A stretch of DNA of 49,982 bases, taken from Microcoleus sp. FACHB-DQ6. GTDB taxonomy: Bacteria; Cyanobacteriota; Cyanobacteriia; Cyanobacteriales; Microcoleaceae. The position numbers were made by a program, and so were the translations under genes. Position 1 is the stretch's first letter, and each line of letters opens with the position of its first letter. The notes under the pieces are model-generated. The model had not been told where the DNA came from, did not search any database, and saw nothing but the letters and a program-made list of their open reading frames with translations. The stretch is from positions 1 through 49,982 of the forward strand of contig JACJNV010000393.1 in the NCBI GenBank assembly GCA_014695175.1, read 5' to 3'. Shown here piece after piece: positions 1-49,982 of the stretch.

Positions 1-528
1 CCATAATTAAATCACTTTCTTGTATTTTAGAAAATCATCTATCGTTGGGTTAATGATATCTGTCGCTACAAAATTTTCTCAAACATAATTTACTTTTGTC
101 GCGATCGGGCTTTTGTATCCCATTCTACTACATAGGGTAAGTTTTGCCCGATCGCCCCCAATGAACTCAAGCCGTTGCTTTCCCAAGGAGATCAGACTTC
201 AGCCCTCTGAGGATGTTCCCGCACGCACCAGGTATTATAGATGGGCGATCGTCGGCAAGCCCTAAAAAATTCAGTAAGGTATCAGAGAAACTTGGCTGTA
301 GTTTGATGGCTTAGCACCACTCAGGGAAGTTTTGAGTGCGAACAGGTAGCCAGCTCCAGCCCTTGACTTCTACCTCAACACTATTGAGCCCGATCTCAGT
401 GGTGATTCTGTGGGAAAAGCTGGTAATATAGACAAGCCAGTGCTGCAAAGTGTCGCGCCACTCAGTTTAAACTGATCACTTGATAGTTGTAGAGAAAAAG
501 TAATCGTAGATGCAAGGATGAGACGGCT
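1..528. other. Upstream non-coding stretch, nothing recognised
   Basis: I see no convincing coding frame or RNA gene here on either strand. The stretch contains several CGATCG motifs and a small palindrome, CAGTTTAAACTG, near 466-477. It ends in the ribosome-binding site of the first TPR gene: AAGGA at 514-518, 10 bases before the ATG at 529. It may contain decayed remnants of an upstream gene, but none could be identified. Confidence 0.4.
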
Positions 529-3384
529 ATGAGCGAATTTCACAAAGACCAGCAACAGCAAGAGGAAGGTAATCTAGAAGAAGCGATTGCTGCTTACCAT
601 CGGGCACTTGAACTCAATAGCAACGATTGCTCGACACACCACCAGATGGGGGAAGCCCTAGCCAAACTGGGTCGATGGGATGAAGCCGTCACCGCCTATC
701 GCCATGCAATAGCAATCAAACCGGATTTCTCTTGGAGTTACCACCACTTAGGGGATGCCTTAGCTGAACAACAACAGTGGGAAGAATCGGTTACAGCCTT
801 CCGCACGGCGATTGAACTCAATCCCGAACATTTTGGGACTTATGTGGGATTAGGAAAAAGTTTAGAAAAATTGGGTCAACTGGATGAGGCGATCGCCGCT
901 TACCGCCGTGCAAGTGAGTTGAGTCCTGACCATGATTGGATTCATTATGCCTTGGCAAATGCACTGAAACAGCGAAATCACTCAGATTTAGCAGAAGCGA
1001 TGACCTCCTACCGCCATAGTATAGAACTCAATCCATACAACGTACAAGCTTATCACAATCTTTTGCAAATTCAACCCGATAACTGGGAAGTCTGGTTGCA
1101 GTTAGGAAATACTTTGGTAGAGCAGGGAAGACTAGATGAGGCGATCGCCACCTATCGTCGTGTCCTAGAACTGAATCCTGAAGCCTATGAATGTCACCAT
1201 CAGCTAGGTGAAGCTATCTATCAGCGGGTAATGGAGAACCCTGAAACCTTTTTTTTCCAGTATAACTTGAGTGAAGTTACCCATAAAGACTACCAAGTAT
1301 TTAACGCAGAATTACCAGAAGTTTGTTTCCTCAATGACCCAGCTTTTTTACAAGCTACCGCTGATCTCGATGATGCTACTTATACAGTCGAATGGTATAG
1401 AGTTTATCTGAGACGTTCTCTTTCCGAAGCGGAAAAACAAGCTTGCATTAATTGGCTACAAACTCCCGGTCATAGTCGGGAACTCGGGTTAAAAATTTGG
1501 CGAGAAAGCTTAACAGAATTTCATGCGGTGCTGAGACGTTCCTTCATTACTATTGGTTTAGAAGAGGCTGTCAATTGTTATCATCGTGCCCTTGAATTGG
1601 CTCCCAACTATCATTCCTCACGCTATCGTTTAGCAGAAGTGTTTAAAAAACAGGGAAAATATGAGGAAGCCATCGTTCTTTATCATCAATTAAGTCTCAA
1701 GTTAGCTGAAGCGGATCAGATGGCAGAAGCAGTCACTTGTTTTCAAAAAGCTACCCATCAGCCCCTTCAGGAAGGAAAGATGTATGAGATGATCTGGCTG
1801 GGACTAAATCACTTAGCTCCCTTGGATGCCTCTGATTCCTATTATCCTACCGAACTTCAACCAGAAGCTGTTGAGCAATACTTTAGTCAAACCAGTAAAT
1901 ATACTATTATGAACCTTTCTGGTTTAACCGAAGAGAACCAAGCTCTCCTAGAAAAAGAGGGATTTTCACTAACAATTTTACAGTTAATTGCAAAAGATAG
2001 TATAGCGTTAGAAGAAATATATATTAATAGTTTTTATTCTGATACAAATACTAGACTTTCTCAACAGTTACCCAAGGAAACTAATTATCAATTTGTATAT
2101 CAAACCCATTTGAATGAACCGAATATTTATCAACAAAGTATCGTAGAAACAGGTTATATGTATTCAGTTTGTCCGGTGAGTGGTCAGGTCATTAGGTCAG
2201 AGCAATCGTTTTATGATGTAGCCTGGCTACCCATGATGAGTTATCGGTTTGTTGGCTGTGAAATTTATTATTTAATCGTTGGACACTTTTGGGGACCAAA
2301 AATGTTTATTTATTTCCCCCGTTTAGAGCTAATTATTAACCTCAATCCATTTGTTCAAGGTTCTGAGCAAGCAATTATTAACCGATTAAAAGGCTATATG
2401 GTTAGTTGTTGGCAACAATGCCTCAAATATATATCAAACCCCCACAAAAAAGGTGTAGTGGCAATTTTAGGTTTACTGACGAACATAGGACACTATTTCT
2501 GGAATGAAGTAACAGGACTTCAATTTTTGTCAGATAATGGTCTTTTGCACAAACTAGACAAAATTTTAATCGCACCTAATGAATATTTTAATATCGGTGA
2601 TGCTTTTCCCGAAATTAGTGATAAAATAATTAGAATTAGTGATAAAAAAAATATTTTTGAAAGTATTATTGAGAACAACTATTTAGCAGTTAGAGTAACT
2701 AATGTTTTTGTTCGAGAAACATTAGCAACAAGAGTCTACGAGGGTTCCTTAAAAAGGTCTTCTCCAAAATTCTTAGCCGAAGTAGAGCAGGCAAAAAATA
2801 AACACTTTCCTTTACTTTGGTTTGGTCTTCGCACCCATGACAAATCTTGGGTTTCTCAAGTAGAAGGAATCGTCAATATTATCAAAAGTCTCGCAGTAGA
2901 TTTCCCTAATCTAGGAGTTGTCTTTGATGGCTGGTCTCGGATAGAAAGAGAAGATGACCATGGAGAGTTAATGATTGCTAAGGATAAAGCAACCGAGCAA
3001 GAAATTTTAGATATTTTACCACCTAGTATTCAGACTTATAGTACAATTGGTTGCATGAGCTATGAGAAAGTTATCTGGGCTTATGCTATTGATTTATATG
3101 TTATACCCCTTTCATCAGGAAGTACCGCAGTTTCCTGGATTGCTAATAAACCAGGTGTGATGCACGCAAACACTTCAATAAATACAGAACCCCTGAGAGA
3201 ACAAGTAACGTATAGTCGCGAAAATGCCGTATCCCCGGTATTTGTGCCTGTTGAGTGTATAAGCGATCAACCGGCTTCACCTTATATTCTATCAGTAGCC
3301 TGTCAAAATTATGATTTGGATTGGAGAATCGTTTACAATGAAGCTCTGAAAATTATCAATTCATTAAACCAAAATAGATCTTAA
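529..3384 (+). CDS. TPR protein with putative glycosyltransferase-like C-terminus (paralogue A)
   Basis: The product has 951 residues. Residues ~10-240 form about six TPR units with the usual pattern of EEAIAAYHRALELNP repeats. Residues ~237-345 form a compact segment (YTVEWYRVYLRRSLSE) that faintly recalls DUF4214. A further pair of TPR units covers ~345-430. The C-terminal part has a GHYFWNE motif at ~650 and a block starting LLWFGLRTHDKSW at ~762, followed by Rossmann-like strands and a GSTAVSW loop. This layout suggests a GT-B-like or DUF563/GT61-like transferase domain, but I cannot assign a family. No signal peptide or membrane segment is seen. The start is supported by AAGGA at 514-518. 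The next gene is a shorter paralogue, and the operon on the opposite strand makes nucleotide sugars, so a role in surface glycan assembly is inferred. Confidence 0.8.
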   Translation: MSEFHKDQQQQEEGNLEEAIAAYHRALELNSNDCSTHHQMGEALAKLGRWDEAVTAYRHAIAIKPDFSWSYHHLGDALAEQQQWEESVTAFRTAIELNPEHFGTYVGLGKSLEKLGQLDEAIAAYRRASELSPDHDWIHYALANALKQRNHSDLAEAMTSYRHSIELNPYNVQAYHNLLQIQPDNWEVWLQLGNTLVEQGRLDEAIATYRRVLELNPEAYECHHQLGEAIYQRVMENPETFFFQYNLSEVTHKDYQVFNAELPEVCFLNDPAFLQATADLDDATYTVEWYRVYLRRSLSEAEKQACINWLQTPGHSRELGLKIWRESLTEFHAVLRRSFITIGLEEAVNCYHRALELAPNYHSSRYRLAEVFKKQGKYEEAIVLYHQLSLKLAEADQMAEAVTCFQKATHQPLQEGKMYEMIWLGLNHLAPLDASDSYYPTELQPEAVEQYFSQTSKYTIMNLSGLTEENQALLEKEGFSLTILQLIAKDSIALEEIYINSFYSDTNTRLSQQLPKETNYQFVYQTHLNEPNIYQQSIVETGYMYSVCPVSGQVIRSEQSFYDVAWLPMMSYRFVGCEIYYLIVGHFWGPKMFIYFPRLELIINLNPFVQGSEQAIINRLKGYMVSCWQQCLKYISNPHKKGVVAILGLLTNIGHYFWNEVTGLQFLSDNGLLHKLDKILIAPNEYFNIGDAFPEISDKIIRISDKKNIFESIIENNYLAVRVTNVFVRETLATRVYEGSLKRSSPKFLAEVEQAKNKHFPLLWFGLRTHDKSWVSQVEGIVNIIKSLAVDFPNLGVVFDGWSRIEREDDHGELMIAKDKATEQEILDILPPSIQTYSTIGCMSYEKVIWAYAIDLYVIPLSSGSTAVSWIANKPGVMHANTSINTEPLREQVTYSRENAVSPVFVPVECISDQPASPYILSVACQNYDLDWRIVYNEALKIINSLNQNRS

Positions 3385-3520
3385 TTGTTCGTGGGCAAAG
3401 AAGGGAAAAATCTCAATTTTTATTACCATCCTAAACAGTAATTACTCATAAAAACTTAGAGTCTGTGGCGGAAAGTTCAACTCTTAAAAATTGTTAGGTT
3501 CCAAAAGAAAGATAAGTAAT

Positions 3521-5884
3521 ATGAACTCTGAAATTACTGTAACAGAAGTCCATAAGGCGAACCAACTACAACAGGAAGGCAAACTAGAAGAAGCGATCGC
3601 TGTCTATCGTGGGGTGACTGAAAAACTTTACCAACAGTTAGGAAAGCTCCTATCACAACAAGAAAAGTGGGATGACGCGATCGCCACATATCGTCATGCC
3701 ATAGAACTGAATCCTGAAGCATATAAATGTCACCATCAGCTAGGGGAAGCTATCTATCAGCGGGTAATAGAGAACCCTGAAACCTTTTTTTCCGAATATA
3801 ACTTGGCTGAAGTTACCCATAAAGACTACCAACTCTTTGACCCAGAATTACCAGAAGTTTGTTTCCTCAATGACCCAGCCTTTTTGCAAGCTACCGCTCA
3901 TCTGGATGATGCTACTTATACGGTCGAATGGTATAGAGTTTATCTGAGACGTTCTCTTTCCGAAGCGGAAAAACAAGCTTGCATTAATTGGCTACAAACT
4001 CCCGGTCATACTCGGGAAATCGGCTTAAAAATTTGGCGGGAAAGCTTAGCCGAATTTCAGACTTTGCTGAGACGTTCATTCATTACCATTGGTTTAGAAG
4101 AGGCTGTCAATTGTTATCATCGTGCGCTTCAATTGTCTCCCAATAATCATTCATCATACTATCGCTTAGCAGAAGTGTTTACCGAACAGGGAAAACATGA
4201 GCAAGCTCTCGTTATCTACCATCAATTAAGTTTCAAACTAGCCGAAGTCGGTCAGATGAAAGAAGCAGTGGCTTGTTTTCAGCAAGCTACCTATAAACAT
4301 TTGAGAGATGGAAAGATTTATGAGATCATCTGGGAAGGTTTAAATCAAATGGCTCCTCTGGATTCCTCTGTTTCTTATCCAACGGAAATTAATCGGGAAC
4401 ACACTTTTCAATATTTCCAAAAAACAAGTAACTATAAAGTTATCAATTTTTATGATTTAACTGTTGCCGATAAATTACTTCTCCAAAATCAGGATTTATT
4501 GCTAGAAAATCTGCAAATTATTAGGCAAGATTGTATAAATTTAGAAGATATCTACGTTAATAGTTTTCACACAGATTCTCCTCTTCATCTTTCAAGCAAT
4601 CAAGAAAGATCAACCAGGAGTTTTAGAGATGAGTGGAAGAAAGCTATTCATTTACAACAAAGTATAATCCAAACAGGTTATGTTTATGCAGTTTGTCCTT
4701 GGAGTGGTAGGATTCTGAGATCTCAGGAATCATTCTGTTATTTTCCCTGGATTTTTTATCGTTTTGTAGGGAATGAAGTTTTTTATTTAATAGTTGGGGA
4801 TTGGTTCAGTAGCAAGCAGTGTATCTATATACCCAGACTAGAGATAATTATTCTGCTATATCCATTTCCTCACATGGATTTTACCTGGTTGGTCAACCAT
4901 GTGAAAAGTTACCTTGTTAGTTCTTGGCAAAAAGTGCGAGCTTACCTATCAAGTCCAACTAAGGAAGTGGCAGTTGTCACGGGTATATCAAACGTAGGAC
5001 ATTACTTATGGAATGAGTTATCAGGGGTTCACTATTTTTATAAAAAAATGACTTTCAATCAAGTTCATAAGTTTCTTATGGATGTCAGATACGAATTTTT
5101 TAACTTTGAGGATATTTTTCCAAAAATTGCCAGCGATAGGATCATCAGAGTAGAGGATAGTCCGACCATCTCTCAAAATATTCTTGATAATAAGTTGTTT
5201 GTTGTCCGGCTAGTAGACTTTTTCATTGAAGAGGAACTTATCAATCGAATCTATCAAGAGTGTATCAAAAAATCTTCTCAATTTTTCCTCGAAAAAGTAT
5301 ATAAAGCACAGACACACTTTCCCTTATTGTGGATCGGAATCCGCAACTATAAGAGGAAATGGCTATCTCAAAAAGAAGGAATAGCCCATATCATTGCAAG
5401 AATTCATGATGATTTTCCCGATTTAGCAGTCGTATTTGATAGTTGGTCTATTACAGAAAGAGACCGGGGCGAGGATGACAAATTTATTGCGGTAGAACAA
5501 GCTTGTCTAGAACAAATTATGACCCTGCTACCTCCTGGTATCCCAACCTATAGTACAATTGGTCGTCCAATTTATGAAACTATTGCTTGGGCACAAGCGA
5601 TCGATTTGTATGCAGTACCCTTTGGCACAGGAATGACCTTTGTAACTTGGATAGCTAGCAAACCAGGGGTAGCTTATGGAAACAAGAACTATTATGGTGC
5701 GGTTAAGGACTCATTTTCACCTATTTATCGAGAAAACCTTGTACCGCCAGTGTTGATATCTACGGAATATATCAGCGAAGATGAAAATAACATTGACCCA
5801 TCGACTCGCAATTATGATTGTGATTGGCAAGTGATTTACAACGAACTGATGAAAATTTTACAACACTTGCCAAAAAGAATCTAA
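3521..5884 (+). CDS. TPR protein with putative glycosyltransferase-like C-terminus (paralogue B)
   Basis: The product has 787 residues from the ATG at 3521. The frame is open upstream to a TTG at 3491, but those ten residues look non-native. It is a tandem paralogue of the preceding gene with the same order of parts but only two N-terminal TPR units, as if about 150 residues of TPR repeats had been lost or never gained. Around 3672-4146 the DNA is nearly identical to 1136-1610 of paralogue A, whereas the C-terminal halves are much more diverged. Conserved C-terminal landmarks are GHYLWNE at ~492 and LLWIGIRNYKRKW at ~602. It is probably cytoplasmic. The glycosyltransferase role is inference from distant fold cues and from the neighbouring sugar operon. 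Confidence 0.8.
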   Translation: MNSEITVTEVHKANQLQQEGKLEEAIAVYRGVTEKLYQQLGKLLSQQEKWDDAIATYRHAIELNPEAYKCHHQLGEAIYQRVIENPETFFSEYNLAEVTHKDYQLFDPELPEVCFLNDPAFLQATAHLDDATYTVEWYRVYLRRSLSEAEKQACINWLQTPGHTREIGLKIWRESLAEFQTLLRRSFITIGLEEAVNCYHRALQLSPNNHSSYYRLAEVFTEQGKHEQALVIYHQLSFKLAEVGQMKEAVACFQQATYKHLRDGKIYEIIWEGLNQMAPLDSSVSYPTEINREHTFQYFQKTSNYKVINFYDLTVADKLLLQNQDLLLENLQIIRQDCINLEDIYVNSFHTDSPLHLSSNQERSTRSFRDEWKKAIHLQQSIIQTGYVYAVCPWSGRILRSQESFCYFPWIFYRFVGNEVFYLIVGDWFSSKQCIYIPRLEIIILLYPFPHMDFTWLVNHVKSYLVSSWQKVRAYLSSPTKEVAVVTGISNVGHYLWNELSGVHYFYKKMTFNQVHKFLMDVRYEFFNFEDIFPKIASDRIIRVEDSPTISQNILDNKLFVVRLVDFFIEEELINRIYQECIKKSSQFFLEKVYKAQTHFPLLWIGIRNYKRKWLSQKEGIAHIIARIHDDFPDLAVVFDSWSITERDRGEDDKFIAVEQACLEQIMTLLPPGIPTYSTIGRPIYETIAWAQAIDLYAVPFGTGMTFVTWIASKPGVAYGNKNYYGAVKDSFSPIYRENLVPPVLISTEYISEDENNIDPSTRNYDCDWQVIYNELMKILQHLPKRI

Positions 5885-5889
5885 TCTTG

Positions 5890-6654
5890 TTATTTTCGTT
5901 TTAACCAAGCCCCTGGCCAGTGAGTCACATTCTCCGTCAAATCGCTCTCGCTAAACGGCCATTTAGGTTGCTCCAACATAAACTCAGGATGCTTTTCTGC
6001 AAACTCAGCCGCCGCCGCAGTAGGATGATCCCAAGTCCATTCAGGATTCCCCCGTGGCACATCCTCCAAATCCTTCATAATCCCATCTGTGGCAATTATA
6101 TAGGAGCCTGGTGTCACCAAACTGCAATAAGCCTCTAACTCGTCAGCAACGTGCTGTTTTGTGTGACACGAGTCAAGACTCACCAAGACAGTCTCCCCTG
6201 GATTGACCAGTTTTTTCACCTGATCTACAATACTGGTATCTGTAGAACTACCTTCCACTAAAGTAATGAACGATGACAGTTCATGTTCCTCTATAGCCTT
6301 GCGATTGTGGGGGCGAATTTCAATGTCAACTCCTACAACCCTACCCTTACCCATTGCTTTAAAAAGGCTAGCGTAATAAATCAGCGAGCCTCCGTGAGCC
6401 ACCCCGGTTTCAATAATTACATCTGGTTTAACCTGATAGATAACTTCCTGAATCCGAATCATGTCTTCAGGGAGTTGAATTATTGGCCGTCCAAGCCAAC
6501 TGAAATTGTAGGTATATTTTTGATTCCAGCCTAATTTCACCCAGTAGTGAGAAATGAGTTCAAAAGCTTCCTTAGAATAGAGCGGGATAGTTTGACACTC
6601 ACCGTCTATTTCTTGAATCAATTTTTGGGCATCTGTATCTAGCGTTAATTTCAT
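5890..6654 (-). CDS. Cephalosporin hydroxylase / CmcI-family protein
   Basis: The product has 254 residues, the usual length for the CmcI family (PF04989), which has a SAM-methyltransferase Rossmann fold. A nucleotide-binding block IIETGVAHGGS is seen at ~95, then VVGVDIEIRPHN and the acidic stretch LVSLDSCHT. These proteins often lie in O-antigen or rhamnan clusters and are thought to O-methylate or otherwise modify sugars; the exact reaction is not fixed by sequence. This is the last gene of the minus-strand sugar-nucleotide operon, 52 bases after the epimerase gene. It converges with the TPR gene, with only five bases between the two stops. A late step modifying the deoxy sugar is inferred. 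Confidence 0.8.
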   Translation of the reverse strand: MKLTLDTDAQKLIQEIDGECQTIPLYSKEAFELISHYWVKLGWNQKYTYNFSWLGRPIIQLPEDMIRIQEVIYQVKPDVIIETGVAHGGSLIYYASLFKAMGKGRVVGVDIEIRPHNRKAIEEHELSSFITLVEGSSTDTSIVDQVKKLVNPGETVLVSLDSCHTKQHVADELEAYCSLVTPGSYIIATDGIMKDLEDVPRGNPEWTWDHPTAAAAEFAEKHPEFMLEQPKWPFSESDLTENVTHWPGAWLKRK

Positions 6655-6706
6655 GATTTTTCCCGTTATAATTGGATTTAGGTAACGAAATCTTAGACAG
6701 CAATTT

Positions 6707-7618
6707 TTAGGACAAAAGCTGATTTTCCCACCCGATGATAGCTTGCCTTAATCCGCTTTCTAAGTTTGATTTGGGCAGCCAACCTACCTCATTAGATAAA
6801 CGAGTCACATCAGCCACTAACAAAGGCGCTTCTTTCGCACCAGACGGAATAGCACCTAACTGCACTAAATCCGATCGCCCGATTAGATCAGCTATTTTAT
6901 AAACAACCTCTTTAATCGCGATCGGCTGTCCAGATCCAATATTAACAGCTCCTGTCACCTCACTCTCCAAAAGAGCCACAAAAGCATCAGCAACATCCTG
7001 TACATACAGAAAATCCCGGAGTTGATTACCGTGAGAGCAGCGAGCAGGCTCTCCCTTTAAGAGAGAAAGAATCACTGAAGAAACCAGCCGATTTGGGTAC
7101 TCGTAAGCACCGTAGGGAAAGAAAATACGTCCCCAAGCACTGCTTAGACTTGTCGTCTCCGAATAGCAATTCACCATCTCCTGCAAAGCTTTTTTACAAA
7201 TACCGTAGGGAGTATCTGGATTTCTCGGCGTTACAAATTCGGAGCAATAACCGTACTTCCAATCATACTCGGCGCAGGTTCCACCCATCACAGCCCGATC
7301 GCCACCTTGGTCTCGAAATTGCCTCAATAATTCCAAACTTGCCTGCACCCACAAAAAGTTATCTTCAGATTTCCAATATTGGCCGGGTAAAGTATAACAC
7401 CAGGCAAAGTGCAACAAATGTGTTGGCTTTACTTGACAAACTAGCTCTTTAATGGATGTATGAGCTAACAAATTGGCCAGATGCCACGTACAGTCAGAAC
7501 TTAAAGTCGGCAAAGTCTTAGAAGCGACAGCATGAACCTCAAACCCCCGTTCCACCAGCGTCTTGAGCGAGTGTCTGCCAACAAAACCCCCTGCCCCCGT
7601 AACCAGGACTTTTTTCAT
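6707..7618 (-). CDS. NAD-dependent epimerase/dehydratase (extended SDR)
   Basis: The product has 303 residues. The Rossmann motif GAGGFVGRH is at the N-terminus and the catalytic YxxxK appears as YGICK, so this is an extended short-chain dehydrogenase acting on a nucleotide sugar. Its ATG overlaps the stop of the upstream rfbC-like gene as ATGA, which implies translational coupling. In the pathway suggested by its neighbours it would be the 4-ketoreductase or epimerase that finishes the CDP-6-deoxy sugar. The substrate cannot be read from the sequence. The length is typical for the family. Confidence 0.85.
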   Translation of the reverse strand: MKKVLVTGAGGFVGRHSLKTLVERGFEVHAVASKTLPTLSSDCTWHLANLLAHTSIKELVCQVKPTHLLHFAWCYTLPGQYWKSEDNFLWVQASLELLRQFRDQGGDRAVMGGTCAEYDWKYGYCSEFVTPRNPDTPYGICKKALQEMVNCYSETTSLSSAWGRIFFPYGAYEYPNRLVSSVILSLLKGEPARCSHGNQLRDFLYVQDVADAFVALLESEVTGAVNIGSGQPIAIKEVVYKIADLIGRSDLVQLGAIPSGAKEAPLLVADVTRLSNEVGWLPKSNLESGLRQAIIGWENQLLS

Positions 7619-8148
7619 AGGCCAAAATCCGGGAAATTGCGATCTTTTTCCGAAATTACGAGCTCAGAGATCTCCGGCCAATCAATACTAAAAGTGGGAT
7701 CATCCCACCGCACTCCCCTTGCTAATTCAGAATAATAAAATTCCGACATCTGGTAAAAAACCTCAGTATTATCTGCCAAAGTTTGACAGCCGTGAGCCAT
7801 ACCTTCAGGAATATATATCATCTTGCGATTTTCCGAGTTTAGCTCTATTGCAAACCAGTCTTTAAAAGTAGGAGAATCGGGACGCAAATCTATAATTACA
7901 TCATAAATTCCGCCTTTGATACATCTAACCAACTTCGCTTCCTCGTGAGGTGTAGCCTGGTAGTGCATCCCACGCAAAGTACCTTTCTTCAAGTTAAAAG
8001 AAATATTGCACTGCACTAGATTAGGATTCAAACCATGTTCTGCAAACTCCTTTTGACACCAACTGCGGGCAAAAAATCCCCTCTCATCTGCTAGGGGTTC
8101 TACCTCAATAACATAAGCTCCCTTAAGCTTCGTTTCAGTAAACTTCAC
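7615..8148 (-). CDS. rfbC: dTDP-4-dehydrorhamnose 3,5-epimerase family protein
   Basis: The product has 177 residues, typical for RfbC cupin epimerases. The conserved LRGMHYQ block carries the catalytic histidine, followed by EEAKLVRCIKG and DVIIDLRPDSPTF, all family hallmarks. The start is GTG, supported by a strong GGAGGTGAT ribosome-binding site and by a GTGA overlap with the stop of the upstream methyltransferase. Since the operon carries CDP-sugar genes and no rmlA or rmlB, the substrate is probably a CDP-4-keto-6-deoxyhexose rather than the dTDP sugar. Homologues of this kind may epimerise C5 only or C3 and C5; the sequence does not settle this. Confidence 0.88.
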   Translation of the reverse strand: MKFTETKLKGAYVIEVEPLADERGFFARSWCQKEFAEHGLNPNLVQCNISFNLKKGTLRGMHYQATPHEEAKLVRCIKGGIYDVIIDLRPDSPTFKDWFAIELNSENRKMIYIPEGMAHGCQTLADNTEVFYQMSEFYYSELARGVRWDDPTFSIDWPEISELVISEKDRNFPDFGL

Positions 8149-9377
8149 CCTATCACCTCCACTTGAGGAATCAGCACCACAAACTTACCTCCCCACTCGC
8201 GGATATAATCCATCTGACTTACTATCTCATCCTTGATGTTCCAAGGTAAGATAGCCAAATAATCCGGTTTAGCCTCGCGAATTTTATCTGGATGATATAT
8301 CGGAATCTGAGTTCCCGGCAAAAACAAACCCTGCTTGTGCGGGCTTAAATCCACCGTATAATCAATCAAATCCGTGCGGATACCGCAATAGTTCAGCAGC
8401 GTATTAGCCTTCGCCGGCGCACCGTAGCCGGCAATTGATTTGCCCTGGTTTTTGGCATCAATTAGGAAACTGAGCAGTTGACGTTTACTAGACTTAACCT
8501 GTTCGCCAAATCCTACATAAATTTCAATCTGGTTTAACCCTGCTTGCACTTCCTTAGCTTTCAGTTGGGAAATGCGATCACGAACTCCTATACCCTCAAA
8601 ATTCTCATGCTTCCCGTAAATCCGCAGAGAACCGCCGTGCGTCGGTAATTCCTCCACATCAAACAAAGTTAAACCGTGACTTGCAAAAACTTTCTCAACC
8701 GTCAACAGCGAAAAATAAGAGAAATGCTCGTGGTAAATCGTGTCAAACAGATTGTCTTGAATTAGTTGCAATACATGAGGAAACTCCATTGTCAAGACGC
8801 CGTTTGGTTTCAGGAGAATTTTCATCCCCGCCACAAAATCATTCAAGTCAGGCACATGAGCCAACACATTATTTCCTAGCAACAAATCTGCCTGTTTGCC
8901 TTGTGAAACCAACTCTTTAGCCGTTTCCACGCCAAAAAACTTGACTAAAGTTGGAATCCCTTTTTCCTCAGCCACCTTAGCTACATTTGCAGCAGGTTCA
9001 ATCCCTAATACGGGAATTCCTTTCTGCTGAAAATACTGGAGTAAGTACCCATCATTGCTAGCAAGTTCAACTATTTGACTGTTTGCGTCAAATCCAAAGC
9101 GCTCCACCATCAAATCAGTGTAATTCTTGGCGTGCCGCAGCCAAGAGTCTGAATAGGAAGAAAAATAAGCATAATCGCTAAAGATGCTATCCGGGGATTC
9201 AAACTCTTCTAACTGCACTAAAAAACAATTGCTGCAGACATAAGTATGAAGCGGATAGAATTTCTCTGCACAATTCAGATGCTCTTGAGATAGAAAAGCA
9301 TTCGCCAGCGGCGACATCCCCAGATTTACAAAAGTATGCTCCAATAGGTGACTGCAAAAACGACATTTAGATGGCAC
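8145..9377 (-). CDS. SAM-dependent sugar C-methyltransferase (TylC3-like)
   Basis: The product has about 410 residues. The N-terminus has a zinc-binding pattern (CRFC, then CSNC about 40 residues on). The central SAM-binding motif is VELASNDGYLL with GIEPAANVA. The C-terminal domain has GYGAPAKANTLLNYCGI, the PF08484 signature. This three-domain order is that of NDP-hexose 3-C-methyltransferases. I choose the GTG at 9377, which has AAGGGGG eight bases upstream and begins MPSKCRFC. An in-frame TTG at 9401 would add eight residues. The stop overlaps the next gene's GTG. It probably methylates a carbon of a 4-keto-6-deoxy sugar to make a branched-chain sugar. Confidence 0.88.
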   Translation of the reverse strand: MPSKCRFCSHLLEHTFVNLGMSPLANAFLSQEHLNCAEKFYPLHTYVCSNCFLVQLEEFESPDSIFSDYAYFSSYSDSWLRHAKNYTDLMVERFGFDANSQIVELASNDGYLLQYFQQKGIPVLGIEPAANVAKVAEEKGIPTLVKFFGVETAKELVSQGKQADLLLGNNVLAHVPDLNDFVAGMKILLKPNGVLTMEFPHVLQLIQDNLFDTIYHEHFSYFSLLTVEKVFASHGLTLFDVEELPTHGGSLRIYGKHENFEGIGVRDRISQLKAKEVQAGLNQIEIYVGFGEQVKSSKRQLLSFLIDAKNQGKSIAGYGAPAKANTLLNYCGIRTDLIDYTVDLSPHKQGLFLPGTQIPIYHPDKIREAKPDYLAILPWNIKDEIVSQMDYIREWGGKFVVLIPQVEVIG

Positions 9378-9444
9378 CGAATTAGCCCCCTTGACTATCA
9401 AATAAGAGAAAGAAAATTAAAACCCCAGTCACAGAAATCCTCAA

Positions 9445-10443
9445 TCACACCCTGATAACACAGGTATTTTCCTCCATTAAAAAATTTTGATACCATTCAA
9501 TTGTTTCTTTCAACCCTTCTTCTAGAGGATACTTAGACTCCCAACCGAGCATTTTTCTCGCCTTATCGGCAGAGAGATACTGATGTTTGATTTCATTCTT
9601 GGCCCGATTCAATACGACAGGCTCTAAATGAGTCTTGTCCATCAATTTCAAAACCTTATCTACCATGCCCCGCACTGAAATTTGCAACTCGTTGCTGAAA
9701 TTAAATGCTTCTCCCAAAATTTCTTTCCTGTCCATTTGTTCTGCCAAATGGAGATAAGCTAAAACTCCATCCTTCACATAAAAGTAGTCCCGGATAAAAG
9801 TGCCATCACTGCGGATGACTACCGGCTTGTCTCGTAATGCCGATCGAATTGTAGACGGAACAATCCGATTAAAATTCAAGTCTCCGCCGCCGTAAAAGTT
9901 GCCGCAGCGAGTAATGCACACGGGCAAACCATAACTGACGTAATAAGCCCGACTGATTAAATCAGCACAGCTTTTAGAAACATCATAAGGGTGTTCTCCT
10001 TGCAGCGAAGTTGTTTCGCTATAAGGCAACACTAGCTGGTCTCCATAGGCTTTATCGCTGGATGCTATGACAATTCGAGTCACACCACCGACGCGGCGAC
10101 AAGCTTCTAGAATATTCCAAGTACCTTTAATGTTGGTTTCAAAAGTAGCAACAGGCTCTCTATTTGCAACTCCCACAATTGTCTGAGCTGCTAAGTGAAA
10201 CACCGTATCGACTTCATACTCATTGATTGCTCGTTCTACCGTTGGCAAATCTTCGACACAACCGCGCACGATATTAATTTGCCGATACCACTCTCCAGCA
10301 TACAGTCGGGATTGGGGAACCAAGTCACGGACTAAGCCCGTGACCAAAGCCCCTCTTTCCAGCAACTCAGCCACTAACCAGTTGCCCAAAAGGCCTGTGC
10401 AACCTGTCACCAATACCGATCTATCGCGCCAAAATTCACTCAT
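9445..10443 (-). CDS. rfbG: CDP-glucose 4,6-dehydratase
   Basis: The product has 332 residues from the ATG at 10443, whose ATGA overlaps the stop of rfbF. An upstream in-frame TTG at 10458 would add five residues and is less likely. It has the extended-SDR motif [11 protein letters not shown] and the catalytic YDVSK. Immediately after rfbF, it fits the enzyme that turns CDP-glucose into CDP-4-keto-6-deoxyglucose. It is slightly shorter than classical RfbG (~355). No rfbH (the 3-dehydrase for 3,6-dideoxy sugars) is present; a C-methyltransferase follows instead. Confidence 0.85.
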
Positions 10444-11216
10444 TCCCACACCCTCCAAGGAGCTTGTCCATTATCCCAAAGTTCATTCAAATACTTATAT
10501 TCGCGGTAAGTATCCATCGCAAAGAAGAAACCTTCGTGGCGGTACGCCATCAATTGTCCCTGCGCCGCTAACTGCTCTAGTGGCTCTCGCTCAAAAAAAC
10601 AATCATCCCCCCTCAAAGCCTCAAATATGCTGCGGTGAAGGACCAAAAATCCGGCACTAGCCCAGCCATCTATTTGAGGTTTTTCGGTGAATTCCAGAAC
10701 TTGGCCTTGGTTGTCAACATCTAAAATACCATATCTCGATACCGGACGCACTGTACTAACAGTTGCCAGCTTACCATGAGCCTTATGAAAATCCACCAAA
10801 GCTCCAATATCGATATCAGCAACTCCATCACCGTATGTCACCATAAAGGTATCATCAGTAATGTATTTCTCCACACGTTTCACCCGCCCCCCAGTCATAG
10901 TGTCCGAGCCAGTTTCTGCCAGTGTCACCTTAAAATCTTGCTCGCGATGCTCCTCGTGATAGGTAATGCAATTCTGGCGACCCAAGCAAATAGTAAAATC
11001 ATTATTCATCGCTTCATAATTCAGGAAATACTCCTTAATCATGTTGCCGCGATAGCCCAAACACACAATAAAGTCCCGGAAACCGTAATGGGCATAGGTC
11101 TTCATAATGTGCCATAGAATCGGATACCCCCCCACATCTACTAGGGGCTTAGGACGAAATTCTGTTTCTTCTCGGAGACGTGTCCCCAAACCGCCGGCTA
11201 ATATAACTACTTGCAT
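10440..11216 (-). CDS. rfbF: Glucose-1-phosphate cytidylyltransferase
   Basis: The product has 258 residues, the normal RfbF length. The nucleotidyltransferase signature [13 protein letters not shown] is at the N-terminus, followed by [17 protein letters not shown]. The metal-binding motif is [10 protein letters not shown] and the substrate-loop motif is EFTEKPQ. It makes CDP-glucose from glucose-1-phosphate and CTP, the committed step of CDP-deoxyhexose synthesis. It is followed by rfbG with a 4-base overlap and lies about 90 bases after the gmd-like gene, so co-transcription is likely. Confidence 0.92.
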
Positions 11217-11306
11217 TGTTTCACATCTTGAAAAGGGTACACAACCGCTGATAATTCACAACAGGTATTTATTGCAAACAAAGAGCTATTTTTTATGAAA
11301 AAATCC

Positions 11307-12266
11307 TCACACCTTACCCATCCTCGCCTCCACCATCATCCGCACCACATCGCGCATCTTATACTTCGCCTCCCATCCTAACTTTTGCTTCGCCTTAGCC
11401 GGATTTCCCCTCCCAACTGCAATCTCCGTCGGTCTGTAGAGACTAGCATCGCTTACTAAATGTTCCTGCCAATCCAAATCGGCAGAAACAAACGCTGTCT
11501 GCACAAACTCCTCCAAAGGATAACTTACACCCGTGGCAATTACATAATCGTCCGGTTCTTCCTGCTGCAACATCAAATACATCGCCTCCACATATTCCGG
11601 CGCCCAACCCCAGTCCCGCTGCACTGAAATATTACCTAAATGCAGTTTTTCCGAACTACCTGCAGCAATTCGGCACACCACAGATACTATTTTTTGGGTA
11701 ACAAACCTCTCCGGCCGCAGCGGCGACTCGTGATTGAACAGAATACCAGAACACGCAAACAAATTGTACGCTTCCCGATAATTCGCTACTTCCCAAAATG
11801 CCGTTGCTTTCGCTACCGCGTAAGGACTTCTGGGGCGAAAAGGCGTGTTTTCATCCGCTGCACTGCCTCCGGTATCCCCAAAACATTCGCTGGAACTGGC
11901 ATTGTAAAGTTTGATTTTTCCGCCTGTAAACCGAATTGCTTCTAACAGATTCAATGTGCCTGTGGCAATGCTTTCGAGGGTTTCTACGGGCTGTTCAAAA
12001 GACAGACCGACGGAACTTTGACCTGCTAGATTGTACACCTCATCTGGCTCTATTTTAGCAAGCACTTGCAAAACGCTGCGAAAATCGTTTAGAGACATGG
12101 ATTCTAGTTTTACTCTGTCTCGGATGCCCAAACGCGCCAGGTTTCCGAAACTAGACATTTGGGCGTCCCTGGAGGTGCCGCAAACTTCATAACCTCGATC
12201 GAGCAAAAGTTTAGCTAAATAAGTTCCGTCTTGACCTGATACACCACAAATTAGCACTTTTTTCAT
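11307..12266 (-). CDS. gmd: GDP-mannose 4,6-dehydratase family protein
   Basis: The product has 319 residues from the ATG at 12266; a TTG at 12284 would add six. It has the Rossmann motif GVSGQDGTYLAKLL, the active-site region SSSECFGD, catalytic YAVAK, and the highly conserved GMD block RDWGWAPEYVEAMYLML. It is shorter than classical Gmd (~345-370) but keeps all motifs. It makes GDP-4-keto-6-deoxymannose, precursor of fucose, rhamnose or perosamine. It is the first gene of the operon. Its GDP chemistry differs from the CDP route downstream, so either two sugars are made or the nucleotide specificity is not as the family name suggests. Confidence 0.82.
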   Translation of the reverse strand: MKKVLICGVSGQDGTYLAKLLLDRGYEVCGTSRDAQMSSFGNLARLGIRDRVKLESMSLNDFRSVLQVLAKIEPDEVYNLAGQSSVGLSFEQPVETLESIATGTLNLLEAIRFTGGKIKLYNASSSECFGDTGGSAADENTPFRPRSPYAVAKATAFWEVANYREAYNLFACSGILFNHESPLRPERFVTQKIVSVVCRIAAGSSEKLHLGNISVQRDWGWAPEYVEAMYLMLQQEEPDDYVIATGVSYPLEEFVQTAFVSADLDWQEHLVSDASLYRPTEIAVGRGNPAKAKQKLGWEAKYKMRDVVRMMVEARMGKV

Positions 12267-12682
12267 ATCAGATTTTGTTGGCAAAACTACACCGTAGCTG
12301 TTGCTATTTTTCCAGTTGTTTAACTTTTATAGTCGGAATTTTTATTTTTTTAATATTTGGGATATTCCGAAAACTTACCACAGCAAGTTTAAGCGGTTAC
12401 TACAAACCAACAACAACTTTATCATCAAGCAGACCCGAAAGCCCGATCGAAGTATTTTGCAAAAAGTTCGATAGCTGGGAGTAGCAGCATAAGCATATAG
12501 TAGGGACACGGCACTGCCATGTCCCTACTATATTACATTTTGTACTCGCCAACTATCGACTGCCAAAAGTCTCTACCGCTCGAAAACAGAAATAACCAGT
12601 CAGCTAGAAATCGACTCAAAAGTACAAAATATTAGCCTTTTTTACCTTCTGCCGAATGACTAAAGCCTTCTGCCTTCGGATA
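12267..12682. other. Intergenic region between gap2 and the sugar operon
   Basis: No gene is visible. The operon on the minus strand must start from a promoter in 12270-12490, which is AT-rich (for example 12336-12360). The other half holds the 37-base palindrome at 12496-12532 and a GCCTTCTGCC/TTCGG motif near 12664-12679 that recurs elsewhere in the window (13860-13890, 23300-23340). Confidence 0.5.
12496..12532. repeat. 37-base palindrome, GGACAC family copy 1
   Basis: Two 18-base arms (12496-12513 and 12515-12532) pair around a single central base with one mismatch. The core is GGGACACGGCA N TGCCATGTCCC. It lies about 150 bases 3' of gap2 on the minus strand. Two more palindromes with the same core design occur at 35742-35762 and 48193-48213, each 3' of a gene. 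It could act as a terminator hairpin or be a REP-like mobile repeat. Confidence 0.85.
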
Positions 12683-13702
12683 CTAGGCTTCCCAACGTTC
12701 GGCGACCAATTCAGCCAAGTCAACCACCCGCTGACTGTAGCCCCACTCATTGTCGTACCAAGCCAACAGCTTCACCATGTCGCCATCCATCACCAGCGTC
12801 AAGCTGGAATCCAGAATCGAAGAAGCATCACTTCCGCGATAGTCGCATGAAACTAAAGGCAAATCGTTGTACTCCAAAATCCCTTTCATGGAGCCAGAGG
12901 CAGCTTCTTTGAACACTTGATTTACTTGCTCGGTAAAAGTCTTTTTCTCTACCTGAGCCACAAAATCAACTACCGACACATTAGGAGTCGGGACGCGCAT
13001 GGCGATACCATTTAACTTGCCTTTCAATTCCGGAATCACCAGAGCCACAGCTTGGGCTGCTCCGGTAGAAGTCGGCACAATATTCATTGCTGCCGCCCGG
13101 GCCCGCCGCAAGTCGCGGTGGCTGGCATCCAGCAAGCGCTGGTCGCCAGTATAGCTGTGGGTAGTGGTCATCATGCCTTTGACGATGCCAAAATTTTCGT
13201 GCAGCACTTTCAGTACAGGAGCCAGACAGTTGGTAGTACAGCTAGCATTGCTGATGACTGTGTAGTCACTGTGCTTGTAGTTGTGGTGGTTGACTCCCAT
13301 CACATAAGTGCCAACTTCAGAACCCTTGCCGGGAGCGGTAATTAGCACTTTTTTAGCGCCGGCAGTGATATGCTTCGATGCACCAGCTTGGTCAACGAAG
13401 ACGCCGGTCGATTCAATAATCAGATCAATACCCCAATCTTTCCAAGGCAAGTTTAGCGGGTTGCGATCGCTCACGCATTTAACTGTCTTGCCGTTGAGAG
13501 TAATGGAATTTTCATCCGCACTGATGTCCACATTCTTCAACGTTCCCATCATGGAATCGTATCTCAGCAAGTGAGCATTACTTCTGGGATCGGAAGTGTC
13601 ATTAATAGCTACCAACTCTAGCTGGCTGTTTTCTCTGCCCAGCCAGCAGCGCGCAAAACTGCGCCCGATACGTCCAAAACCATTGATCGCGACTCTAATC
13701 AC
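12683..13702 (-). CDS. gap2: NADP-type glyceraldehyde-3-phosphate dehydrogenase
   Basis: The product has 339 residues and reads as cyanobacterial/chloroplast GAPDH throughout: INGFGRIGR at the N-terminus, the catalytic cysteine in SNASCTTNC, and WYDNEWGYS near the C-terminus. The segment [12 protein letters not shown] has Ala-Ser where NAD-specific enzymes have Leu-Pro or Gly-Pro, the known mark of NADP use. This points to Gap2, the Calvin-cycle/gluconeogenic enzyme, rather than glycolytic Gap1. The start is GTG, preceded at five bases by a perfect AGGAGGT (13708-13714). The gene stands alone, with its own upstream AT-rich region at 13715-13830. Confidence 0.96.
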
Positions 13703-13707
13703 CTTGT

Positions 13708-13714
13708 ACCTCCT
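13708..13714 (-). promoter_or_regulatory. Strong ribosome-binding site of gap2
   Basis: Read on the minus strand this is AGGAGGT, five bases upstream of the GTG at 13702. A perfect anti-Shine-Dalgarno match is unusual in this window, and it settles the non-ATG start. Confidence 0.85.
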
Positions 13715-13892
13715 AACGATGGCAGCCTCTAGCTCAGGCTTAAATTTTGAAAAAATTTAAGAATTGACTTATGAGACAAGATCATATCGCAAAGGTCGAT
13801 CCTTTCTAACTTTTTGTGTCGATCAAAAAAGCTTGAACTTTTCTAGAAGGCTGAAATTGCAAGGCCGAAGGCATTAGGCTTTCTGCCGCTGG

Positions 13893-14609
13893 TTACTGGT
13901 AAAGCTGATGGGCTGCAATATAAGTCCCGACAACTTCCGGGACTAAGTAGCGGAGGTCAATCCTTTCGGCGCAGCAGCGGCGGATGTGGCTCGACGAAAT
14001 CTCGATCGCAGGCATGGAAAGCACCTCCCAGCGAATTTCCACGTCCAAAAGAGCCATTTGTTCGGCAACTCGTCGGCCCACAGCATTTGCCTGAACCTGC
14101 ATCCTGTCCCCTGCAGAAGCGAGGGGTTTTCCACCAGGACAATCTCCCCACTCGGACAGTTCCCCAATCTCCCCGCTTTCTGCCGTCTCTCGATCTCCCT
14201 GAGTCGGACGTGGGGCCACCAACCAGTCGCACAACCCGGCAATTTCGCAGCACCGGTGCCATTTGGGGAGAGTAATGAGTGCGTCACTACCAATAATCCA
14301 GTACCAGCGATGATCGCCTGGATACAATGTTTGCAAATACAGCAGGGTGTCGATCGCAAAAGAACTGTCGGAGGGATTTGCCGACCGCGGCGAAATTAGG
14401 AAGTCGGGCCGATCGGCGATCGCCAGAGCGAGCATTTCCCGCCGCTGCTCAAAACTTGCCAAATCCGGGCGCTCTTTGTGAGGAGGAGAGCGATCCGGTA
14501 CCCAAATGACTCGATCGAGAGCAAATTGACTCGCAGCCGTCTCGGCTACCAACACGTGACCCCAGTGAACCGGATCAAAAGTCCCCCCCAAAATCGCTAT
14601 TTTCCCCAT
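13893..14609 (-). CDS. nadD: Nicotinate-nucleotide adenylyltransferase
   Basis: The product has 238 residues. The nucleotidyltransferase signature GGTFDPVHWGHVLVAE is at 8-23, IIGSDALITLPKW at 105-117, and the C-terminal ISSSHIRR at 204-211. It adenylates nicotinate mononucleotide in NAD synthesis. The protein is longer than usual (~190-215) because of an acidic/glycine-rich insertion at about residues 136-172 (DNA 14094-14204) between two conserved strands. The insertion DNA is made of short C-rich near-repeats (AATCTCCCC twice), so it looks like a later expansion in a surface loop. The gene is monocistronic. Confidence 0.93.
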   Translation of the reverse strand: MGKIAILGGTFDPVHWGHVLVAETAASQFALDRVIWVPDRSPPHKERPDLASFEQRREMLALAIADRPDFLISPRSANPSDSSFAIDTLLYLQTLYPGDHRWYWIIGSDALITLPKWHRCCEIAGLCDWLVAPRPTQGDRETAESGEIGELSEWGDCPGGKPLASAGDRMQVQANAVGRRVAEQMALLDVEIRWEVLSMPAIEISSSHIRRCCAERIDLRYLVPEVVGTYIAAHQLYQ

Positions 14610-15569
14610 ATTTCCCCAAGATCAGGATTAATACAGACATCGCGCCAATTTTATGTTTATACACTTTTAACCATAAGCTCGTTTATTAGAAAACCCTCGC
14701 TTCACATTGGGGACAAACCCTTGGACGACCCTAGTTTCGACGATCGTCCTGGACGCTAAAACCGATTTTGTTAACCCCCTTAATTCGTTCAAACCTTCAA
14801 TCCGAGTTCAAAAACCCGGTTCTGAGGGTCGGAGTGGTTCCGGGACTCGGTGATTAACCTTGCCAATATTAATCCCAACTTGTTTTGATTGCGCGATCGA
14901 CCCCCTGAGCATTCGTTGGTTGGCGGGTCAAAAAGTTTTGACAGTAGATATTTTTTAGCGCTGTGGTAAAAACTTTTAGGGCTGCCAAGAGGGTTCATCG
15001 GCTTCTCGATCGATCCCATGATTTGGTTGGCTCAATGGCTATTCGACTATTCCGACTAACTACATAACTTATATATACAATATAGTAAAAATATATACTA
15101 TAGCTGCGCTCGTGTCAATCTCTGACTTGGGCGAGATAATGACCGTAAAGGTAGATTTATGACTGTAAAAGGAGCGAAATTTGGTTATACGTGGTAGTGT
15201 TTGTAAATCCTTATGGGTTTTACCCTCAATCTTGGTAGAAAGGTTGTGGGGCTTTTGCTACCGTATCCGAGCACAGCAGGCGGATAGAAATAGAAAGAAT
15301 GCAGGAGTATGCAAGCACCCAAATTAGTCTGTTGGGCCAGACCCCAGACCGCGTTTTCTGTTACCTGCTATTTTCGAGCTGTGACTGTTCCGGAAAACTA
15401 CTCGGTACTAAGTCATATAGGATACAAGACAAACATCTCTACAAGTCCCGCAAATCTAGGGACGCGCAGAGAATTTTGTACAAAATCTCTAGCGAACTGT
15501 ATCCTGAAAAAACAATTCTTGATATGATATCGCGTGTTATTGGCGTGGTGTGGTGTGTGAGGAGCGAAG
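14610..15569. other. Long intergenic region between nadD and murC
   Basis: There are 960 bases without a recognisable gene. Open frames at 14789-15019 (minus) and 15299-15586 (plus) have no familiar motif, and the second runs into murC. An AT-rich island at 15070-15105 contains the inverted pair TATAGTA/TACTATA and is a candidate promoter region; if it drives murC the leader would be about 450 bases. The murC ribosome-binding site GAGGAG is at about 15558-15563. A regulatory RNA is possible, but no known class was recognised. Confidence 0.4.
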
Positions 15570-17126
15570 ATGCCGAGTTCTGTTGATTTCAGCGGTAGAC
15601 CATTTCATTTCATCGGCATTGGTGGGATTGGGATGTCAGCCCTAGCCTACATTCTAGCTAAACGCAAGTTGCCTGTGTACGGCTCCGACATTAAATCGAG
15701 TCACATAACCGAGCGCTTGCAAGGAATGGGAGCTCATATTTTTTGGAGTCAAGACGCCAGCAATTTTGAACTATTTCAAACGGCCCTTAACGGTAGCAGT
15801 CCCGACTGCGGCCAACAGGAAAGGGCAGTATCCTCGATAGTCGCGGGTACGGTAGGGACTTCTGTCGCGACAGCCGAAGCTCTCCAATTGAACGGCAACG
15901 GTTCAAGCGCCCAAGCAATTGGGGGATTGCCTCAAGTAGTATGTTCGACGGCTATTCACCCAGCCAATGCCGAATATCGAGCTGCTTTAGATTTGGGCTG
16001 TCCGATTTTTCATCGATCGGATGTGTTGGCAGCCTTAATTCAAGATTACCAAAGCATAGCCGTAGCGGGGACTCACGGCAAAACTACTACTAGCAGCTTA
16101 ATCGGCTTCATGCTGATGGCTGCGGGCCTAGACCCGACGATCGTGGTAGGAGGCGAGGTAAATGCTTGGGAAGGCAATGCCCGTTTGGGAGAAGGCCCCT
16201 ACTTAGTTGCCGAGGCTGATGAATCCGACGGTTCTCTCGTCAAGCTGGTTGCCAAAATTGGCATAGTGACGAATGTAGAACTGGATCATCCGGACCATTA
16301 CGATACCCTTGACCAGGTAATAGACACATTTAAGGTGTTTGCCCAAAACTGTCAAACCTTGGTGGGCTGCATTGACGACCAAATCGTCAAAGACTGCCTT
16401 CAGCCTCATGTCAGTTATAGCTTGCAGCCGGACAGCGGTGCTGACTACACGGTTTCGGGCGTGGAGTACGGAGCAGAAAGCACCAAGGCACGGATTTGGG
16501 AGCGAGGAACTTTCCTAGGGGAAATCGAGTTGAAGTTGCTGGGCACACACAATCTCAGCAATGCACTAGCTGCGGTAGCAGTAGGCCGATTGTTGGGGTT
16601 AGAGTTTTCGGCGATTGCCAAAGCGATTGCTGGCTTTGAAGGAGCTCGCCGCCGTTTTGAGGTGCGGGGTTTTCACAATGACATCCTGTTTGTGGACGAC
16701 TACGCCCACCATCCTAGCGAAATTCGTGTCACCTTGGCGGCGGCTCGCTTGCGGATCGAAGGTAGCGAAAAAAATCCCAAATCCCGAAGAGTGGTTGCAA
16801 TTTTTCAACCCCACCGTTACAGCCGGACTCTGACATTTTTGCCAGAATTTGCTCAATCTTTTGGGGATGCTGATTTGGTTGTGGCTTGCGATATTTATAG
16901 TGCTGGGGAACCCAATTTAGGAGAGATTAGCGGGCAGCAGGTTGCTGATTTGATTGCTAAAGAAGGCCGAGAGGTTGAGTTTGCGCCTTCCCTGGAGTCA
17001 GTCACTAAGTTTTTAACCAAAAATCTGCAACCGGGGGATTTGGCTCTGTTTTTGGGTGCTGGTAATCTGAATCAGATTATTCCAGAGGTTATGGCTTTTT
17101 ATCAACAAGCCGATCGCCCCGATTAG
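15570..17126 (+). CDS. murC: UDP-N-acetylmuramate--L-alanine ligase
   Basis: The product has 518 residues. The N-terminal Rossmann motif is FIGIGGIGMSALA (14-26), the ATP-binding P-loop is AGTHGKTTT at 166-174, and the C-terminal domain has FVDDYAHHPSEI and FQPHRYSRT, all MurC hallmarks. It adds L-alanine to UDP-MurNAc in peptidoglycan synthesis in the cytoplasm. About 50 extra residues (~68-120, rich in Ser, Gly, Ala) interrupt the N-terminal domain just before CSTAIHPANAEY, where most MurC proteins are compact. The start has GAGGAG a few bases upstream. murB follows 150 bases later in the same direction. Confidence 0.96.
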   Translation: MPSSVDFSGRPFHFIGIGGIGMSALAYILAKRKLPVYGSDIKSSHITERLQGMGAHIFWSQDASNFELFQTALNGSSPDCGQQERAVSSIVAGTVGTSVATAEALQLNGNGSSAQAIGGLPQVVCSTAIHPANAEYRAALDLGCPIFHRSDVLAALIQDYQSIAVAGTHGKTTTSSLIGFMLMAAGLDPTIVVGGEVNAWEGNARLGEGPYLVAEADESDGSLVKLVAKIGIVTNVELDHPDHYDTLDQVIDTFKVFAQNCQTLVGCIDDQIVKDCLQPHVSYSLQPDSGADYTVSGVEYGAESTKARIWERGTFLGEIELKLLGTHNLSNALAAVAVGRLLGLEFSAIAKAIAGFEGARRRFEVRGFHNDILFVDDYAHHPSEIRVTLAAARLRIEGSEKNPKSRRVVAIFQPHRYSRTLTFLPEFAQSFGDADLVVACDIYSAGEPNLGEISGQQVADLIAKEGREVEFAPSLESVTKFLTKNLQPGDLALFLGAGNLNQIIPEVMAFYQQADRPD

Positions 17127-17276
17127 CTCGCCAACTGAGTAGAGTCGATCGACATTATGGCGTTGCACGTTGTGCCGAAACTTCTGTCGGGCGGCTCGCT
17201 CAAAGCGGCCACATAAGTTAGCTAAATGGATTTTCAACCACGTCTTTGAGCGAAGGTATTTTTAAGGATTTTCAAG

Positions 17277-18233
17277 ATGGTGACTATCTCGAATGACTCC
17301 TCTGTTAAGGACAATCGGCGAGTGTATTCTCCTATTTCTTTGCGGGGAACTGATTGCAAGATTAATTCCCAAGTTTCGCTGGCGGGTCTGACTTCCTTCC
17401 GAGTCGGCGGCCCTGCCGAGTGGTACGTTGCTCCCCGCAGTATGGAGGCTTTGCAAGCGAGTTTTGCCTGGGCACACGATGAAGGGATGCCGGTGACTCT
17501 GCTGGGTGCGGGTTCTAATTTGTTGGTGAGCGATCGGGGTTTGTCCGGTTTGGTCGTCGCCACTCGCTACCTGAAACAGGTGAATTTTAATGCAGAAACA
17601 GGTCAAGTGACAGCGGGGGCGGGAGAGTCAATTCCCCGCCTCGCTTGGTTGGCCGCTAAACGGGGCTGGAAAGGTCTAGAATGGGCAGTCGGCATACCGG
17701 GTACAGTGGGAGGGGCTGTGGTGATGAATGCAGGCGCTCACAGAGGCTGTACTGCTGATATTCTAGTAAACGCTCGCGTCCTATCCCCTGGTGGTAAGGT
17801 GGAAATTCTGACTCCCCAAGAGTTGGAGTACCGCTACCGGACTTCGGTGCTGCAAGGGGGCGATCGGCTAGTGACGGAAGCGACTTTCCAGTTACAGCCG
17901 GGATTCGACCGATCGCAAGTAATGGCCGAAACTAATGACCATTTCAGTCAGCGGCGGACAACTCAACCTTACCACTTACCGAGCTGTGGCTCAGTCTTCC
18001 GCAACCCCGGCCCCAAGACGGCAGGTTGGTTCATCGAACAAGCGGGACTGAAGGGATATCAGATCGGTGGCGCACAAGTGGCTCAGCGCCATGCTAATTT
18101 TATTCTTAACTGCGGGTCGGCAACGGCCAATGATATTTTTCAAGTGATCCGCCACGTTCAACAGCAAGTCGAGCAGCGGTGGTCGCTGTTGTTGGAGCCA
18201 GAAGTTAGAATACTGGGAGAGTTTCCCTTCTAA
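17277..18233 (+). CDS. murB: UDP-N-acetylenolpyruvoylglucosamine reductase
   Basis: The product has 318 residues. It has the FAD-binding pattern of MurB: FRVGGPAEWYV, LLGAGSNLLVSD, and GIPGTVGGAVVMNAGAHRG. The catalytic serine region is PSCGSVFRNP, and AGLKGYQIGGAQVAQRHANFI follows, as in type IIa MurB. It reduces enolpyruvyl-UDP-GlcNAc to UDP-MurNAc, the substrate used by the neighbouring MurC. The start ATG has AAGGA about nine bases upstream. murC-murB adjacency is common in cyanobacteria. Confidence 0.96.
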   Translation: MVTISNDSSVKDNRRVYSPISLRGTDCKINSQVSLAGLTSFRVGGPAEWYVAPRSMEALQASFAWAHDEGMPVTLLGAGSNLLVSDRGLSGLVVATRYLKQVNFNAETGQVTAGAGESIPRLAWLAAKRGWKGLEWAVGIPGTVGGAVVMNAGAHRGCTADILVNARVLSPGGKVEILTPQELEYRYRTSVLQGGDRLVTEATFQLQPGFDRSQVMAETNDHFSQRRTTQPYHLPSCGSVFRNPGPKTAGWFIEQAGLKGYQIGGAQVAQRHANFILNCGSATANDIFQVIRHVQQQVEQRWSLLLEPEVRILGEFPF

Positions 18234-18295
18234 GGCATCATTGAAGTAATACGGAAACGGCAGACTGCCAGCCCACACACCATCACAAAGTAGTT

Positions 18296-18646
18296 ATGAC
18301 AAAATCAGGACAAGGATTTGGCTTCGGCCTGGGAAAAATGAAAGAACTGACTGAAGCTTTCAAAAAAGCTCAGCAGGTTCAAGAAGGAGCTAAAAAGCTC
18401 CAAGAAGAGTTGGATGTAATGGAAATTGAGGGAACTGCCGGCGGCGGCTTGGTCAAGGTTTTTCTCAGCGGCAACCAAGAACCCCGCCGCGTGGAAATCT
18501 CACCGGATGCCCTCGGTGAAGGTGCTGATGTGGTTTCTGAACTCGTCACGGTGGCGATGCAGGATGCTTACGCTAAGTCTACGATGACGATGCGGGAGAA
18601 AATGGAAGAACTCACCGGTGGACTCAATCTCCCCGGTTTCGGTTAA
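18296..18646 (+). CDS. ybaB: YbaB/EbfC family nucleoid-associated protein
   Basis: The product has 116 residues, typical of the family. It has the long N-terminal helix [20 protein letters not shown], then [19 protein letters not shown] and the C-terminal [16 protein letters not shown], all conserved. These small dimers bind DNA. The gene lies 62 bases after murB in the same direction and may be on the same transcript. A short repeat-rich spacer follows. Confidence 0.93.
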
Positions 18647-18812
18647 TCATTAGTCATCAGTCATTAGTTGTTAGCTATCTGTGTTTAAAAAGGAATCTAT
18701 AGCTAATGACTGATTGATTTCTCTGAAGCACGAAAATTTTGGAAAAAGGGGAAAGGAAAAATTTTCTTTCTTCCTTCCCATTAAAAATTACCAATTACTA
18801 ATTATCAATTAA
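18647..18812. repeat. Repeat-rich spacer with hairpins
   Basis: The spacer starts with repeated ATTAGTCAT/CAGTCATTAG units. TCAGTCATTAG is repeated inverted as CTAATGACTGA after a short gap, giving a hairpin just after ybaB that could terminate transcription. Later, GAAAATTTT and AAAATTTTC form a second inverted pair (~18731-18761). The end, TTACCAATTACTAATTATCAATT, is a low-complexity run related to 40621-40645. Confidence 0.55.
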
Positions 18813-19316
18813 ATGTCTTATAAATTATTGTTTGTCTGCCTCGGAAACATCTGCCGATCGCCCTCAGCAGAAAATATTATGAATCACTTAATTAAAGAAG
18901 CGGGTTTGAGCGATCGTATCACCTGCGATTCGGCCGGAACTGCTAGCTATCACATTGGCAGCCCCCCTGACAGGCGGATGGCATTGGCGGCGAGGAAGCG
19001 AGACATTGAATTGCTAGGCGAAGCCCGCCAATTTGCCAGGAAAGATTTTGAAAATTTTGATTTGATTCTGGCCATGGATCTGGAAAATTATCGCAATATT
19101 CTTGCCCTGGATGCGGCTGGAAAGTATAAAGATAAAGTGCGACTGATGTGCGATTTTTGCCAGAAATACGACCTTAAAGAAGTGCCTGATCCTTACTACG
19201 GTGGCCCGGAGGGATTTGATCGAGTAATTGATTTGCTGCTAGACGCTTCAGAGGGTTTGTTAGAGTACGTTGTCAGTCGGAAAAATTTAACCGTTGGCGG
19301 TCAGCAATCAATTTAA
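18813..19316 (+). CDS. Low-molecular-weight protein tyrosine phosphatase
   Basis: The product has 167 residues. The active-site loop C-x5-R followed by S is seen as CLGNICRS, with the nucleophile Cys9 and Arg15. The general-acid aspartate is D126 in the conserved DPYYGG. It dephosphorylates tyrosine-phosphorylated proteins and often acts in exopolysaccharide control or stress. No partner tyrosine kinase is in the window. It converges with the next gene with one base between stop codons. Confidence 0.93.
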   Translation: MSYKLLFVCLGNICRSPSAENIMNHLIKEAGLSDRITCDSAGTASYHIGSPPDRRMALAARKRDIELLGEARQFARKDFENFDLILAMDLENYRNILALDAAGKYKDKVRLMCDFCQKYDLKEVPDPYYGGPEGFDRVIDLLLDASEGLLEYVVSRKNLTVGGQQSI

Positions 19317-19317
19317 A

Positions 19318-20718
19318 TTAAAAAAGTGCCTTTTTCCGCCCGAATATTAGCAATGCTGTAGGGGGGACAACGCTAACAAAGCTCGTAACTAGGGATATCA
19401 CAGTTGTTCCCGATCCCGCTCCCAAAATGATACTGGGTGACACCGAAAAAGTTAAACTTGTCAATACAAAATGGGGAGAATTGATACTCAAAGCAGCAAT
19501 TGGCAGCAAAATAGATGGATACCAAGGCATTAGCCAAGGTGTAGCAAACAAAAACAAAGTCAGAGTCGTCCATCCCATATCTAATACCAAATTAATTTCC
19601 GAGTCTTTTTTGCGGAATAATGATTTAATCAAGGTCCGTGCATAGTAAAAAATCCAGCTTAAATAGGCAAAATATTTGAGCAATGATAGAATACTTTCCC
19701 TAGTTTCAACACTTACATTGGGCCAAAAATTCATAAATAAATTGATCGCATGGTGAAAAGATCGAGCAGTCGCCCCGGCGGTTCCCGGATTTAAAAGACT
19801 TCTCCAAGCTGAAACTGTTGGCATAAATGTATAAGTTATCACCGCGATAATTAATAAAGAAAGCAAGACGGATGCTGCTAAATCTCTCCACCGACGCTGC
19901 TTGCAGAGGAAAGCAAAAACTAAGGGGAACCAAATTATAGGTAAGGTTTTTACTAGAAAACCCACCCAAATTGCTAAAATTGCAAAAACATAACGTTGGT
20001 AATAAATACATCCTATTAAAACAATCAATGTATTAGCCAGAAGAACGTCAAGGTGAGCATTAGCTATTTGCTCGTTCAAGAGCATGGGATTGACTAAATA
20101 GGCCATTGTTATGAGGTTACGGTTTTCAGCATTTGTTAGCAACCGCCAAATTAAGTAGGCATTGAGCGCGTGTACCAACACGCAGATTATTTTAAAAATA
20201 TAAACTCCCAGTAAAGGGCTAATTGATCCACCAAGTGCTGATAGGGCAAAAAAGAATAAAGAAACTGGGCCGTAGGTAGAAGTTTGCCCCCAGTGGAGGA
20301 AGGGAGATAAGTTAGAAACGAAGCTATCGGAACTATTAAGATAAGGATTGATTTTATGTAAGCTCATCGCTCCGTAATGCAAGTACAAATAAATGTCACT
20401 GCTGTAGGGATAAGCTATGAGGGCAAGTGCTAGGAAAGGGATTGCATACTTGCAAATGTCTAGAAAGCTGGAACTTGTCGTTTTTTTTTTAATTAACCAG
20501 ATAATATATGTAACTGTTGCTATCAAGTATGAACCGTTAATTAGAACTCGGATGAGGCTGAAACCGCTGGTAGGGAAATCGTTATAGTTGTCTCCACCCT
20601 GTAAAACGCTGTAATACTTGCTGATTCCCATTGATGTCATGGCAATACAGAAAATTATGGAAGCTGCTAATGCTGCAGCATATAGAATTTTCTGATTTTT
20701 TAAGTAATTGTTGACCAT
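19318..20718 (-). CDS. Polytopic membrane glycosyltransferase (GT-C, GT87/MptB-like)
   Basis: The product has 466 residues and about eleven to twelve hydrophobic segments. An early extracytoplasmic loop carries SSDIYLYLHYGAMSLHKINPYL, like the acidic catalytic loop of GT-C enzymes that use polyprenyl-phosphate sugars. Other family-like parts are TSTYGPVSLFFFAL, KTLPIIWFPLVF and a final PWLMPWYP block, as in GT87 and MptB-type mannosyltransferases. It would act at the plasma membrane on a lipid-linked or wall glycan. Donor and acceptor are unknown. Confidence 0.72.
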   Translation of the reverse strand: MVNNYLKNQKILYAAALAASIIFCIAMTSMGISKYYSVLQGGDNYNDFPTSGFSLIRVLINGSYLIATVTYIIWLIKKKTTSSSFLDICKYAIPFLALALIAYPYSSDIYLYLHYGAMSLHKINPYLNSSDSFVSNLSPFLHWGQTSTYGPVSLFFFALSALGGSISPLLGVYIFKIICVLVHALNAYLIWRLLTNAENRNLITMAYLVNPMLLNEQIANAHLDVLLANTLIVLIGCIYYQRYVFAILAIWVGFLVKTLPIIWFPLVFAFLCKQRRWRDLAASVLLSLLIIAVITYTFMPTVSAWRSLLNPGTAGATARSFHHAINLFMNFWPNVSVETRESILSLLKYFAYLSWIFYYARTLIKSLFRKKDSEINLVLDMGWTTLTLFLFATPWLMPWYPSILLPIAALSINSPHFVLTSLTFSVSPSIILGAGSGTTVISLVTSFVSVVPPTALLIFGRKKALF

Positions 20719-20776
20719 GATGTTATTTATTCAGCGTGGTAAGTGCAGGTAATTTTCTTGCCCAGAGCGTGGACGC

Positions 20777-21511
20777 TTATCTGACTAAATGGTGTTCCAT
20801 CGCAAAGCGAACGAGTTCTGCTCGGTTGTTGCTGTCAGTTTTTCTGAACAAGCTGCTGACGTGCTTTTCGACAGTTCGAGGGCTCAGGTGGAGTCGGGAG
20901 CCTATTTGAATATTAGAAAGACCTTCTGTCAGCAAATCTAGCACTTCTCGCTCTCGCTGGGTCAAAGTCGGAGCATTTTGGGTTGGAGATGCCCGTGAAG
21001 CGGAGCTATCCCGTAGGGAATCGCCTGTGTTTGACTTTTGAGTTAAAAAATCTTCTTCTGGCTTGCCATTGGCTCTGCTGCGCGCCTCTGTTGGCGTCAG
21101 TTCCCGTTCCTGGGAACGAGAGGGTGCCTGAGCGATTAGAGCGTAGCGATCGAGCAAAGAACGAATTACCGCCCCCAATTCTTGGAGTTCAAAAGGCTTA
21201 GCCAGATAATTATCGCACCCCATCTGATAGCCGCGAATCCGTTCCTCCGTGCTCGTGCGTTCCGTCAAAAAAATCACCGGCAGCAAGCGGAAAGCGGGAC
21301 GAGTCCGAACTCGCCGCACGAATTCGTAGCCATCCATCTCGGGCATTGTAATGTCGGTAACAATCAAGTGGGGCTGAAATTCCTCTACCAAGCCTAAAGC
21401 TTCTTTGCCATTCTCAGCAGGGATTACAGAGTATCCGGTAATTTCCAGATAATCGGTAATCGACAAGCGAGTGGCGAAATCGTCGTCAGCAACCAGAATC
21501 GTCAAGGGCAT
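20777..21511 (-). CDS. Response regulator, REC + LuxR-type HTH
   Basis: The product has 244 residues. The receiver domain (1-~120) has acidic pocket D10/D11, phospho-acceptor D53 in VTDITMPEMDG, T83 and K105 (LAKPFE). The LuxR/NarL helix-turn-helix (182-244) has LTQREREVLDLLTEGLSNIQIG and LSPRTVEKHVSSLFRK. It resembles the cyanobacterial/red-algal Ycf29 (TctD-like) group, but I cannot be sure. The linker (~125-180) is long, and its DNA (20990-21121) includes sequences that look like genomic palindromic repeats translated in frame. No histidine kinase is adjacent. Confidence 0.92.
   Translation of the reverse strand: MPLTILVADDDFATRLSITDYLEITGYSVIPAENGKEALGLVEEFQPHLIVTDITMPEMDGYEFVRRVRTRPAFRLLPVIFLTERTSTEERIRGYQMGCDNYLAKPFELQELGAVIRSLLDRYALIAQAPSRSQERELTPTEARSRANGKPEEDFLTQKSNTGDSLRDSSASRASPTQNAPTLTQREREVLDLLTEGLSNIQIGSRLHLSPRTVEKHVSSLFRKTDSNNRAELVRFAMEHHLVR
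20990..21024. repeat. Repeat-like insert inside the response-regulator linker
   Basis: This stretch contains GCTATCCCGTAGGGAAT with a small inner palindrome (ATCCCGTAGGGAA), a form I recognise from dispersed repeats of filamentous cyanobacteria. A second motif in the same linker, CTGGGAACGAGA at 21110-21121, occurs exactly in the intergenic palindrome at 42487-42498. It suggests that the linker grew by capture of short repeats. Confidence 0.5.
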
Positions 21512-21583
21512 GAGAGGAATTTAAAAATTAAACCTTAAAAATTAAAAGCGAAATTAGTCACTTTTAATTTTTAATTCTACTGT

Positions 21584-23176
21584 TTAATTCTGTTTATAAC
21601 TTGCTGTTAAAGTAGCAGGCTGGCCTAATTTTCCCTCCAAAGCTACGCCGCGCCCGTTTGCTGCCAAATGCCGCAGAGTTTTGTAAATTGTCTCGATTTG
21701 CTCTGGCTTTCCTGCTTTTTTGGCTATTTCTGATACAGACAGAGGTTTTTGTGCGTCTTTGAGCACTTGCAGTACCCGTTGCTGCAAGTCCAATACAGCC
21801 GCGGCCGCTTTTTTGCCTGCTTCGACGCCCGGTTGGTGATAGGCATTGACATTCACCAAGGAACCGTAAAAACCTACTGCTCTTTCGTAGAGGGCGATTA
21901 ATGCTCCTACTGTCCGAGGGTTGACTTGGGGAATTGTGACAGTAATGGAATCTCGGTGATTTTCGTACAAAGCTTGTCGAGTTCCCTGCAACAAACCAGA
22001 CAAATAATCTCCCGAAGTGACGCCGGTTTCTACTTCTGGGGAAATGCCTTGCCTGTCTTCCAAAACTTCGATAAATGTTAGGAAGAAATTCGGCACGCCG
22101 TCTCGCAGTTGCTGGACGTAGGCGTGTTGGTCGGTGCTGCCTTTGTTGCCGTAAACTGCGATTCCTTGATGAACTGTGTTGCCGTCTAAATCTTCCTGTT
22201 TGCCTAGAGATTCCATGACTAATTGCTGCAAGTAGCGGCTGAACAATAGCAGGGAGTCTTTGTAAGGCAAAACTACCATGTCTTTTTCGCCGCGTCCGTT
22301 GCAAGCAAAATACCAGGACATTGCTAAGAGGGCGGCGGGATTGTTTTTAATGTCGGGAGTTTTGGTAGCTTCGTCCATGACTTTAGCGCCGTCGAGCATC
22401 GCCCGAATGTCGATGCCTTGCAAAGCTGCGGGCAAAAGTCCTACTGCTGACAGTTCCGAAGTGCGCCCTCCCACCCAGTCGGCCATCGGGAAGCTGCCAA
22501 TCCAGCCTTCGGATTTGGCTAAGTTGTCTAGTTTGCTGTCTGTTCCGGTGATGGCAACTGCCTGTTTGGCGAAGTCGAGTTTTTGGGCGGCGAAGGCTTT
22601 TTGAACTTCAATCATGCCGTTGCGGGGTTCGGGGGTGCCGCCGGATTTGGAGATAGTAATTACTAGGGTGCTGACAAGTTTGTCTTTGATTTTGTTGAGG
22701 ATTCGATCGATCCCAGCCGGATCTGTGTTGTCGATAAAATGTATTGCTAGGGGCGGAATGTCTGGGGATAAAGCTTCGGCGACAAATTGGGGGCCTAGGG
22801 CGGAACCGCCGATGCCGATCGAAATTATGTCGGTAAATTGCGGAGCAAAGGGCGGTTTAATATCGCGGTTTTGAACTTTCTTGACAAATGCTTCGACTTG
22901 TGCTATCCCTTCGACTATTTCTTGTTTTAATTCTGGAGTGGGAGCTAAATCGGGGTTTCGCAGCCAGTAGTGGCCCACCATCCGGTTTTCGTCGGGATTG
23001 GCGATCGCACCTGCTTCTAAAGCTGCCATGTCTTTGAAAGCTTTGTCAAATTTGGGCTTCAATGCTGCTGCGAAAGCGTCGTCGAATCCCATGCGGCTGA
23101 TATCGAGGTAAAGTCCCAATCCCTCGTGATAGTAAAGCCAGTCTTGATAGCGTTGCCAGAGTGCTGCGGCGTCCAT
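21584..23176 (-). CDS. pgi: Glucose-6-phosphate isomerase
   Basis: The product has 530 residues, standard for cyanobacterial Pgi. Motifs include [19 protein letters not shown], the SIS-type [34 protein letters not shown], and the C-terminal [15 protein letters not shown]. It interconverts glucose-6-phosphate and fructose-6-phosphate. The extra ~70 C-terminal residues after the catalytic core ([23 protein letters not shown]) resemble a small winged-helix-like tail, which other cyanobacterial Pgi proteins also have. It is transcribed alone. Confidence 0.96.
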
Positions 23177-23639
23177 AGGAATTCTCTACAATTTTTTTAA
23201 TGTTCGATCGGCGTCGTCAGGAATCCACCAATTGTAGTTTAAAACGATCTGATGTACGGCTTTTGCACAATCCCAATAAATTTAACCATTAGTCGTCTGA
23301 AGATAGCCGGAGCCGAAGGCAGGCAGAGCATTCGGCAGAATTAAACAATAAAAATATGACTTGGGCAACACTCTTAGTAGGTAGATCCCTCATTAATGGT
23401 CACACCCCATAGATAGATCGAAGCGGCACAGAGATTTAAGTGTGGTCGGCGTTGGCGTTTGGGCACTGGTTTCACAATATTCAAATTCGGGCTATCGGGA
23501 TGTGTAAAATAGGCATTGCGGTCAAGTTAAATATACTTTTAGCTGTCACTCAATAATCGGCTAAAAATATAATTAACAACTGTCAACTATCTGAAGTGTA
23601 GTATAATATACAGATATTAGAATTAAAGTGCGATCCACT
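23177..23639. other. Divergent intergenic region between pgi and dusB
   Basis: No gene is seen in these ~460 bases. It serves as the upstream region of both divergent genes. TATAAT at 23602-23607 is a good -10 element for dusB, with only a weak -35 (TGTCAA at 23581-23586). A GCCGAAGGCAGGCAGAGCATTCGGC segment near 23312-23336 is a repeat-like inverted structure. Confidence 0.5.
23602..23607 (+). promoter_or_regulatory. Candidate -10 box of dusB
   Basis: A consensus TATAAT lies 38 bases upstream of the ATG at 23640. The -35 candidate TGTCAA is 15 bases upstream and weak. The predicted transcript would have a short leader of about 26 bases. Confidence 0.45.
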
Positions 23640-24650
23640 ATGCTTGCTCTATCTCCAGAATTAAAAGAAAGGTTAGCAACTCCGCTTAAAATCGGCGATT
23701 TTGAAGTTAAAAGTCGCGTCCTGCAATCGCCCTTATCCGGCGTTACCGATTTGGTATTTCGCCGCCTGGTGCGCCGCTACGCGCCGGATTCGATGATGTA
23801 CACGGAAATGGTGAACGCTACGGGTTTGCACTACGTGAAGCAACTGCCGAGAATTATGGAAGTTGACCCGAACGAGCGCCCGATTAGCATTCAATTGTTT
23901 GACTGCCGGCCGGATTTCTTGGCAGAAGCGGCCCAGAAAGCAGTGGCAGAAGGAGCGGATACTGTTGATATTAATATGGGCTGTCCGGTTAACAAAATTA
24001 CTAAAAACGGTGGCGGTTCTTCCCTGCTGCGAGACCCGGAAACGGCCGAGGCAATTGTGCGGGCTGTTGTGGAAGCAGTAGATGTTCCTGTCACGGTTAA
24101 AACTAGAATCGGTTGGACGGACAAAGAAATTAATATTTTGGAATTTGCGAAGCGGATGGAAGATGCGGGAGCAAAAATGATTACCGTGCACGGCCGCACT
24201 CGATCGCAAGGTTACACCGGCCCGGCAAAATGGGAGTGGATTCGCCGAGTGAAAGAAGTTTTATCGATTCCAGTTATTGCTAACGGGGATATTTTTTCAG
24301 TGGAAGCAGCGATGCGATGTCTGGAAGAAACCGGCGCAGATGGAGTGATGTGTTCCCGGGGAACGTTGGGCTATCCTTTTTTGGTGGGAGAAGTTGATTA
24401 TTTCTTGAAAACTGGTGAAGAAAAGATAGCTCCGACACCAATTGAACGCCTCGAATGTGCTAAGGAACATTTGCGGGCTTTGTGGGAATATAAAGGTGAA
24501 AGCGGTGTCTCCCAAGCGCGCAAGCACTTAACCTGGTATGCTAAGGGTTTCCCCGGCGCTGGGGAATTGCGGGGCGTGTTGGCTGTGGTAGAAACGGTTG
24601 AACAAGGTTGCGATTCGATCGATCGCGCGATCGAGCAATTGCCCGCATAA
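23640..24650 (+). CDS. dusB: tRNA-dihydrouridine synthase
   Basis: The product has 336 residues from the ATG at 23640; a GTG at 23628 would add four. The FMN TIM barrel has APLSGVTD-like QSPLSGVTD at 29-37, the catalytic cysteine C115 in NMGCPVNK, VTVKTRIGW, TVHGRTRSQGYTG, and VIANGDIFS, all Dus family signatures. It reduces uridine in the tRNA D-loop. A TATAAT box precedes it. argF follows about 100 bases later with an inverted repeat between. Confidence 0.95.
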   Translation: MLALSPELKERLATPLKIGDFEVKSRVLQSPLSGVTDLVFRRLVRRYAPDSMMYTEMVNATGLHYVKQLPRIMEVDPNERPISIQLFDCRPDFLAEAAQKAVAEGADTVDINMGCPVNKITKNGGGSSLLRDPETAEAIVRAVVEAVDVPVTVKTRIGWTDKEINILEFAKRMEDAGAKMITVHGRTRSQGYTGPAKWEWIRRVKEVLSIPVIANGDIFSVEAAMRCLEETGADGVMCSRGTLGYPFLVGEVDYFLKTGEEKIAPTPIERLECAKEHLRALWEYKGESGVSQARKHLTWYAKGFPGAGELRGVLAVVETVEQGCDSIDRAIEQLPA

Positions 24651-24656
24651 ACCTTA

Positions 24657-24705
24657 CCCGCAGATTTCAACTAGGGATTACAGAAACAAAACCCACCTCT
24701 GCGGG
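24657..24705. terminator. Inverted repeat after dusB
   Basis: CCCGCAGA (24657-24664) pairs with TCTGCGGG (24698-24705) across a 33-base loop, starting six bases after the dusB stop. The loop is long and no clear T-run follows, so it is only a possible terminator or processing site between dusB and argF. Confidence 0.35.
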
Positions 24706-24749
24706 CTAAGATTTAAGACACAGTTAAAAATTTGTGTGTGGGGGAAAGC

Positions 24750-25670
24750 ATGGACTCATTAAAAGGGCGAGATTTATTAAGTCTGGCAGATTTAAGCATA
24801 GATGAATTAAATTATTTGCTGGATCTAGCAGCCAGTTTAAAATCGGGAATGGTCAAGCTGAAACGCAATAAAGTTCTCGGCTTGTTATTTTCCAAAGCTT
24901 CAACGCGAACGCGGGTAAGTTTTACGGTAGCAATGTATAAATTGGGAGGGCAAGTGATTGACCTTAATCCCAACGTTACACAAGTCAGCCGCGGTGAACC
25001 TTTGGTAGATACAGCCAGGGTTTTAGACAGATATTTAGACATTTTGGCGATTCGGACGTTCGAGCAAAAGGATTTAGCAACTTTTGCTAATTATGCCAAA
25101 ATTCCTGTGATTAATGCACTGACCGATGACGAACACCCATGCCAAGTGCTGGCGGATTTAATGACAGTAAAAGAGTGTTTTGGCAAGTTGGAAGGGGTGA
25201 CTTTGACTTATTTGGGCGATGGCAATAATATGGCAAATTCGCTGATGTTGGGCTGTGCAATGACGGGAATGAATGTCAGAATTGCTTGCCCTCAAGATTT
25301 CCAGCCGAATGCTGAGATAGTGGAAAAAGCTAAGAATATTGCTAATGGAAAAACAGAAGTTACTGTGACGGCGGACGCAGAAGCTGCTGTGAAGAATGCT
25401 CAAGTGATTTATACTGATGTTTGGGCGAGTATGGGACAGGAAGAGGAAGCAAAAATCAGGATTCCTTTGTTTAAGCCGTATCAGGTCAATGAACAATTGC
25501 TGAAGTTAGCAGATAAGAATGCAATTGTATTGCACTGTTTGCCCGCACACCGGGATGAAGAGATTACGGATGACGTGATTGAGGGGAGTCAATCGCGCGT
25601 TTGGGATCAAGCAGAAAATCGGATGCACGCTCAGCAAGCTTTGCTGGCAAGCATTCTGGAAAGCGATTAG
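24750..25670 (+). CDS. argF: Ornithine carbamoyltransferase
   Basis: The product has 306 residues from the ATG at 24750, which has GGGGAAAG just upstream. A TTG at 24732 would add six residues and is less likely. The carbamoyl-phosphate motif STRTR is at 51-55, HPCQ follows DDE, and the ornithine loop motif is HCLPAHRDEEI. It converts ornithine and carbamoyl phosphate to citrulline in arginine synthesis, in the cytoplasm. A strong hairpin follows the stop. Confidence 0.97.
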   Translation: MDSLKGRDLLSLADLSIDELNYLLDLAASLKSGMVKLKRNKVLGLLFSKASTRTRVSFTVAMYKLGGQVIDLNPNVTQVSRGEPLVDTARVLDRYLDILAIRTFEQKDLATFANYAKIPVINALTDDEHPCQVLADLMTVKECFGKLEGVTLTYLGDGNNMANSLMLGCAMTGMNVRIACPQDFQPNAEIVEKAKNIANGKTEVTVTADAEAAVKNAQVIYTDVWASMGQEEEAKIRIPLFKPYQVNEQLLKLADKNAIVLHCLPAHRDEEITDDVIEGSQSRVWDQAENRMHAQQALLASILESD

Positions 25671-25679
25671 GAATTAGCT

Positions 25680-25726
25680 AAAAATTAGTCTGTCGGGGGA
25701 GCCAATCGACCTGCTCGCTAATTTTT
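25680..25726 (+). terminator. Rho-independent-like terminator of argF
   Basis: AAAAATTAG (25680-25688) pairs perfectly with CTAATTTTT (25718-25726). An inner GTCG/CGAC pair stabilises the loop. It begins nine bases after the argF stop and ends in a T-run, as expected of an intrinsic terminator. Confidence 0.65.
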
Positions 25727-25830
25727 GCAGACCGCTTCCGTTATCATTTCATTTGAACCAGGATTATTTGCAACCAGCCTGTAATTATCCGTTTCAACCA
25801 TGATTAATTGCAATCTCTTAAGTAAAAGAA

Positions 25831-26481
25831 ATGAATCACATCACTACCACAGACTTACTCGAAAATCTCAAATGGCGATATGCCACCAAACAGTTCGATC
25901 CAGCCAAAACAATTGCTCCAGAAATCTGGACAGCTTTAGAAGATGCGTTAGTGTTAACACCATCTTCTTATGGGCTTCAACCTTGGAAATTTCTGATTAT
26001 TACCAGCTCGGAACTTAAAGAACAGCTCAAGCCCCTCTCCTGGAATCAGTCACAGGTTACTGATTGCTCTCATTATGTCGTGTTCGCGATTAAAAAGAAT
26101 CTCAGTGCCGAGGATGTCGATCGCTTTATGGCTCGCACTGTCGAGCTGCGGGGCGGGACTGTAGAGGCAATGGCAGGATATCGGAGTCTAATCGTCAGTG
26201 ACTTGGTTGATGGTGGCCGCAGTTTTAATATCAATGACTGGTCAACGCGCCAAACTTATATTGCACTGGGCAACTTTATGACCTGTGCTGCATTGCTTGG
26301 TGTTGACACCTGTCCAATGGAAGGAATTGAACCTGTCAATTACGATCGCCTGTTGGGTCTTTCTGCAAAAGGCTTTACTACCGTCGTAGCTTGTGCGGCT
26401 GGCTATCGCTCTGAAGCAGATAAGTATGCTTCACTCGCAAAAGTAAGATTCCCTAAGTCAGAAATCTTAGAAACTTTATAG
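25831..26481 (+). CDS. Nitroreductase family NAD(P)H oxidoreductase
   Basis: The product has 216 residues. FMN-binding features of the nitroreductase fold are seen: the N-terminal RYATKQFDP, the TPSSYGLQPWKFL block, the central helix ARQTYIALGNFM-like TRQTYIALGNF, and the late GVDTCPMEGIEP with AAGYRSE. It resembles NfsB/YdgI-type enzymes that reduce quinones or nitro-compounds with NAD(P)H. The last codons and the stop TAG (26479-26481) lie within the left arm of the MITE-like element at 26475-26651, so the C-terminus may have been altered by the insertion. Confidence 0.92.
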   Translation: MNHITTTDLLENLKWRYATKQFDPAKTIAPEIWTALEDALVLTPSSYGLQPWKFLIITSSELKEQLKPLSWNQSQVTDCSHYVVFAIKKNLSAEDVDRFMARTVELRGGTVEAMAGYRSLIVSDLVDGGRSFNINDWSTRQTYIALGNFMTCAALLGVDTCPMEGIEPVNYDRLLGLSAKGFTTVVACAAGYRSEADKYASLAKVRFPKSEILETL

Positions 26482-26651
26482 AACCCATTTGATATCTTCT
26501 TGAGCGAACTATATGGTTTTGAGGGGATCGTTTTACCAGAGGATTTAATACCAGAGTCAGGACTTTAAGCTAACAGGCCTCAAACCAGATACAACCTAGA
26601 TACCTCAAAGGCTTGTGAGACAACAAAAAGATCCTAAATGGGTTCTATAAA
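26475..26651. mobile_element. MITE-like element with 16-base perfect terminal inverted repeats
   Basis: TTTATAGAACCCATTT (26475-26490) is repeated perfectly inverted as AAATGGGTTCTATAAA (26636-26651). The 177-base unit has no coding frame; a weaker inner pair (TTTTGAGG near 26517, CCTCAAAG near 26603) supports a folded structure. The left end overlaps the nitroreductase stop codon. The size and ends fit a miniature inverted-repeat element; no target duplication was identified with certainty. Confidence 0.7.
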
Positions 26652-26709
26652 CCCGGGATACGCTGTAAGTCGATCGCAATAGCGCACCTCGGCGCACCCT
26701 AAAAAGATA

Positions 26710-28323
26710 TTAAGAGGCTCCGAAATTCACTTTTGTGACTTCACCTGCGACAACATTAACAGTTTGTTGAATCTGACTGCTATCAACCTTTAACTGATAA
26801 GTTCCCGGAGAAAGCTCGATCGCCCCAAACCATCCTTTGCCATCCGCGCGCAGTTGACGCACCTGGCCAGCAGCATCGATCGACTGCAATGTCAAGCTCG
26901 CACCGTCGCAAGTTTGAGCGCACCGCTGCAAATTTCCGGCGATCGCACCTGTAGTCGGCCGCGACTTCCAAGGCATATCGGGAACCGCTGCTGCTGTCGC
27001 CCACACAGGCTGAGTTTCATAGGTTTTGCCCGTCGCAGCGTCAACGTATTGACTCGGCTGCGAAAGCGCAGTGTAAAACAACTCGTTGCTTTGGGGAACG
27101 TATTTCCAAGGCTGGCGGGGCAAATCACCGCTGCCGCCCGATCGCAGTTCGACATTCGTGTACACGTTGCTGCTAGCGTAGGAATAGAGCACCGTACCTG
27201 CGACGTGATTTCCTTTCGCAGACGGCTGTTCGGCGCGACGAATTTGGTCTAGAGTGTCTTCGATGTAGTTGAGGTAATTGCCGGGGCCGATCGCAATTTG
27301 GCGGTTGTACTGGTGGTCTTTGGCGTACTCGATCCAGCGGTCATAAGCGAGTTTTTGCGATCGTTTGTACTCGCGCTGGTAAGTCATCGGCATCGCCATG
27401 TCTAAGATCCCTTCTTCCAGCCAAGCGCGCCAATCTTGCAATACTTCTTTGTAAGGCTGCGTTTGATACCACCCTGCATCGTTTGTTGGGCCGTCTCCCC
27501 AGGCGATCGTGGCGGCGGTAATTTTAACGCGCGGTTTAATCGCAAGGCTTTCTACATAAAGCTTCCGCACTAAATTTGTTACCTGGTCGCGCCGCCACTG
27601 CATCCAGGCGGGATCGGTGGGTGCGGGTTTGCCCGATCGACCTGTTTGCTGATTGAAACGGGCGATCGCAGTCGGATTGTAGCCCCAAGTCGGCGCGCCG
27701 TAGCGCACATAATCCAACTGTACGCCGTCCACATCGTAGCGCTTCAGCAAGTCCAAATACACGGAAACAGTATAATCTACGGCGTCTGGATGGCCGGGAT
27801 CGAGATAGCCTTGGGCTTCCCCACCGTAAGTCAGCATCGCCCAATTGTCGTTTCCTGGGGCAGAAGGCCCGTGTTGTTGCCAAACGTGACCGGCGGGAAG
27901 TTTGGTACCCGAAACCACCGGCAGCGTCACCATCCAAGCGTGTACTTCAATGCCTGCGGCGTGGGCTTTGTCAATCAAATCTTGCAAGGGATCGAAACCC
28001 GCCGGAACGTTGGGATCGAGGGTGCGGGGTTCGATCGCACTCGTGTAAAAAGCATCGCCACGGCGGCGGACTTGGGCGACGATCGCGTTGGCATTTGCCC
28101 GCTGCGCGTCTGCGATCAATTTTGTGACTTCTTGAGGGGTTTTGAAGCCGGGGTTGAAGGCGTCCACCCAGAAGGCTCGAAATTCGGCGGTTTGGGTTTG
28201 CGGGGGCATAGTTGCGATCGCGCGGGATGGGAAGTTGGAGAACCAACCAGGAGTCAGCAGAAAACTAATTGTTAAGCCGATCAGGAACAAGCTTGACAAA
28301 AAGAATGTTTTGGTCTTTCGCAT
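26710..28323 (-). CDS. Secreted glycoside hydrolase of the GHL10 / DUF187 family
   Basis: The product has 537 residues. The N-terminus (1-~37) is a signal peptide or membrane anchor with a hydrophobic core (FLSSLFLIGLTISFLL). The catalytic barrel follows: FRAFWVDAFNPGFKT, ANAIVAQVRRRGDAFY, GIEVHAWM, and the acidic motif DGVQLDYVRY, as in PF02638 (YngK-like) proteins. The C-terminal ~100 residues form a beta-rich carboxypeptidase-regulatory-like domain. It is probably exported and acts on a cell-wall or extracellular polysaccharide; the substrate is unknown. It lies directly downstream of the accessory island and has a copy of the 19-base repeat (28380-28398) 57 bases upstream of its start. 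Confidence 0.9.
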   Translation of the reverse strand: MRKTKTFFLSSLFLIGLTISFLLTPGWFSNFPSRAIATMPPQTQTAEFRAFWVDAFNPGFKTPQEVTKLIADAQRANANAIVAQVRRRGDAFYTSAIEPRTLDPNVPAGFDPLQDLIDKAHAAGIEVHAWMVTLPVVSGTKLPAGHVWQQHGPSAPGNDNWAMLTYGGEAQGYLDPGHPDAVDYTVSVYLDLLKRYDVDGVQLDYVRYGAPTWGYNPTAIARFNQQTGRSGKPAPTDPAWMQWRRDQVTNLVRKLYVESLAIKPRVKITAATIAWGDGPTNDAGWYQTQPYKEVLQDWRAWLEEGILDMAMPMTYQREYKRSQKLAYDRWIEYAKDHQYNRQIAIGPGNYLNYIEDTLDQIRRAEQPSAKGNHVAGTVLYSYASSNVYTNVELRSGGSGDLPRQPWKYVPQSNELFYTALSQPSQYVDAATGKTYETQPVWATAAAVPDMPWKSRPTTGAIAGNLQRCAQTCDGASLTLQSIDAAGQVRQLRADGKGWFGAIELSPGTYQLKVDSSQIQQTVNVVAGEVTKVNFGAS

Positions 28324-28379
28324 GAGAAATGTGTGAGAGAGCGTTTAACAGTCCTTTACGGACTTTTGGTTTGAGCGTC

Positions 28380-28398
28380 CGCTTGACATTTTCGCACA
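28380..28398. repeat. 19-base direct repeat, left copy
   Basis: CGCTTGACATTTTCGCACA occurs here and again, identical and in the same orientation, at 30831-30849. The two copies flank the ParA/ParB-like module. Weaker similarity continues for about 20 bases to the right (a CACAATGG...TTGGG / CACATCGG...TTGGG pattern). Confidence 0.85.
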
Positions 28399-28406
28399 AT
28401 GGCACA

Positions 28407-28556
28407 TTAATTGGGTCGATCGGTAAATAGTTGAGTAATATCGCTGGGAGAGTCGAGAATGAGATTAAAATTAACCTCGGCAAAATGGGCGATATTTTCC
28501 GATCTTTCAATATAGCGGTTGAGCCAGTAAATTGAATCCGCTACACCACTTAACAT
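28407..28556 (-). pseudogene. 5' fragment of an alpha-E domain (DUF403) gene
   Basis: The frame encodes 49 residues starting MLSGVADSIYWLNRYIERSE, which matches the very conserved N-terminus of alpha-E domain proteins (usually MLSRVADSIYWLNRYIERAE, about 300 residues). The match runs to VNFNLILDSP and is then lost, with a stop a few residues later. The broken end is eight bases from the 19-base repeat. The start lies four bases after the ParB-like stop codon. Alpha-E proteins usually sit beside an ATP-grasp and a transglutaminase gene; neither is here. I read this as a remnant cut by the rearrangement that built the island. Confidence 0.72.
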
Positions 28557-28560
28557 AGTT

Positions 28561-29343
28561 TTAGAGGCTAAATAGGGTTTTAATGATTTTCATTTTGGCT
28601 GTATCAAGGCCGGGTTCAAGTTTGGCAATTGGAGTTAGGCTTTTCCACTTGCCTTTATTCGCGGTGAAGATAGCATCGGCTGTTTTTTCAGGATCGATAG
28701 TTTCAAAGCCTCCTATTTTATTAGTGGATAAGTAATTGAGACGGTCAAAAATTTCATCTTTTGATGCACGTTTCACGCTGACTGCTTGAGGAGGAGGAGG
28801 CGGTGGCGGTGGCGGTGATATAGAAAATACTTTAGCAATAAAATCTAATCTCGCCTTAGTCAAACCACATTGTAACTTAGTCAGGGGGGTGAAATCTGAC
28901 CATTGCTCGCGGTTAGAATCTACAATTTTATTTGCCGTTTCAACTGGTTTTACATTCTTCCAATTATGCTCTTTAACTAAGTATTTAAGTACCGCTATAA
29001 TAGTATCTTTTGATGCTGTACTCAGATTGACTTGGGGATTTGCTTCTCGCGCTAGAATCTTCGCTTGTTCAATATTTGATGGTTTTGGGTCAATGACAAT
29101 ACACCATACTAAATCTAATTTGGCTTGTTGAGCTACAGCATAGACAAAGTGATTGCTCACAACTTGATACTGATAGTCGCCTGTTTCTTTAACGATAATC
29201 GGAATCCAATTGCGATTACCTGCTTGCAAGACGGCTTCGGCGGCTCCGGCAATGATAAACTCTGACTCAGAGCAGGGTTCTGCTGACTCAATTTTAGATA
29301 ACTTCAAGTTAATTAACTTACCGATGTTCTCAGAATTACTCAT
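28561..29343 (-). CDS. ParB-like protein with duplicated C-terminal domain
   Basis: The product has 260 residues. The N-terminal ~85 residues have the order of a ParB/Spo0J N-domain (LINLKLSKIES, NWIPIIVKE, YQVVSNHFVYAVAQQAKL, VWCIVID), but where ParB has the CTP-binding GxRRxRA box this protein has SNHFVYAVA. Then come two related ~65-residue units at ~108-172 and ~193-260, each with an ASKD start and the pattern W..(F/L)TP(L/I)(T/A)KL..GL. They are joined by a run of nine prolines. No helix-turn-helix was recognised. The ATG overlaps the ParA-like stop by eight bases (ATGAGTAA), so the two are translationally coupled. Confidence 0.78.
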   Translation of the reverse strand: MSNSENIGKLINLKLSKIESAEPCSESEFIIAGAAEAVLQAGNRNWIPIIVKETGDYQYQVVSNHFVYAVAQQAKLDLVWCIVIDPKPSNIEQAKILAREANPQVNLSTASKDTIIAVLKYLVKEHNWKNVKPVETANKIVDSNREQWSDFTPLTKLQCGLTKARLDFIAKVFSISPPPPPPPPPQAVSVKRASKDEIFDRLNYLSTNKIGGFETIDPEKTADAIFTANKGKWKSLTPIAKLEPGLDTAKMKIIKTLFSL

Positions 29344-30703
29344 ACAAGAAATACTCCTTCGCTAATTTTAAGTAATATTCAGCGGCTTTTTTGTGTAGAA
29401 AAACCGCTGGTTTTCGAGAAAAAGCTGCCGTAGAAACAACTTCATATTCTGGAACACTGAATATAGTTGGGTCAATCACCGTTTTTGTAGATTTAGGCCA
29501 ATAATAGGGTAACAAATTAGTATCTAGAATATAATTATCTCCTTTCTTAAGTGTAAGAATTGCTTTAATTTCTGCATTTGCTCTTTTGATTGAAGCCTCT
29601 GTTTCTTTATGTTTATTGAAAAATATCGGCAAGGCAATAGGGCCACCGTCCTTCCTAAGCTTCTTAACTTCAGGTAAGAATACTTTAATCACTTTAGCAG
29701 CATTTTTTAAAGATGAAAAGTTATTGTGTTCTGTTGGCATGAGGATTACATCGGAAGCTATCACAGAGCTTTTACTAAAAAAAGTCCAGTTCGTAGGTGC
29801 ATCAATTAAGATGTAATCATAATTACGAACAAAAGTCTCAAGCAAATCTCGCAGCCTTGCTGAACCTTTCTCAATTTTTGCTTCATAATCATAAGCCATG
29901 AACTTCGATAATCCTGAATCAGATGGGATGACATCAAATACCTTAACTAATAGACCTGCTTTATCCTTCAGATTAAATGCTTGAAGAGTTTCTTTAACAT
30001 TCAATGCTTCATCAACCAGGCACTCAGATAATTTAACTTTTGCCTCCTGTAAGCCCAATGAATCGGTTAAATCTCCTTGTTGTGGATCGAAGTCAACAAC
30101 AAGCACTTTTTTGTGCTGTTGTCGAAGAATCGCAGCCAAGTTGATTGTCGTTGTAGTTTTTCCCACGCCTCCCTTATCATTATAAATGCAAATTGTTAAA
30201 GCTTTGGGTGGGTTGTCCAGCAAGTTCTTAATTTTAGTAATAATTTTAATAATATTATCTTTGGTTATCCTCATGCAGTCAGTAGCAGGCAATACGATTT
30301 TACCATGTTTGCGGAAGAGCTGGATATCTGTTGAGTTAGTGATAATACCCCATTGAGATGTTTGGCACTTAGGAGCAAGAAGATAACCTGTTATCTGTTC
30401 TTTAGCTTTTTTGTACGTGGGAGTACCTTCTGCTAAGTTAAGGATTACCTTTCCTGATACTCTCCCTTTAACTTCAATGATTAAGTATGGCTTACTCTTA
30501 GCAACTGAAAATTTATCCTCATCGTGATTCTTGCGATCAGCAAAATCAGCAGGACCCTTCCCTGTTTTAAACTGTTGTACCCACTCATCAGAGCTGAATC
30601 CAAGTGCATTTAGAAGGCGTTTGACAAATCTATCTTCGACTTCTGGCTCTTCTGCATTCTCTGAAATACTATCTAAAACTTCATTCCAGTTGATAGTTGT
30701 CAT
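29336..30703 (-). CDS. ParA-family ATPase fused to an N-terminal HsdR_N-like nuclease domain
   Basis: The product has 455 residues. Residues 1-~160 resemble the PD-(D/E)xK domain of type I restriction HsdR N-termini: D53 in PADFAD, E77-x-K79 in LIIEVKGR, and a Q103-x3-Y107 pair (QITGY). Residues ~165-455 form a ParA/Soj ATPase with the deviant Walker A KGGVGKT at 177-183, VVDFDPQQGDLT at 202-213, and a later IDAPTNW motif. ParA proteins normally lack such a nuclease. The gene begins a two-gene operon with the ParB-like gene. Plasmid partition is one reading; a DNA-sensing defence system is another. Beyond the domains, function is inference. Confidence 0.85.
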   Translation of the reverse strand: MTTINWNEVLDSISENAEEPEVEDRFVKRLLNALGFSSDEWVQQFKTGKGPADFADRKNHDEDKFSVAKSKPYLIIEVKGRVSGKVILNLAEGTPTYKKAKEQITGYLLAPKCQTSQWGIITNSTDIQLFRKHGKIVLPATDCMRITKDNIIKIITKIKNLLDNPPKALTICIYNDKGGVGKTTTTINLAAILRQQHKKVLVVDFDPQQGDLTDSLGLQEAKVKLSECLVDEALNVKETLQAFNLKDKAGLLVKVFDVIPSDSGLSKFMAYDYEAKIEKGSARLRDLLETFVRNYDYILIDAPTNWTFFSKSSVIASDVILMPTEHNNFSSLKNAAKVIKVFLPEVKKLRKDGGPIALPIFFNKHKETEASIKRANAEIKAILTLKKGDNYILDTNLLPYYWPKSTKTVIDPTIFSVPEYEVVSTAAFSRKPAVFLHKKAAEYYLKLAKEYFLYE

Positions 30704-30830
30704 AACTTAGACCTAGATACTTAAGTAAAATCATAACGCTTGGTTTGAGTTTGTGTCATCGTTAGCTACCTCCCGATCTAGCTATATGAACAGTCAACAT
30801 ACTTTTGGATAAGTTATATATTTTATAGTG

Positions 30831-30849
30831 CGCTTGACATTTTCGCACA
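30831..30849. repeat. 19-base direct repeat, right copy
   Basis: This is the second copy of CGCTTGACATTTTCGCACA (compare 28380-28398). It lies 128 bases upstream of the ParA-like start. It forms the left half of a unit whose right half, at 30864-30881, is itself repeated at 31481-31498. Confidence 0.85.
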
Positions 30850-30871
30850 TCGGTGCAATTTTGGGCGAAAA
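30840..30871. repeat. Imperfect palindrome TTTTCGC / GCGAAAA
   Basis: TTTTCGC (30840-30846) and GCGAAAA (30865-30871) are inverted with an 18-base spacer. It spans the junction of the two repeat families and lies upstream of the ParA/ParB operon, a plausible operator, parS-like site or recombination site. Confidence 0.5.
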
Positions 30872-30881
30872 TAAACTGAAC
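30864..30881. repeat. 18-base direct repeat, left copy
   Basis: GGCGAAAATAAACTGAAC occurs here and again, identical and in the same orientation, at 31481-31498. The two copies flank the toxin-antitoxin pair. Similarity extends a few bases left (ATTTTG). Confidence 0.85.
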
Positions 30882-30900
30882 AGGCGAGCGGTAACATCAC

Positions 30901-31182
30901 CTAATTTTCTGGATACTTTCTTGAACTGTGAAGGATACGGAGAATTTCTACGCTTTCTTCTTTTACTCGATAGATGATGAGATAAGAGGTATTGGAAATG
31001 ACAAGTTCTCTAGTAGCTTCTACGCGACCAACTCGACCCATAAAAGGAAATTCTGCCAGTTGACCTACAGCACTCTGAATCCTTAAAATTAATTGCCTTG
31101 CTGCCTCTGGATCGTCTTTGACAATATATGCGTGAGCCTGTTCTAGATTTCGCAAAGCTTGTCGCAGCCACTTAATTTTCAT
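30901..31182 (-). CDS. RelE/ParE family toxin
   Basis: The product has 93 residues, the typical length. It has the ParE-like pattern: KWLRQALRNLEQAHAYI, DPEAARQLILRI, LAEFPFMGRVGRVEATRELVI, YLIIYRVKEESVEILRILHSSRKYP. ParE toxins poison gyrase and RelE toxins cleave mRNA at the ribosome. The TRELVISNTSYLIIYRV part looks more ParE-like. It overlaps the antitoxin gene by 11 bases in the usual antitoxin-first order. Confidence 0.92.
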   Translation of the reverse strand: MKIKWLRQALRNLEQAHAYIVKDDPEAARQLILRIQSAVGQLAEFPFMGRVGRVEATRELVISNTSYLIIYRVKEESVEILRILHSSRKYPEN

Positions 31183-31414
31183 TAGTCAATTTGGCAAAAA
31201 CTGCTTGGACTTCATCATCGCTGGCAAAATCTCCAGCTTCGGCCTCGGCAACGCCTTTATTAATCTCATCAAGCAGCCATTGATAGATGTCCAGGTAAGA
31301 AGCGATCGCTTCGTTCAAAACATAAGTTAAATCGCGATCGGTGACAGTAGCGATCGCCTTCAGCGCCTCTTTTTTTTCGCTATCAAGGAGAAATGTAAAA
31401 CTTTCTTGACTCAT
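31172..31414 (-). CDS. Antitoxin of the ParE/RelE pair (ribbon-helix-helix-like)
   Basis: The product has 80 residues. The first ~45 residues have a short strand (SFTFLLDSEKKEALKAIA) and two helices (DLTYVLNEAIASYL) fitting a CopG/RHH fold that binds its own operator. The acidic C-terminal half would wrap the toxin. It is co-transcribed with the toxin. The pair sits exactly between two copies of the 18-base repeat. Confidence 0.85.
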   Translation of the reverse strand: MSQESFTFLLDSEKKEALKAIATVTDRDLTYVLNEAIASYLDIYQWLLDEINKGVAEAEAGDFASDDEVQAVFAKLTNEN

Positions 31415-31480
31415 GGCTGCCCTTTGCTGTTATGGGAAGAGAGTAAACTGGTAATATGATAGCGTATAGATTCCTATTTT

Positions 31481-31498
31481 GGCGAAAATAAACTGAAC
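31481..31498. repeat. 18-base direct repeat, right copy
   Basis: This is the second copy of GGCGAAAATAAACTGAAC (compare 30864-30881). It is 24 bases upstream of the start of the restriction-modification gene and so lies in its promoter/leader region. Confidence 0.85.
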
Positions 31499-31522
31499 TC
31501 GCGATCGCACTTTTCTCAACAA

Positions 31523-34087
31523 ATGATAGTACCTCACTTTCAAACGCTAGCCCTGACGGGTAACAGCTACTCAACTGCAAGCAATTTACTCGATCGAGTA
31601 GATGGCTGGCGCCAAGAAGCAACCCGAAAGTTGCAGCAAAGCCAGAGAGGAGAAAAGGGACAATTTTTAACACCTTCCTCAGTCGCAAGTTTGATGGCGG
31701 GAATGTTTGAATTTAACTGTCCCGATATATCCCTGTTAGATGCCGGGGCTGGTATTGGTTCCCTGTTAGCAGCCGTTGTTTGCGAACTTTGCCAGCGCCC
31801 AAACAAACCGCACAGCCTGCACGTTACAGCTTATGAAATTGACCTTATTCTGATTGAATACCTCAAGCAAACTTTAGAATTGTGCAGTATTGAATGTCAG
31901 CGTTTTGGGATATCTTTTACCTGTGAGATTCGCGAAATTGATTTTATTCAAGACAGCGCCGATATGTTGCAGCCCAATCTATTTACACAACCAGTAAAAC
32001 GGGAATTTACCCATGCAATTATCAATCCTCCCTATGCCAAGATAGACGCTAAATCCCAAGCCCGAACCTTGCTGCGTTCTATAGGACTAGAAACCAGCAA
32101 TCTCTACGCTGGCTTCACAGTTGCTGCTGCTCACCTGCTCAAACCAAACGGTGAATTAGTGTCGATTACTCCCCGCAGCTTTTGCAACGGTTTATACTTT
32201 CGAGATTTCCGCAAAGTATTCCTTCAAATGATGGCTTTACGCCAAGTACACATCTTTGAATCCCGACAGTTGCCATTTCGCGATGATGCGGTGCTGCAAG
32301 AAACTATTATTGTGCGCGCCACCAAACAAATAGAACAGCCAGATACTGTACTAATTACCTCAAGCAGCAGCGTGGGCGACGACCTGGTTTTGTCTCACCA
32401 ACTGCCCTATACCGCCCTAATTAATCCCAAAGACTCCGAGCAATTTATTCGGATTTTACCGGATTCTGTCAGCCATAAAGTAGTCGAGCAAATGGCTCAA
32501 TTTACTTGCACACTAGAGGAATTAGGCTTAACAGTTTCCACCGGAAAAGTTGTAGATTTTCGTGTTCGCTCTGACTTGCGGCTAAAACCTGAAAACGGTA
32601 CAGTTCCGCTGATTTATCCCGCACACTTTTCGGCTGGCGGTGTTGAATATCCCACAGCAACGAGAAAGCATCAAGCTTTAGCTGTCACGGAAAAAACTGC
32701 TGCACTCCTCGTACCTAACGAACATTATGTTTTGAGCAAGCGCTTCTCGTCAAAGGAAGAGAAAAAGCGAATTGTTGCAGTTGTCTGGGATGCCAATAAA
32801 ATTAATAGTTCTAGCGTAGGTTTTGAGAACCATTTGAATTACTTTCACCAACAGGGACGCGGATTAGACCTCACCCTGGCGCGGGGATTGGCCGTTTATC
32901 TAAATTCGAGTTTGGTAGATGCGTTTTTCCGACTGTTCAACGGACACACTCAAGTTAATGCTACGGATTTACGCAATTTGAAGTATCCTACTGTAGAGCA
33001 ATTACTTTTACTTGGCGCTCAAATAGGAGAAATATTTCCTACACAGCGGGAGATCGATCGACTTGTCGAGAGACAACTGCTGAACGCGACAAATCCGTTA
33101 GAAAATAGTCCGATGACAATCAAAAACCGTATTGATGAATCTCTAGAAATACTTGCAGCGCTGGGTTTTCCAAAAGGTCAGCTTAACGAACGTTCCGCCT
33201 TAACCCTTCTGGCTTTGCTTGACCTCAAGCCAAAGGATGCTTGGGAATCGGCGAAATCTCCACTTCGGGGAATAACACCAATTATGGAATTTATGGAGCA
33301 GGAGTACAGTAAAAAATATGCACCAAATACGCGGGAAACTGTGCGCCGCCAGACTGTGCATCAGTTTCTAGATGCAGGTTTAATTGTTGTTAATCCTGAC
33401 AGTCCCGAACGTCCGGTGAATAGTCCAAAAACTGCATATCAGATAGAAGAAAGTGCTTTAGAACTACTGCGAACTTATGACACTTCAGACTGGGACAAGA
33501 ATGTTCGCGCTTACCTCGCCTCAGTCGAAACCCTGAAGCAACGATATGCACAAGAGCGAGAAATGGCGCGAATTCCAATTACAATCGAAGGTGATGTAAA
33601 AACTATTTCACCCGGAGGTCATAACGTCTTAATATCAAAGATTGTCAGTGAGTTTGCTGAGCGCTTTACTCCTGCTGGCAGACTGCTCTATGTCGGAGAT
33701 ACCGATGAGAAGTTTGCTCATTTCAATGAAGCATCGCTAACTGCATTAGGCGTTACAGTCGATGCTCACGGTAAGATGCCAGATGTAATTGTTCACTTCA
33801 CTGAAAAAAACTGGTTGGTGTTGATTGAAGCTGTTACTTCTCACGGCCCGATTAATCCAAAACGCAAAACTGAGCTTGAGAATCTTTTTAGAAGTTCGAC
33901 AGTACCTCTGGTAATGGTGACAGCTTTCCTCAGCCGCAAGGCTATGGCAGAATATCTCTCTGATATTTCCTGGGAAACTGATGTCTGGGTAGCAGAAGAC
34001 GCTACTCACCTAGTTCATTTTAACGGAGAACATCTTTTGCAGGCTTATTCCCCAAATGAAAATATTTGTGAGTCCGAAGGATGCTAA
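31523..34087 (+). CDS. Fused adenine-specific methyltransferase and BsuBI/PstI-type restriction endonuclease
   Basis: The product has 854 residues. Residues 1-~525 are an N6-adenine methyltransferase: SAM motif LDAGAGIGSLLAAV, acidic motif TAYEID, and catalytic NPPYAK. A target-recognition region fills the rest. From ~532 the sequence reads as a BsuBI/PstI-type endonuclease of the usual ~320 residues: DESLEILAALGFPKGQ..., YAPNTRETVRRQTVHQF, LLYVGDTDEKF, and the active site PDVIVHF ... LIEAVTSHGPI. M and R are normally separate proteins in this family, so this is a single-chain type II system. PstI-like proteins cut CTGCAG, but the specificity here is unknown. Confidence 0.92.
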   Translation: MIVPHFQTLALTGNSYSTASNLLDRVDGWRQEATRKLQQSQRGEKGQFLTPSSVASLMAGMFEFNCPDISLLDAGAGIGSLLAAVVCELCQRPNKPHSLHVTAYEIDLILIEYLKQTLELCSIECQRFGISFTCEIREIDFIQDSADMLQPNLFTQPVKREFTHAIINPPYAKIDAKSQARTLLRSIGLETSNLYAGFTVAAAHLLKPNGELVSITPRSFCNGLYFRDFRKVFLQMMALRQVHIFESRQLPFRDDAVLQETIIVRATKQIEQPDTVLITSSSSVGDDLVLSHQLPYTALINPKDSEQFIRILPDSVSHKVVEQMAQFTCTLEELGLTVSTGKVVDFRVRSDLRLKPENGTVPLIYPAHFSAGGVEYPTATRKHQALAVTEKTAALLVPNEHYVLSKRFSSKEEKKRIVAVVWDANKINSSSVGFENHLNYFHQQGRGLDLTLARGLAVYLNSSLVDAFFRLFNGHTQVNATDLRNLKYPTVEQLLLLGAQIGEIFPTQREIDRLVERQLLNATNPLENSPMTIKNRIDESLEILAALGFPKGQLNERSALTLLALLDLKPKDAWESAKSPLRGITPIMEFMEQEYSKKYAPNTRETVRRQTVHQFLDAGLIVVNPDSPERPVNSPKTAYQIEESALELLRTYDTSDWDKNVRAYLASVETLKQRYAQEREMARIPITIEGDVKTISPGGHNVLISKIVSEFAERFTPAGRLLYVGDTDEKFAHFNEASLTALGVTVDAHGKMPDVIVHFTEKNWLVLIEAVTSHGPINPKRKTELENLFRSSTVPLVMVTAFLSRKAMAEYLSDISWETDVWVAEDATHLVHFNGEHLLQAYSPNENICESEGC

Positions 34088-34215
34088 AATACACTGTTTA
34101 TATGGCTGCCGCTGGCATCGGAATGACATATACTGTGATGCAAGCGGTTTAATTGACCGGAATTGTCGATCGCACTCAGTAAATTAGATAAGTAACTCGC
34201 CAAAATATCTTTGCA

Positions 34216-35580
34216 ATGGAAAAAAAGCAAAACGCTGGATTGTGGGTATCAGTATTGTATTTCGCTCAAGGTCTCCCTTACACCGTCGTTAATGTAATGT
34301 CGGTGATTTTTTTGAAAGGTATGGGAACCGACAACGAGACCATCGGATTGACAAGTATTTTGCAGTTTCCTTGGGTTTTAAAAGGTTTGTGGGGGCCAGT
34401 TGTTGAGTTGCATTCCACCAAACGCAAATGGATTTTAACAACCGAAATCATTTGTGCTTTCCTGTTTGCTTTCCTGGCTTTTGGCGTATTAACGCCGGCA
34501 CCGATTATTATATCGCTTGTTATCTTTACGGCGATCGCCTTTGTGTCAGCTACTCACGACATCGCCATTGACGGATTTTATTTAAACACTCTCAATAAAG
34601 ACCAGCAAGCCTTGTTTGTCGGGGTTCGCAACACGGCTTATAGAGGTGCTGTCATTGCAGGTAGCGGTTTATTGGTTTTCTTAGCGGGGAAACTGGCAGA
34701 ACAGCATTTAGTCACCGGAAATACAGGCGACACCAAAACATATCAAAACATTCCGCTGTCACTTTTCGGTTCGGATTTTAGCGTGTCTGCGCTTAACTAC
34801 GGATGGGCTACAGCCTTTGGCATTTGTGCGATTATATTTGTGCTGATATATCTCTTTCAGCGGTGGTATCTTCCCTATCCTAGAAATTACGATATAGAAT
34901 CCGGCGCCCCCCAACAAACAACAAGCTTTATCGAAGCATTTAAAACATATTTTAAGCAAGATAAAATTGGTTGGATTGTTACTTATGTCTTGATTTTTAG
35001 GTTAGGCGATGCCTTGACGTTTAAAATGGCTCCGCCATTTTTAATGGATAAAGTGGAGAAAGGAGGATTAGGAGTTTCTACATCGGACATGGGTCTGTTA
35101 TCGGGTACGATCGGGGTAATGTTTCTGTTAATAGGAGGGTTGCTGGGCGGCTATTTGATTGCTAAACAAGGATTGAAAAAATGGATGTGGCCGACGGCAA
35201 TTCTGCAAAATTCAACTAACGTGCTGTATTGGCTGTTGGCAATCCATCAACCGGGGATTGAATGGGCTTATGCTGTAAACTCGATCGAGCAATTTACTTA
35301 CGGACTTGGGGTAGCTGCCTATACAGTGTTCTTGATGCGGACTGTCCGCCCGGAATACGAAGCATCTCACTATGCAATTACAACGGCTTTTATGGCCGCA
35401 GGAGTGCTGATTCCGGGTGCTCTTAGCGGCTACTTGCAGACGAATCTCGGCTATCAAAATTATTTTTTGATGAGCGCGCTGGCTGTGATTCCCGGTATGC
35501 TGACCATTTTCTTTCTGCCCCTAGAAGATGAGAAAAAATTAGCATCGATGCCCAGGCCGGGACTGGACGATTTCGATTAA
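34216..35580 (+). CDS. AmpG-like MFS transporter
   Basis: The product has 454 residues with about twelve membrane segments. The N-terminus LYFAQGLPYTVVNVMSVIFLKGMG and FPWVLKGLWGPVVE are typical of the AmpG/SLC33 (PAT) branch of the major facilitator superfamily. AmpG imports muropeptides and SLC33 proteins carry acetyl-CoA; the cargo here is unknown. The ATG at 34216 opens the hydrophobic N-terminus directly. It is separate from the restriction-modification gene by 128 bases. Confidence 0.88.
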   Translation: MEKKQNAGLWVSVLYFAQGLPYTVVNVMSVIFLKGMGTDNETIGLTSILQFPWVLKGLWGPVVELHSTKRKWILTTEIICAFLFAFLAFGVLTPAPIIISLVIFTAIAFVSATHDIAIDGFYLNTLNKDQQALFVGVRNTAYRGAVIAGSGLLVFLAGKLAEQHLVTGNTGDTKTYQNIPLSLFGSDFSVSALNYGWATAFGICAIIFVLIYLFQRWYLPYPRNYDIESGAPQQTTSFIEAFKTYFKQDKIGWIVTYVLIFRLGDALTFKMAPPFLMDKVEKGGLGVSTSDMGLLSGTIGVMFLLIGGLLGGYLIAKQGLKKWMWPTAILQNSTNVLYWLLAIHQPGIEWAYAVNSIEQFTYGLGVAAYTVFLMRTVRPEYEASHYAITTAFMAAGVLIPGALSGYLQTNLGYQNYFLMSALAVIPGMLTIFFLPLEDEKKLASMPRPGLDDFD

Positions 35581-35792
35581 TATCAAGTCCAGTCGTTATA
35601 ACTCTAAGATTCGGGCGGGGGTGGGTTTAGCAATATCTGCACTACTTTTTCGATATTCAGCCGAACCTGCCCCTAGAGGAATATGGATGTTTTTAATCGC
35701 TAACTGGTATAAATTGTGGGTGCCTTCATAAGATAAAATAAGGACACAACAATGTTGTGTCCCTACGGAATATCTGTATTGCTAGCGCCCAA
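35581..35792. other. Convergent spacer between MFS and lipase genes
   Basis: There is no gene here. It contains a GGGCGGGGGTGGG stretch near 35615-35627 and the palindrome at 35742-35762. Confidence 0.5.
35742..35762. repeat. Perfect 21-base palindrome, GGACAC family copy 2
   Basis: GGACACAACA and TGTTGTGTCC pair perfectly around one central A. It lies about 30 bases 3' of the lipase stop on the minus strand. Same design as the palindromes at 12496-12532 and 48193-48213. Confidence 0.85.
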
Positions 35793-37151
35793 CTAAATCG
35801 CAATAAAATCAGTGGCTGTTAGCGGACTACTTAGAATGCTAGGAATACTGGCAAGAAGTTCGCCGTTACGGGCAATTTCAATCGTCGTTGAAAAATCGCC
35901 TTCAGTAACTCTCAGTTGGTTGAAGCTCAAACCTCCGCTCAAACCGATTAAATCTTGACCCTTTTGAAAGTCTACAAGTGTATCTGTACCCCCACCTACT
36001 CCTAACACCAATACGTCGCGTCCAGCGCCACCAATTAAGAGATCTGTACCCCCTGCGCCAATGAGCGTATCGTCTCCTTCTCCCCCGCTCAAATTGTCAT
36101 CCCCTTTGCCACCTAATAGCTGGTCGTTGCCGATGCCACCGCTCATAATATCGTTGCCTTTGTTGCCGCTGAGAATGTCGTTTCCCCCATTGCCAGTGAT
36201 AATATCGTCCGCTGCCAAACCTGATGCTGTATTGTTGGCATCGTCGCCGACTAAATTATTAATTTGGGAGAGATCGAGAGCAGTTTTCATTGCTGCAATG
36301 GTTCCTAAAAAGGAGGTTCCCGGAGTGGTTCTTAATTGCTCTAAACTGCTGCGCGATTCCAGCGATGTTCCCAAGGCTGGCAGTGCAAAATCTAAGCCCG
36401 CTAACAGCTCTAAATAATCGGAATCTGTGAAAGTGAAATCCGGGCGGTTCAACTGGTCTACAGAGATTTCAGTCTGAGTCAAGCCGGGAGGAGGAGAACT
36501 TAACAAACCGCTTTGGGTGTGCTTGTCTAAGACAAGTAGCGGGTCAATAATCGGGTTAGTAAATGTTTGAAGAACTACTTTTCCGGGGAGAAAAGCTTCA
36601 CCTCCCAAACTCACAAAATCGCCGCTAACGATGTAGTGAGTTACATTTTTTCCTGCACCTGCTTTCTGCTTAAATGAATTGACTGTACTCTGAGCAACTC
36701 CGGGAGAATTGAAGGTGACAACATCTCCGATAGTAGATGTAAATTCGGTGGCGGCTAGTTGCGTTATGGCGCCGCCCAAGCTGTGTCCCAGAAGGTCTGG
36801 TGGCAAACGGCTGGGGTTTTTTGCTGTATCTTGACTGATTTGTGTCAGCCAATTTCCTAAGGCTTGTTTGTTGGCTTCAAATTGGTTGAAACCGGTGCCG
36901 CGCTGGTCTGCGTTGGCAAGATCGTCTACGGGCGAGTCGGTGCCGCGAAATACTAAAACCGGCGGTTTGTCTGGGGTGGTGGAAATTAAGCCGATCGCGT
37001 GAAATCCAGTCGTGGGATCGTCAAAAGTGCGATCGATTTGATAGCCAGCAGCACTCAAGCCTGTTTGAACTAAAGTTTGAAACTCGGGATTGTCATCTAT
37101 GTAAGCAAGTTGCTTGGCTATAGTTTCGTAAGCGGCGGGGGATGAGGGCAT
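35793..37151 (-). CDS. Lipase-like alpha/beta hydrolase with RTX calcium-binding repeats (A)
   Basis: The product has 452 residues. The N-terminal ~300 residues form an Mbeg1/class-3-lipase-like hydrolase with the nucleophile elbow GHSLGG (Ser124), VTFNSPGV, and candidate acid and base in SGDFV and LDKHTQ. Residues ~305-385 are hemolysin-type nonapeptide repeats (GGxGxDxL...), followed by a C-terminal beta region, as in RTX proteins exported by type I secretion. No signal peptide is seen, consistent with that route. A tandem paralogue lies upstream, 215 bases away. Confidence 0.9.
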   Translation of the reverse strand: MPSSPAAYETIAKQLAYIDDNPEFQTLVQTGLSAAGYQIDRTFDDPTTGFHAIGLISTTPDKPPVLVFRGTDSPVDDLANADQRGTGFNQFEANKQALGNWLTQISQDTAKNPSRLPPDLLGHSLGGAITQLAATEFTSTIGDVVTFNSPGVAQSTVNSFKQKAGAGKNVTHYIVSGDFVSLGGEAFLPGKVVLQTFTNPIIDPLLVLDKHTQSGLLSSPPPGLTQTEISVDQLNRPDFTFTDSDYLELLAGLDFALPALGTSLESRSSLEQLRTTPGTSFLGTIAAMKTALDLSQINNLVGDDANNTASGLAADDIITGNGGNDILSGNKGNDIMSGGIGNDQLLGGKGDDNLSGGEGDDTLIGAGGTDLLIGGAGRDVLVLGVGGGTDTLVDFQKGQDLIGLSGGLSFNQLRVTEGDFSTTIEIARNGELLASIPSILSSPLTATDFIAI

Positions 37152-37366
37152 ATTTTTTTATTTCCTGTCGTTTGATGGGGAATTAGTTTTTCAGCTACTT
37201 AACTAAGTTTACAATAAACTTCGTTTATTAACCATATTAATTGGTCATTTTTAGTGGCTTTTTATGGGGAATTCAAGCGCCATTTTTTTGTTACAAACAA
37301 CAATATCCCTACAAAAACCAACCCTGTTTCGCGGCACCAAAACTATACACTTTTATCGATCTCAAG

Positions 37367-38728
37367 CTATACAAAATCTACTCGCGTAATATCGCTTGCC
37401 ACTACCCCTCTGAGAGTAGCAAGAACTTCACCAGTAATCGGGATAGTAATTAAAGCTCCGTCACCACCTTGGGTTACTCTAATTTGAGGAAAAGTTAGAC
37501 CCCGCGACAGTGTAATTAAATCTGCACTATCTTGAAAATCTACAATCACATCGGCCCCGCCGCCGGATTCCAATACAAAGCGATCGCGCCCCGCGCCGCC
37601 AATTAAAAAATCGTTGCCAAACTCGCCGGAAACCAAATCGTTTCCGTCGCCGCCCTCCAAATAATCGTTATCTCTGCCGCCGTACAAGAAATCGTTGCCA
37701 TCACCACCGGTGATGCTGTCATTACCTCGATTGCCTCTGAGAGTATCGTCACCGCGATTGCCGATAACTGTATCCTCTCCAGGGCCGCCGGTAGCAGTAT
37801 TGTTGCGATCGTCCCCTGATAAATAATTCGGTTGTAAGGGAGCTAAACCGTATTGCATTTGTCTGATTAACTGCACAAAAGAAAATTCTGGTGCTGTTCT
37901 CAAACTCTCTGCACCCGCTCTGGTTCGGATTGGGATTGACACATTGGCGAGGGGAAAATTTAGGGCAGCGATAAATTCGTTAAAATCCGAGTCGTTGTTA
38001 TAAGTAAATTCGGGACTGTTTAATTGTTCTACAGAAATTTGCCTCTGCAAAAAACCTGCGGGCGGAGTAGTTAACAAATTTTCAGTTCGATGTTTTGCCA
38101 AAACAGTGAAGGGATTAATACTCGGGTCTGTAAAACTTTGGATAAATACTTTACCCGGAATAAATGCTTCCCCAAACAAGCTGACTACATCTCCGCTGAC
38201 AATGTAGTGAGTGACATTTTTGTTGCCTGCCCTGCTGAGATTTCTCCGAAAACTGGTGAATGTACTCGCTGACACTCCCGGAGAGTTGAAAGTAAAGATA
38301 TCGCCGGTCAGAGATGTGTATTCGGTTGCTACAATTTGAGCGACTGCTCCGCCCCAACTGTGCCCGATGACATCGGGCAATAATTTGTTGGGGTTTTTAC
38401 CTGTATTTTGACCGATTTCTGTTAGCCAGTTTTTGATATTATCTTTGTTCTTTTCAAATTCAGGTAAACCAATGTCCCGCGAGTCGGAAAAGATAGCGTC
38501 GCCGTCGATGAAGTCTGTACCTTTAAATACGAGGGCTGGCGGGTTTTCGGGATTAGATGAACCGAACCCGATCGCATAAAAGTTTGTTTCTGGGTCGTCG
38601 AATATGCGATCGATATAGTAGCCATTAGTATCTAGGAAACGCGAAACTTCATTGGCTGCGCTTGGCTTTTGATTCAAAAAAACAATTGATTTAGCCAGAT
38701 CTTCATAAACAGCAGGCGAGGCACTCAT
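37367..38728 (-). CDS. Lipase-like alpha/beta hydrolase with RTX calcium-binding repeats (B)
   Basis: The product has 453 residues, with the same architecture as its downstream neighbour. The nucleophile elbow is GHSWGG (Ser124), with FTFNSPGV and SGDVVSLFGEAF. RTX repeats (NRGDDTLRGNRGND and similar) run from about 310 to 390. Overall, the two share many landmarks, so tandem duplication is likely. It is probably secreted by a type I exporter and calcium-bound outside; none of the exporter genes is in this window. Confidence 0.9.
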   Translation of the reverse strand: MSASPAVYEDLAKSIVFLNQKPSAANEVSRFLDTNGYYIDRIFDDPETNFYAIGFGSSNPENPPALVFKGTDFIDGDAIFSDSRDIGLPEFEKNKDNIKNWLTEIGQNTGKNPNKLLPDVIGHSWGGAVAQIVATEYTSLTGDIFTFNSPGVSASTFTSFRRNLSRAGNKNVTHYIVSGDVVSLFGEAFIPGKVFIQSFTDPSINPFTVLAKHRTENLLTTPPAGFLQRQISVEQLNSPEFTYNNDSDFNEFIAALNFPLANVSIPIRTRAGAESLRTAPEFSFVQLIRQMQYGLAPLQPNYLSGDDRNNTATGGPGEDTVIGNRGDDTLRGNRGNDSITGGDGNDFLYGGRDNDYLEGGDGNDLVSGEFGNDFLIGGAGRDRFVLESGGGADVIVDFQDSADLITLSRGLTFPQIRVTQGGDGALITIPITGEVLATLRGVVASDITRVDFV

Positions 38729-38863
38729 AATATTATCTTTTCTGTTTGTTGGTATTGGCGATCGCTCTCTTGTTGAGCTAAGTGCCCAATAGCAGCCATT
38801 ATAGCTGACAAGATTTTATGGTAGACTTGATAATATCAACTCAAGAATCAAGTTTTTGCGGTT

Positions 38864-39067
38864 ATGGCTATCATTCGTCAATACATTGCTCCATTTATAG
38901 CGATATTAGTATTTTTTGCGGCTCTGGTAGCAGTCAGCGCTCGCATCTTTTTGCCGGCTGACATGGCTGCCCCGGCACCGATTGAGGAAGCGATCCCCCA
39001 AAAGCAAGCGGCAGTAGTGAATCCAATTTTCTTGGGGCTAAATTATTCCGCTTTGCGTGTCCGGTGA
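38864..39067 (+). CDS. Small membrane protein of unknown function
   Basis: The product has 67 residues. One hydrophobic segment (~7-30, IAPFIAILVFFAALVAVSA) is followed by a proline/alanine-rich part and the ending NPIFLGLNYSALRVR. It could be a single-pass membrane protein or a small exported protein. I do not recognise a family. The acetyltransferase start is four bases after its stop, suggesting a shared transcript. TTGATAAT upstream (~38828) could be part of a promoter. Confidence 0.6.
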   Translation: MAIIRQYIAPFIAILVFFAALVAVSARIFLPADMAAPAPIEEAIPQKQAAVVNPIFLGLNYSALRVR

Positions 39068-39071
39068 GCTG

Positions 39072-39608
39072 ATGTCTGCTCAACTAATACCGGGCTACGG
39101 GCTGCGCTCAGGATCGGGACTCGATCGGGCAAAACTGGTAAAGTTTATGCACCGGACATATCGAGAGCTTTACCCGGATGGGGAATTGGAACATTTGGCT
39201 CAAACTGTCGAGCAGTATTTTTCTAACCAGACGCCGGTTTGGTGGGTAGAGTGCCAGAAAAACAGCCAGGAAGAGGCAGAAATTTTGCCGGCGCTTCCCT
39301 CGCAGCATCTCAATCCCCAATCTCAAGTCCAAAATCTGACATCGGTTGTCGGATGTTTGTGGTTGGGAAATGCGATCGACCAAACCACCGGAGAACGCTA
39401 CGCTCACATTTTTTTGCTGTACGTAGCACCGGAACATCGCCGTCTGGGGATCGGTGCAGCTTTAGTTATTCATGCTGAAAATTGGGCGCGGGAAAGGGGC
39501 GATAGGCAAATTGGTTTGCAAGTATTTCTGAGCAATCAGCCTGCGGTGAATCTCTATCAAAAATTAGGCTATCAAAGTCATTCCATCTCGATGCTCAAGT
39601 CTCTTTAA
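39072..39608 (+). CDS. GNAT family N-acetyltransferase
   Basis: The product has 178 residues from the ATG at 39072, which follows GGTGAG and the preceding stop. A GTG at 39057 would overlap that gene and add five residues. The acetyl-CoA-binding motif is VAPEHRRLGIGAALVIHAENWARERG, followed by GLQVFLSNQPAVNLYQKLGYQ, typical of GNAT enzymes such as RimI-like ones. The substrate is unknown. Confidence 0.9.
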   Translation: MSAQLIPGYGLRSGSGLDRAKLVKFMHRTYRELYPDGELEHLAQTVEQYFSNQTPVWWVECQKNSQEEAEILPALPSQHLNPQSQVQNLTSVVGCLWLGNAIDQTTGERYAHIFLLYVAPEHRRLGIGAALVIHAENWARERGDRQIGLQVFLSNQPAVNLYQKLGYQSHSISMLKSL

Positions 39609-39714
39609 AAAATAAAAGGTAATGTTTGTAGTAAGGACGAAGAGTTTTGATAGAGAAAGAAGCTGAAAACTTTGTGAGTTTATTGGCACTTAAGTCTTGA
39701 CTGCGAACTTTATG

Positions 39715-39760
39715 GAGGACTGAAGTCCTCACTATGAACCACATGAGGACTTCAGTCCTC
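39715..39760. repeat. Compound palindrome GAGGAC...GTCCTC
   Basis: GAGGACTGAAGTCCTC (39715-39730) and GAGGACTTCAGTCCTC (39745-39760) are each palindromic and are also reverse complements of each other, so the whole forms alternative hairpins or a cruciform. It is an intergenic REP-like unit between the acetyltransferase and HEAT-repeat genes. Confidence 0.8.
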
Positions 39761-39850
39761 CCTCGGAATACTTTTATTGGTATTATCCTAGTTGCTGTTG
39801 ACCGTTGTCTGAGTTGCTGAGGAGCATCCTCAGTACGGTAAAGTTTTTTT

Positions 39851-40597
39851 ATGCACAATAACGACTACTCCAACGCCCTTGATACTGACACGGAACTGGA
39901 AAGCCCTTTGGATCAAATTTATGAATCCGAACCCCCGCTGCCAGATCCCGAGGAAATGCTGCCTTTGCTGGAATCCCCAGAACCTCAGCACCGGATGATT
40001 GCGGCGCGGGCTTTTTGCGAACTGCAGGACGATCGAGCAATTTCGCATTTAATTAATTTGTTGAGAGACGGTTGCCCCCTGGTGCGGGTGAGCGCGGCTT
40101 ATGGTTTGGGGCGAAATCCGAGTCCCGATGCTGTGGAACCGCTGATTCTTCAGCTCAACCGCGACTGGAACGGTTACGTTCGCAAAGGGGTAGTTTGGGC
40201 CTTGGGAAATTGCAAGGACCACCGCGCTTTGCCATCTTTAATTGATGCTCTGAAAACTGATATTTCGGCGGTGCGTTTGTGGGCGGCGAGTTCTCTGGGT
40301 CAAATGGCAAAAGTTGGTTACTCTGTGGTGATTGCTGCGATTCCACCGTTGATTGAAGCGCTGCGGGCAGATGCTGTGTCTGCTGTGCGAAGTAATTCCG
40401 CTTGGGCGATCGGGCAACTGGCCCGCGAATTGCCGAATAATATAGTGTACGCTGGGGCGATCGATGGTCTGATTGAAGCTTTAGAAGAAGATGAAGATAT
40501 GGGCGTGCGGGAAGATGCTAAATCTTCGCTATTGCGAGTCGGCGACCCGCGCGGATTGCAGATAATTGAAGACTTAGAAATGGAAGGACTTTTGTGA
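39851..40597 (+). CDS. HEAT-repeat protein (PBS lyase type)
   Basis: The product has 248 residues. After an acidic N-terminus come about five HEAT/armadillo-like repeats (~45-235), each with the pattern VRxxAAxxLG..., for example PLVRVSAAYGLGR, VRKGVVWALGNC, VRLWAASSLGQM, VRSNSAWAIGQL. Such repeats occur in CpcE-type phycobilin lyases and NblB-like proteins of cyanobacteria and in plain scaffold proteins. There is no catalytic motif to decide. It is likely cytoplasmic. Confidence 0.85.
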   Translation: MHNNDYSNALDTDTELESPLDQIYESEPPLPDPEEMLPLLESPEPQHRMIAARAFCELQDDRAISHLINLLRDGCPLVRVSAAYGLGRNPSPDAVEPLILQLNRDWNGYVRKGVVWALGNCKDHRALPSLIDALKTDISAVRLWAASSLGQMAKVGYSVVIAAIPPLIEALRADAVSAVRSNSAWAIGQLARELPNNIVYAGAIDGLIEALEEDEDMGVREDAKSSLLRVGDPRGLQIIEDLEMEGLL

Positions 40598-40638
40598 TAT
40601 CATTACCACAATTAAACACCACTTACTAATTCTCAATT

Positions 40639-41541
40639 ATCAATTTCATCAATCCCAAGACAGAATTTGGTTTCAAAAAAATCTTTGCTTCGCCCCAGAG
40701 CAAAGACATTTTGATTAGCTTCCTCAATGCTCTGCTCTATGACGCACAGCCAACCATTGAAGACTTAGAAATTATTGACCCTTACGCCGCGCCGAGCGTT
40801 ACTGGATTAAAAGACACTTACCTGGATGTTAAAGCCAAAATTACAGGCAACAAAACTGTGATTATCGAAATGCAGGTAATAAATGTAGAAGCTTTTACTA
40901 AACGGGTAGTATACAATGCCGCCAAAACCTACGCAACTCAACTCAGACCCCGAGAAGGATACTCGAAATTAAATCCTCTGATTGCTTTAACAATTACGGA
41001 TTTTATTCTTTTTGAAAATACCGAAAAATTTCTCACCCATTTTGTATTTAAAGAACTCGAAGAAAACTTCGAGGATTATAACAGAGAAATCGAATTAGTG
41101 TTTGTCGAACTTCCCAAGTTTAACAAAGAACTAGAACAAGTCGAAAACATAATTCAAAGCTGGATTTATTTTATCAAAAATGCTCCTCTATTCGATGAAA
41201 TTCCGGAAAAATTTGCATCGATTCCCGAAATTCAAACAGCTTTTTCCATCGCCAGCCGAACTAATTTAACCCTTAAGGAATTAGAGGAATTGGAAAAGCG
41301 GGAAATGTTTTTTGAAGACCAGCGCGGTGCTATTATTAAAAGCCGCCAAGAAGGCATAATTGAGGGGCAAACAGCATTAATCCTGCGTCTACTCGTGCGG
41401 CGCACTGGCGAAATCCCACCAGAAATTCAAACTCGCATCCAGCAGCTATCTCCCGAACTATTGGATAATTTAGGAGAAATCTTGCTAGATTTTACCAGTC
41501 AAGAGGATTTGATAGCTTGGCTTGAATCGGCTTCAGCATGA
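40639..41541 (+). CDS. Rpn-family PD-(D/E)xK nuclease with DUF4351-like tail, non-standard start
   Basis: The conserved frame reads INFINPKTEFGFKKIF from 40639, the normal Rpn family N-terminus, although the first codon here is ATC where relatives have ATG. The first ordinary start in frame is TTG at 40711, which would remove 24 conserved residues (276 aa left). Nuclease-core landmarks are DVKAKITGNKTVIIEMQV (D, then ExQ) and YNAAKTYATQL. The C-terminus has the DUF4351 pattern (LLVRRTGEIPPEIQTRIQQLSPELLDNLGEILLDF). Rpn proteins promote recombination and abound in cyanobacteria. It may start at ATC/ATT, at the TTG, or be a silenced gene. Confidence 0.78.
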   Translation: MNFINPKTEFGFKKIFASPQSKDILISFLNALLYDAQPTIEDLEIIDPYAAPSVTGLKDTYLDVKAKITGNKTVIIEMQVINVEAFTKRVVYNAAKTYATQLRPREGYSKLNPLIALTITDFILFENTEKFLTHFVFKELEENFEDYNREIELVFVELPKFNKELEQVENIIQSWIYFIKNAPLFDEIPEKFASIPEIQTAFSIASRTNLTLKELEELEKREMFFEDQRGAIIKSRQEGIIEGQTALILRLLVRRTGEIPPEIQTRIQQLSPELLDNLGEILLDFTSQEDLIAWLESASA

Positions 41542-41599
41542 ATTTATAACTTTTGCACTCCTGATACTAAATCAGGCTTTAATACCCCCTTCATGCTTG

Positions 41600-41646
41600 A
41601 TTCGCCGCAGGCGGACTGTGTTTGTGTAGTAGCGGTTTCAACCGCC
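41600..41646. repeat. Short palindromes 3' of the aldolase gene
   Basis: GCGGTTTCAACCGC (41632-41645) is a perfect 14-base palindrome, and CGCCGCAGGCG precedes it near 41603. The unit lies just after the class II aldolase stop on the minus strand and may end its transcript or be a dispersed repeat. Confidence 0.5.
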
Positions 41647-41652
41647 AAGTTC

Positions 41653-42426
41653 CTAATCTAATAGGTCGGGTTCCCGGCGCACTATCATGTCATAAAGCGG
41701 TTGAAAGCTAAACCATCCCATCCGGTGAGACCCTACTTGCTGCTGTGTAAAACGCGCACATTCTGGCTTGATGAGAATTGGTTTTCCCGCTGCTTCGGCC
41801 ATTAACTGCGCTTGACAAGAACGTTCCATTGAAATAAACCACCAAGCTGCTTCATCTACTGTTTGACCTACTGTTAACAGTCCGTGATTTTGTAAGATAA
41901 CGGCTTTTTTGTTACCTAAAGTTTTGGCGATGCGTTTAGCTTCTTCGATTTCCAAAACAACTCCGGTGTAATCGTCAAATAAAGCTTGGTCTTCATAAAA
42001 AGAACAAGCATCTTGCGTCAGCGGGTCAAGCAGGCGGCCCAAACTCGACCAACTTTTGCCGTAGGGAGAATGAGCGTGGGCTGCTGCGATTACGTCGGGG
42101 CGGGCGCTGTGGACTTGGGAATGAATGGCAAAGGCTGCTTCGTTTACGGGTTTATTTCCTTCAACAACTTCGCCTTTGTGGTTGACTAAAATTAGGTCGC
42201 TGACTCGAATTAAACTAAAGTGCATTCCAAAAGAATTGACCCAGAAATGGTCTAGGTGTTCGGGGTCGCGGACGGTGATATGTCCGGCCACTCCTTCGCT
42301 GAATCCGAAGCGGGCAAATAATCGGAAGGCGGCGGCTAAACGCTGTTTGCGGTGGCGGCGTTCTTCTTCAAGTGAGTTGAATGTTGGGGGTTGAAAAGTG
42401 ACTTTGGGGATTTTTAGGGCAACCAT
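41653..42426 (-). CDS. Class II aldolase/adducin family protein
   Basis: The product has 257 residues, normal for the family. It opens with RLAAAFRLFARFGFSEGVAGHITVRDP, has the metal-ligand motif HAHSPYG and a later histidine in LQNHGLLTVG, and ends MIVRREPDLLD. Members include fuculose-phosphate aldolase and unknown decarboxylases or aldolases. The exact substrate is not apparent. Confidence 0.9.
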   Translation of the reverse strand: MVALKIPKVTFQPPTFNSLEEERRHRKQRLAAAFRLFARFGFSEGVAGHITVRDPEHLDHFWVNSFGMHFSLIRVSDLILVNHKGEVVEGNKPVNEAAFAIHSQVHSARPDVIAAAHAHSPYGKSWSSLGRLLDPLTQDACSFYEDQALFDDYTGVVLEIEEAKRIAKTLGNKKAVILQNHGLLTVGQTVDEAAWWFISMERSCQAQLMAEAAGKPILIKPECARFTQQQVGSHRMGWFSFQPLYDMIVRREPDLLD

Positions 42427-42448
42427 ATATTTTATTAGTGAAAAGACA

Positions 42449-42493
42449 GGAGGCAGAGCCTCCGAATCGGCATTCCCAGTCAGAGACTGGGAA
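42449..42493. repeat. Two short palindromic repeats
   Basis: GGAGGC-AGA-GCCTCC (42449-42463) and TTCCCAGTC-AGA-GACTGGGAA (42473-42493) are adjacent small hairpins with the same AGA loop. Part of the second (CTGGGAACGAGA) recurs inside the response-regulator gene at 21110-21121. Confidence 0.8.
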
Positions 42494-42558
42494 CGAGATA
42501 AATTTTGAATTGGGAAATTTGAATTGGGAACTGTGGGGCCGGGATATTGCCTGCCGTA

Positions 42559-43293
42559 CTAACCTGGGATTTCACTGAGGCGCAAACCTGCGATGTTTTT
42601 GCAGTCAAAGGTAGCGTTGTTGCCGGGGAGACGTTCTATTAATTCGATGATTTGTCCGGCGGGGTTTTGCAGAAACCACTGGGTTAATGAGCCGGAGTCT
42701 AAAGGACGCTCTGATAGCGGTTTAAAGTTTTTGTTTTGCCATATTTTAGCAGCATTCTGCACGTTTTCGACTCGAATCGCGACGTGGTGAACTGCTTCTA
42801 ATCCTCTTTCTTGCTGGAAGCGGTCTGTTTGGTCGCCGGCTGCGTGGGGCGCATCTAATACTACTAAGCCGCCTGCTGGCATTAATAAGGTCATTAAATG
42901 CAGCCACAAGTCGGAGGGAACATTAATGTTTTCCGCACAAAAGTTGAGCGGGAACAAGTCGGGGCCTTCAACTGTTTTGGCGCCGAAAGGGCGGAAAGAT
43001 GCGGCGTAGTTTTCGAGTTCGGTTCGGGTGGGAAATGTGATGACAAAGTGGTCGATTGAAACTGCTTCGCCGTACAGGTTTGTCTCAAAAATCCAGTTGG
43101 TTAAAAATTCAGGATTTGTAAATTTTGGGTTAAGTTCCACCAAGCCATTTTTTTCTATCAAAGGTGAGTCCAGATGGCTGTCAGTGTGGTTCGGGAATTT
43201 TAGGGTTTTCAGCTTAACGTTTTTCATGTGTTTGACCCCGATGTGGAAGGAGGCAAAACTGCGAATTTCTTCTACAGGCTCAACACCAATCAC
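42559..43293 (-). CDS. VOC (glyoxalase/dioxygenase) superfamily protein
   Basis: The product has 244 residues from a GTG at 43293, with AAGAGG nine bases upstream; an internal ATG at 43227 would leave 222. Two vicinal-oxygen-chelate halves are seen, with metal-type residues in VSIDHFVITF, GLEAVHHVAIRVENV and PAGQIIELIERL. It resembles bleomycin-resistance/glyoxalase and HPPD-like domains, without full HPPD. It is next to the flavoprotein, on the same strand. Confidence 0.8.
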   Translation of the reverse strand: MIGVEPVEEIRSFASFHIGVKHMKNVKLKTLKFPNHTDSHLDSPLIEKNGLVELNPKFTNPEFLTNWIFETNLYGEAVSIDHFVITFPTRTELENYAASFRPFGAKTVEGPDLFPLNFCAENINVPSDLWLHLMTLLMPAGGLVVLDAPHAAGDQTDRFQQERGLEAVHHVAIRVENVQNAAKIWQNKNFKPLSERPLDSGSLTQWFLQNPAGQIIELIERLPGNNATFDCKNIAGLRLSEIPG

Positions 43294-43354
43294 ATTTTGT
43301 GCCTCTTAATTCAAAAATAACACAAAATTTAATAATTGCCCGTCTAAATCGAGT

Positions 43355-44602
43355 TCATTTGCCGATCGCCAAACCGGCCAACCACGCCGTAGTCCAAGCA
43401 CTTTGGAAGTTGAAACCGCCCGTCACGCCGTCGATATCCAAGATTTCGCCAGCAAAGAAAAGTCCGGGACAGCGGCGGCTTTCCATTGTCTTAAAATCTA
43501 CTTCTTTGAGGTTGACACCGCCGCAGGTGACGAACTCTTCTTTAAATGCCCCTTTTCCTGCAATCTGATATTCGCCTTGAACGAGTTCTTGCAGGAGGCG
43601 ATCGAGGGTTTTGTTAGATAAGTCTGCCCAGCGTTTTTGCTCATCAATGCCGATCGAACTTGTCAAACGTTCCCAGAGGCGGCGCGGCACCGGAAACGGA
43701 CAGCTAGAGACAATCAATCGGTGCGACAACTGCGACTTAACTGCTAGCAGTTGCTGCCGCAAAACTTCCGCATTGTACTGGGGAAGCCAATTAACCAGCA
43801 CAGATGTTTTATAATGGCGATCGTGCAAAAATCTCGCACCCCAAGCCGAAAGTTTCAGTACAGCAGGCCCGCTTAAACCCCAGTGAGTAATTAGCAAAGG
43901 CCCGCTTTGTTCTAATTTAGCTCCAGGCAATTTCACCTTAGCATTAGGAACAGAAATTCCGGCTAAATCTTTGATTCTGCTGTCGGAAATATTAAAAGTA
44001 AATAGAGAAGGAACAGGCTGTTCTACAGTATTACCTAACTCTTTTGCCCACTTATAACCCGACGGGTTGCTGCCTGTAGCGAGAAGAATGCGATCGCACT
44101 TCAATTTCTCCCCGGATTTCAACTCAATTTCAAACCTAGAGGTGGTGTCTCCGTGTTCACCCTCTGGCGTATTTCCTGTTAATTTATTTACTGAAACTAC
44201 TGCATCGCCGGTGCGAATTTTTACGCCTGCATCCTCAGCAGCCCGGATCAAACAGTTAACAATTGTCCCCGAATCGTCGGTGGTCGGAAACATTCGCCCG
44301 TCTTCTTCTGTTTTCAACTTCACACCGTGACCTGCAAACCATTCTACAGTATCGCGCGGTTGAAATCGAGTAAAAGCACCGCGCAGAGCTTTCCCACCTC
44401 TGGGGTAATTCTGCACTAAAACACCAGGGTCAAAACAAGCGTGAGTAACGTTGCAGCGCCCGCCGCCCGAGATGCGAACTTTTGCCAGGAGTTGTCGGCC
44501 AGCTTCTAGTAAAGTGACGCGGGCCTGCGGGTAGGTTTTGGCACAGGTAATTGCACTAAAAAAACCAGCAGCACCGCCGCCGATAACTGTAATTTTGAGC
44601 AT
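43355..44602 (-). CDS. HI0933-family FAD-dependent oxidoreductase
   Basis: The product has 415 residues from the ATG at 44602; a TTG at 44614 would add four. The dinucleotide motif is VIGGGAAGFFSAI, followed by the family hallmark KVRISGGGRCNVTH and LLATGSNPSGYKWAKELG. The C-terminus ends FFAGEILDIDGVTGGFNFQSAWTTAW, the second FAD-contact block. HI0933/YhiN/BaiN-type proteins are widespread flavoproteins of mostly unknown function. A rubredoxin gene lies 24 bases upstream, a possible electron partner. Confidence 0.92.
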   Translation of the reverse strand: MLKITVIGGGAAGFFSAITCAKTYPQARVTLLEAGRQLLAKVRISGGGRCNVTHACFDPGVLVQNYPRGGKALRGAFTRFQPRDTVEWFAGHGVKLKTEEDGRMFPTTDDSGTIVNCLIRAAEDAGVKIRTGDAVVSVNKLTGNTPEGEHGDTTSRFEIELKSGEKLKCDRILLATGSNPSGYKWAKELGNTVEQPVPSLFTFNISDSRIKDLAGISVPNAKVKLPGAKLEQSGPLLITHWGLSGPAVLKLSAWGARFLHDRHYKTSVLVNWLPQYNAEVLRQQLLAVKSQLSHRLIVSSCPFPVPRRLWERLTSSIGIDEQKRWADLSNKTLDRLLQELVQGEYQIAGKGAFKEEFVTCGGVNLKEVDFKTMESRRCPGLFFAGEILDIDGVTGGFNFQSAWTTAWLAGLAIGK

Positions 44603-44626
44603 TCGATCGGACAAATTTTTTCTCGC

Positions 44627-44785
44627 TTATTCTGGTTCAAAATCGGATTTTGCCGCCCCACAAGTGGGACAAACCCAATCGTCGGGGATATCTTCAAAGG
44701 CAGTACCGGGCTCTATGCCTCCGTCGGGGTCGCCTACTTCTGGATCGTAGACGTAATTGCAAACTGTACAAACGTATTTTTGCAT
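44627..44785 (-). CDS. Rubredoxin
   Basis: This 52-residue protein is complete and easily missed because of its size. It opens [19 protein letters not shown], has [18 protein letters not shown], and so shows the two C-x2-C pairs (Cys6/9, Cys39/42) that bind one iron. There is no C-terminal membrane anchor, unlike the RubA of photosystem I assembly, so this is a soluble electron carrier. It is just upstream of the HI0933-type flavoprotein on the same strand, which suggests a functional link. Confidence 0.95.
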
Positions 44786-44848
44786 TTGCTTAACTCAATT
44801 TTATATTGTAAGCCTATAGATTGTACTTGACAACGCAACCTAGTGCAA

Positions 44849-44956
44849 TATAGCAATCCTACTAAATGAGTCATAAATTTTTTACCCCGCCCCAACCCTC
44901 CTCTAACCCGCTCGCTCGGCAGTAAGAAATTCACAAATGATGCGAGGATTGCTATA
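44849..44956. repeat. Inverted-repeat element, 108 bases
   Basis: TATAGCAATCCT (44849-44860) is repeated inverted as AGGATTGCTATA (44945-44956). The interior is C-rich (CCCCGCCCCAACCCTCC) with further weak pairing. It lies in the upstream region of rubredoxin and looks like a MITE-like or foldback unit. Confidence 0.6.
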
Positions 44957-45025
44957 CCACTTTCAAAAAGTAATGAGACTTTCGGTAATTTCCAAGTCTT
45001 TACGAAGTAAGTTTTGCACAATTAT

Positions 45026-45052
45026 AAAATCTAAAATCTAAAATCTAAAATC
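45026..45052. repeat. Tandem 7-mer AAAATCT, about 3.9 copies
   Basis: AAAATCT is repeated head-to-tail four times, the last copy incomplete. It is adjacent to the hairpin at 45057-45086. Such heptamers are common short tandem repeats in filamentous cyanobacteria. Confidence 0.85.
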
Positions 45053-45056
45053 GTCA

Positions 45057-45098
45057 AAGCCTCCCGAACCGCAGTTCTAGAGGCTTGATTGTATTTTT
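45057..45098. terminator. Hairpin terminator downstream of the ChaB-fusion gene
   Basis: AAGCCTC (45057-45063) pairs with GAGGCTT (45080-45086), with an inner GAAC/GTTC stem and a CGCA tetraloop. T-rich runs follow on both strands (GTATTTTTTA on plus, GATTTTAG on minus). It starts 37 bases beyond the stop of the minus-strand gene and is probably its terminator. Confidence 0.7.
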
Positions 45099-45122
45099 TA
45101 TTAGTTTAGTGCGATTGCCAGA

Positions 45123-45890
45123 CTAGACTTTCGCTAAAGGCTTGGTCCAAACGCCGTTTTCATCTTCTTCATACTGCTGGTGAATGGCGTCCCAAGCGGT
45201 GTGTTCGGCTTGTATCGAGTCGTTGCTTTCATCAAATGCGGCGTTGTATGATTCCATAAAGGTTTTTTGAGCTGCTTCCGACAGGTGCGATCGCACTTCT
45301 GGAGACAAATCTGCCGGACTATTGCAGCGACCTTTAACTGCGCGCGGCAGGGTCATCTCGCTAACTGAAACTTCTTCGCCGCCTGCACTTTCTAGCAAGA
45401 GTTGAAATTCGCCCGATTTATCTGCGGGAACTTCTGCCATCACGAGAAATTCGCCTGCTTCAACGCGGGTTTGATAGATAGTTGCTTTGTCTTCGGGCAT
45501 TCCCAAAGTGACTAAAGCGGAAACTAGACCAGCACCGGCCGAACCTGCGATCGCCCCGCTAGCTGCACCCAACAGTGCAGCACCCAGCGGGCCCGCCGAG
45601 ACTACTGTACCGACAAAGGGAATAACCAGCAGGCCGACGCCAGTTAGCAAAGCCAAAAAAGAACCGAATAAGGAACCAAAAATCGCCCCGCTTCGCAGAC
45701 CGCCTAAAATCACATCTTTTTTAGTAAGAAAGCCGGCAATTCTAGTTTTAGACTGAAAGTTTTTTCCCATGACTGAGATGTGGTCGCGGGAAACTCCGCG
45801 ATCGAGCAACCGCCGAATTACACCGTCTAATTGTTCTTCTTCCTTAAAGACGGCTGAAACTGTGCGTTCGGCTAAATATTCCTCGGTCAT
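45123..45890 (-). CDS. Stress-protein-like membrane domain fused to a ChaB domain
   Basis: The product has 255 residues. The N-terminal ~60 residues ([35 protein letters not shown]) match the YflT/general-stress-protein 17M-like fold. A glycine/alanine-rich hydrophobic segment (~65-125, [20 protein letters not shown]) suggests membrane association. The C-terminal ~55 residues ([22 protein letters not shown].. [14 protein letters not shown].. GVW) are a ChaB domain, a small helical fold seen in a protein linked to cation transport. A membrane stress protein is inferred. Confidence 0.85.
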
Positions 45891-46140
45891 TTTTCCTCCT
45901 TGATGATTGGTCGATTAGTTTTGATAGTGTTCAGTATAGGAAGACACGGTAGGGCGCTCGCATCGACCGCGAGATAGAGGTCGATTTATCGGATATAGTT
46001 TGAGGATCTATCAAAAGAGTTAAAGATTTTTTGAAGTGCGATTTCTTATCTATTAGAGACAGTTAGTCAGATATAATATAACCTTTTAACTATTGCTGTT
46101 TTATTATATTTTAACTGCTCAAATTTATCGTACATTCCGA
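45891..46140. other. AT-rich upstream region
   Basis: I see no gene here. It serves as the promoter region of the ChaB-fusion gene; AT-rich runs at 46070-46140 may belong to the DUF433 pseudogene tail. Confidence 0.4.
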
Positions 46141-46404
46141 TTACAAGCACTTTTTATCAGCGTTTTATGCTGCTATATCTGCGTCAATTTTGTCTGGCTT
46201 CGCCTAATATTAGGCTAGTACACCATAAATTTGCGATCGAGTCAAATGCGGTTTTTCATCAATAATTTTTTATGGAGTCAGCCCAGCATTAAAATCAATA
46301 GCAATATTTTTTACGGTAATTCGGGTTTTGGCAATGCAGGGGCGGCAGTCGCCAGTTCCCGGCGTGCTGACAATTAGCGTTCCAATCTCAACCGTAGTTG
46401 TCAT
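46141..46404 (-). pseudogene. DUF433 antitoxin-type pseudogene with in-frame stops
   Basis: The frame starts MTTTVEIGTLIVSTPGTGD and reads on through TRITVKNIAIDFNAGLTP to a TAA (46270-46272). The same frame then continues in family style: IIDEKPHLTRSQIYGVLA, two more stops, KIDADIAA, another stop. This is a complete DUF433 protein (usually 75-90 residues) broken by four stop codons in frame, with GAA-to-TAA at the first. The usual GGRPRIAGTRI is changed to DCRPCIAKTRI. DUF433 antitoxins normally pair with a PIN-like toxin; none is beside it. Confidence 0.82.
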
Positions 46405-46483
46405 ATTTACCTAGATTGAGTTAACTTTATTCTATTGTAACGCAGCTTCATTTCTACCCGATCGCATTTATCAAGGTTAATCA

Positions 46484-47173
46484 ATGCCACTAGCACCCCT
46501 GTTTCCTGTCGTTCATCCCATCCTCAAATCTGCTTTTCCCAGATGTCTGTGGACGGGAGATATCAACAGCCGAGAAATTGCCCTCACATTTGACGACGGG
46601 CCGCACCGTCAGCACACACCTCAACTGTTAAAAATTTTAGATAAATACGACATCAAAGCTAGTTTTTTCTGGCTAGGTTTTTGCGTTGACCGCCATCCAG
46701 AAACGGCTAAAGAAGTGTACGATCGCGGACACTGGATCGGCCTCCACGGCTATCAGCATATATCGTTTCCCAAACTCCAAACCCACGAACTCAAACAAAG
46801 TTTAGAAGACACGCAACAAGCAATTGCCAAAGCTTGCGATTTAGACCCAAAATTAATCCTGGACGTGCGACCGCCCAACGGCATTTTTACGCCGCGAACA
46901 TTAGAGTTATTGCAACAGTGGGAATATCGCCCTGTAATGTGGAGTGTCGTCCCGGAAGATTGGGTGCGGCCGGGGGTTAAGAAAGTTATTAGTCGCATCG
47001 TGCAGCAAACTGAAAACGGAGCTATTATTGTACTGCACGACGGCTATTGCGGCGGCGAAGATGTTGCAGCTTCGGCGGATCAAATAATTCCCTTGCTTTT
47101 GTATAAAGGTTACAAATTCGTCACAGTCGATCGACTGTGGGAACAGGCGAACATTCAGATAACAGGAAATTAA
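46484..47173 (+). CDS. NodB-type polysaccharide deacetylase
   Basis: The product has 229 residues. The NodB fold shows the metal/catalytic motif ALTFDDGPH (Asp-Asp), HGYQH-type WIGLHGYQHISF, VRPPNGIF and the final IIVLHDGYCGG. It removes acetyl groups from N- or O-acetylated glycans. No clear signal peptide is seen, so its location is uncertain. The start has AAGG eight bases upstream. The next gene follows after four bases, so the two are probably co-transcribed. Confidence 0.93.
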   Translation: MPLAPLFPVVHPILKSAFPRCLWTGDINSREIALTFDDGPHRQHTPQLLKILDKYDIKASFFWLGFCVDRHPETAKEVYDRGHWIGLHGYQHISFPKLQTHELKQSLEDTQQAIAKACDLDPKLILDVRPPNGIFTPRTLELLQQWEYRPVMWSVVPEDWVRPGVKKVISRIVQQTENGAIIVLHDGYCGGEDVAASADQIIPLLLYKGYKFVTVDRLWEQANIQITGN

Positions 47174-47177
47174 GTTA

Positions 47178-48164
47178 ATGAAAAAAACACTGTTTATTAC
47201 ATCTCTTTGTTTGGCGAGCGCCGGATGGGCGATCGAGCTTTCTCCTGCTTCCCTAAGTGCTAAAACTCCACTTGTAGTGCAGCAGCCAGCCCCTGGCTTA
47301 TCCGCGCCTGTTCCCAACTCGAAAACCCCGCAAGTGGAACTGCTAAATCCGGGAGTGGAACCCCGACAGCAACTGCGTCTGAAACCAGCTATCAATGTCC
47401 AAGAAACAACTGTGATGACCGTAAAAATGGATATGGACATATCCGCATCCGGTCAGTCTTCGGCTGCGGCTAAAATTCCAGTATCGGTGATGACTTTCGA
47501 GACCAAAGTCACTAAAATCGCTCCCAACGGCGATATTTACTACGAGTTTGCTTACACTAATGCAGATATCGTCGGTGATACTAGAAATACCCAGCCCGCC
47601 GCCCTAAATGCCATGCGTTCCGCACTCAAAAACATGGTGGGAGTGAAGGGTTCTTTCATCATGGACAATCGCGGTTTTCATAAAGGAGGCGACATTATTT
47701 TGCCCGAAGGAGCTGACAATAACGTTAAACAAATGGTTCGACAAATGTCTAACTCTATAGAGCAACTTGCCTCGCCGCTGCCTGCCGAAGCCGTCGGAAA
47801 AGGAGCCAAATGGCGCGTTTCTTCTTCCTCTGATTTCAGTGGTATTAATGTGAAGGACATTGCTACCTATGAATTGGCTAGCTGGCAAGATGGAGTTGCC
47901 TCTATGAATGTAAGTATAGAGCAGCAAGCAAACCCCCAAAATATTACCTCTCCCCAACTGCCTGCGGGAACTACCTTAACCCTAAAATCTTTTGCTTCTC
48001 AGGGTCGGGGAGCAGCCACAATGCGCTTGGATAGATTAATTCCTTTTCGCTCTACTGTGTCTATTAGTTCCAATAGCGAAATGAGTGCTAAAACTGCTGG
48101 CAGTTCCCAAGAATCAACAATCAAAACAAAAATGGCGATGGAGATGACTTTAGAGTCGAAGTAA
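47178..48164 (+). CDS. Secreted DUF6263-like protein
   Basis: The product has 328 residues. It starts with a signal peptide (MKKTLFITSLCLASAGWAI). The mature part has alternating strands, QLRLKPAINVQETTVMTVKM, ITVYYEF-like IYYEFAYTNADIV, and KGAKWRVSSSSDFSGINVKD, which read as the DUF6263 family: secreted, beta-rich proteins of unknown function. It ends MAMEMTLESK. It is translated four bases after the deacetylase gene, hinting at an envelope role. Confidence 0.78.
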   Translation: MKKTLFITSLCLASAGWAIELSPASLSAKTPLVVQQPAPGLSAPVPNSKTPQVELLNPGVEPRQQLRLKPAINVQETTVMTVKMDMDISASGQSSAAAKIPVSVMTFETKVTKIAPNGDIYYEFAYTNADIVGDTRNTQPAALNAMRSALKNMVGVKGSFIMDNRGFHKGGDIILPEGADNNVKQMVRQMSNSIEQLASPLPAEAVGKGAKWRVSSSSDFSGINVKDIATYELASWQDGVASMNVSIEQQANPQNITSPQLPAGTTLTLKSFASQGRGAATMRLDRLIPFRSTVSISSNSEMSAKTAGSSQESTIKTKMAMEMTLESK

Positions 48165-48192
48165 GCTTTATTATAGGAACTCGAAAAATTAG

Positions 48193-48213
48193 GGACACGG
48201 CACTGCCGTGTCC
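48193..48213. repeat. Perfect 21-base palindrome, GGACAC family copy 3
   Basis: GGACACGGCA and TGCCGTGTCC pair perfectly around one central C, 28 bases after the DUF6263-like stop. It has the same design as the copies at 12496-12532 and 35742-35762. A terminator role is possible but the T-run is poor. Confidence 0.85.
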
Positions 48214-48326
48214 TTAGTCGTCGGTTAAATTTTAATAAATGGTATTAAATCCGGTTAATATACCTGATAGTATATAAATTTTCCGAAAGTTTCGATCGCC
48301 AATTTGTAAGTAGAGGAGTCTGTTCT

Positions 48327-49808
48327 ATGATTCGATCGCACAGATGGCAAGCTATCATCGCTTTAGTGGTAGCCCTGGGGATAATCATCGGAAATTTAAT
48401 GTTTCCGGGCCGAAATGTAGCGCCGGCATTTGCTCAAGCCAAATTTAAGGATGTTAACAACCATTGGGCGCAAGCTTGCATAGAGGAGTTAGCGCAGAAA
48501 AAAATCATCAGTGGCTACTACGAAGACGGCACTTTTCGCCCGAATCGCCCAGTTAGCCGCGCTGAGTTTGCGGCGATGGTTCGCATGGCTTTTCCCGATG
48601 CCAAAACCGTCCGCGCTCCGATCGACTTTGTAGATATTCCTACAAATTACTGGGGTTTTAAAGCAATTCGAGAAGCTTATCAGACGGGTTTTATGTCTGG
48701 ATACAGTGGCAGTATCTTTAACCCGACTTTGAATATTACCCGCTGGCAGGCTTTGGTAGCTTTAACCAGCGGCTTGAAATATACACCTACGGGATCGGCG
48801 GCTGAGGTTTTGGAGGCGACTTTTGAGGATGCGCGGGATATTCCCGAACTGGCCAGAAGTGCGATCGCCGCTGCCGCCGAAAAACAACTTGTTGTTAATT
48901 ATCCGGCTGTTAAACAGCTAGAACCTACTCGGAATGCTACTCGCGCCGAAGTAGCAAGTTTTTTCTGTCAGGCGATCGCCAAACCCGGCCAAACTGCCTT
49001 AGTTCCTTCGGAATATATCGCCCAAGTTCCCCGGGATATCGGCCCGCCGAGAACAACAGAAATGTCGGAATCTGGGAAAGTTCGGGCCGAAGTTTCGTTC
49101 GTAAAAGAAGCAGAAAATGCTAAAAATCTCCGCATCAGAATTATCCGTGACGGTCAAACTTTATTAGAAGAACCAGTGCAGATTCCGACTCGTTCTCTAG
49201 TAGATAATCCTGACAAAAAAGCCAGCGAAGAAGTATCAGAAGGACGTTTGTTATCGCTGCGAACTCGCGATTTGGACGGGGACAAGGAACCGGAAGTGCT
49301 AGCAGATTTAGTGTCAATCAAAAGCGGCGCCCGCTGCTGCAATTATTCGTTTATTTACCGCTACGACTCGGCAGCTAACAAATACACTCATGTCAAGCAT
49401 TTCTGGGGCAATGTGAGTTACGAAATAGTGGATTTTGGCAAAAATGATATCCCAGAGTTTAAGAGTCAGGACGGCAGATTTTCCGAGGCTTTTACAAATT
49501 ACGCTGATTCTCGCTTTCCGCTGCAAATTTGGCAGTACCGCCAAGGTAAAATGCAAGATGTTAGCAAAGAGTATCCGGTGGAAGTATACACGAATTCTGC
49601 TGAGCTTTGGCTGGAATCTAACAAGCGTTTGAGTGAAAATGGGGAGGTGAAGGGGGTTTTGGCGGCCTTCATGGCGAACAAGTATGTTATGGGGCAGGAG
49701 GCGGAAGGTTGGCAGTTGTTGGAGAGGGTTTATCAAGGACGCGATCGCACTGAATTCTTTGGGAAGTTGCGGGAGTTTTTGGTGAGTACGGGTTATGCTA
49801 GTAAGTAG
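48327..49808 (+). CDS. SLH-domain protein (cell-surface)
   Basis: The product has 493 residues. It begins with a signal or membrane anchor (~12-30). Three S-layer homology domains follow (~42-95, ~100-150, ~165-215): FKDVNNHWAQACIEELA, DFVDIPTNYWGFKAI, and FEDARDIPELARSAI, each ending with the RxxxAALV-like RAEFAAMV pattern. The C-terminal ~280 residues are not in a family I can name; they include a stretch LRTRDLDGDKEPEVLADL. SLH domains bind cell-wall polymers. The protein is probably at the outer surface or periplasm. Confidence 0.9.
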   Translation: MIRSHRWQAIIALVVALGIIIGNLMFPGRNVAPAFAQAKFKDVNNHWAQACIEELAQKKIISGYYEDGTFRPNRPVSRAEFAAMVRMAFPDAKTVRAPIDFVDIPTNYWGFKAIREAYQTGFMSGYSGSIFNPTLNITRWQALVALTSGLKYTPTGSAAEVLEATFEDARDIPELARSAIAAAAEKQLVVNYPAVKQLEPTRNATRAEVASFFCQAIAKPGQTALVPSEYIAQVPRDIGPPRTTEMSESGKVRAEVSFVKEAENAKNLRIRIIRDGQTLLEEPVQIPTRSLVDNPDKKASEEVSEGRLLSLRTRDLDGDKEPEVLADLVSIKSGARCCNYSFIYRYDSAANKYTHVKHFWGNVSYEIVDFGKNDIPEFKSQDGRFSEAFTNYADSRFPLQIWQYRQGKMQDVSKEYPVEVYTNSAELWLESNKRLSENGEVKGVLAAFMANKYVMGQEAEGWQLLERVYQGRDRTEFFGKLREFLVSTGYASK

Positions 49809-49822
49809 ACTTCGAGGTTTTT

Positions 49823-49861
49823 AACCGCAGATTTAAGCGGATTAACGCGGATTAACGCAGA
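49823..49861. repeat. GCGGATTAAC tandem repeat
   Basis: GCGGATTAAC is found twice in tandem (49837-49846 and 49847-49856), framed by AACCGCAGAT and GCAGAT. It is an intergenic short repeat common in cyanobacteria, here between the SLH gene and the transposase fragment. Confidence 0.7.
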
Positions 49862-49889
49862 TAGTGTCTGTAGATACTGTCTTGACCTG

Positions 49890-49982
49890 TCAAGGGGTAG
49901 CAGTCAAATAATTGGGGTCGAAAGGCTTTTGGGACTTTAAAATACCAAAAGCCAAATGCACCAATTTCCGCATCAAAGCACC
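49890..49982 (-). mobile_element. IS110-family transposase, C-terminal part (cut by window edge)
   Basis: On the minus strand the frame reads GALMRKLVHLAFGILKSQKPFDPNYLTATP then stop. This matches the typical end of IS110/IS116/IS902 transposases (MRKLLHLAFGVLKSGKPFDP). The upstream part lies beyond the window. This family uses a DEDD transposase and often lacks inverted repeats, so the end of the element could not be placed. Confidence 0.85.

Follow-up and report, generated by a model that had tools for sequence, protein, structure and literature searches.

A ParA-family ATPase fused to an N-terminal PD-(D/E)xK nuclease domain is encoded, together with a degenerate ParB-like partner, in the 49,982-nucleotide stretch of Microcoleus sp. 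FACHB-DQ6 DNA analysed here (the window). We consider it an evenly balanced proposition that this pair constitutes a two-gene, horizontally exchanged conflict or defence module acting on DNA. The two genes and their domains are:

28561..29343, minus strand: ParB-like partner, 260 aa, with an 8-bp overlap with the ParA gene
29336..30703, minus strand: nuclease-ParA fusion, 455 aa, with a PD-(D/E)xK domain (residues 1-160) and a ParA ATPase (residues about 165-455)
29339..30211, minus strand: ParA-family ATPase domain (Walker A KGGVGKT 177-183, D204, D206, D301), assigned from AAA_31 and from Soj/ParA relatives in the PDB
30224..30703, minus strand: PD-(D/E)xK nuclease domain, made up of residues 1-160 (E19, D53, E77, K79, Q103), assigned from AlphaFold2, Foldseek and conservation

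The plus strand opposite the fusion reading frame contains numerous stops. The original prediction had read residues 1-160 as a PD-(D/E)xK nuclease resembling the N-terminal domain of HsdR, and had staked itself on this fold. An AlphaFold2 model of residues 1-168, with 50 sequences in the alignment, reached a mean pLDDT of 95.1 (an earlier model of the whole fusion protein from 11 close sequences only was poor, at 57.5). The best PDB fold found by Foldseek for the N-domain model, and the sole one at E <= 0.001, was the type IIG restriction enzyme BpuSI (E 1.5e-4, probability 1.00), followed by the restriction-endonuclease-like protein 3ijm (E 1.9e-3) and EcoR124I HsdR (E 0.014). A BFVD fold search gave no match at E <= 0.001, and searching the PDB with the N-domain sequence returned nothing useful. 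The window's domain scored below the Pfam HSDR_N_2 cut-off of 25 bits (18 bits, E 0.003); 12 of 13 homologues matched this family, with a best E of 2.1e-6. In the main family, D53 is kept in 49 of the 50 rows having that column, and E77, K79 and Q103 are kept in 52, 51 and 52 of 52 rows, as the proposed motif D53, E77-x-K79 and Q103-x3-Y107 would have it; its last residue, Y107, did not hold up (41/52). The D, E and K of the nuclease are likewise kept in all four members of the distant type, and a single copy, L051, lacks D53 and K79 but is otherwise intact. Since the homologous domains are only 33-84% identical to that of the window, conservation of the motif residues goes beyond chance, and a fortuitous motif match is ruled out by the fold model together with this conservation. 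By model and alignment, the N-domain belongs to the PD-(D/E)xK superfamily, with the core fold and the catalytic D and E-x-K present.

The C-terminal part reads as a complete ParA ATPase with a deviant Walker A motif and its signature lysine, in agreement with the prediction: Pfam AAA_31 matches residues 170-331 (E 1.8e-31), and among 52 main-family rows K177 is kept in 51, K182 in 52, and D204 and D206 in 50. PADLOC matched the P-loop stretch of the fusion alone (PDC-M28B, residues 165-216) and gave no whole-protein system match. Broken, cut or incomplete copies (L006, L012, L066, L078, L079, L087, L088 and L089) were left out of the fusion alignment A3, L087 having no ORF match, and L094 and L095, duplicates of L058 and L069, were excluded from the counts.

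In the partner, a degenerate ParB_N-like domain that lacks GxRR is joined to a middle 'NLSTAS' region, and a proline linker leads to a C-terminal repeat of that middle region. ParB_N matched 43 of the 48 partner-family members when E values as high as 1 were accepted (best 7.8e-5), and the window's copy (E 0.039, 14.4 bits) falls under the Pfam cut-off of 26.3 bits. Rho_N matched 24 of the 48, and the ParB GxRR nucleotide box was found in none of them. The window's partner had no PADLOC match at E <= 1, and searches against the PDB produced unconvincing matches only. Fusion and partner are paired at 44 of 52 loci, which agrees with the coupling originally proposed. Gene clusters across 55 loci comprised the fusion at all 55, the partner at 47 and the next commonest cluster at 9, so that only these two genes are widely shared; in five genomes with the fusion, no partner was found anywhere. 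When upstream regions were aligned, conserved stretches but no clear parS emerged from the alignment alone. Judged from these sequences (alignment A4, which omits L088 and an additional partner-like ORF from L054), the partner is a real but degenerate ParB-like gene.

The fusion has a patchy distribution, with 39 carriers among the 386 genomes sampled. It was detected in cyanobacteria only, absence elsewhere being judged from 72,556 plasmid records, 50,697 phage records and one pattern-based scan of genome contigs. In at least 17 of the 39 carrier genomes it lies on a chromosome-size contig (1.9 Mb or more), and close copies occur in one strain only among the plasmid records. Relatives are also present on other cyanobacterial plasmids and on a 58-kb viral contig; in the viral-contig search, L116 was the only one of the best 80 of 250 relatives in which the N-domain was covered. 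Copies on plasmids fit a maintenance role equally well. That the fused genes might be mainly ordinary plasmid partition loci beside a normal parB, the outcome that would have spoken against the original prediction, is rejected in view of the chromosomal contigs, the scarcity in plasmid records and the partner's lack of GxRR.

In the window, the pair occupies part of a variable slot between two constant border genes:

26710..28323, minus strand: GHL10-family protein gene, constant slot border (Pfam and sister comparison)
28380..28398: 19-bp direct repeat CGCTTGACATTTTCGCACA, left copy, bounding the module
30831..30849: 19-bp direct repeat, right copy, bounding the module
30901-31182, minus strand: RelE/ParE-type toxin, variable slot (PF05016, E 4.7e-20)
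31172-31414, minus strand: presumed antitoxin, variable slot, beside the toxin and without a Pfam match
31523..34087, plus strand: fused N6-methyltransferase and BsuBI/PstI-type restriction enzyme, variable slot (PF06616, E 1.1e-55; PF17728, 1.4e-52; Eco57I, 4.5e-10; PADLOC MTase_II/REase_II)
34216..35580, plus strand: MFS transporter gene, other constant slot border (Pfam and sister comparison)

Across 14 genomes of the window's genus (its own and 13 others), the GHL10-MFS gap ranges from 0.48 to 5.9 kb, and in 13 of the 14 it contains restriction or toxin/antitoxin genes or fragments of them. The module's place beside GHL10 is taken in four genomes by a C5-methyltransferase and a 376-aa ORF. 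Searches gave no name to this ORF, and one could only infer that it is the cognate restriction enzyme. In G099 and G394, near-identical repeats flank this methyltransferase pair; L218 has an empty site with a single repeat copy carrying one mismatch. All of the slot evidence stems from a single hotspot of a single genus.

Horizontal movement of the module is shown by the small number of synonymous changes in the ParA gene relative to the slot borders, and by a fusion tree that splits families. Between the window and L003, the ParA gene has differences at 29 of its 295 synonymous sites, whereas the border genes have them at 102 of 345 and 103 of 314. The tree (without L006, L012, L087, L088 and L089) breaks up families f4, f5, f6 and f22, and plasmid and chromosomal copies are intermixed in it, the plasmid label of L054 being inferred from a 34-kb contig. 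The ParA gene also evolves faster than most of its neighbours: its dN/dS is 0.62 in genus g24, where four neighbours have values of 0.08-0.37, and it stands at 0.35 in the window's lineage (against 0.12-0.13) and at 0.23 in Nostoc (against 0.08-0.14). The g24 set omits L066, and the codon test used L063, L067, L068 and L071 only; the neighbour GAF139 is also raised (0.37), and with these four genomes its difference from the ParA gene is non-significant (p = 0.10). The fusion of the partner-less f24 group has a dN/dS of only 0.15. Overall values are below 1, and the raised dN/dS could reflect relaxed constraint.

Wider neighbourhoods were scanned at 20 fusion loci and 20 control regions, with 7 neighbours per locus (140 proteins against 140). 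PADLOC was applied at 1e-20 and 1e-60, its counts referring to families rather than proteins with at most 25 families listed, and revealed no clear enrichment of defence families near the fusion in these 20 loci over the 20 controls. At 1e-60, the fusion neighbours matched 10 families, of which 8 are models for restriction enzymes or methyltransferases, and the controls gave 16, none a restriction enzyme (PD-T4-6, PD-T4-2, DpdF, Cas12f, two MTase_II, PsyrT and NsnA among them). This contrast leans towards defence and, with single proteins per family, is too thin to use. Pfam at 1e-8 found mostly housekeeping functions among the 25 of 154 families listed for the fusion neighbours, the exceptions being AAA_21 (3 proteins), Uma2 (2) and RRXRR (2); for the controls, 25 of 203 families were listed. 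A rough motif scan of the neighbours yielded nothing informative. A general defence-island setting is therefore unsupported by the 20-versus-20 scan; a location beside known defence genes is seen in the hotspot of the window's genus.

We would give an even chance to a role in defence or conflict, which is backed by the domains, the retained catalytic residues, the pairing of the two genes, slot exchange in one genus, the horizontal movement and the fast evolution of the ParA gene. The preference over ordinary partition comes from a mobile unit sitting in a slot where sister strains have restriction and toxin genes. The original view that the pair does something other than plain partition is favoured in this way, and by the fast evolution, though it is unproved; the lack of clear enrichment and the relatives on small plasmids pull the other way. 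Counted against a defence module are the neighbour scan, the single-genus hotspot, dN/dS below 1, the residue loss in L051 and the five partner-less genomes.

As the main alternative, the pair could be a partition or replicon-maintenance system to which a nuclease was added, for instance one destroying competing replicons or processing its own, with chromosomal copies captured from plasmids. Its ParA adjoins a ParB-fold gene, plasmid and chromosomal copies are mixed in the tree, relatives occur on plasmids and the viral contig, and a distant subfamily lies on a 12.6-kb plasmid whose 18-gene table names no other segregation gene; a Pfam scan of 10 of those 18 proteins found ParA and ParB_N domains in the pair only. 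We nevertheless regard this as rather unlikely, given the many carriers that have it on chromosome-size contigs, a partner without GxRR, and fast evolution in a gene whose partition counterparts would be expected to be conserved. Moreover, two Nostoc plasmids with the fusion also encode ParM, and a third, carrying the distant type, has a separate ParA-ParB pair. Type Ia ParA proteins have a helix-turn-helix in a long DNA-binding N-terminal extension, and a PD-(D/E)xK domain recruited solely for DNA binding or regulation might have replaced it, the pair then positioning DNA or other cargo. The L051 copy, without catalytic D and K, would suit such a role, to which we assign a low probability because the almost invariant D, E, K and Q, and the D, E and K of the distant type, exceed the needs of a mere binding domain.

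Very unlikely, and the least probable of these readings, is that some cyanobacteria use the pair as a genuine system for segregating their chromosome. Chromosomal parAB lie near atp genes in many bacteria, and in 4 of the 19 genera examined some 3-34 kb separate the fusion from atpA, a proximity spotted after the fact; 7 of 25 carrier genomes also lack a match to the TIGR00180 ParB. The fusion is nonetheless confined to a tenth or so of the genomes sampled, and close relatives can lack it: in g24 it is present in 10 of 12 genomes, the others showing one empty site and one deletion remnant. The module is thus dispensable for chromosome inheritance in general.

Literature searches yielded no description of a nuclease-ParA paired with a ParB-like gene, in line with the original prediction, whose author knew of no described system with this pair. 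With ParABS systems (ParA/Soj, ParB) the module shares the KGGVGKT ATPase and an adjacent downstream gene with a ParB_N-like domain; it differs in its N-terminal nuclease, in a partner without GxRR whose window copy scores below the ParB_N cut-off, and in its patchy, often chromosomal occurrence and, in the window's genus, its restriction/toxin slot. Type I HsdR and type IIG BpuSI have the same PD-(D/E)xK fold and its D, E-x-K and Q residues, and HsdR is likewise coupled to an ATPase. Here, by contrast, the ATPase is a ParA-type P-loop enzyme and no helicase, and the module has no methyltransferase or specificity subunit. OLD and Gabija are also two-gene ATPase-nuclease defence systems, each a small module with a partner gene, but their ATPase superfamily and nuclease arrangement differ from those of the fusion. 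MinD/ParA-like domains also occur in the conflict setting of VMAP systems, where they are described as predicted inactive (PMC7159879); the fusion differs in having its ATPase residues intact and joined to a nuclease. A survey of divergent ParB-CTPase-fold proteins, often linked to mobile elements, used the Pfam gathering cut-off and names the ParB-DUF3850 fusion as consistently co-encoded with parA (PMC12704722); at 14.4 of 26.3 bits, the partner in the window scores below that cut-off.

If the pair is a defence or conflict module, its working may be pictured as follows. ATP-bound ParA proteins dimerise on DNA. The ParA part of the fusion, when bound to ATP, would do the same, and dimerisation would pair two PD-(D/E)xK domains so that both strands of invading or competing DNA are cut. 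The partner, a ParB-fold protein that would have acquired a Rho_N/SAP-like or repeated domain at its C-terminus after or alongside the loss of GxRR, might detect the target or some mark of infection and turn the ATPase and nuclease on or off. It is tempting to see in this a ParA-guided nuclease immune system, in which the ParA ATPase cycle finds, corrals and cuts foreign replicons and a repurposed ParB-fold protein serves as sensor or switch; this fuller proposal is tentative, and we hold it at somewhat less than even.

The known task of ParA proteins is to put DNA and organelles in place. A ParA joined to a nuclease domain whose catalytic residues are intact, paired with a degenerate ParB and swapped with restriction genes in one and the same chromosomal slot, would show partition machinery turned into a weapon. 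ParA-guided nuclease immunity, if true, would constitute a new class of defence directed at DNA, with what is, from the searches made, the first ParA armed with an effector nuclease. The module would also offer a direct test of how ParA-type ATPases distinguish replicons, and would add to research on phage and plasmid conflict a cyanobacterial module carried by about 1 in 10 of the genomes sampled (39/386).

The fusion gene of the window overlaps a second gene, for a ParB-like protein of 260 aa (the partner), and the two are treated here as one module:

29336-30703, minus strand: ORF for the nuclease-ParA fusion, 455 aa
28561-29343: partner gene, with an 8-bp overlap with the fusion gene

The complete ParA ATPase read from the sequence in the original prediction was confirmed: Pfam family AAA_31 covers residues 170-331 (E 1.8e-31), a sequence search of the PDB places it nearest to Soj/ParA proteins (best E 7.7e-21), and the ATPase residues K177 and K182 are kept in 51/52 and 52/52 copies, respectively, of the main family, i.e. 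the fusions close to that of the window. For residues 1-163, zero matches were obtained in NCBIfam and in a PDB sequence search, also when the latter was run as a profile; Pfam HSDR_N_2 was weak in the window's N-domain (E 0.003, below cut-off) and was matched by 12 of 13 homologues' N-domains (best 2.1e-6). The nature of this domain was settled by structure. The model predicted for residues 1-168 (mean pLDDT 95.1, 50 sequences as input) has BpuSI, a type IIG restriction enzyme, as its top PDB fold match (E 1.5e-4), with further matches to the restriction-endonuclease-like 3ijm (1.9e-3) and EcoR124I HsdR (0.014), and as modelled the domain is a PD-(D/E)xK nuclease fold, HsdR-like as had been proposed. 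The catalytic part of the motif proposed with it also stands, with D53 in 49/50 main-family copies having that column, E77 in 52/52, K79 in 51/52 and Q103 in 52/52, but its last residue, Y107, does not (only 41/52). The sole copy without both D53 and K79 (L051, 9337-10716; D53 to G, K79 to T) has an otherwise intact fusion, a partner, and atp genes close by. The atpA gene lies about 3-34 kb from the module in 4 of the 19 genera checked (L051, L064, L066-L068, L072, G091), a nearness that exceeds expectation from position alone, but was seen after the fact.

No recognisable description of a ParA-nuclease fusion was found in the literature, a provisional result, subscription papers being largely outside reach. 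VMAP systems have MinD/ParA-like domains predicted inactive (PMC7159879), and ParB-fold proteins have been surveyed (PMC12704722).

The predicted coupling to a ParB-like gene is borne out by a partner at 44/52 main-family loci; besides the window, 43 of 51 have it downstream (in L006 the fusion is broken and the partner follows its second piece), with a fragment at one locus and no partner at 7. Contig ends truncate two of these 7 loci (L012, L089), and for the five others (L081, L083, L084, L059, L073) no partner was found genome-wide at E <= 0.01. Spacing ranges from a 58 bp overlap to a 54 bp gap. ParB_N is marginal in the window's partner alone (E 0.039); in a search at E up to 1 it is found in 43/48 partner-family proteins (best 7.8e-5), Rho_N in 24 (best 1.2e-9) and SAP in 21. 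None of the 48 partners has ParB's nucleotide motif, the GxRR box, and residue 64 is a near-invariant Asn (47/48, the remaining one a gap). As read from sequence and alignment, the window's partner repeats its middle region at the C-terminus in place of Rho_N.

Only fusion and partner are widely common to the 55 loci compared (55 and 47 loci; next-commonest gene cluster, 9). Whether homologues with the ParB-like gene sit in defence islands, a check suggested with the original prediction, was examined by comparing the seven genes nearest the module at 20 loci with seven genes from the middle of each of 20 control regions in those genomes; no clear general defence-island signal emerged. PADLOC at 1e-60, counting families of mostly one protein each, gave 10 families for module neighbours (restriction or methyltransferase models in 8 cases) and 16 for controls, the latter including Cas12f, two methyltransferase models, and kinase-type (PD-T4-6) and helicase-type (DpdF) models. 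The Pfam families listed for module neighbours (25 of 154; controls, 25 of 203) are mostly housekeeping, the exceptions being AAA_21, Uma2 and RRXRR.

The main family is patchily distributed, occurring in 39/386 cyanobacterial genomes and 29/142 genera (E <= 1e-60); at least 17 of the 39 carriers bear it on contigs of at least 1.9 Mb, counting a truncated copy in G145 and one with an internal stop in G121. A pattern scan of genome contigs gave 12 loci, every title cyanobacterial. Among 72,556 plasmid records the N-domain is likewise found in cyanobacteria only: the window's type in two, from the same Nostoc strain, and a distant type in six, one shared with that pair. This distant subfamily, which shares 25-27% identity with the fusion protein of the window (partner present in 4/4 plasmid copies), is carried by plasmids of Leptolyngbya, Pseudanabaena and Nostoc, and also by the single 6.7-Mb contig of a sister genome (G099:C1:5644681-5646045). 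Nowhere in 50,697 phage records was 80% of the fusion covered. Among the best 80 of 250 IMG/VR relatives, a 58-kb viral contig (L116, 7986-10009) carries the fusion and, read from its ORFs, the partner; its remaining genes appear plasmid- or phage-like by eye.

Such plasmid-borne copies would suit a partition or maintenance system bearing a nuclease domain, the chief rival explanation, which we consider rather unlikely. On the smallest carrier plasmid (12.6 kb, 18 annotated genes), ParA and ParB_N families were matched by the fusion-partner pair only (Pfam scan, 10/18 genes). ParM is also encoded on two module-bearing Nostoc plasmids, and another Nostoc plasmid, a carrier of the distant type, encodes a further ParA-ParB pair distinct from the module. 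Additional genes of these kinds were noted elsewhere. In L054, whose 34-kb contig is a possible plasmid, a second partner-like gene (4534-4905) lies about 4 kb off the module, with an extra ParA nearby. The window's own genome encodes, at G000:C219:1275-3955, another ParA (31% identical, 502-aa frame) with a weak ParB/partner-like gene close by.

In the window the module sits between a GHL10-family gene (26710-28323) and an MFS transporter gene (34216-35580), in a slot that also holds a toxin-antitoxin pair and a fused restriction-methylase. Of 20 genomes searched in the genus, the window's own among them, 14 have the two borders on a single contig, with a gap of between 476 bp (G388, nothing recognisable) and 5.9 kb (window, G099). 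Slot contents by genome are:

C5-methyltransferase (HaeIII/HhaI-like) with a 376-aa ORF: G099, G394, G336, G354
ParE toxin with antitoxin: G393, G099, G398, G390, G039
Antitoxin alone: G391
Antitoxin with broken toxin: G203
BsuBI-type fused restriction-methylase, full: G099, G387; window, 31523-34087
BsuBI-type restriction-methylase, truncated or in fragments: G394, G393, G203, G039, G392, G398
TnpB-like fragment (a reading of the sequence): G392
Unnamed ORF of 207-209 aa: G398, G039

Restriction or toxin-antitoxin material thus occupies 13 of the 14 slots. In several sister genomes (L216, L217, L218, L222, L224) the BsuBI-type enzyme lacks much or all of its restriction half and the methylase part is left. 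In G099 the methyltransferase pair takes the module's exact place, with GHL10 on one side and the toxin-antitoxin pair on the other. A 19-bp exact direct repeat flanks the module (28380-28398 and 30831-30849), near-identical repeats flank the methyltransferase pair in G099 (L219) and G394 (L217), and in G203 (L218) both flanks join at a single repeat copy with one mismatch. The toxin-antitoxin pair has its own 18-bp direct repeat, GGCGAAAATAAACTGAAC (window 30864-30881 and 31481-31498), which suggests that it too may be an exchangeable cassette.

The same slot carries the module in a Microcoleaceae MAG (L003). Between this MAG and the window, the fusion gene differs at 29/295 synonymous sites and the partner at 33/172, as against 102/345 for GHL10 and 103/314 for MFS; the fusion was therefore exchanged more recently than its borders. 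A quick IQ-TREE phylogeny (53 rows, SH-aLRT only) breaks up families f4, f5, f6 and f22 and requires 5 switches between plasmid or viral and other copies, with L054 classed, by inference, among the plasmids. Of the 12 genomes of genus g24, 10 have the module; G402 has a module-free site, and G403 a deletion remnant (L229, 10582-10971) with only the C-terminal half of the partner open after the fusion's first codons. In this genus dN/dS reaches 0.62 in the fusion gene (0.92 over residues 241-285, 0.79 in the C-terminal part), whereas the partner stands at 0.11 and four neighbours at 0.08, 0.14, 0.18 and 0.37. In a variable-codon test on 4 genomes the fusion differed from MetRS (p 4e-12), c7 (6e-8), PlsC (5e-4) and the partner (1e-3), with no significant difference from GAF139 (p 0.10). 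Fusion values were 0.23 in Nostoc (neighbours 0.08-0.14, partner 0.20) and 0.35 in the window's lineage (neighbours 0.12-0.13, partner 0.21). In the partner-less f24 group (L081, L083, L084) the fusion is under purifying selection (dN/dS 0.15, with no neighbour comparator).

The chances stand about even that the module serves in conflict or defence and acts on DNA. This reading is proposed because the catalytic residues of the predicted nuclease and the ParA ATPase are intact and the partner is conserved, because the module is patchy and mobile and is replaced by restriction genes in the slot of one genus, and because the ATPase-nuclease evolves fast. By analogy with ParA biology, the ParA part would dimerise on DNA, driven by ATP; with what is known of PD-(D/E)xK enzymes, dimerisation could pair two nuclease domains, and the partner may act as sensor or switch.
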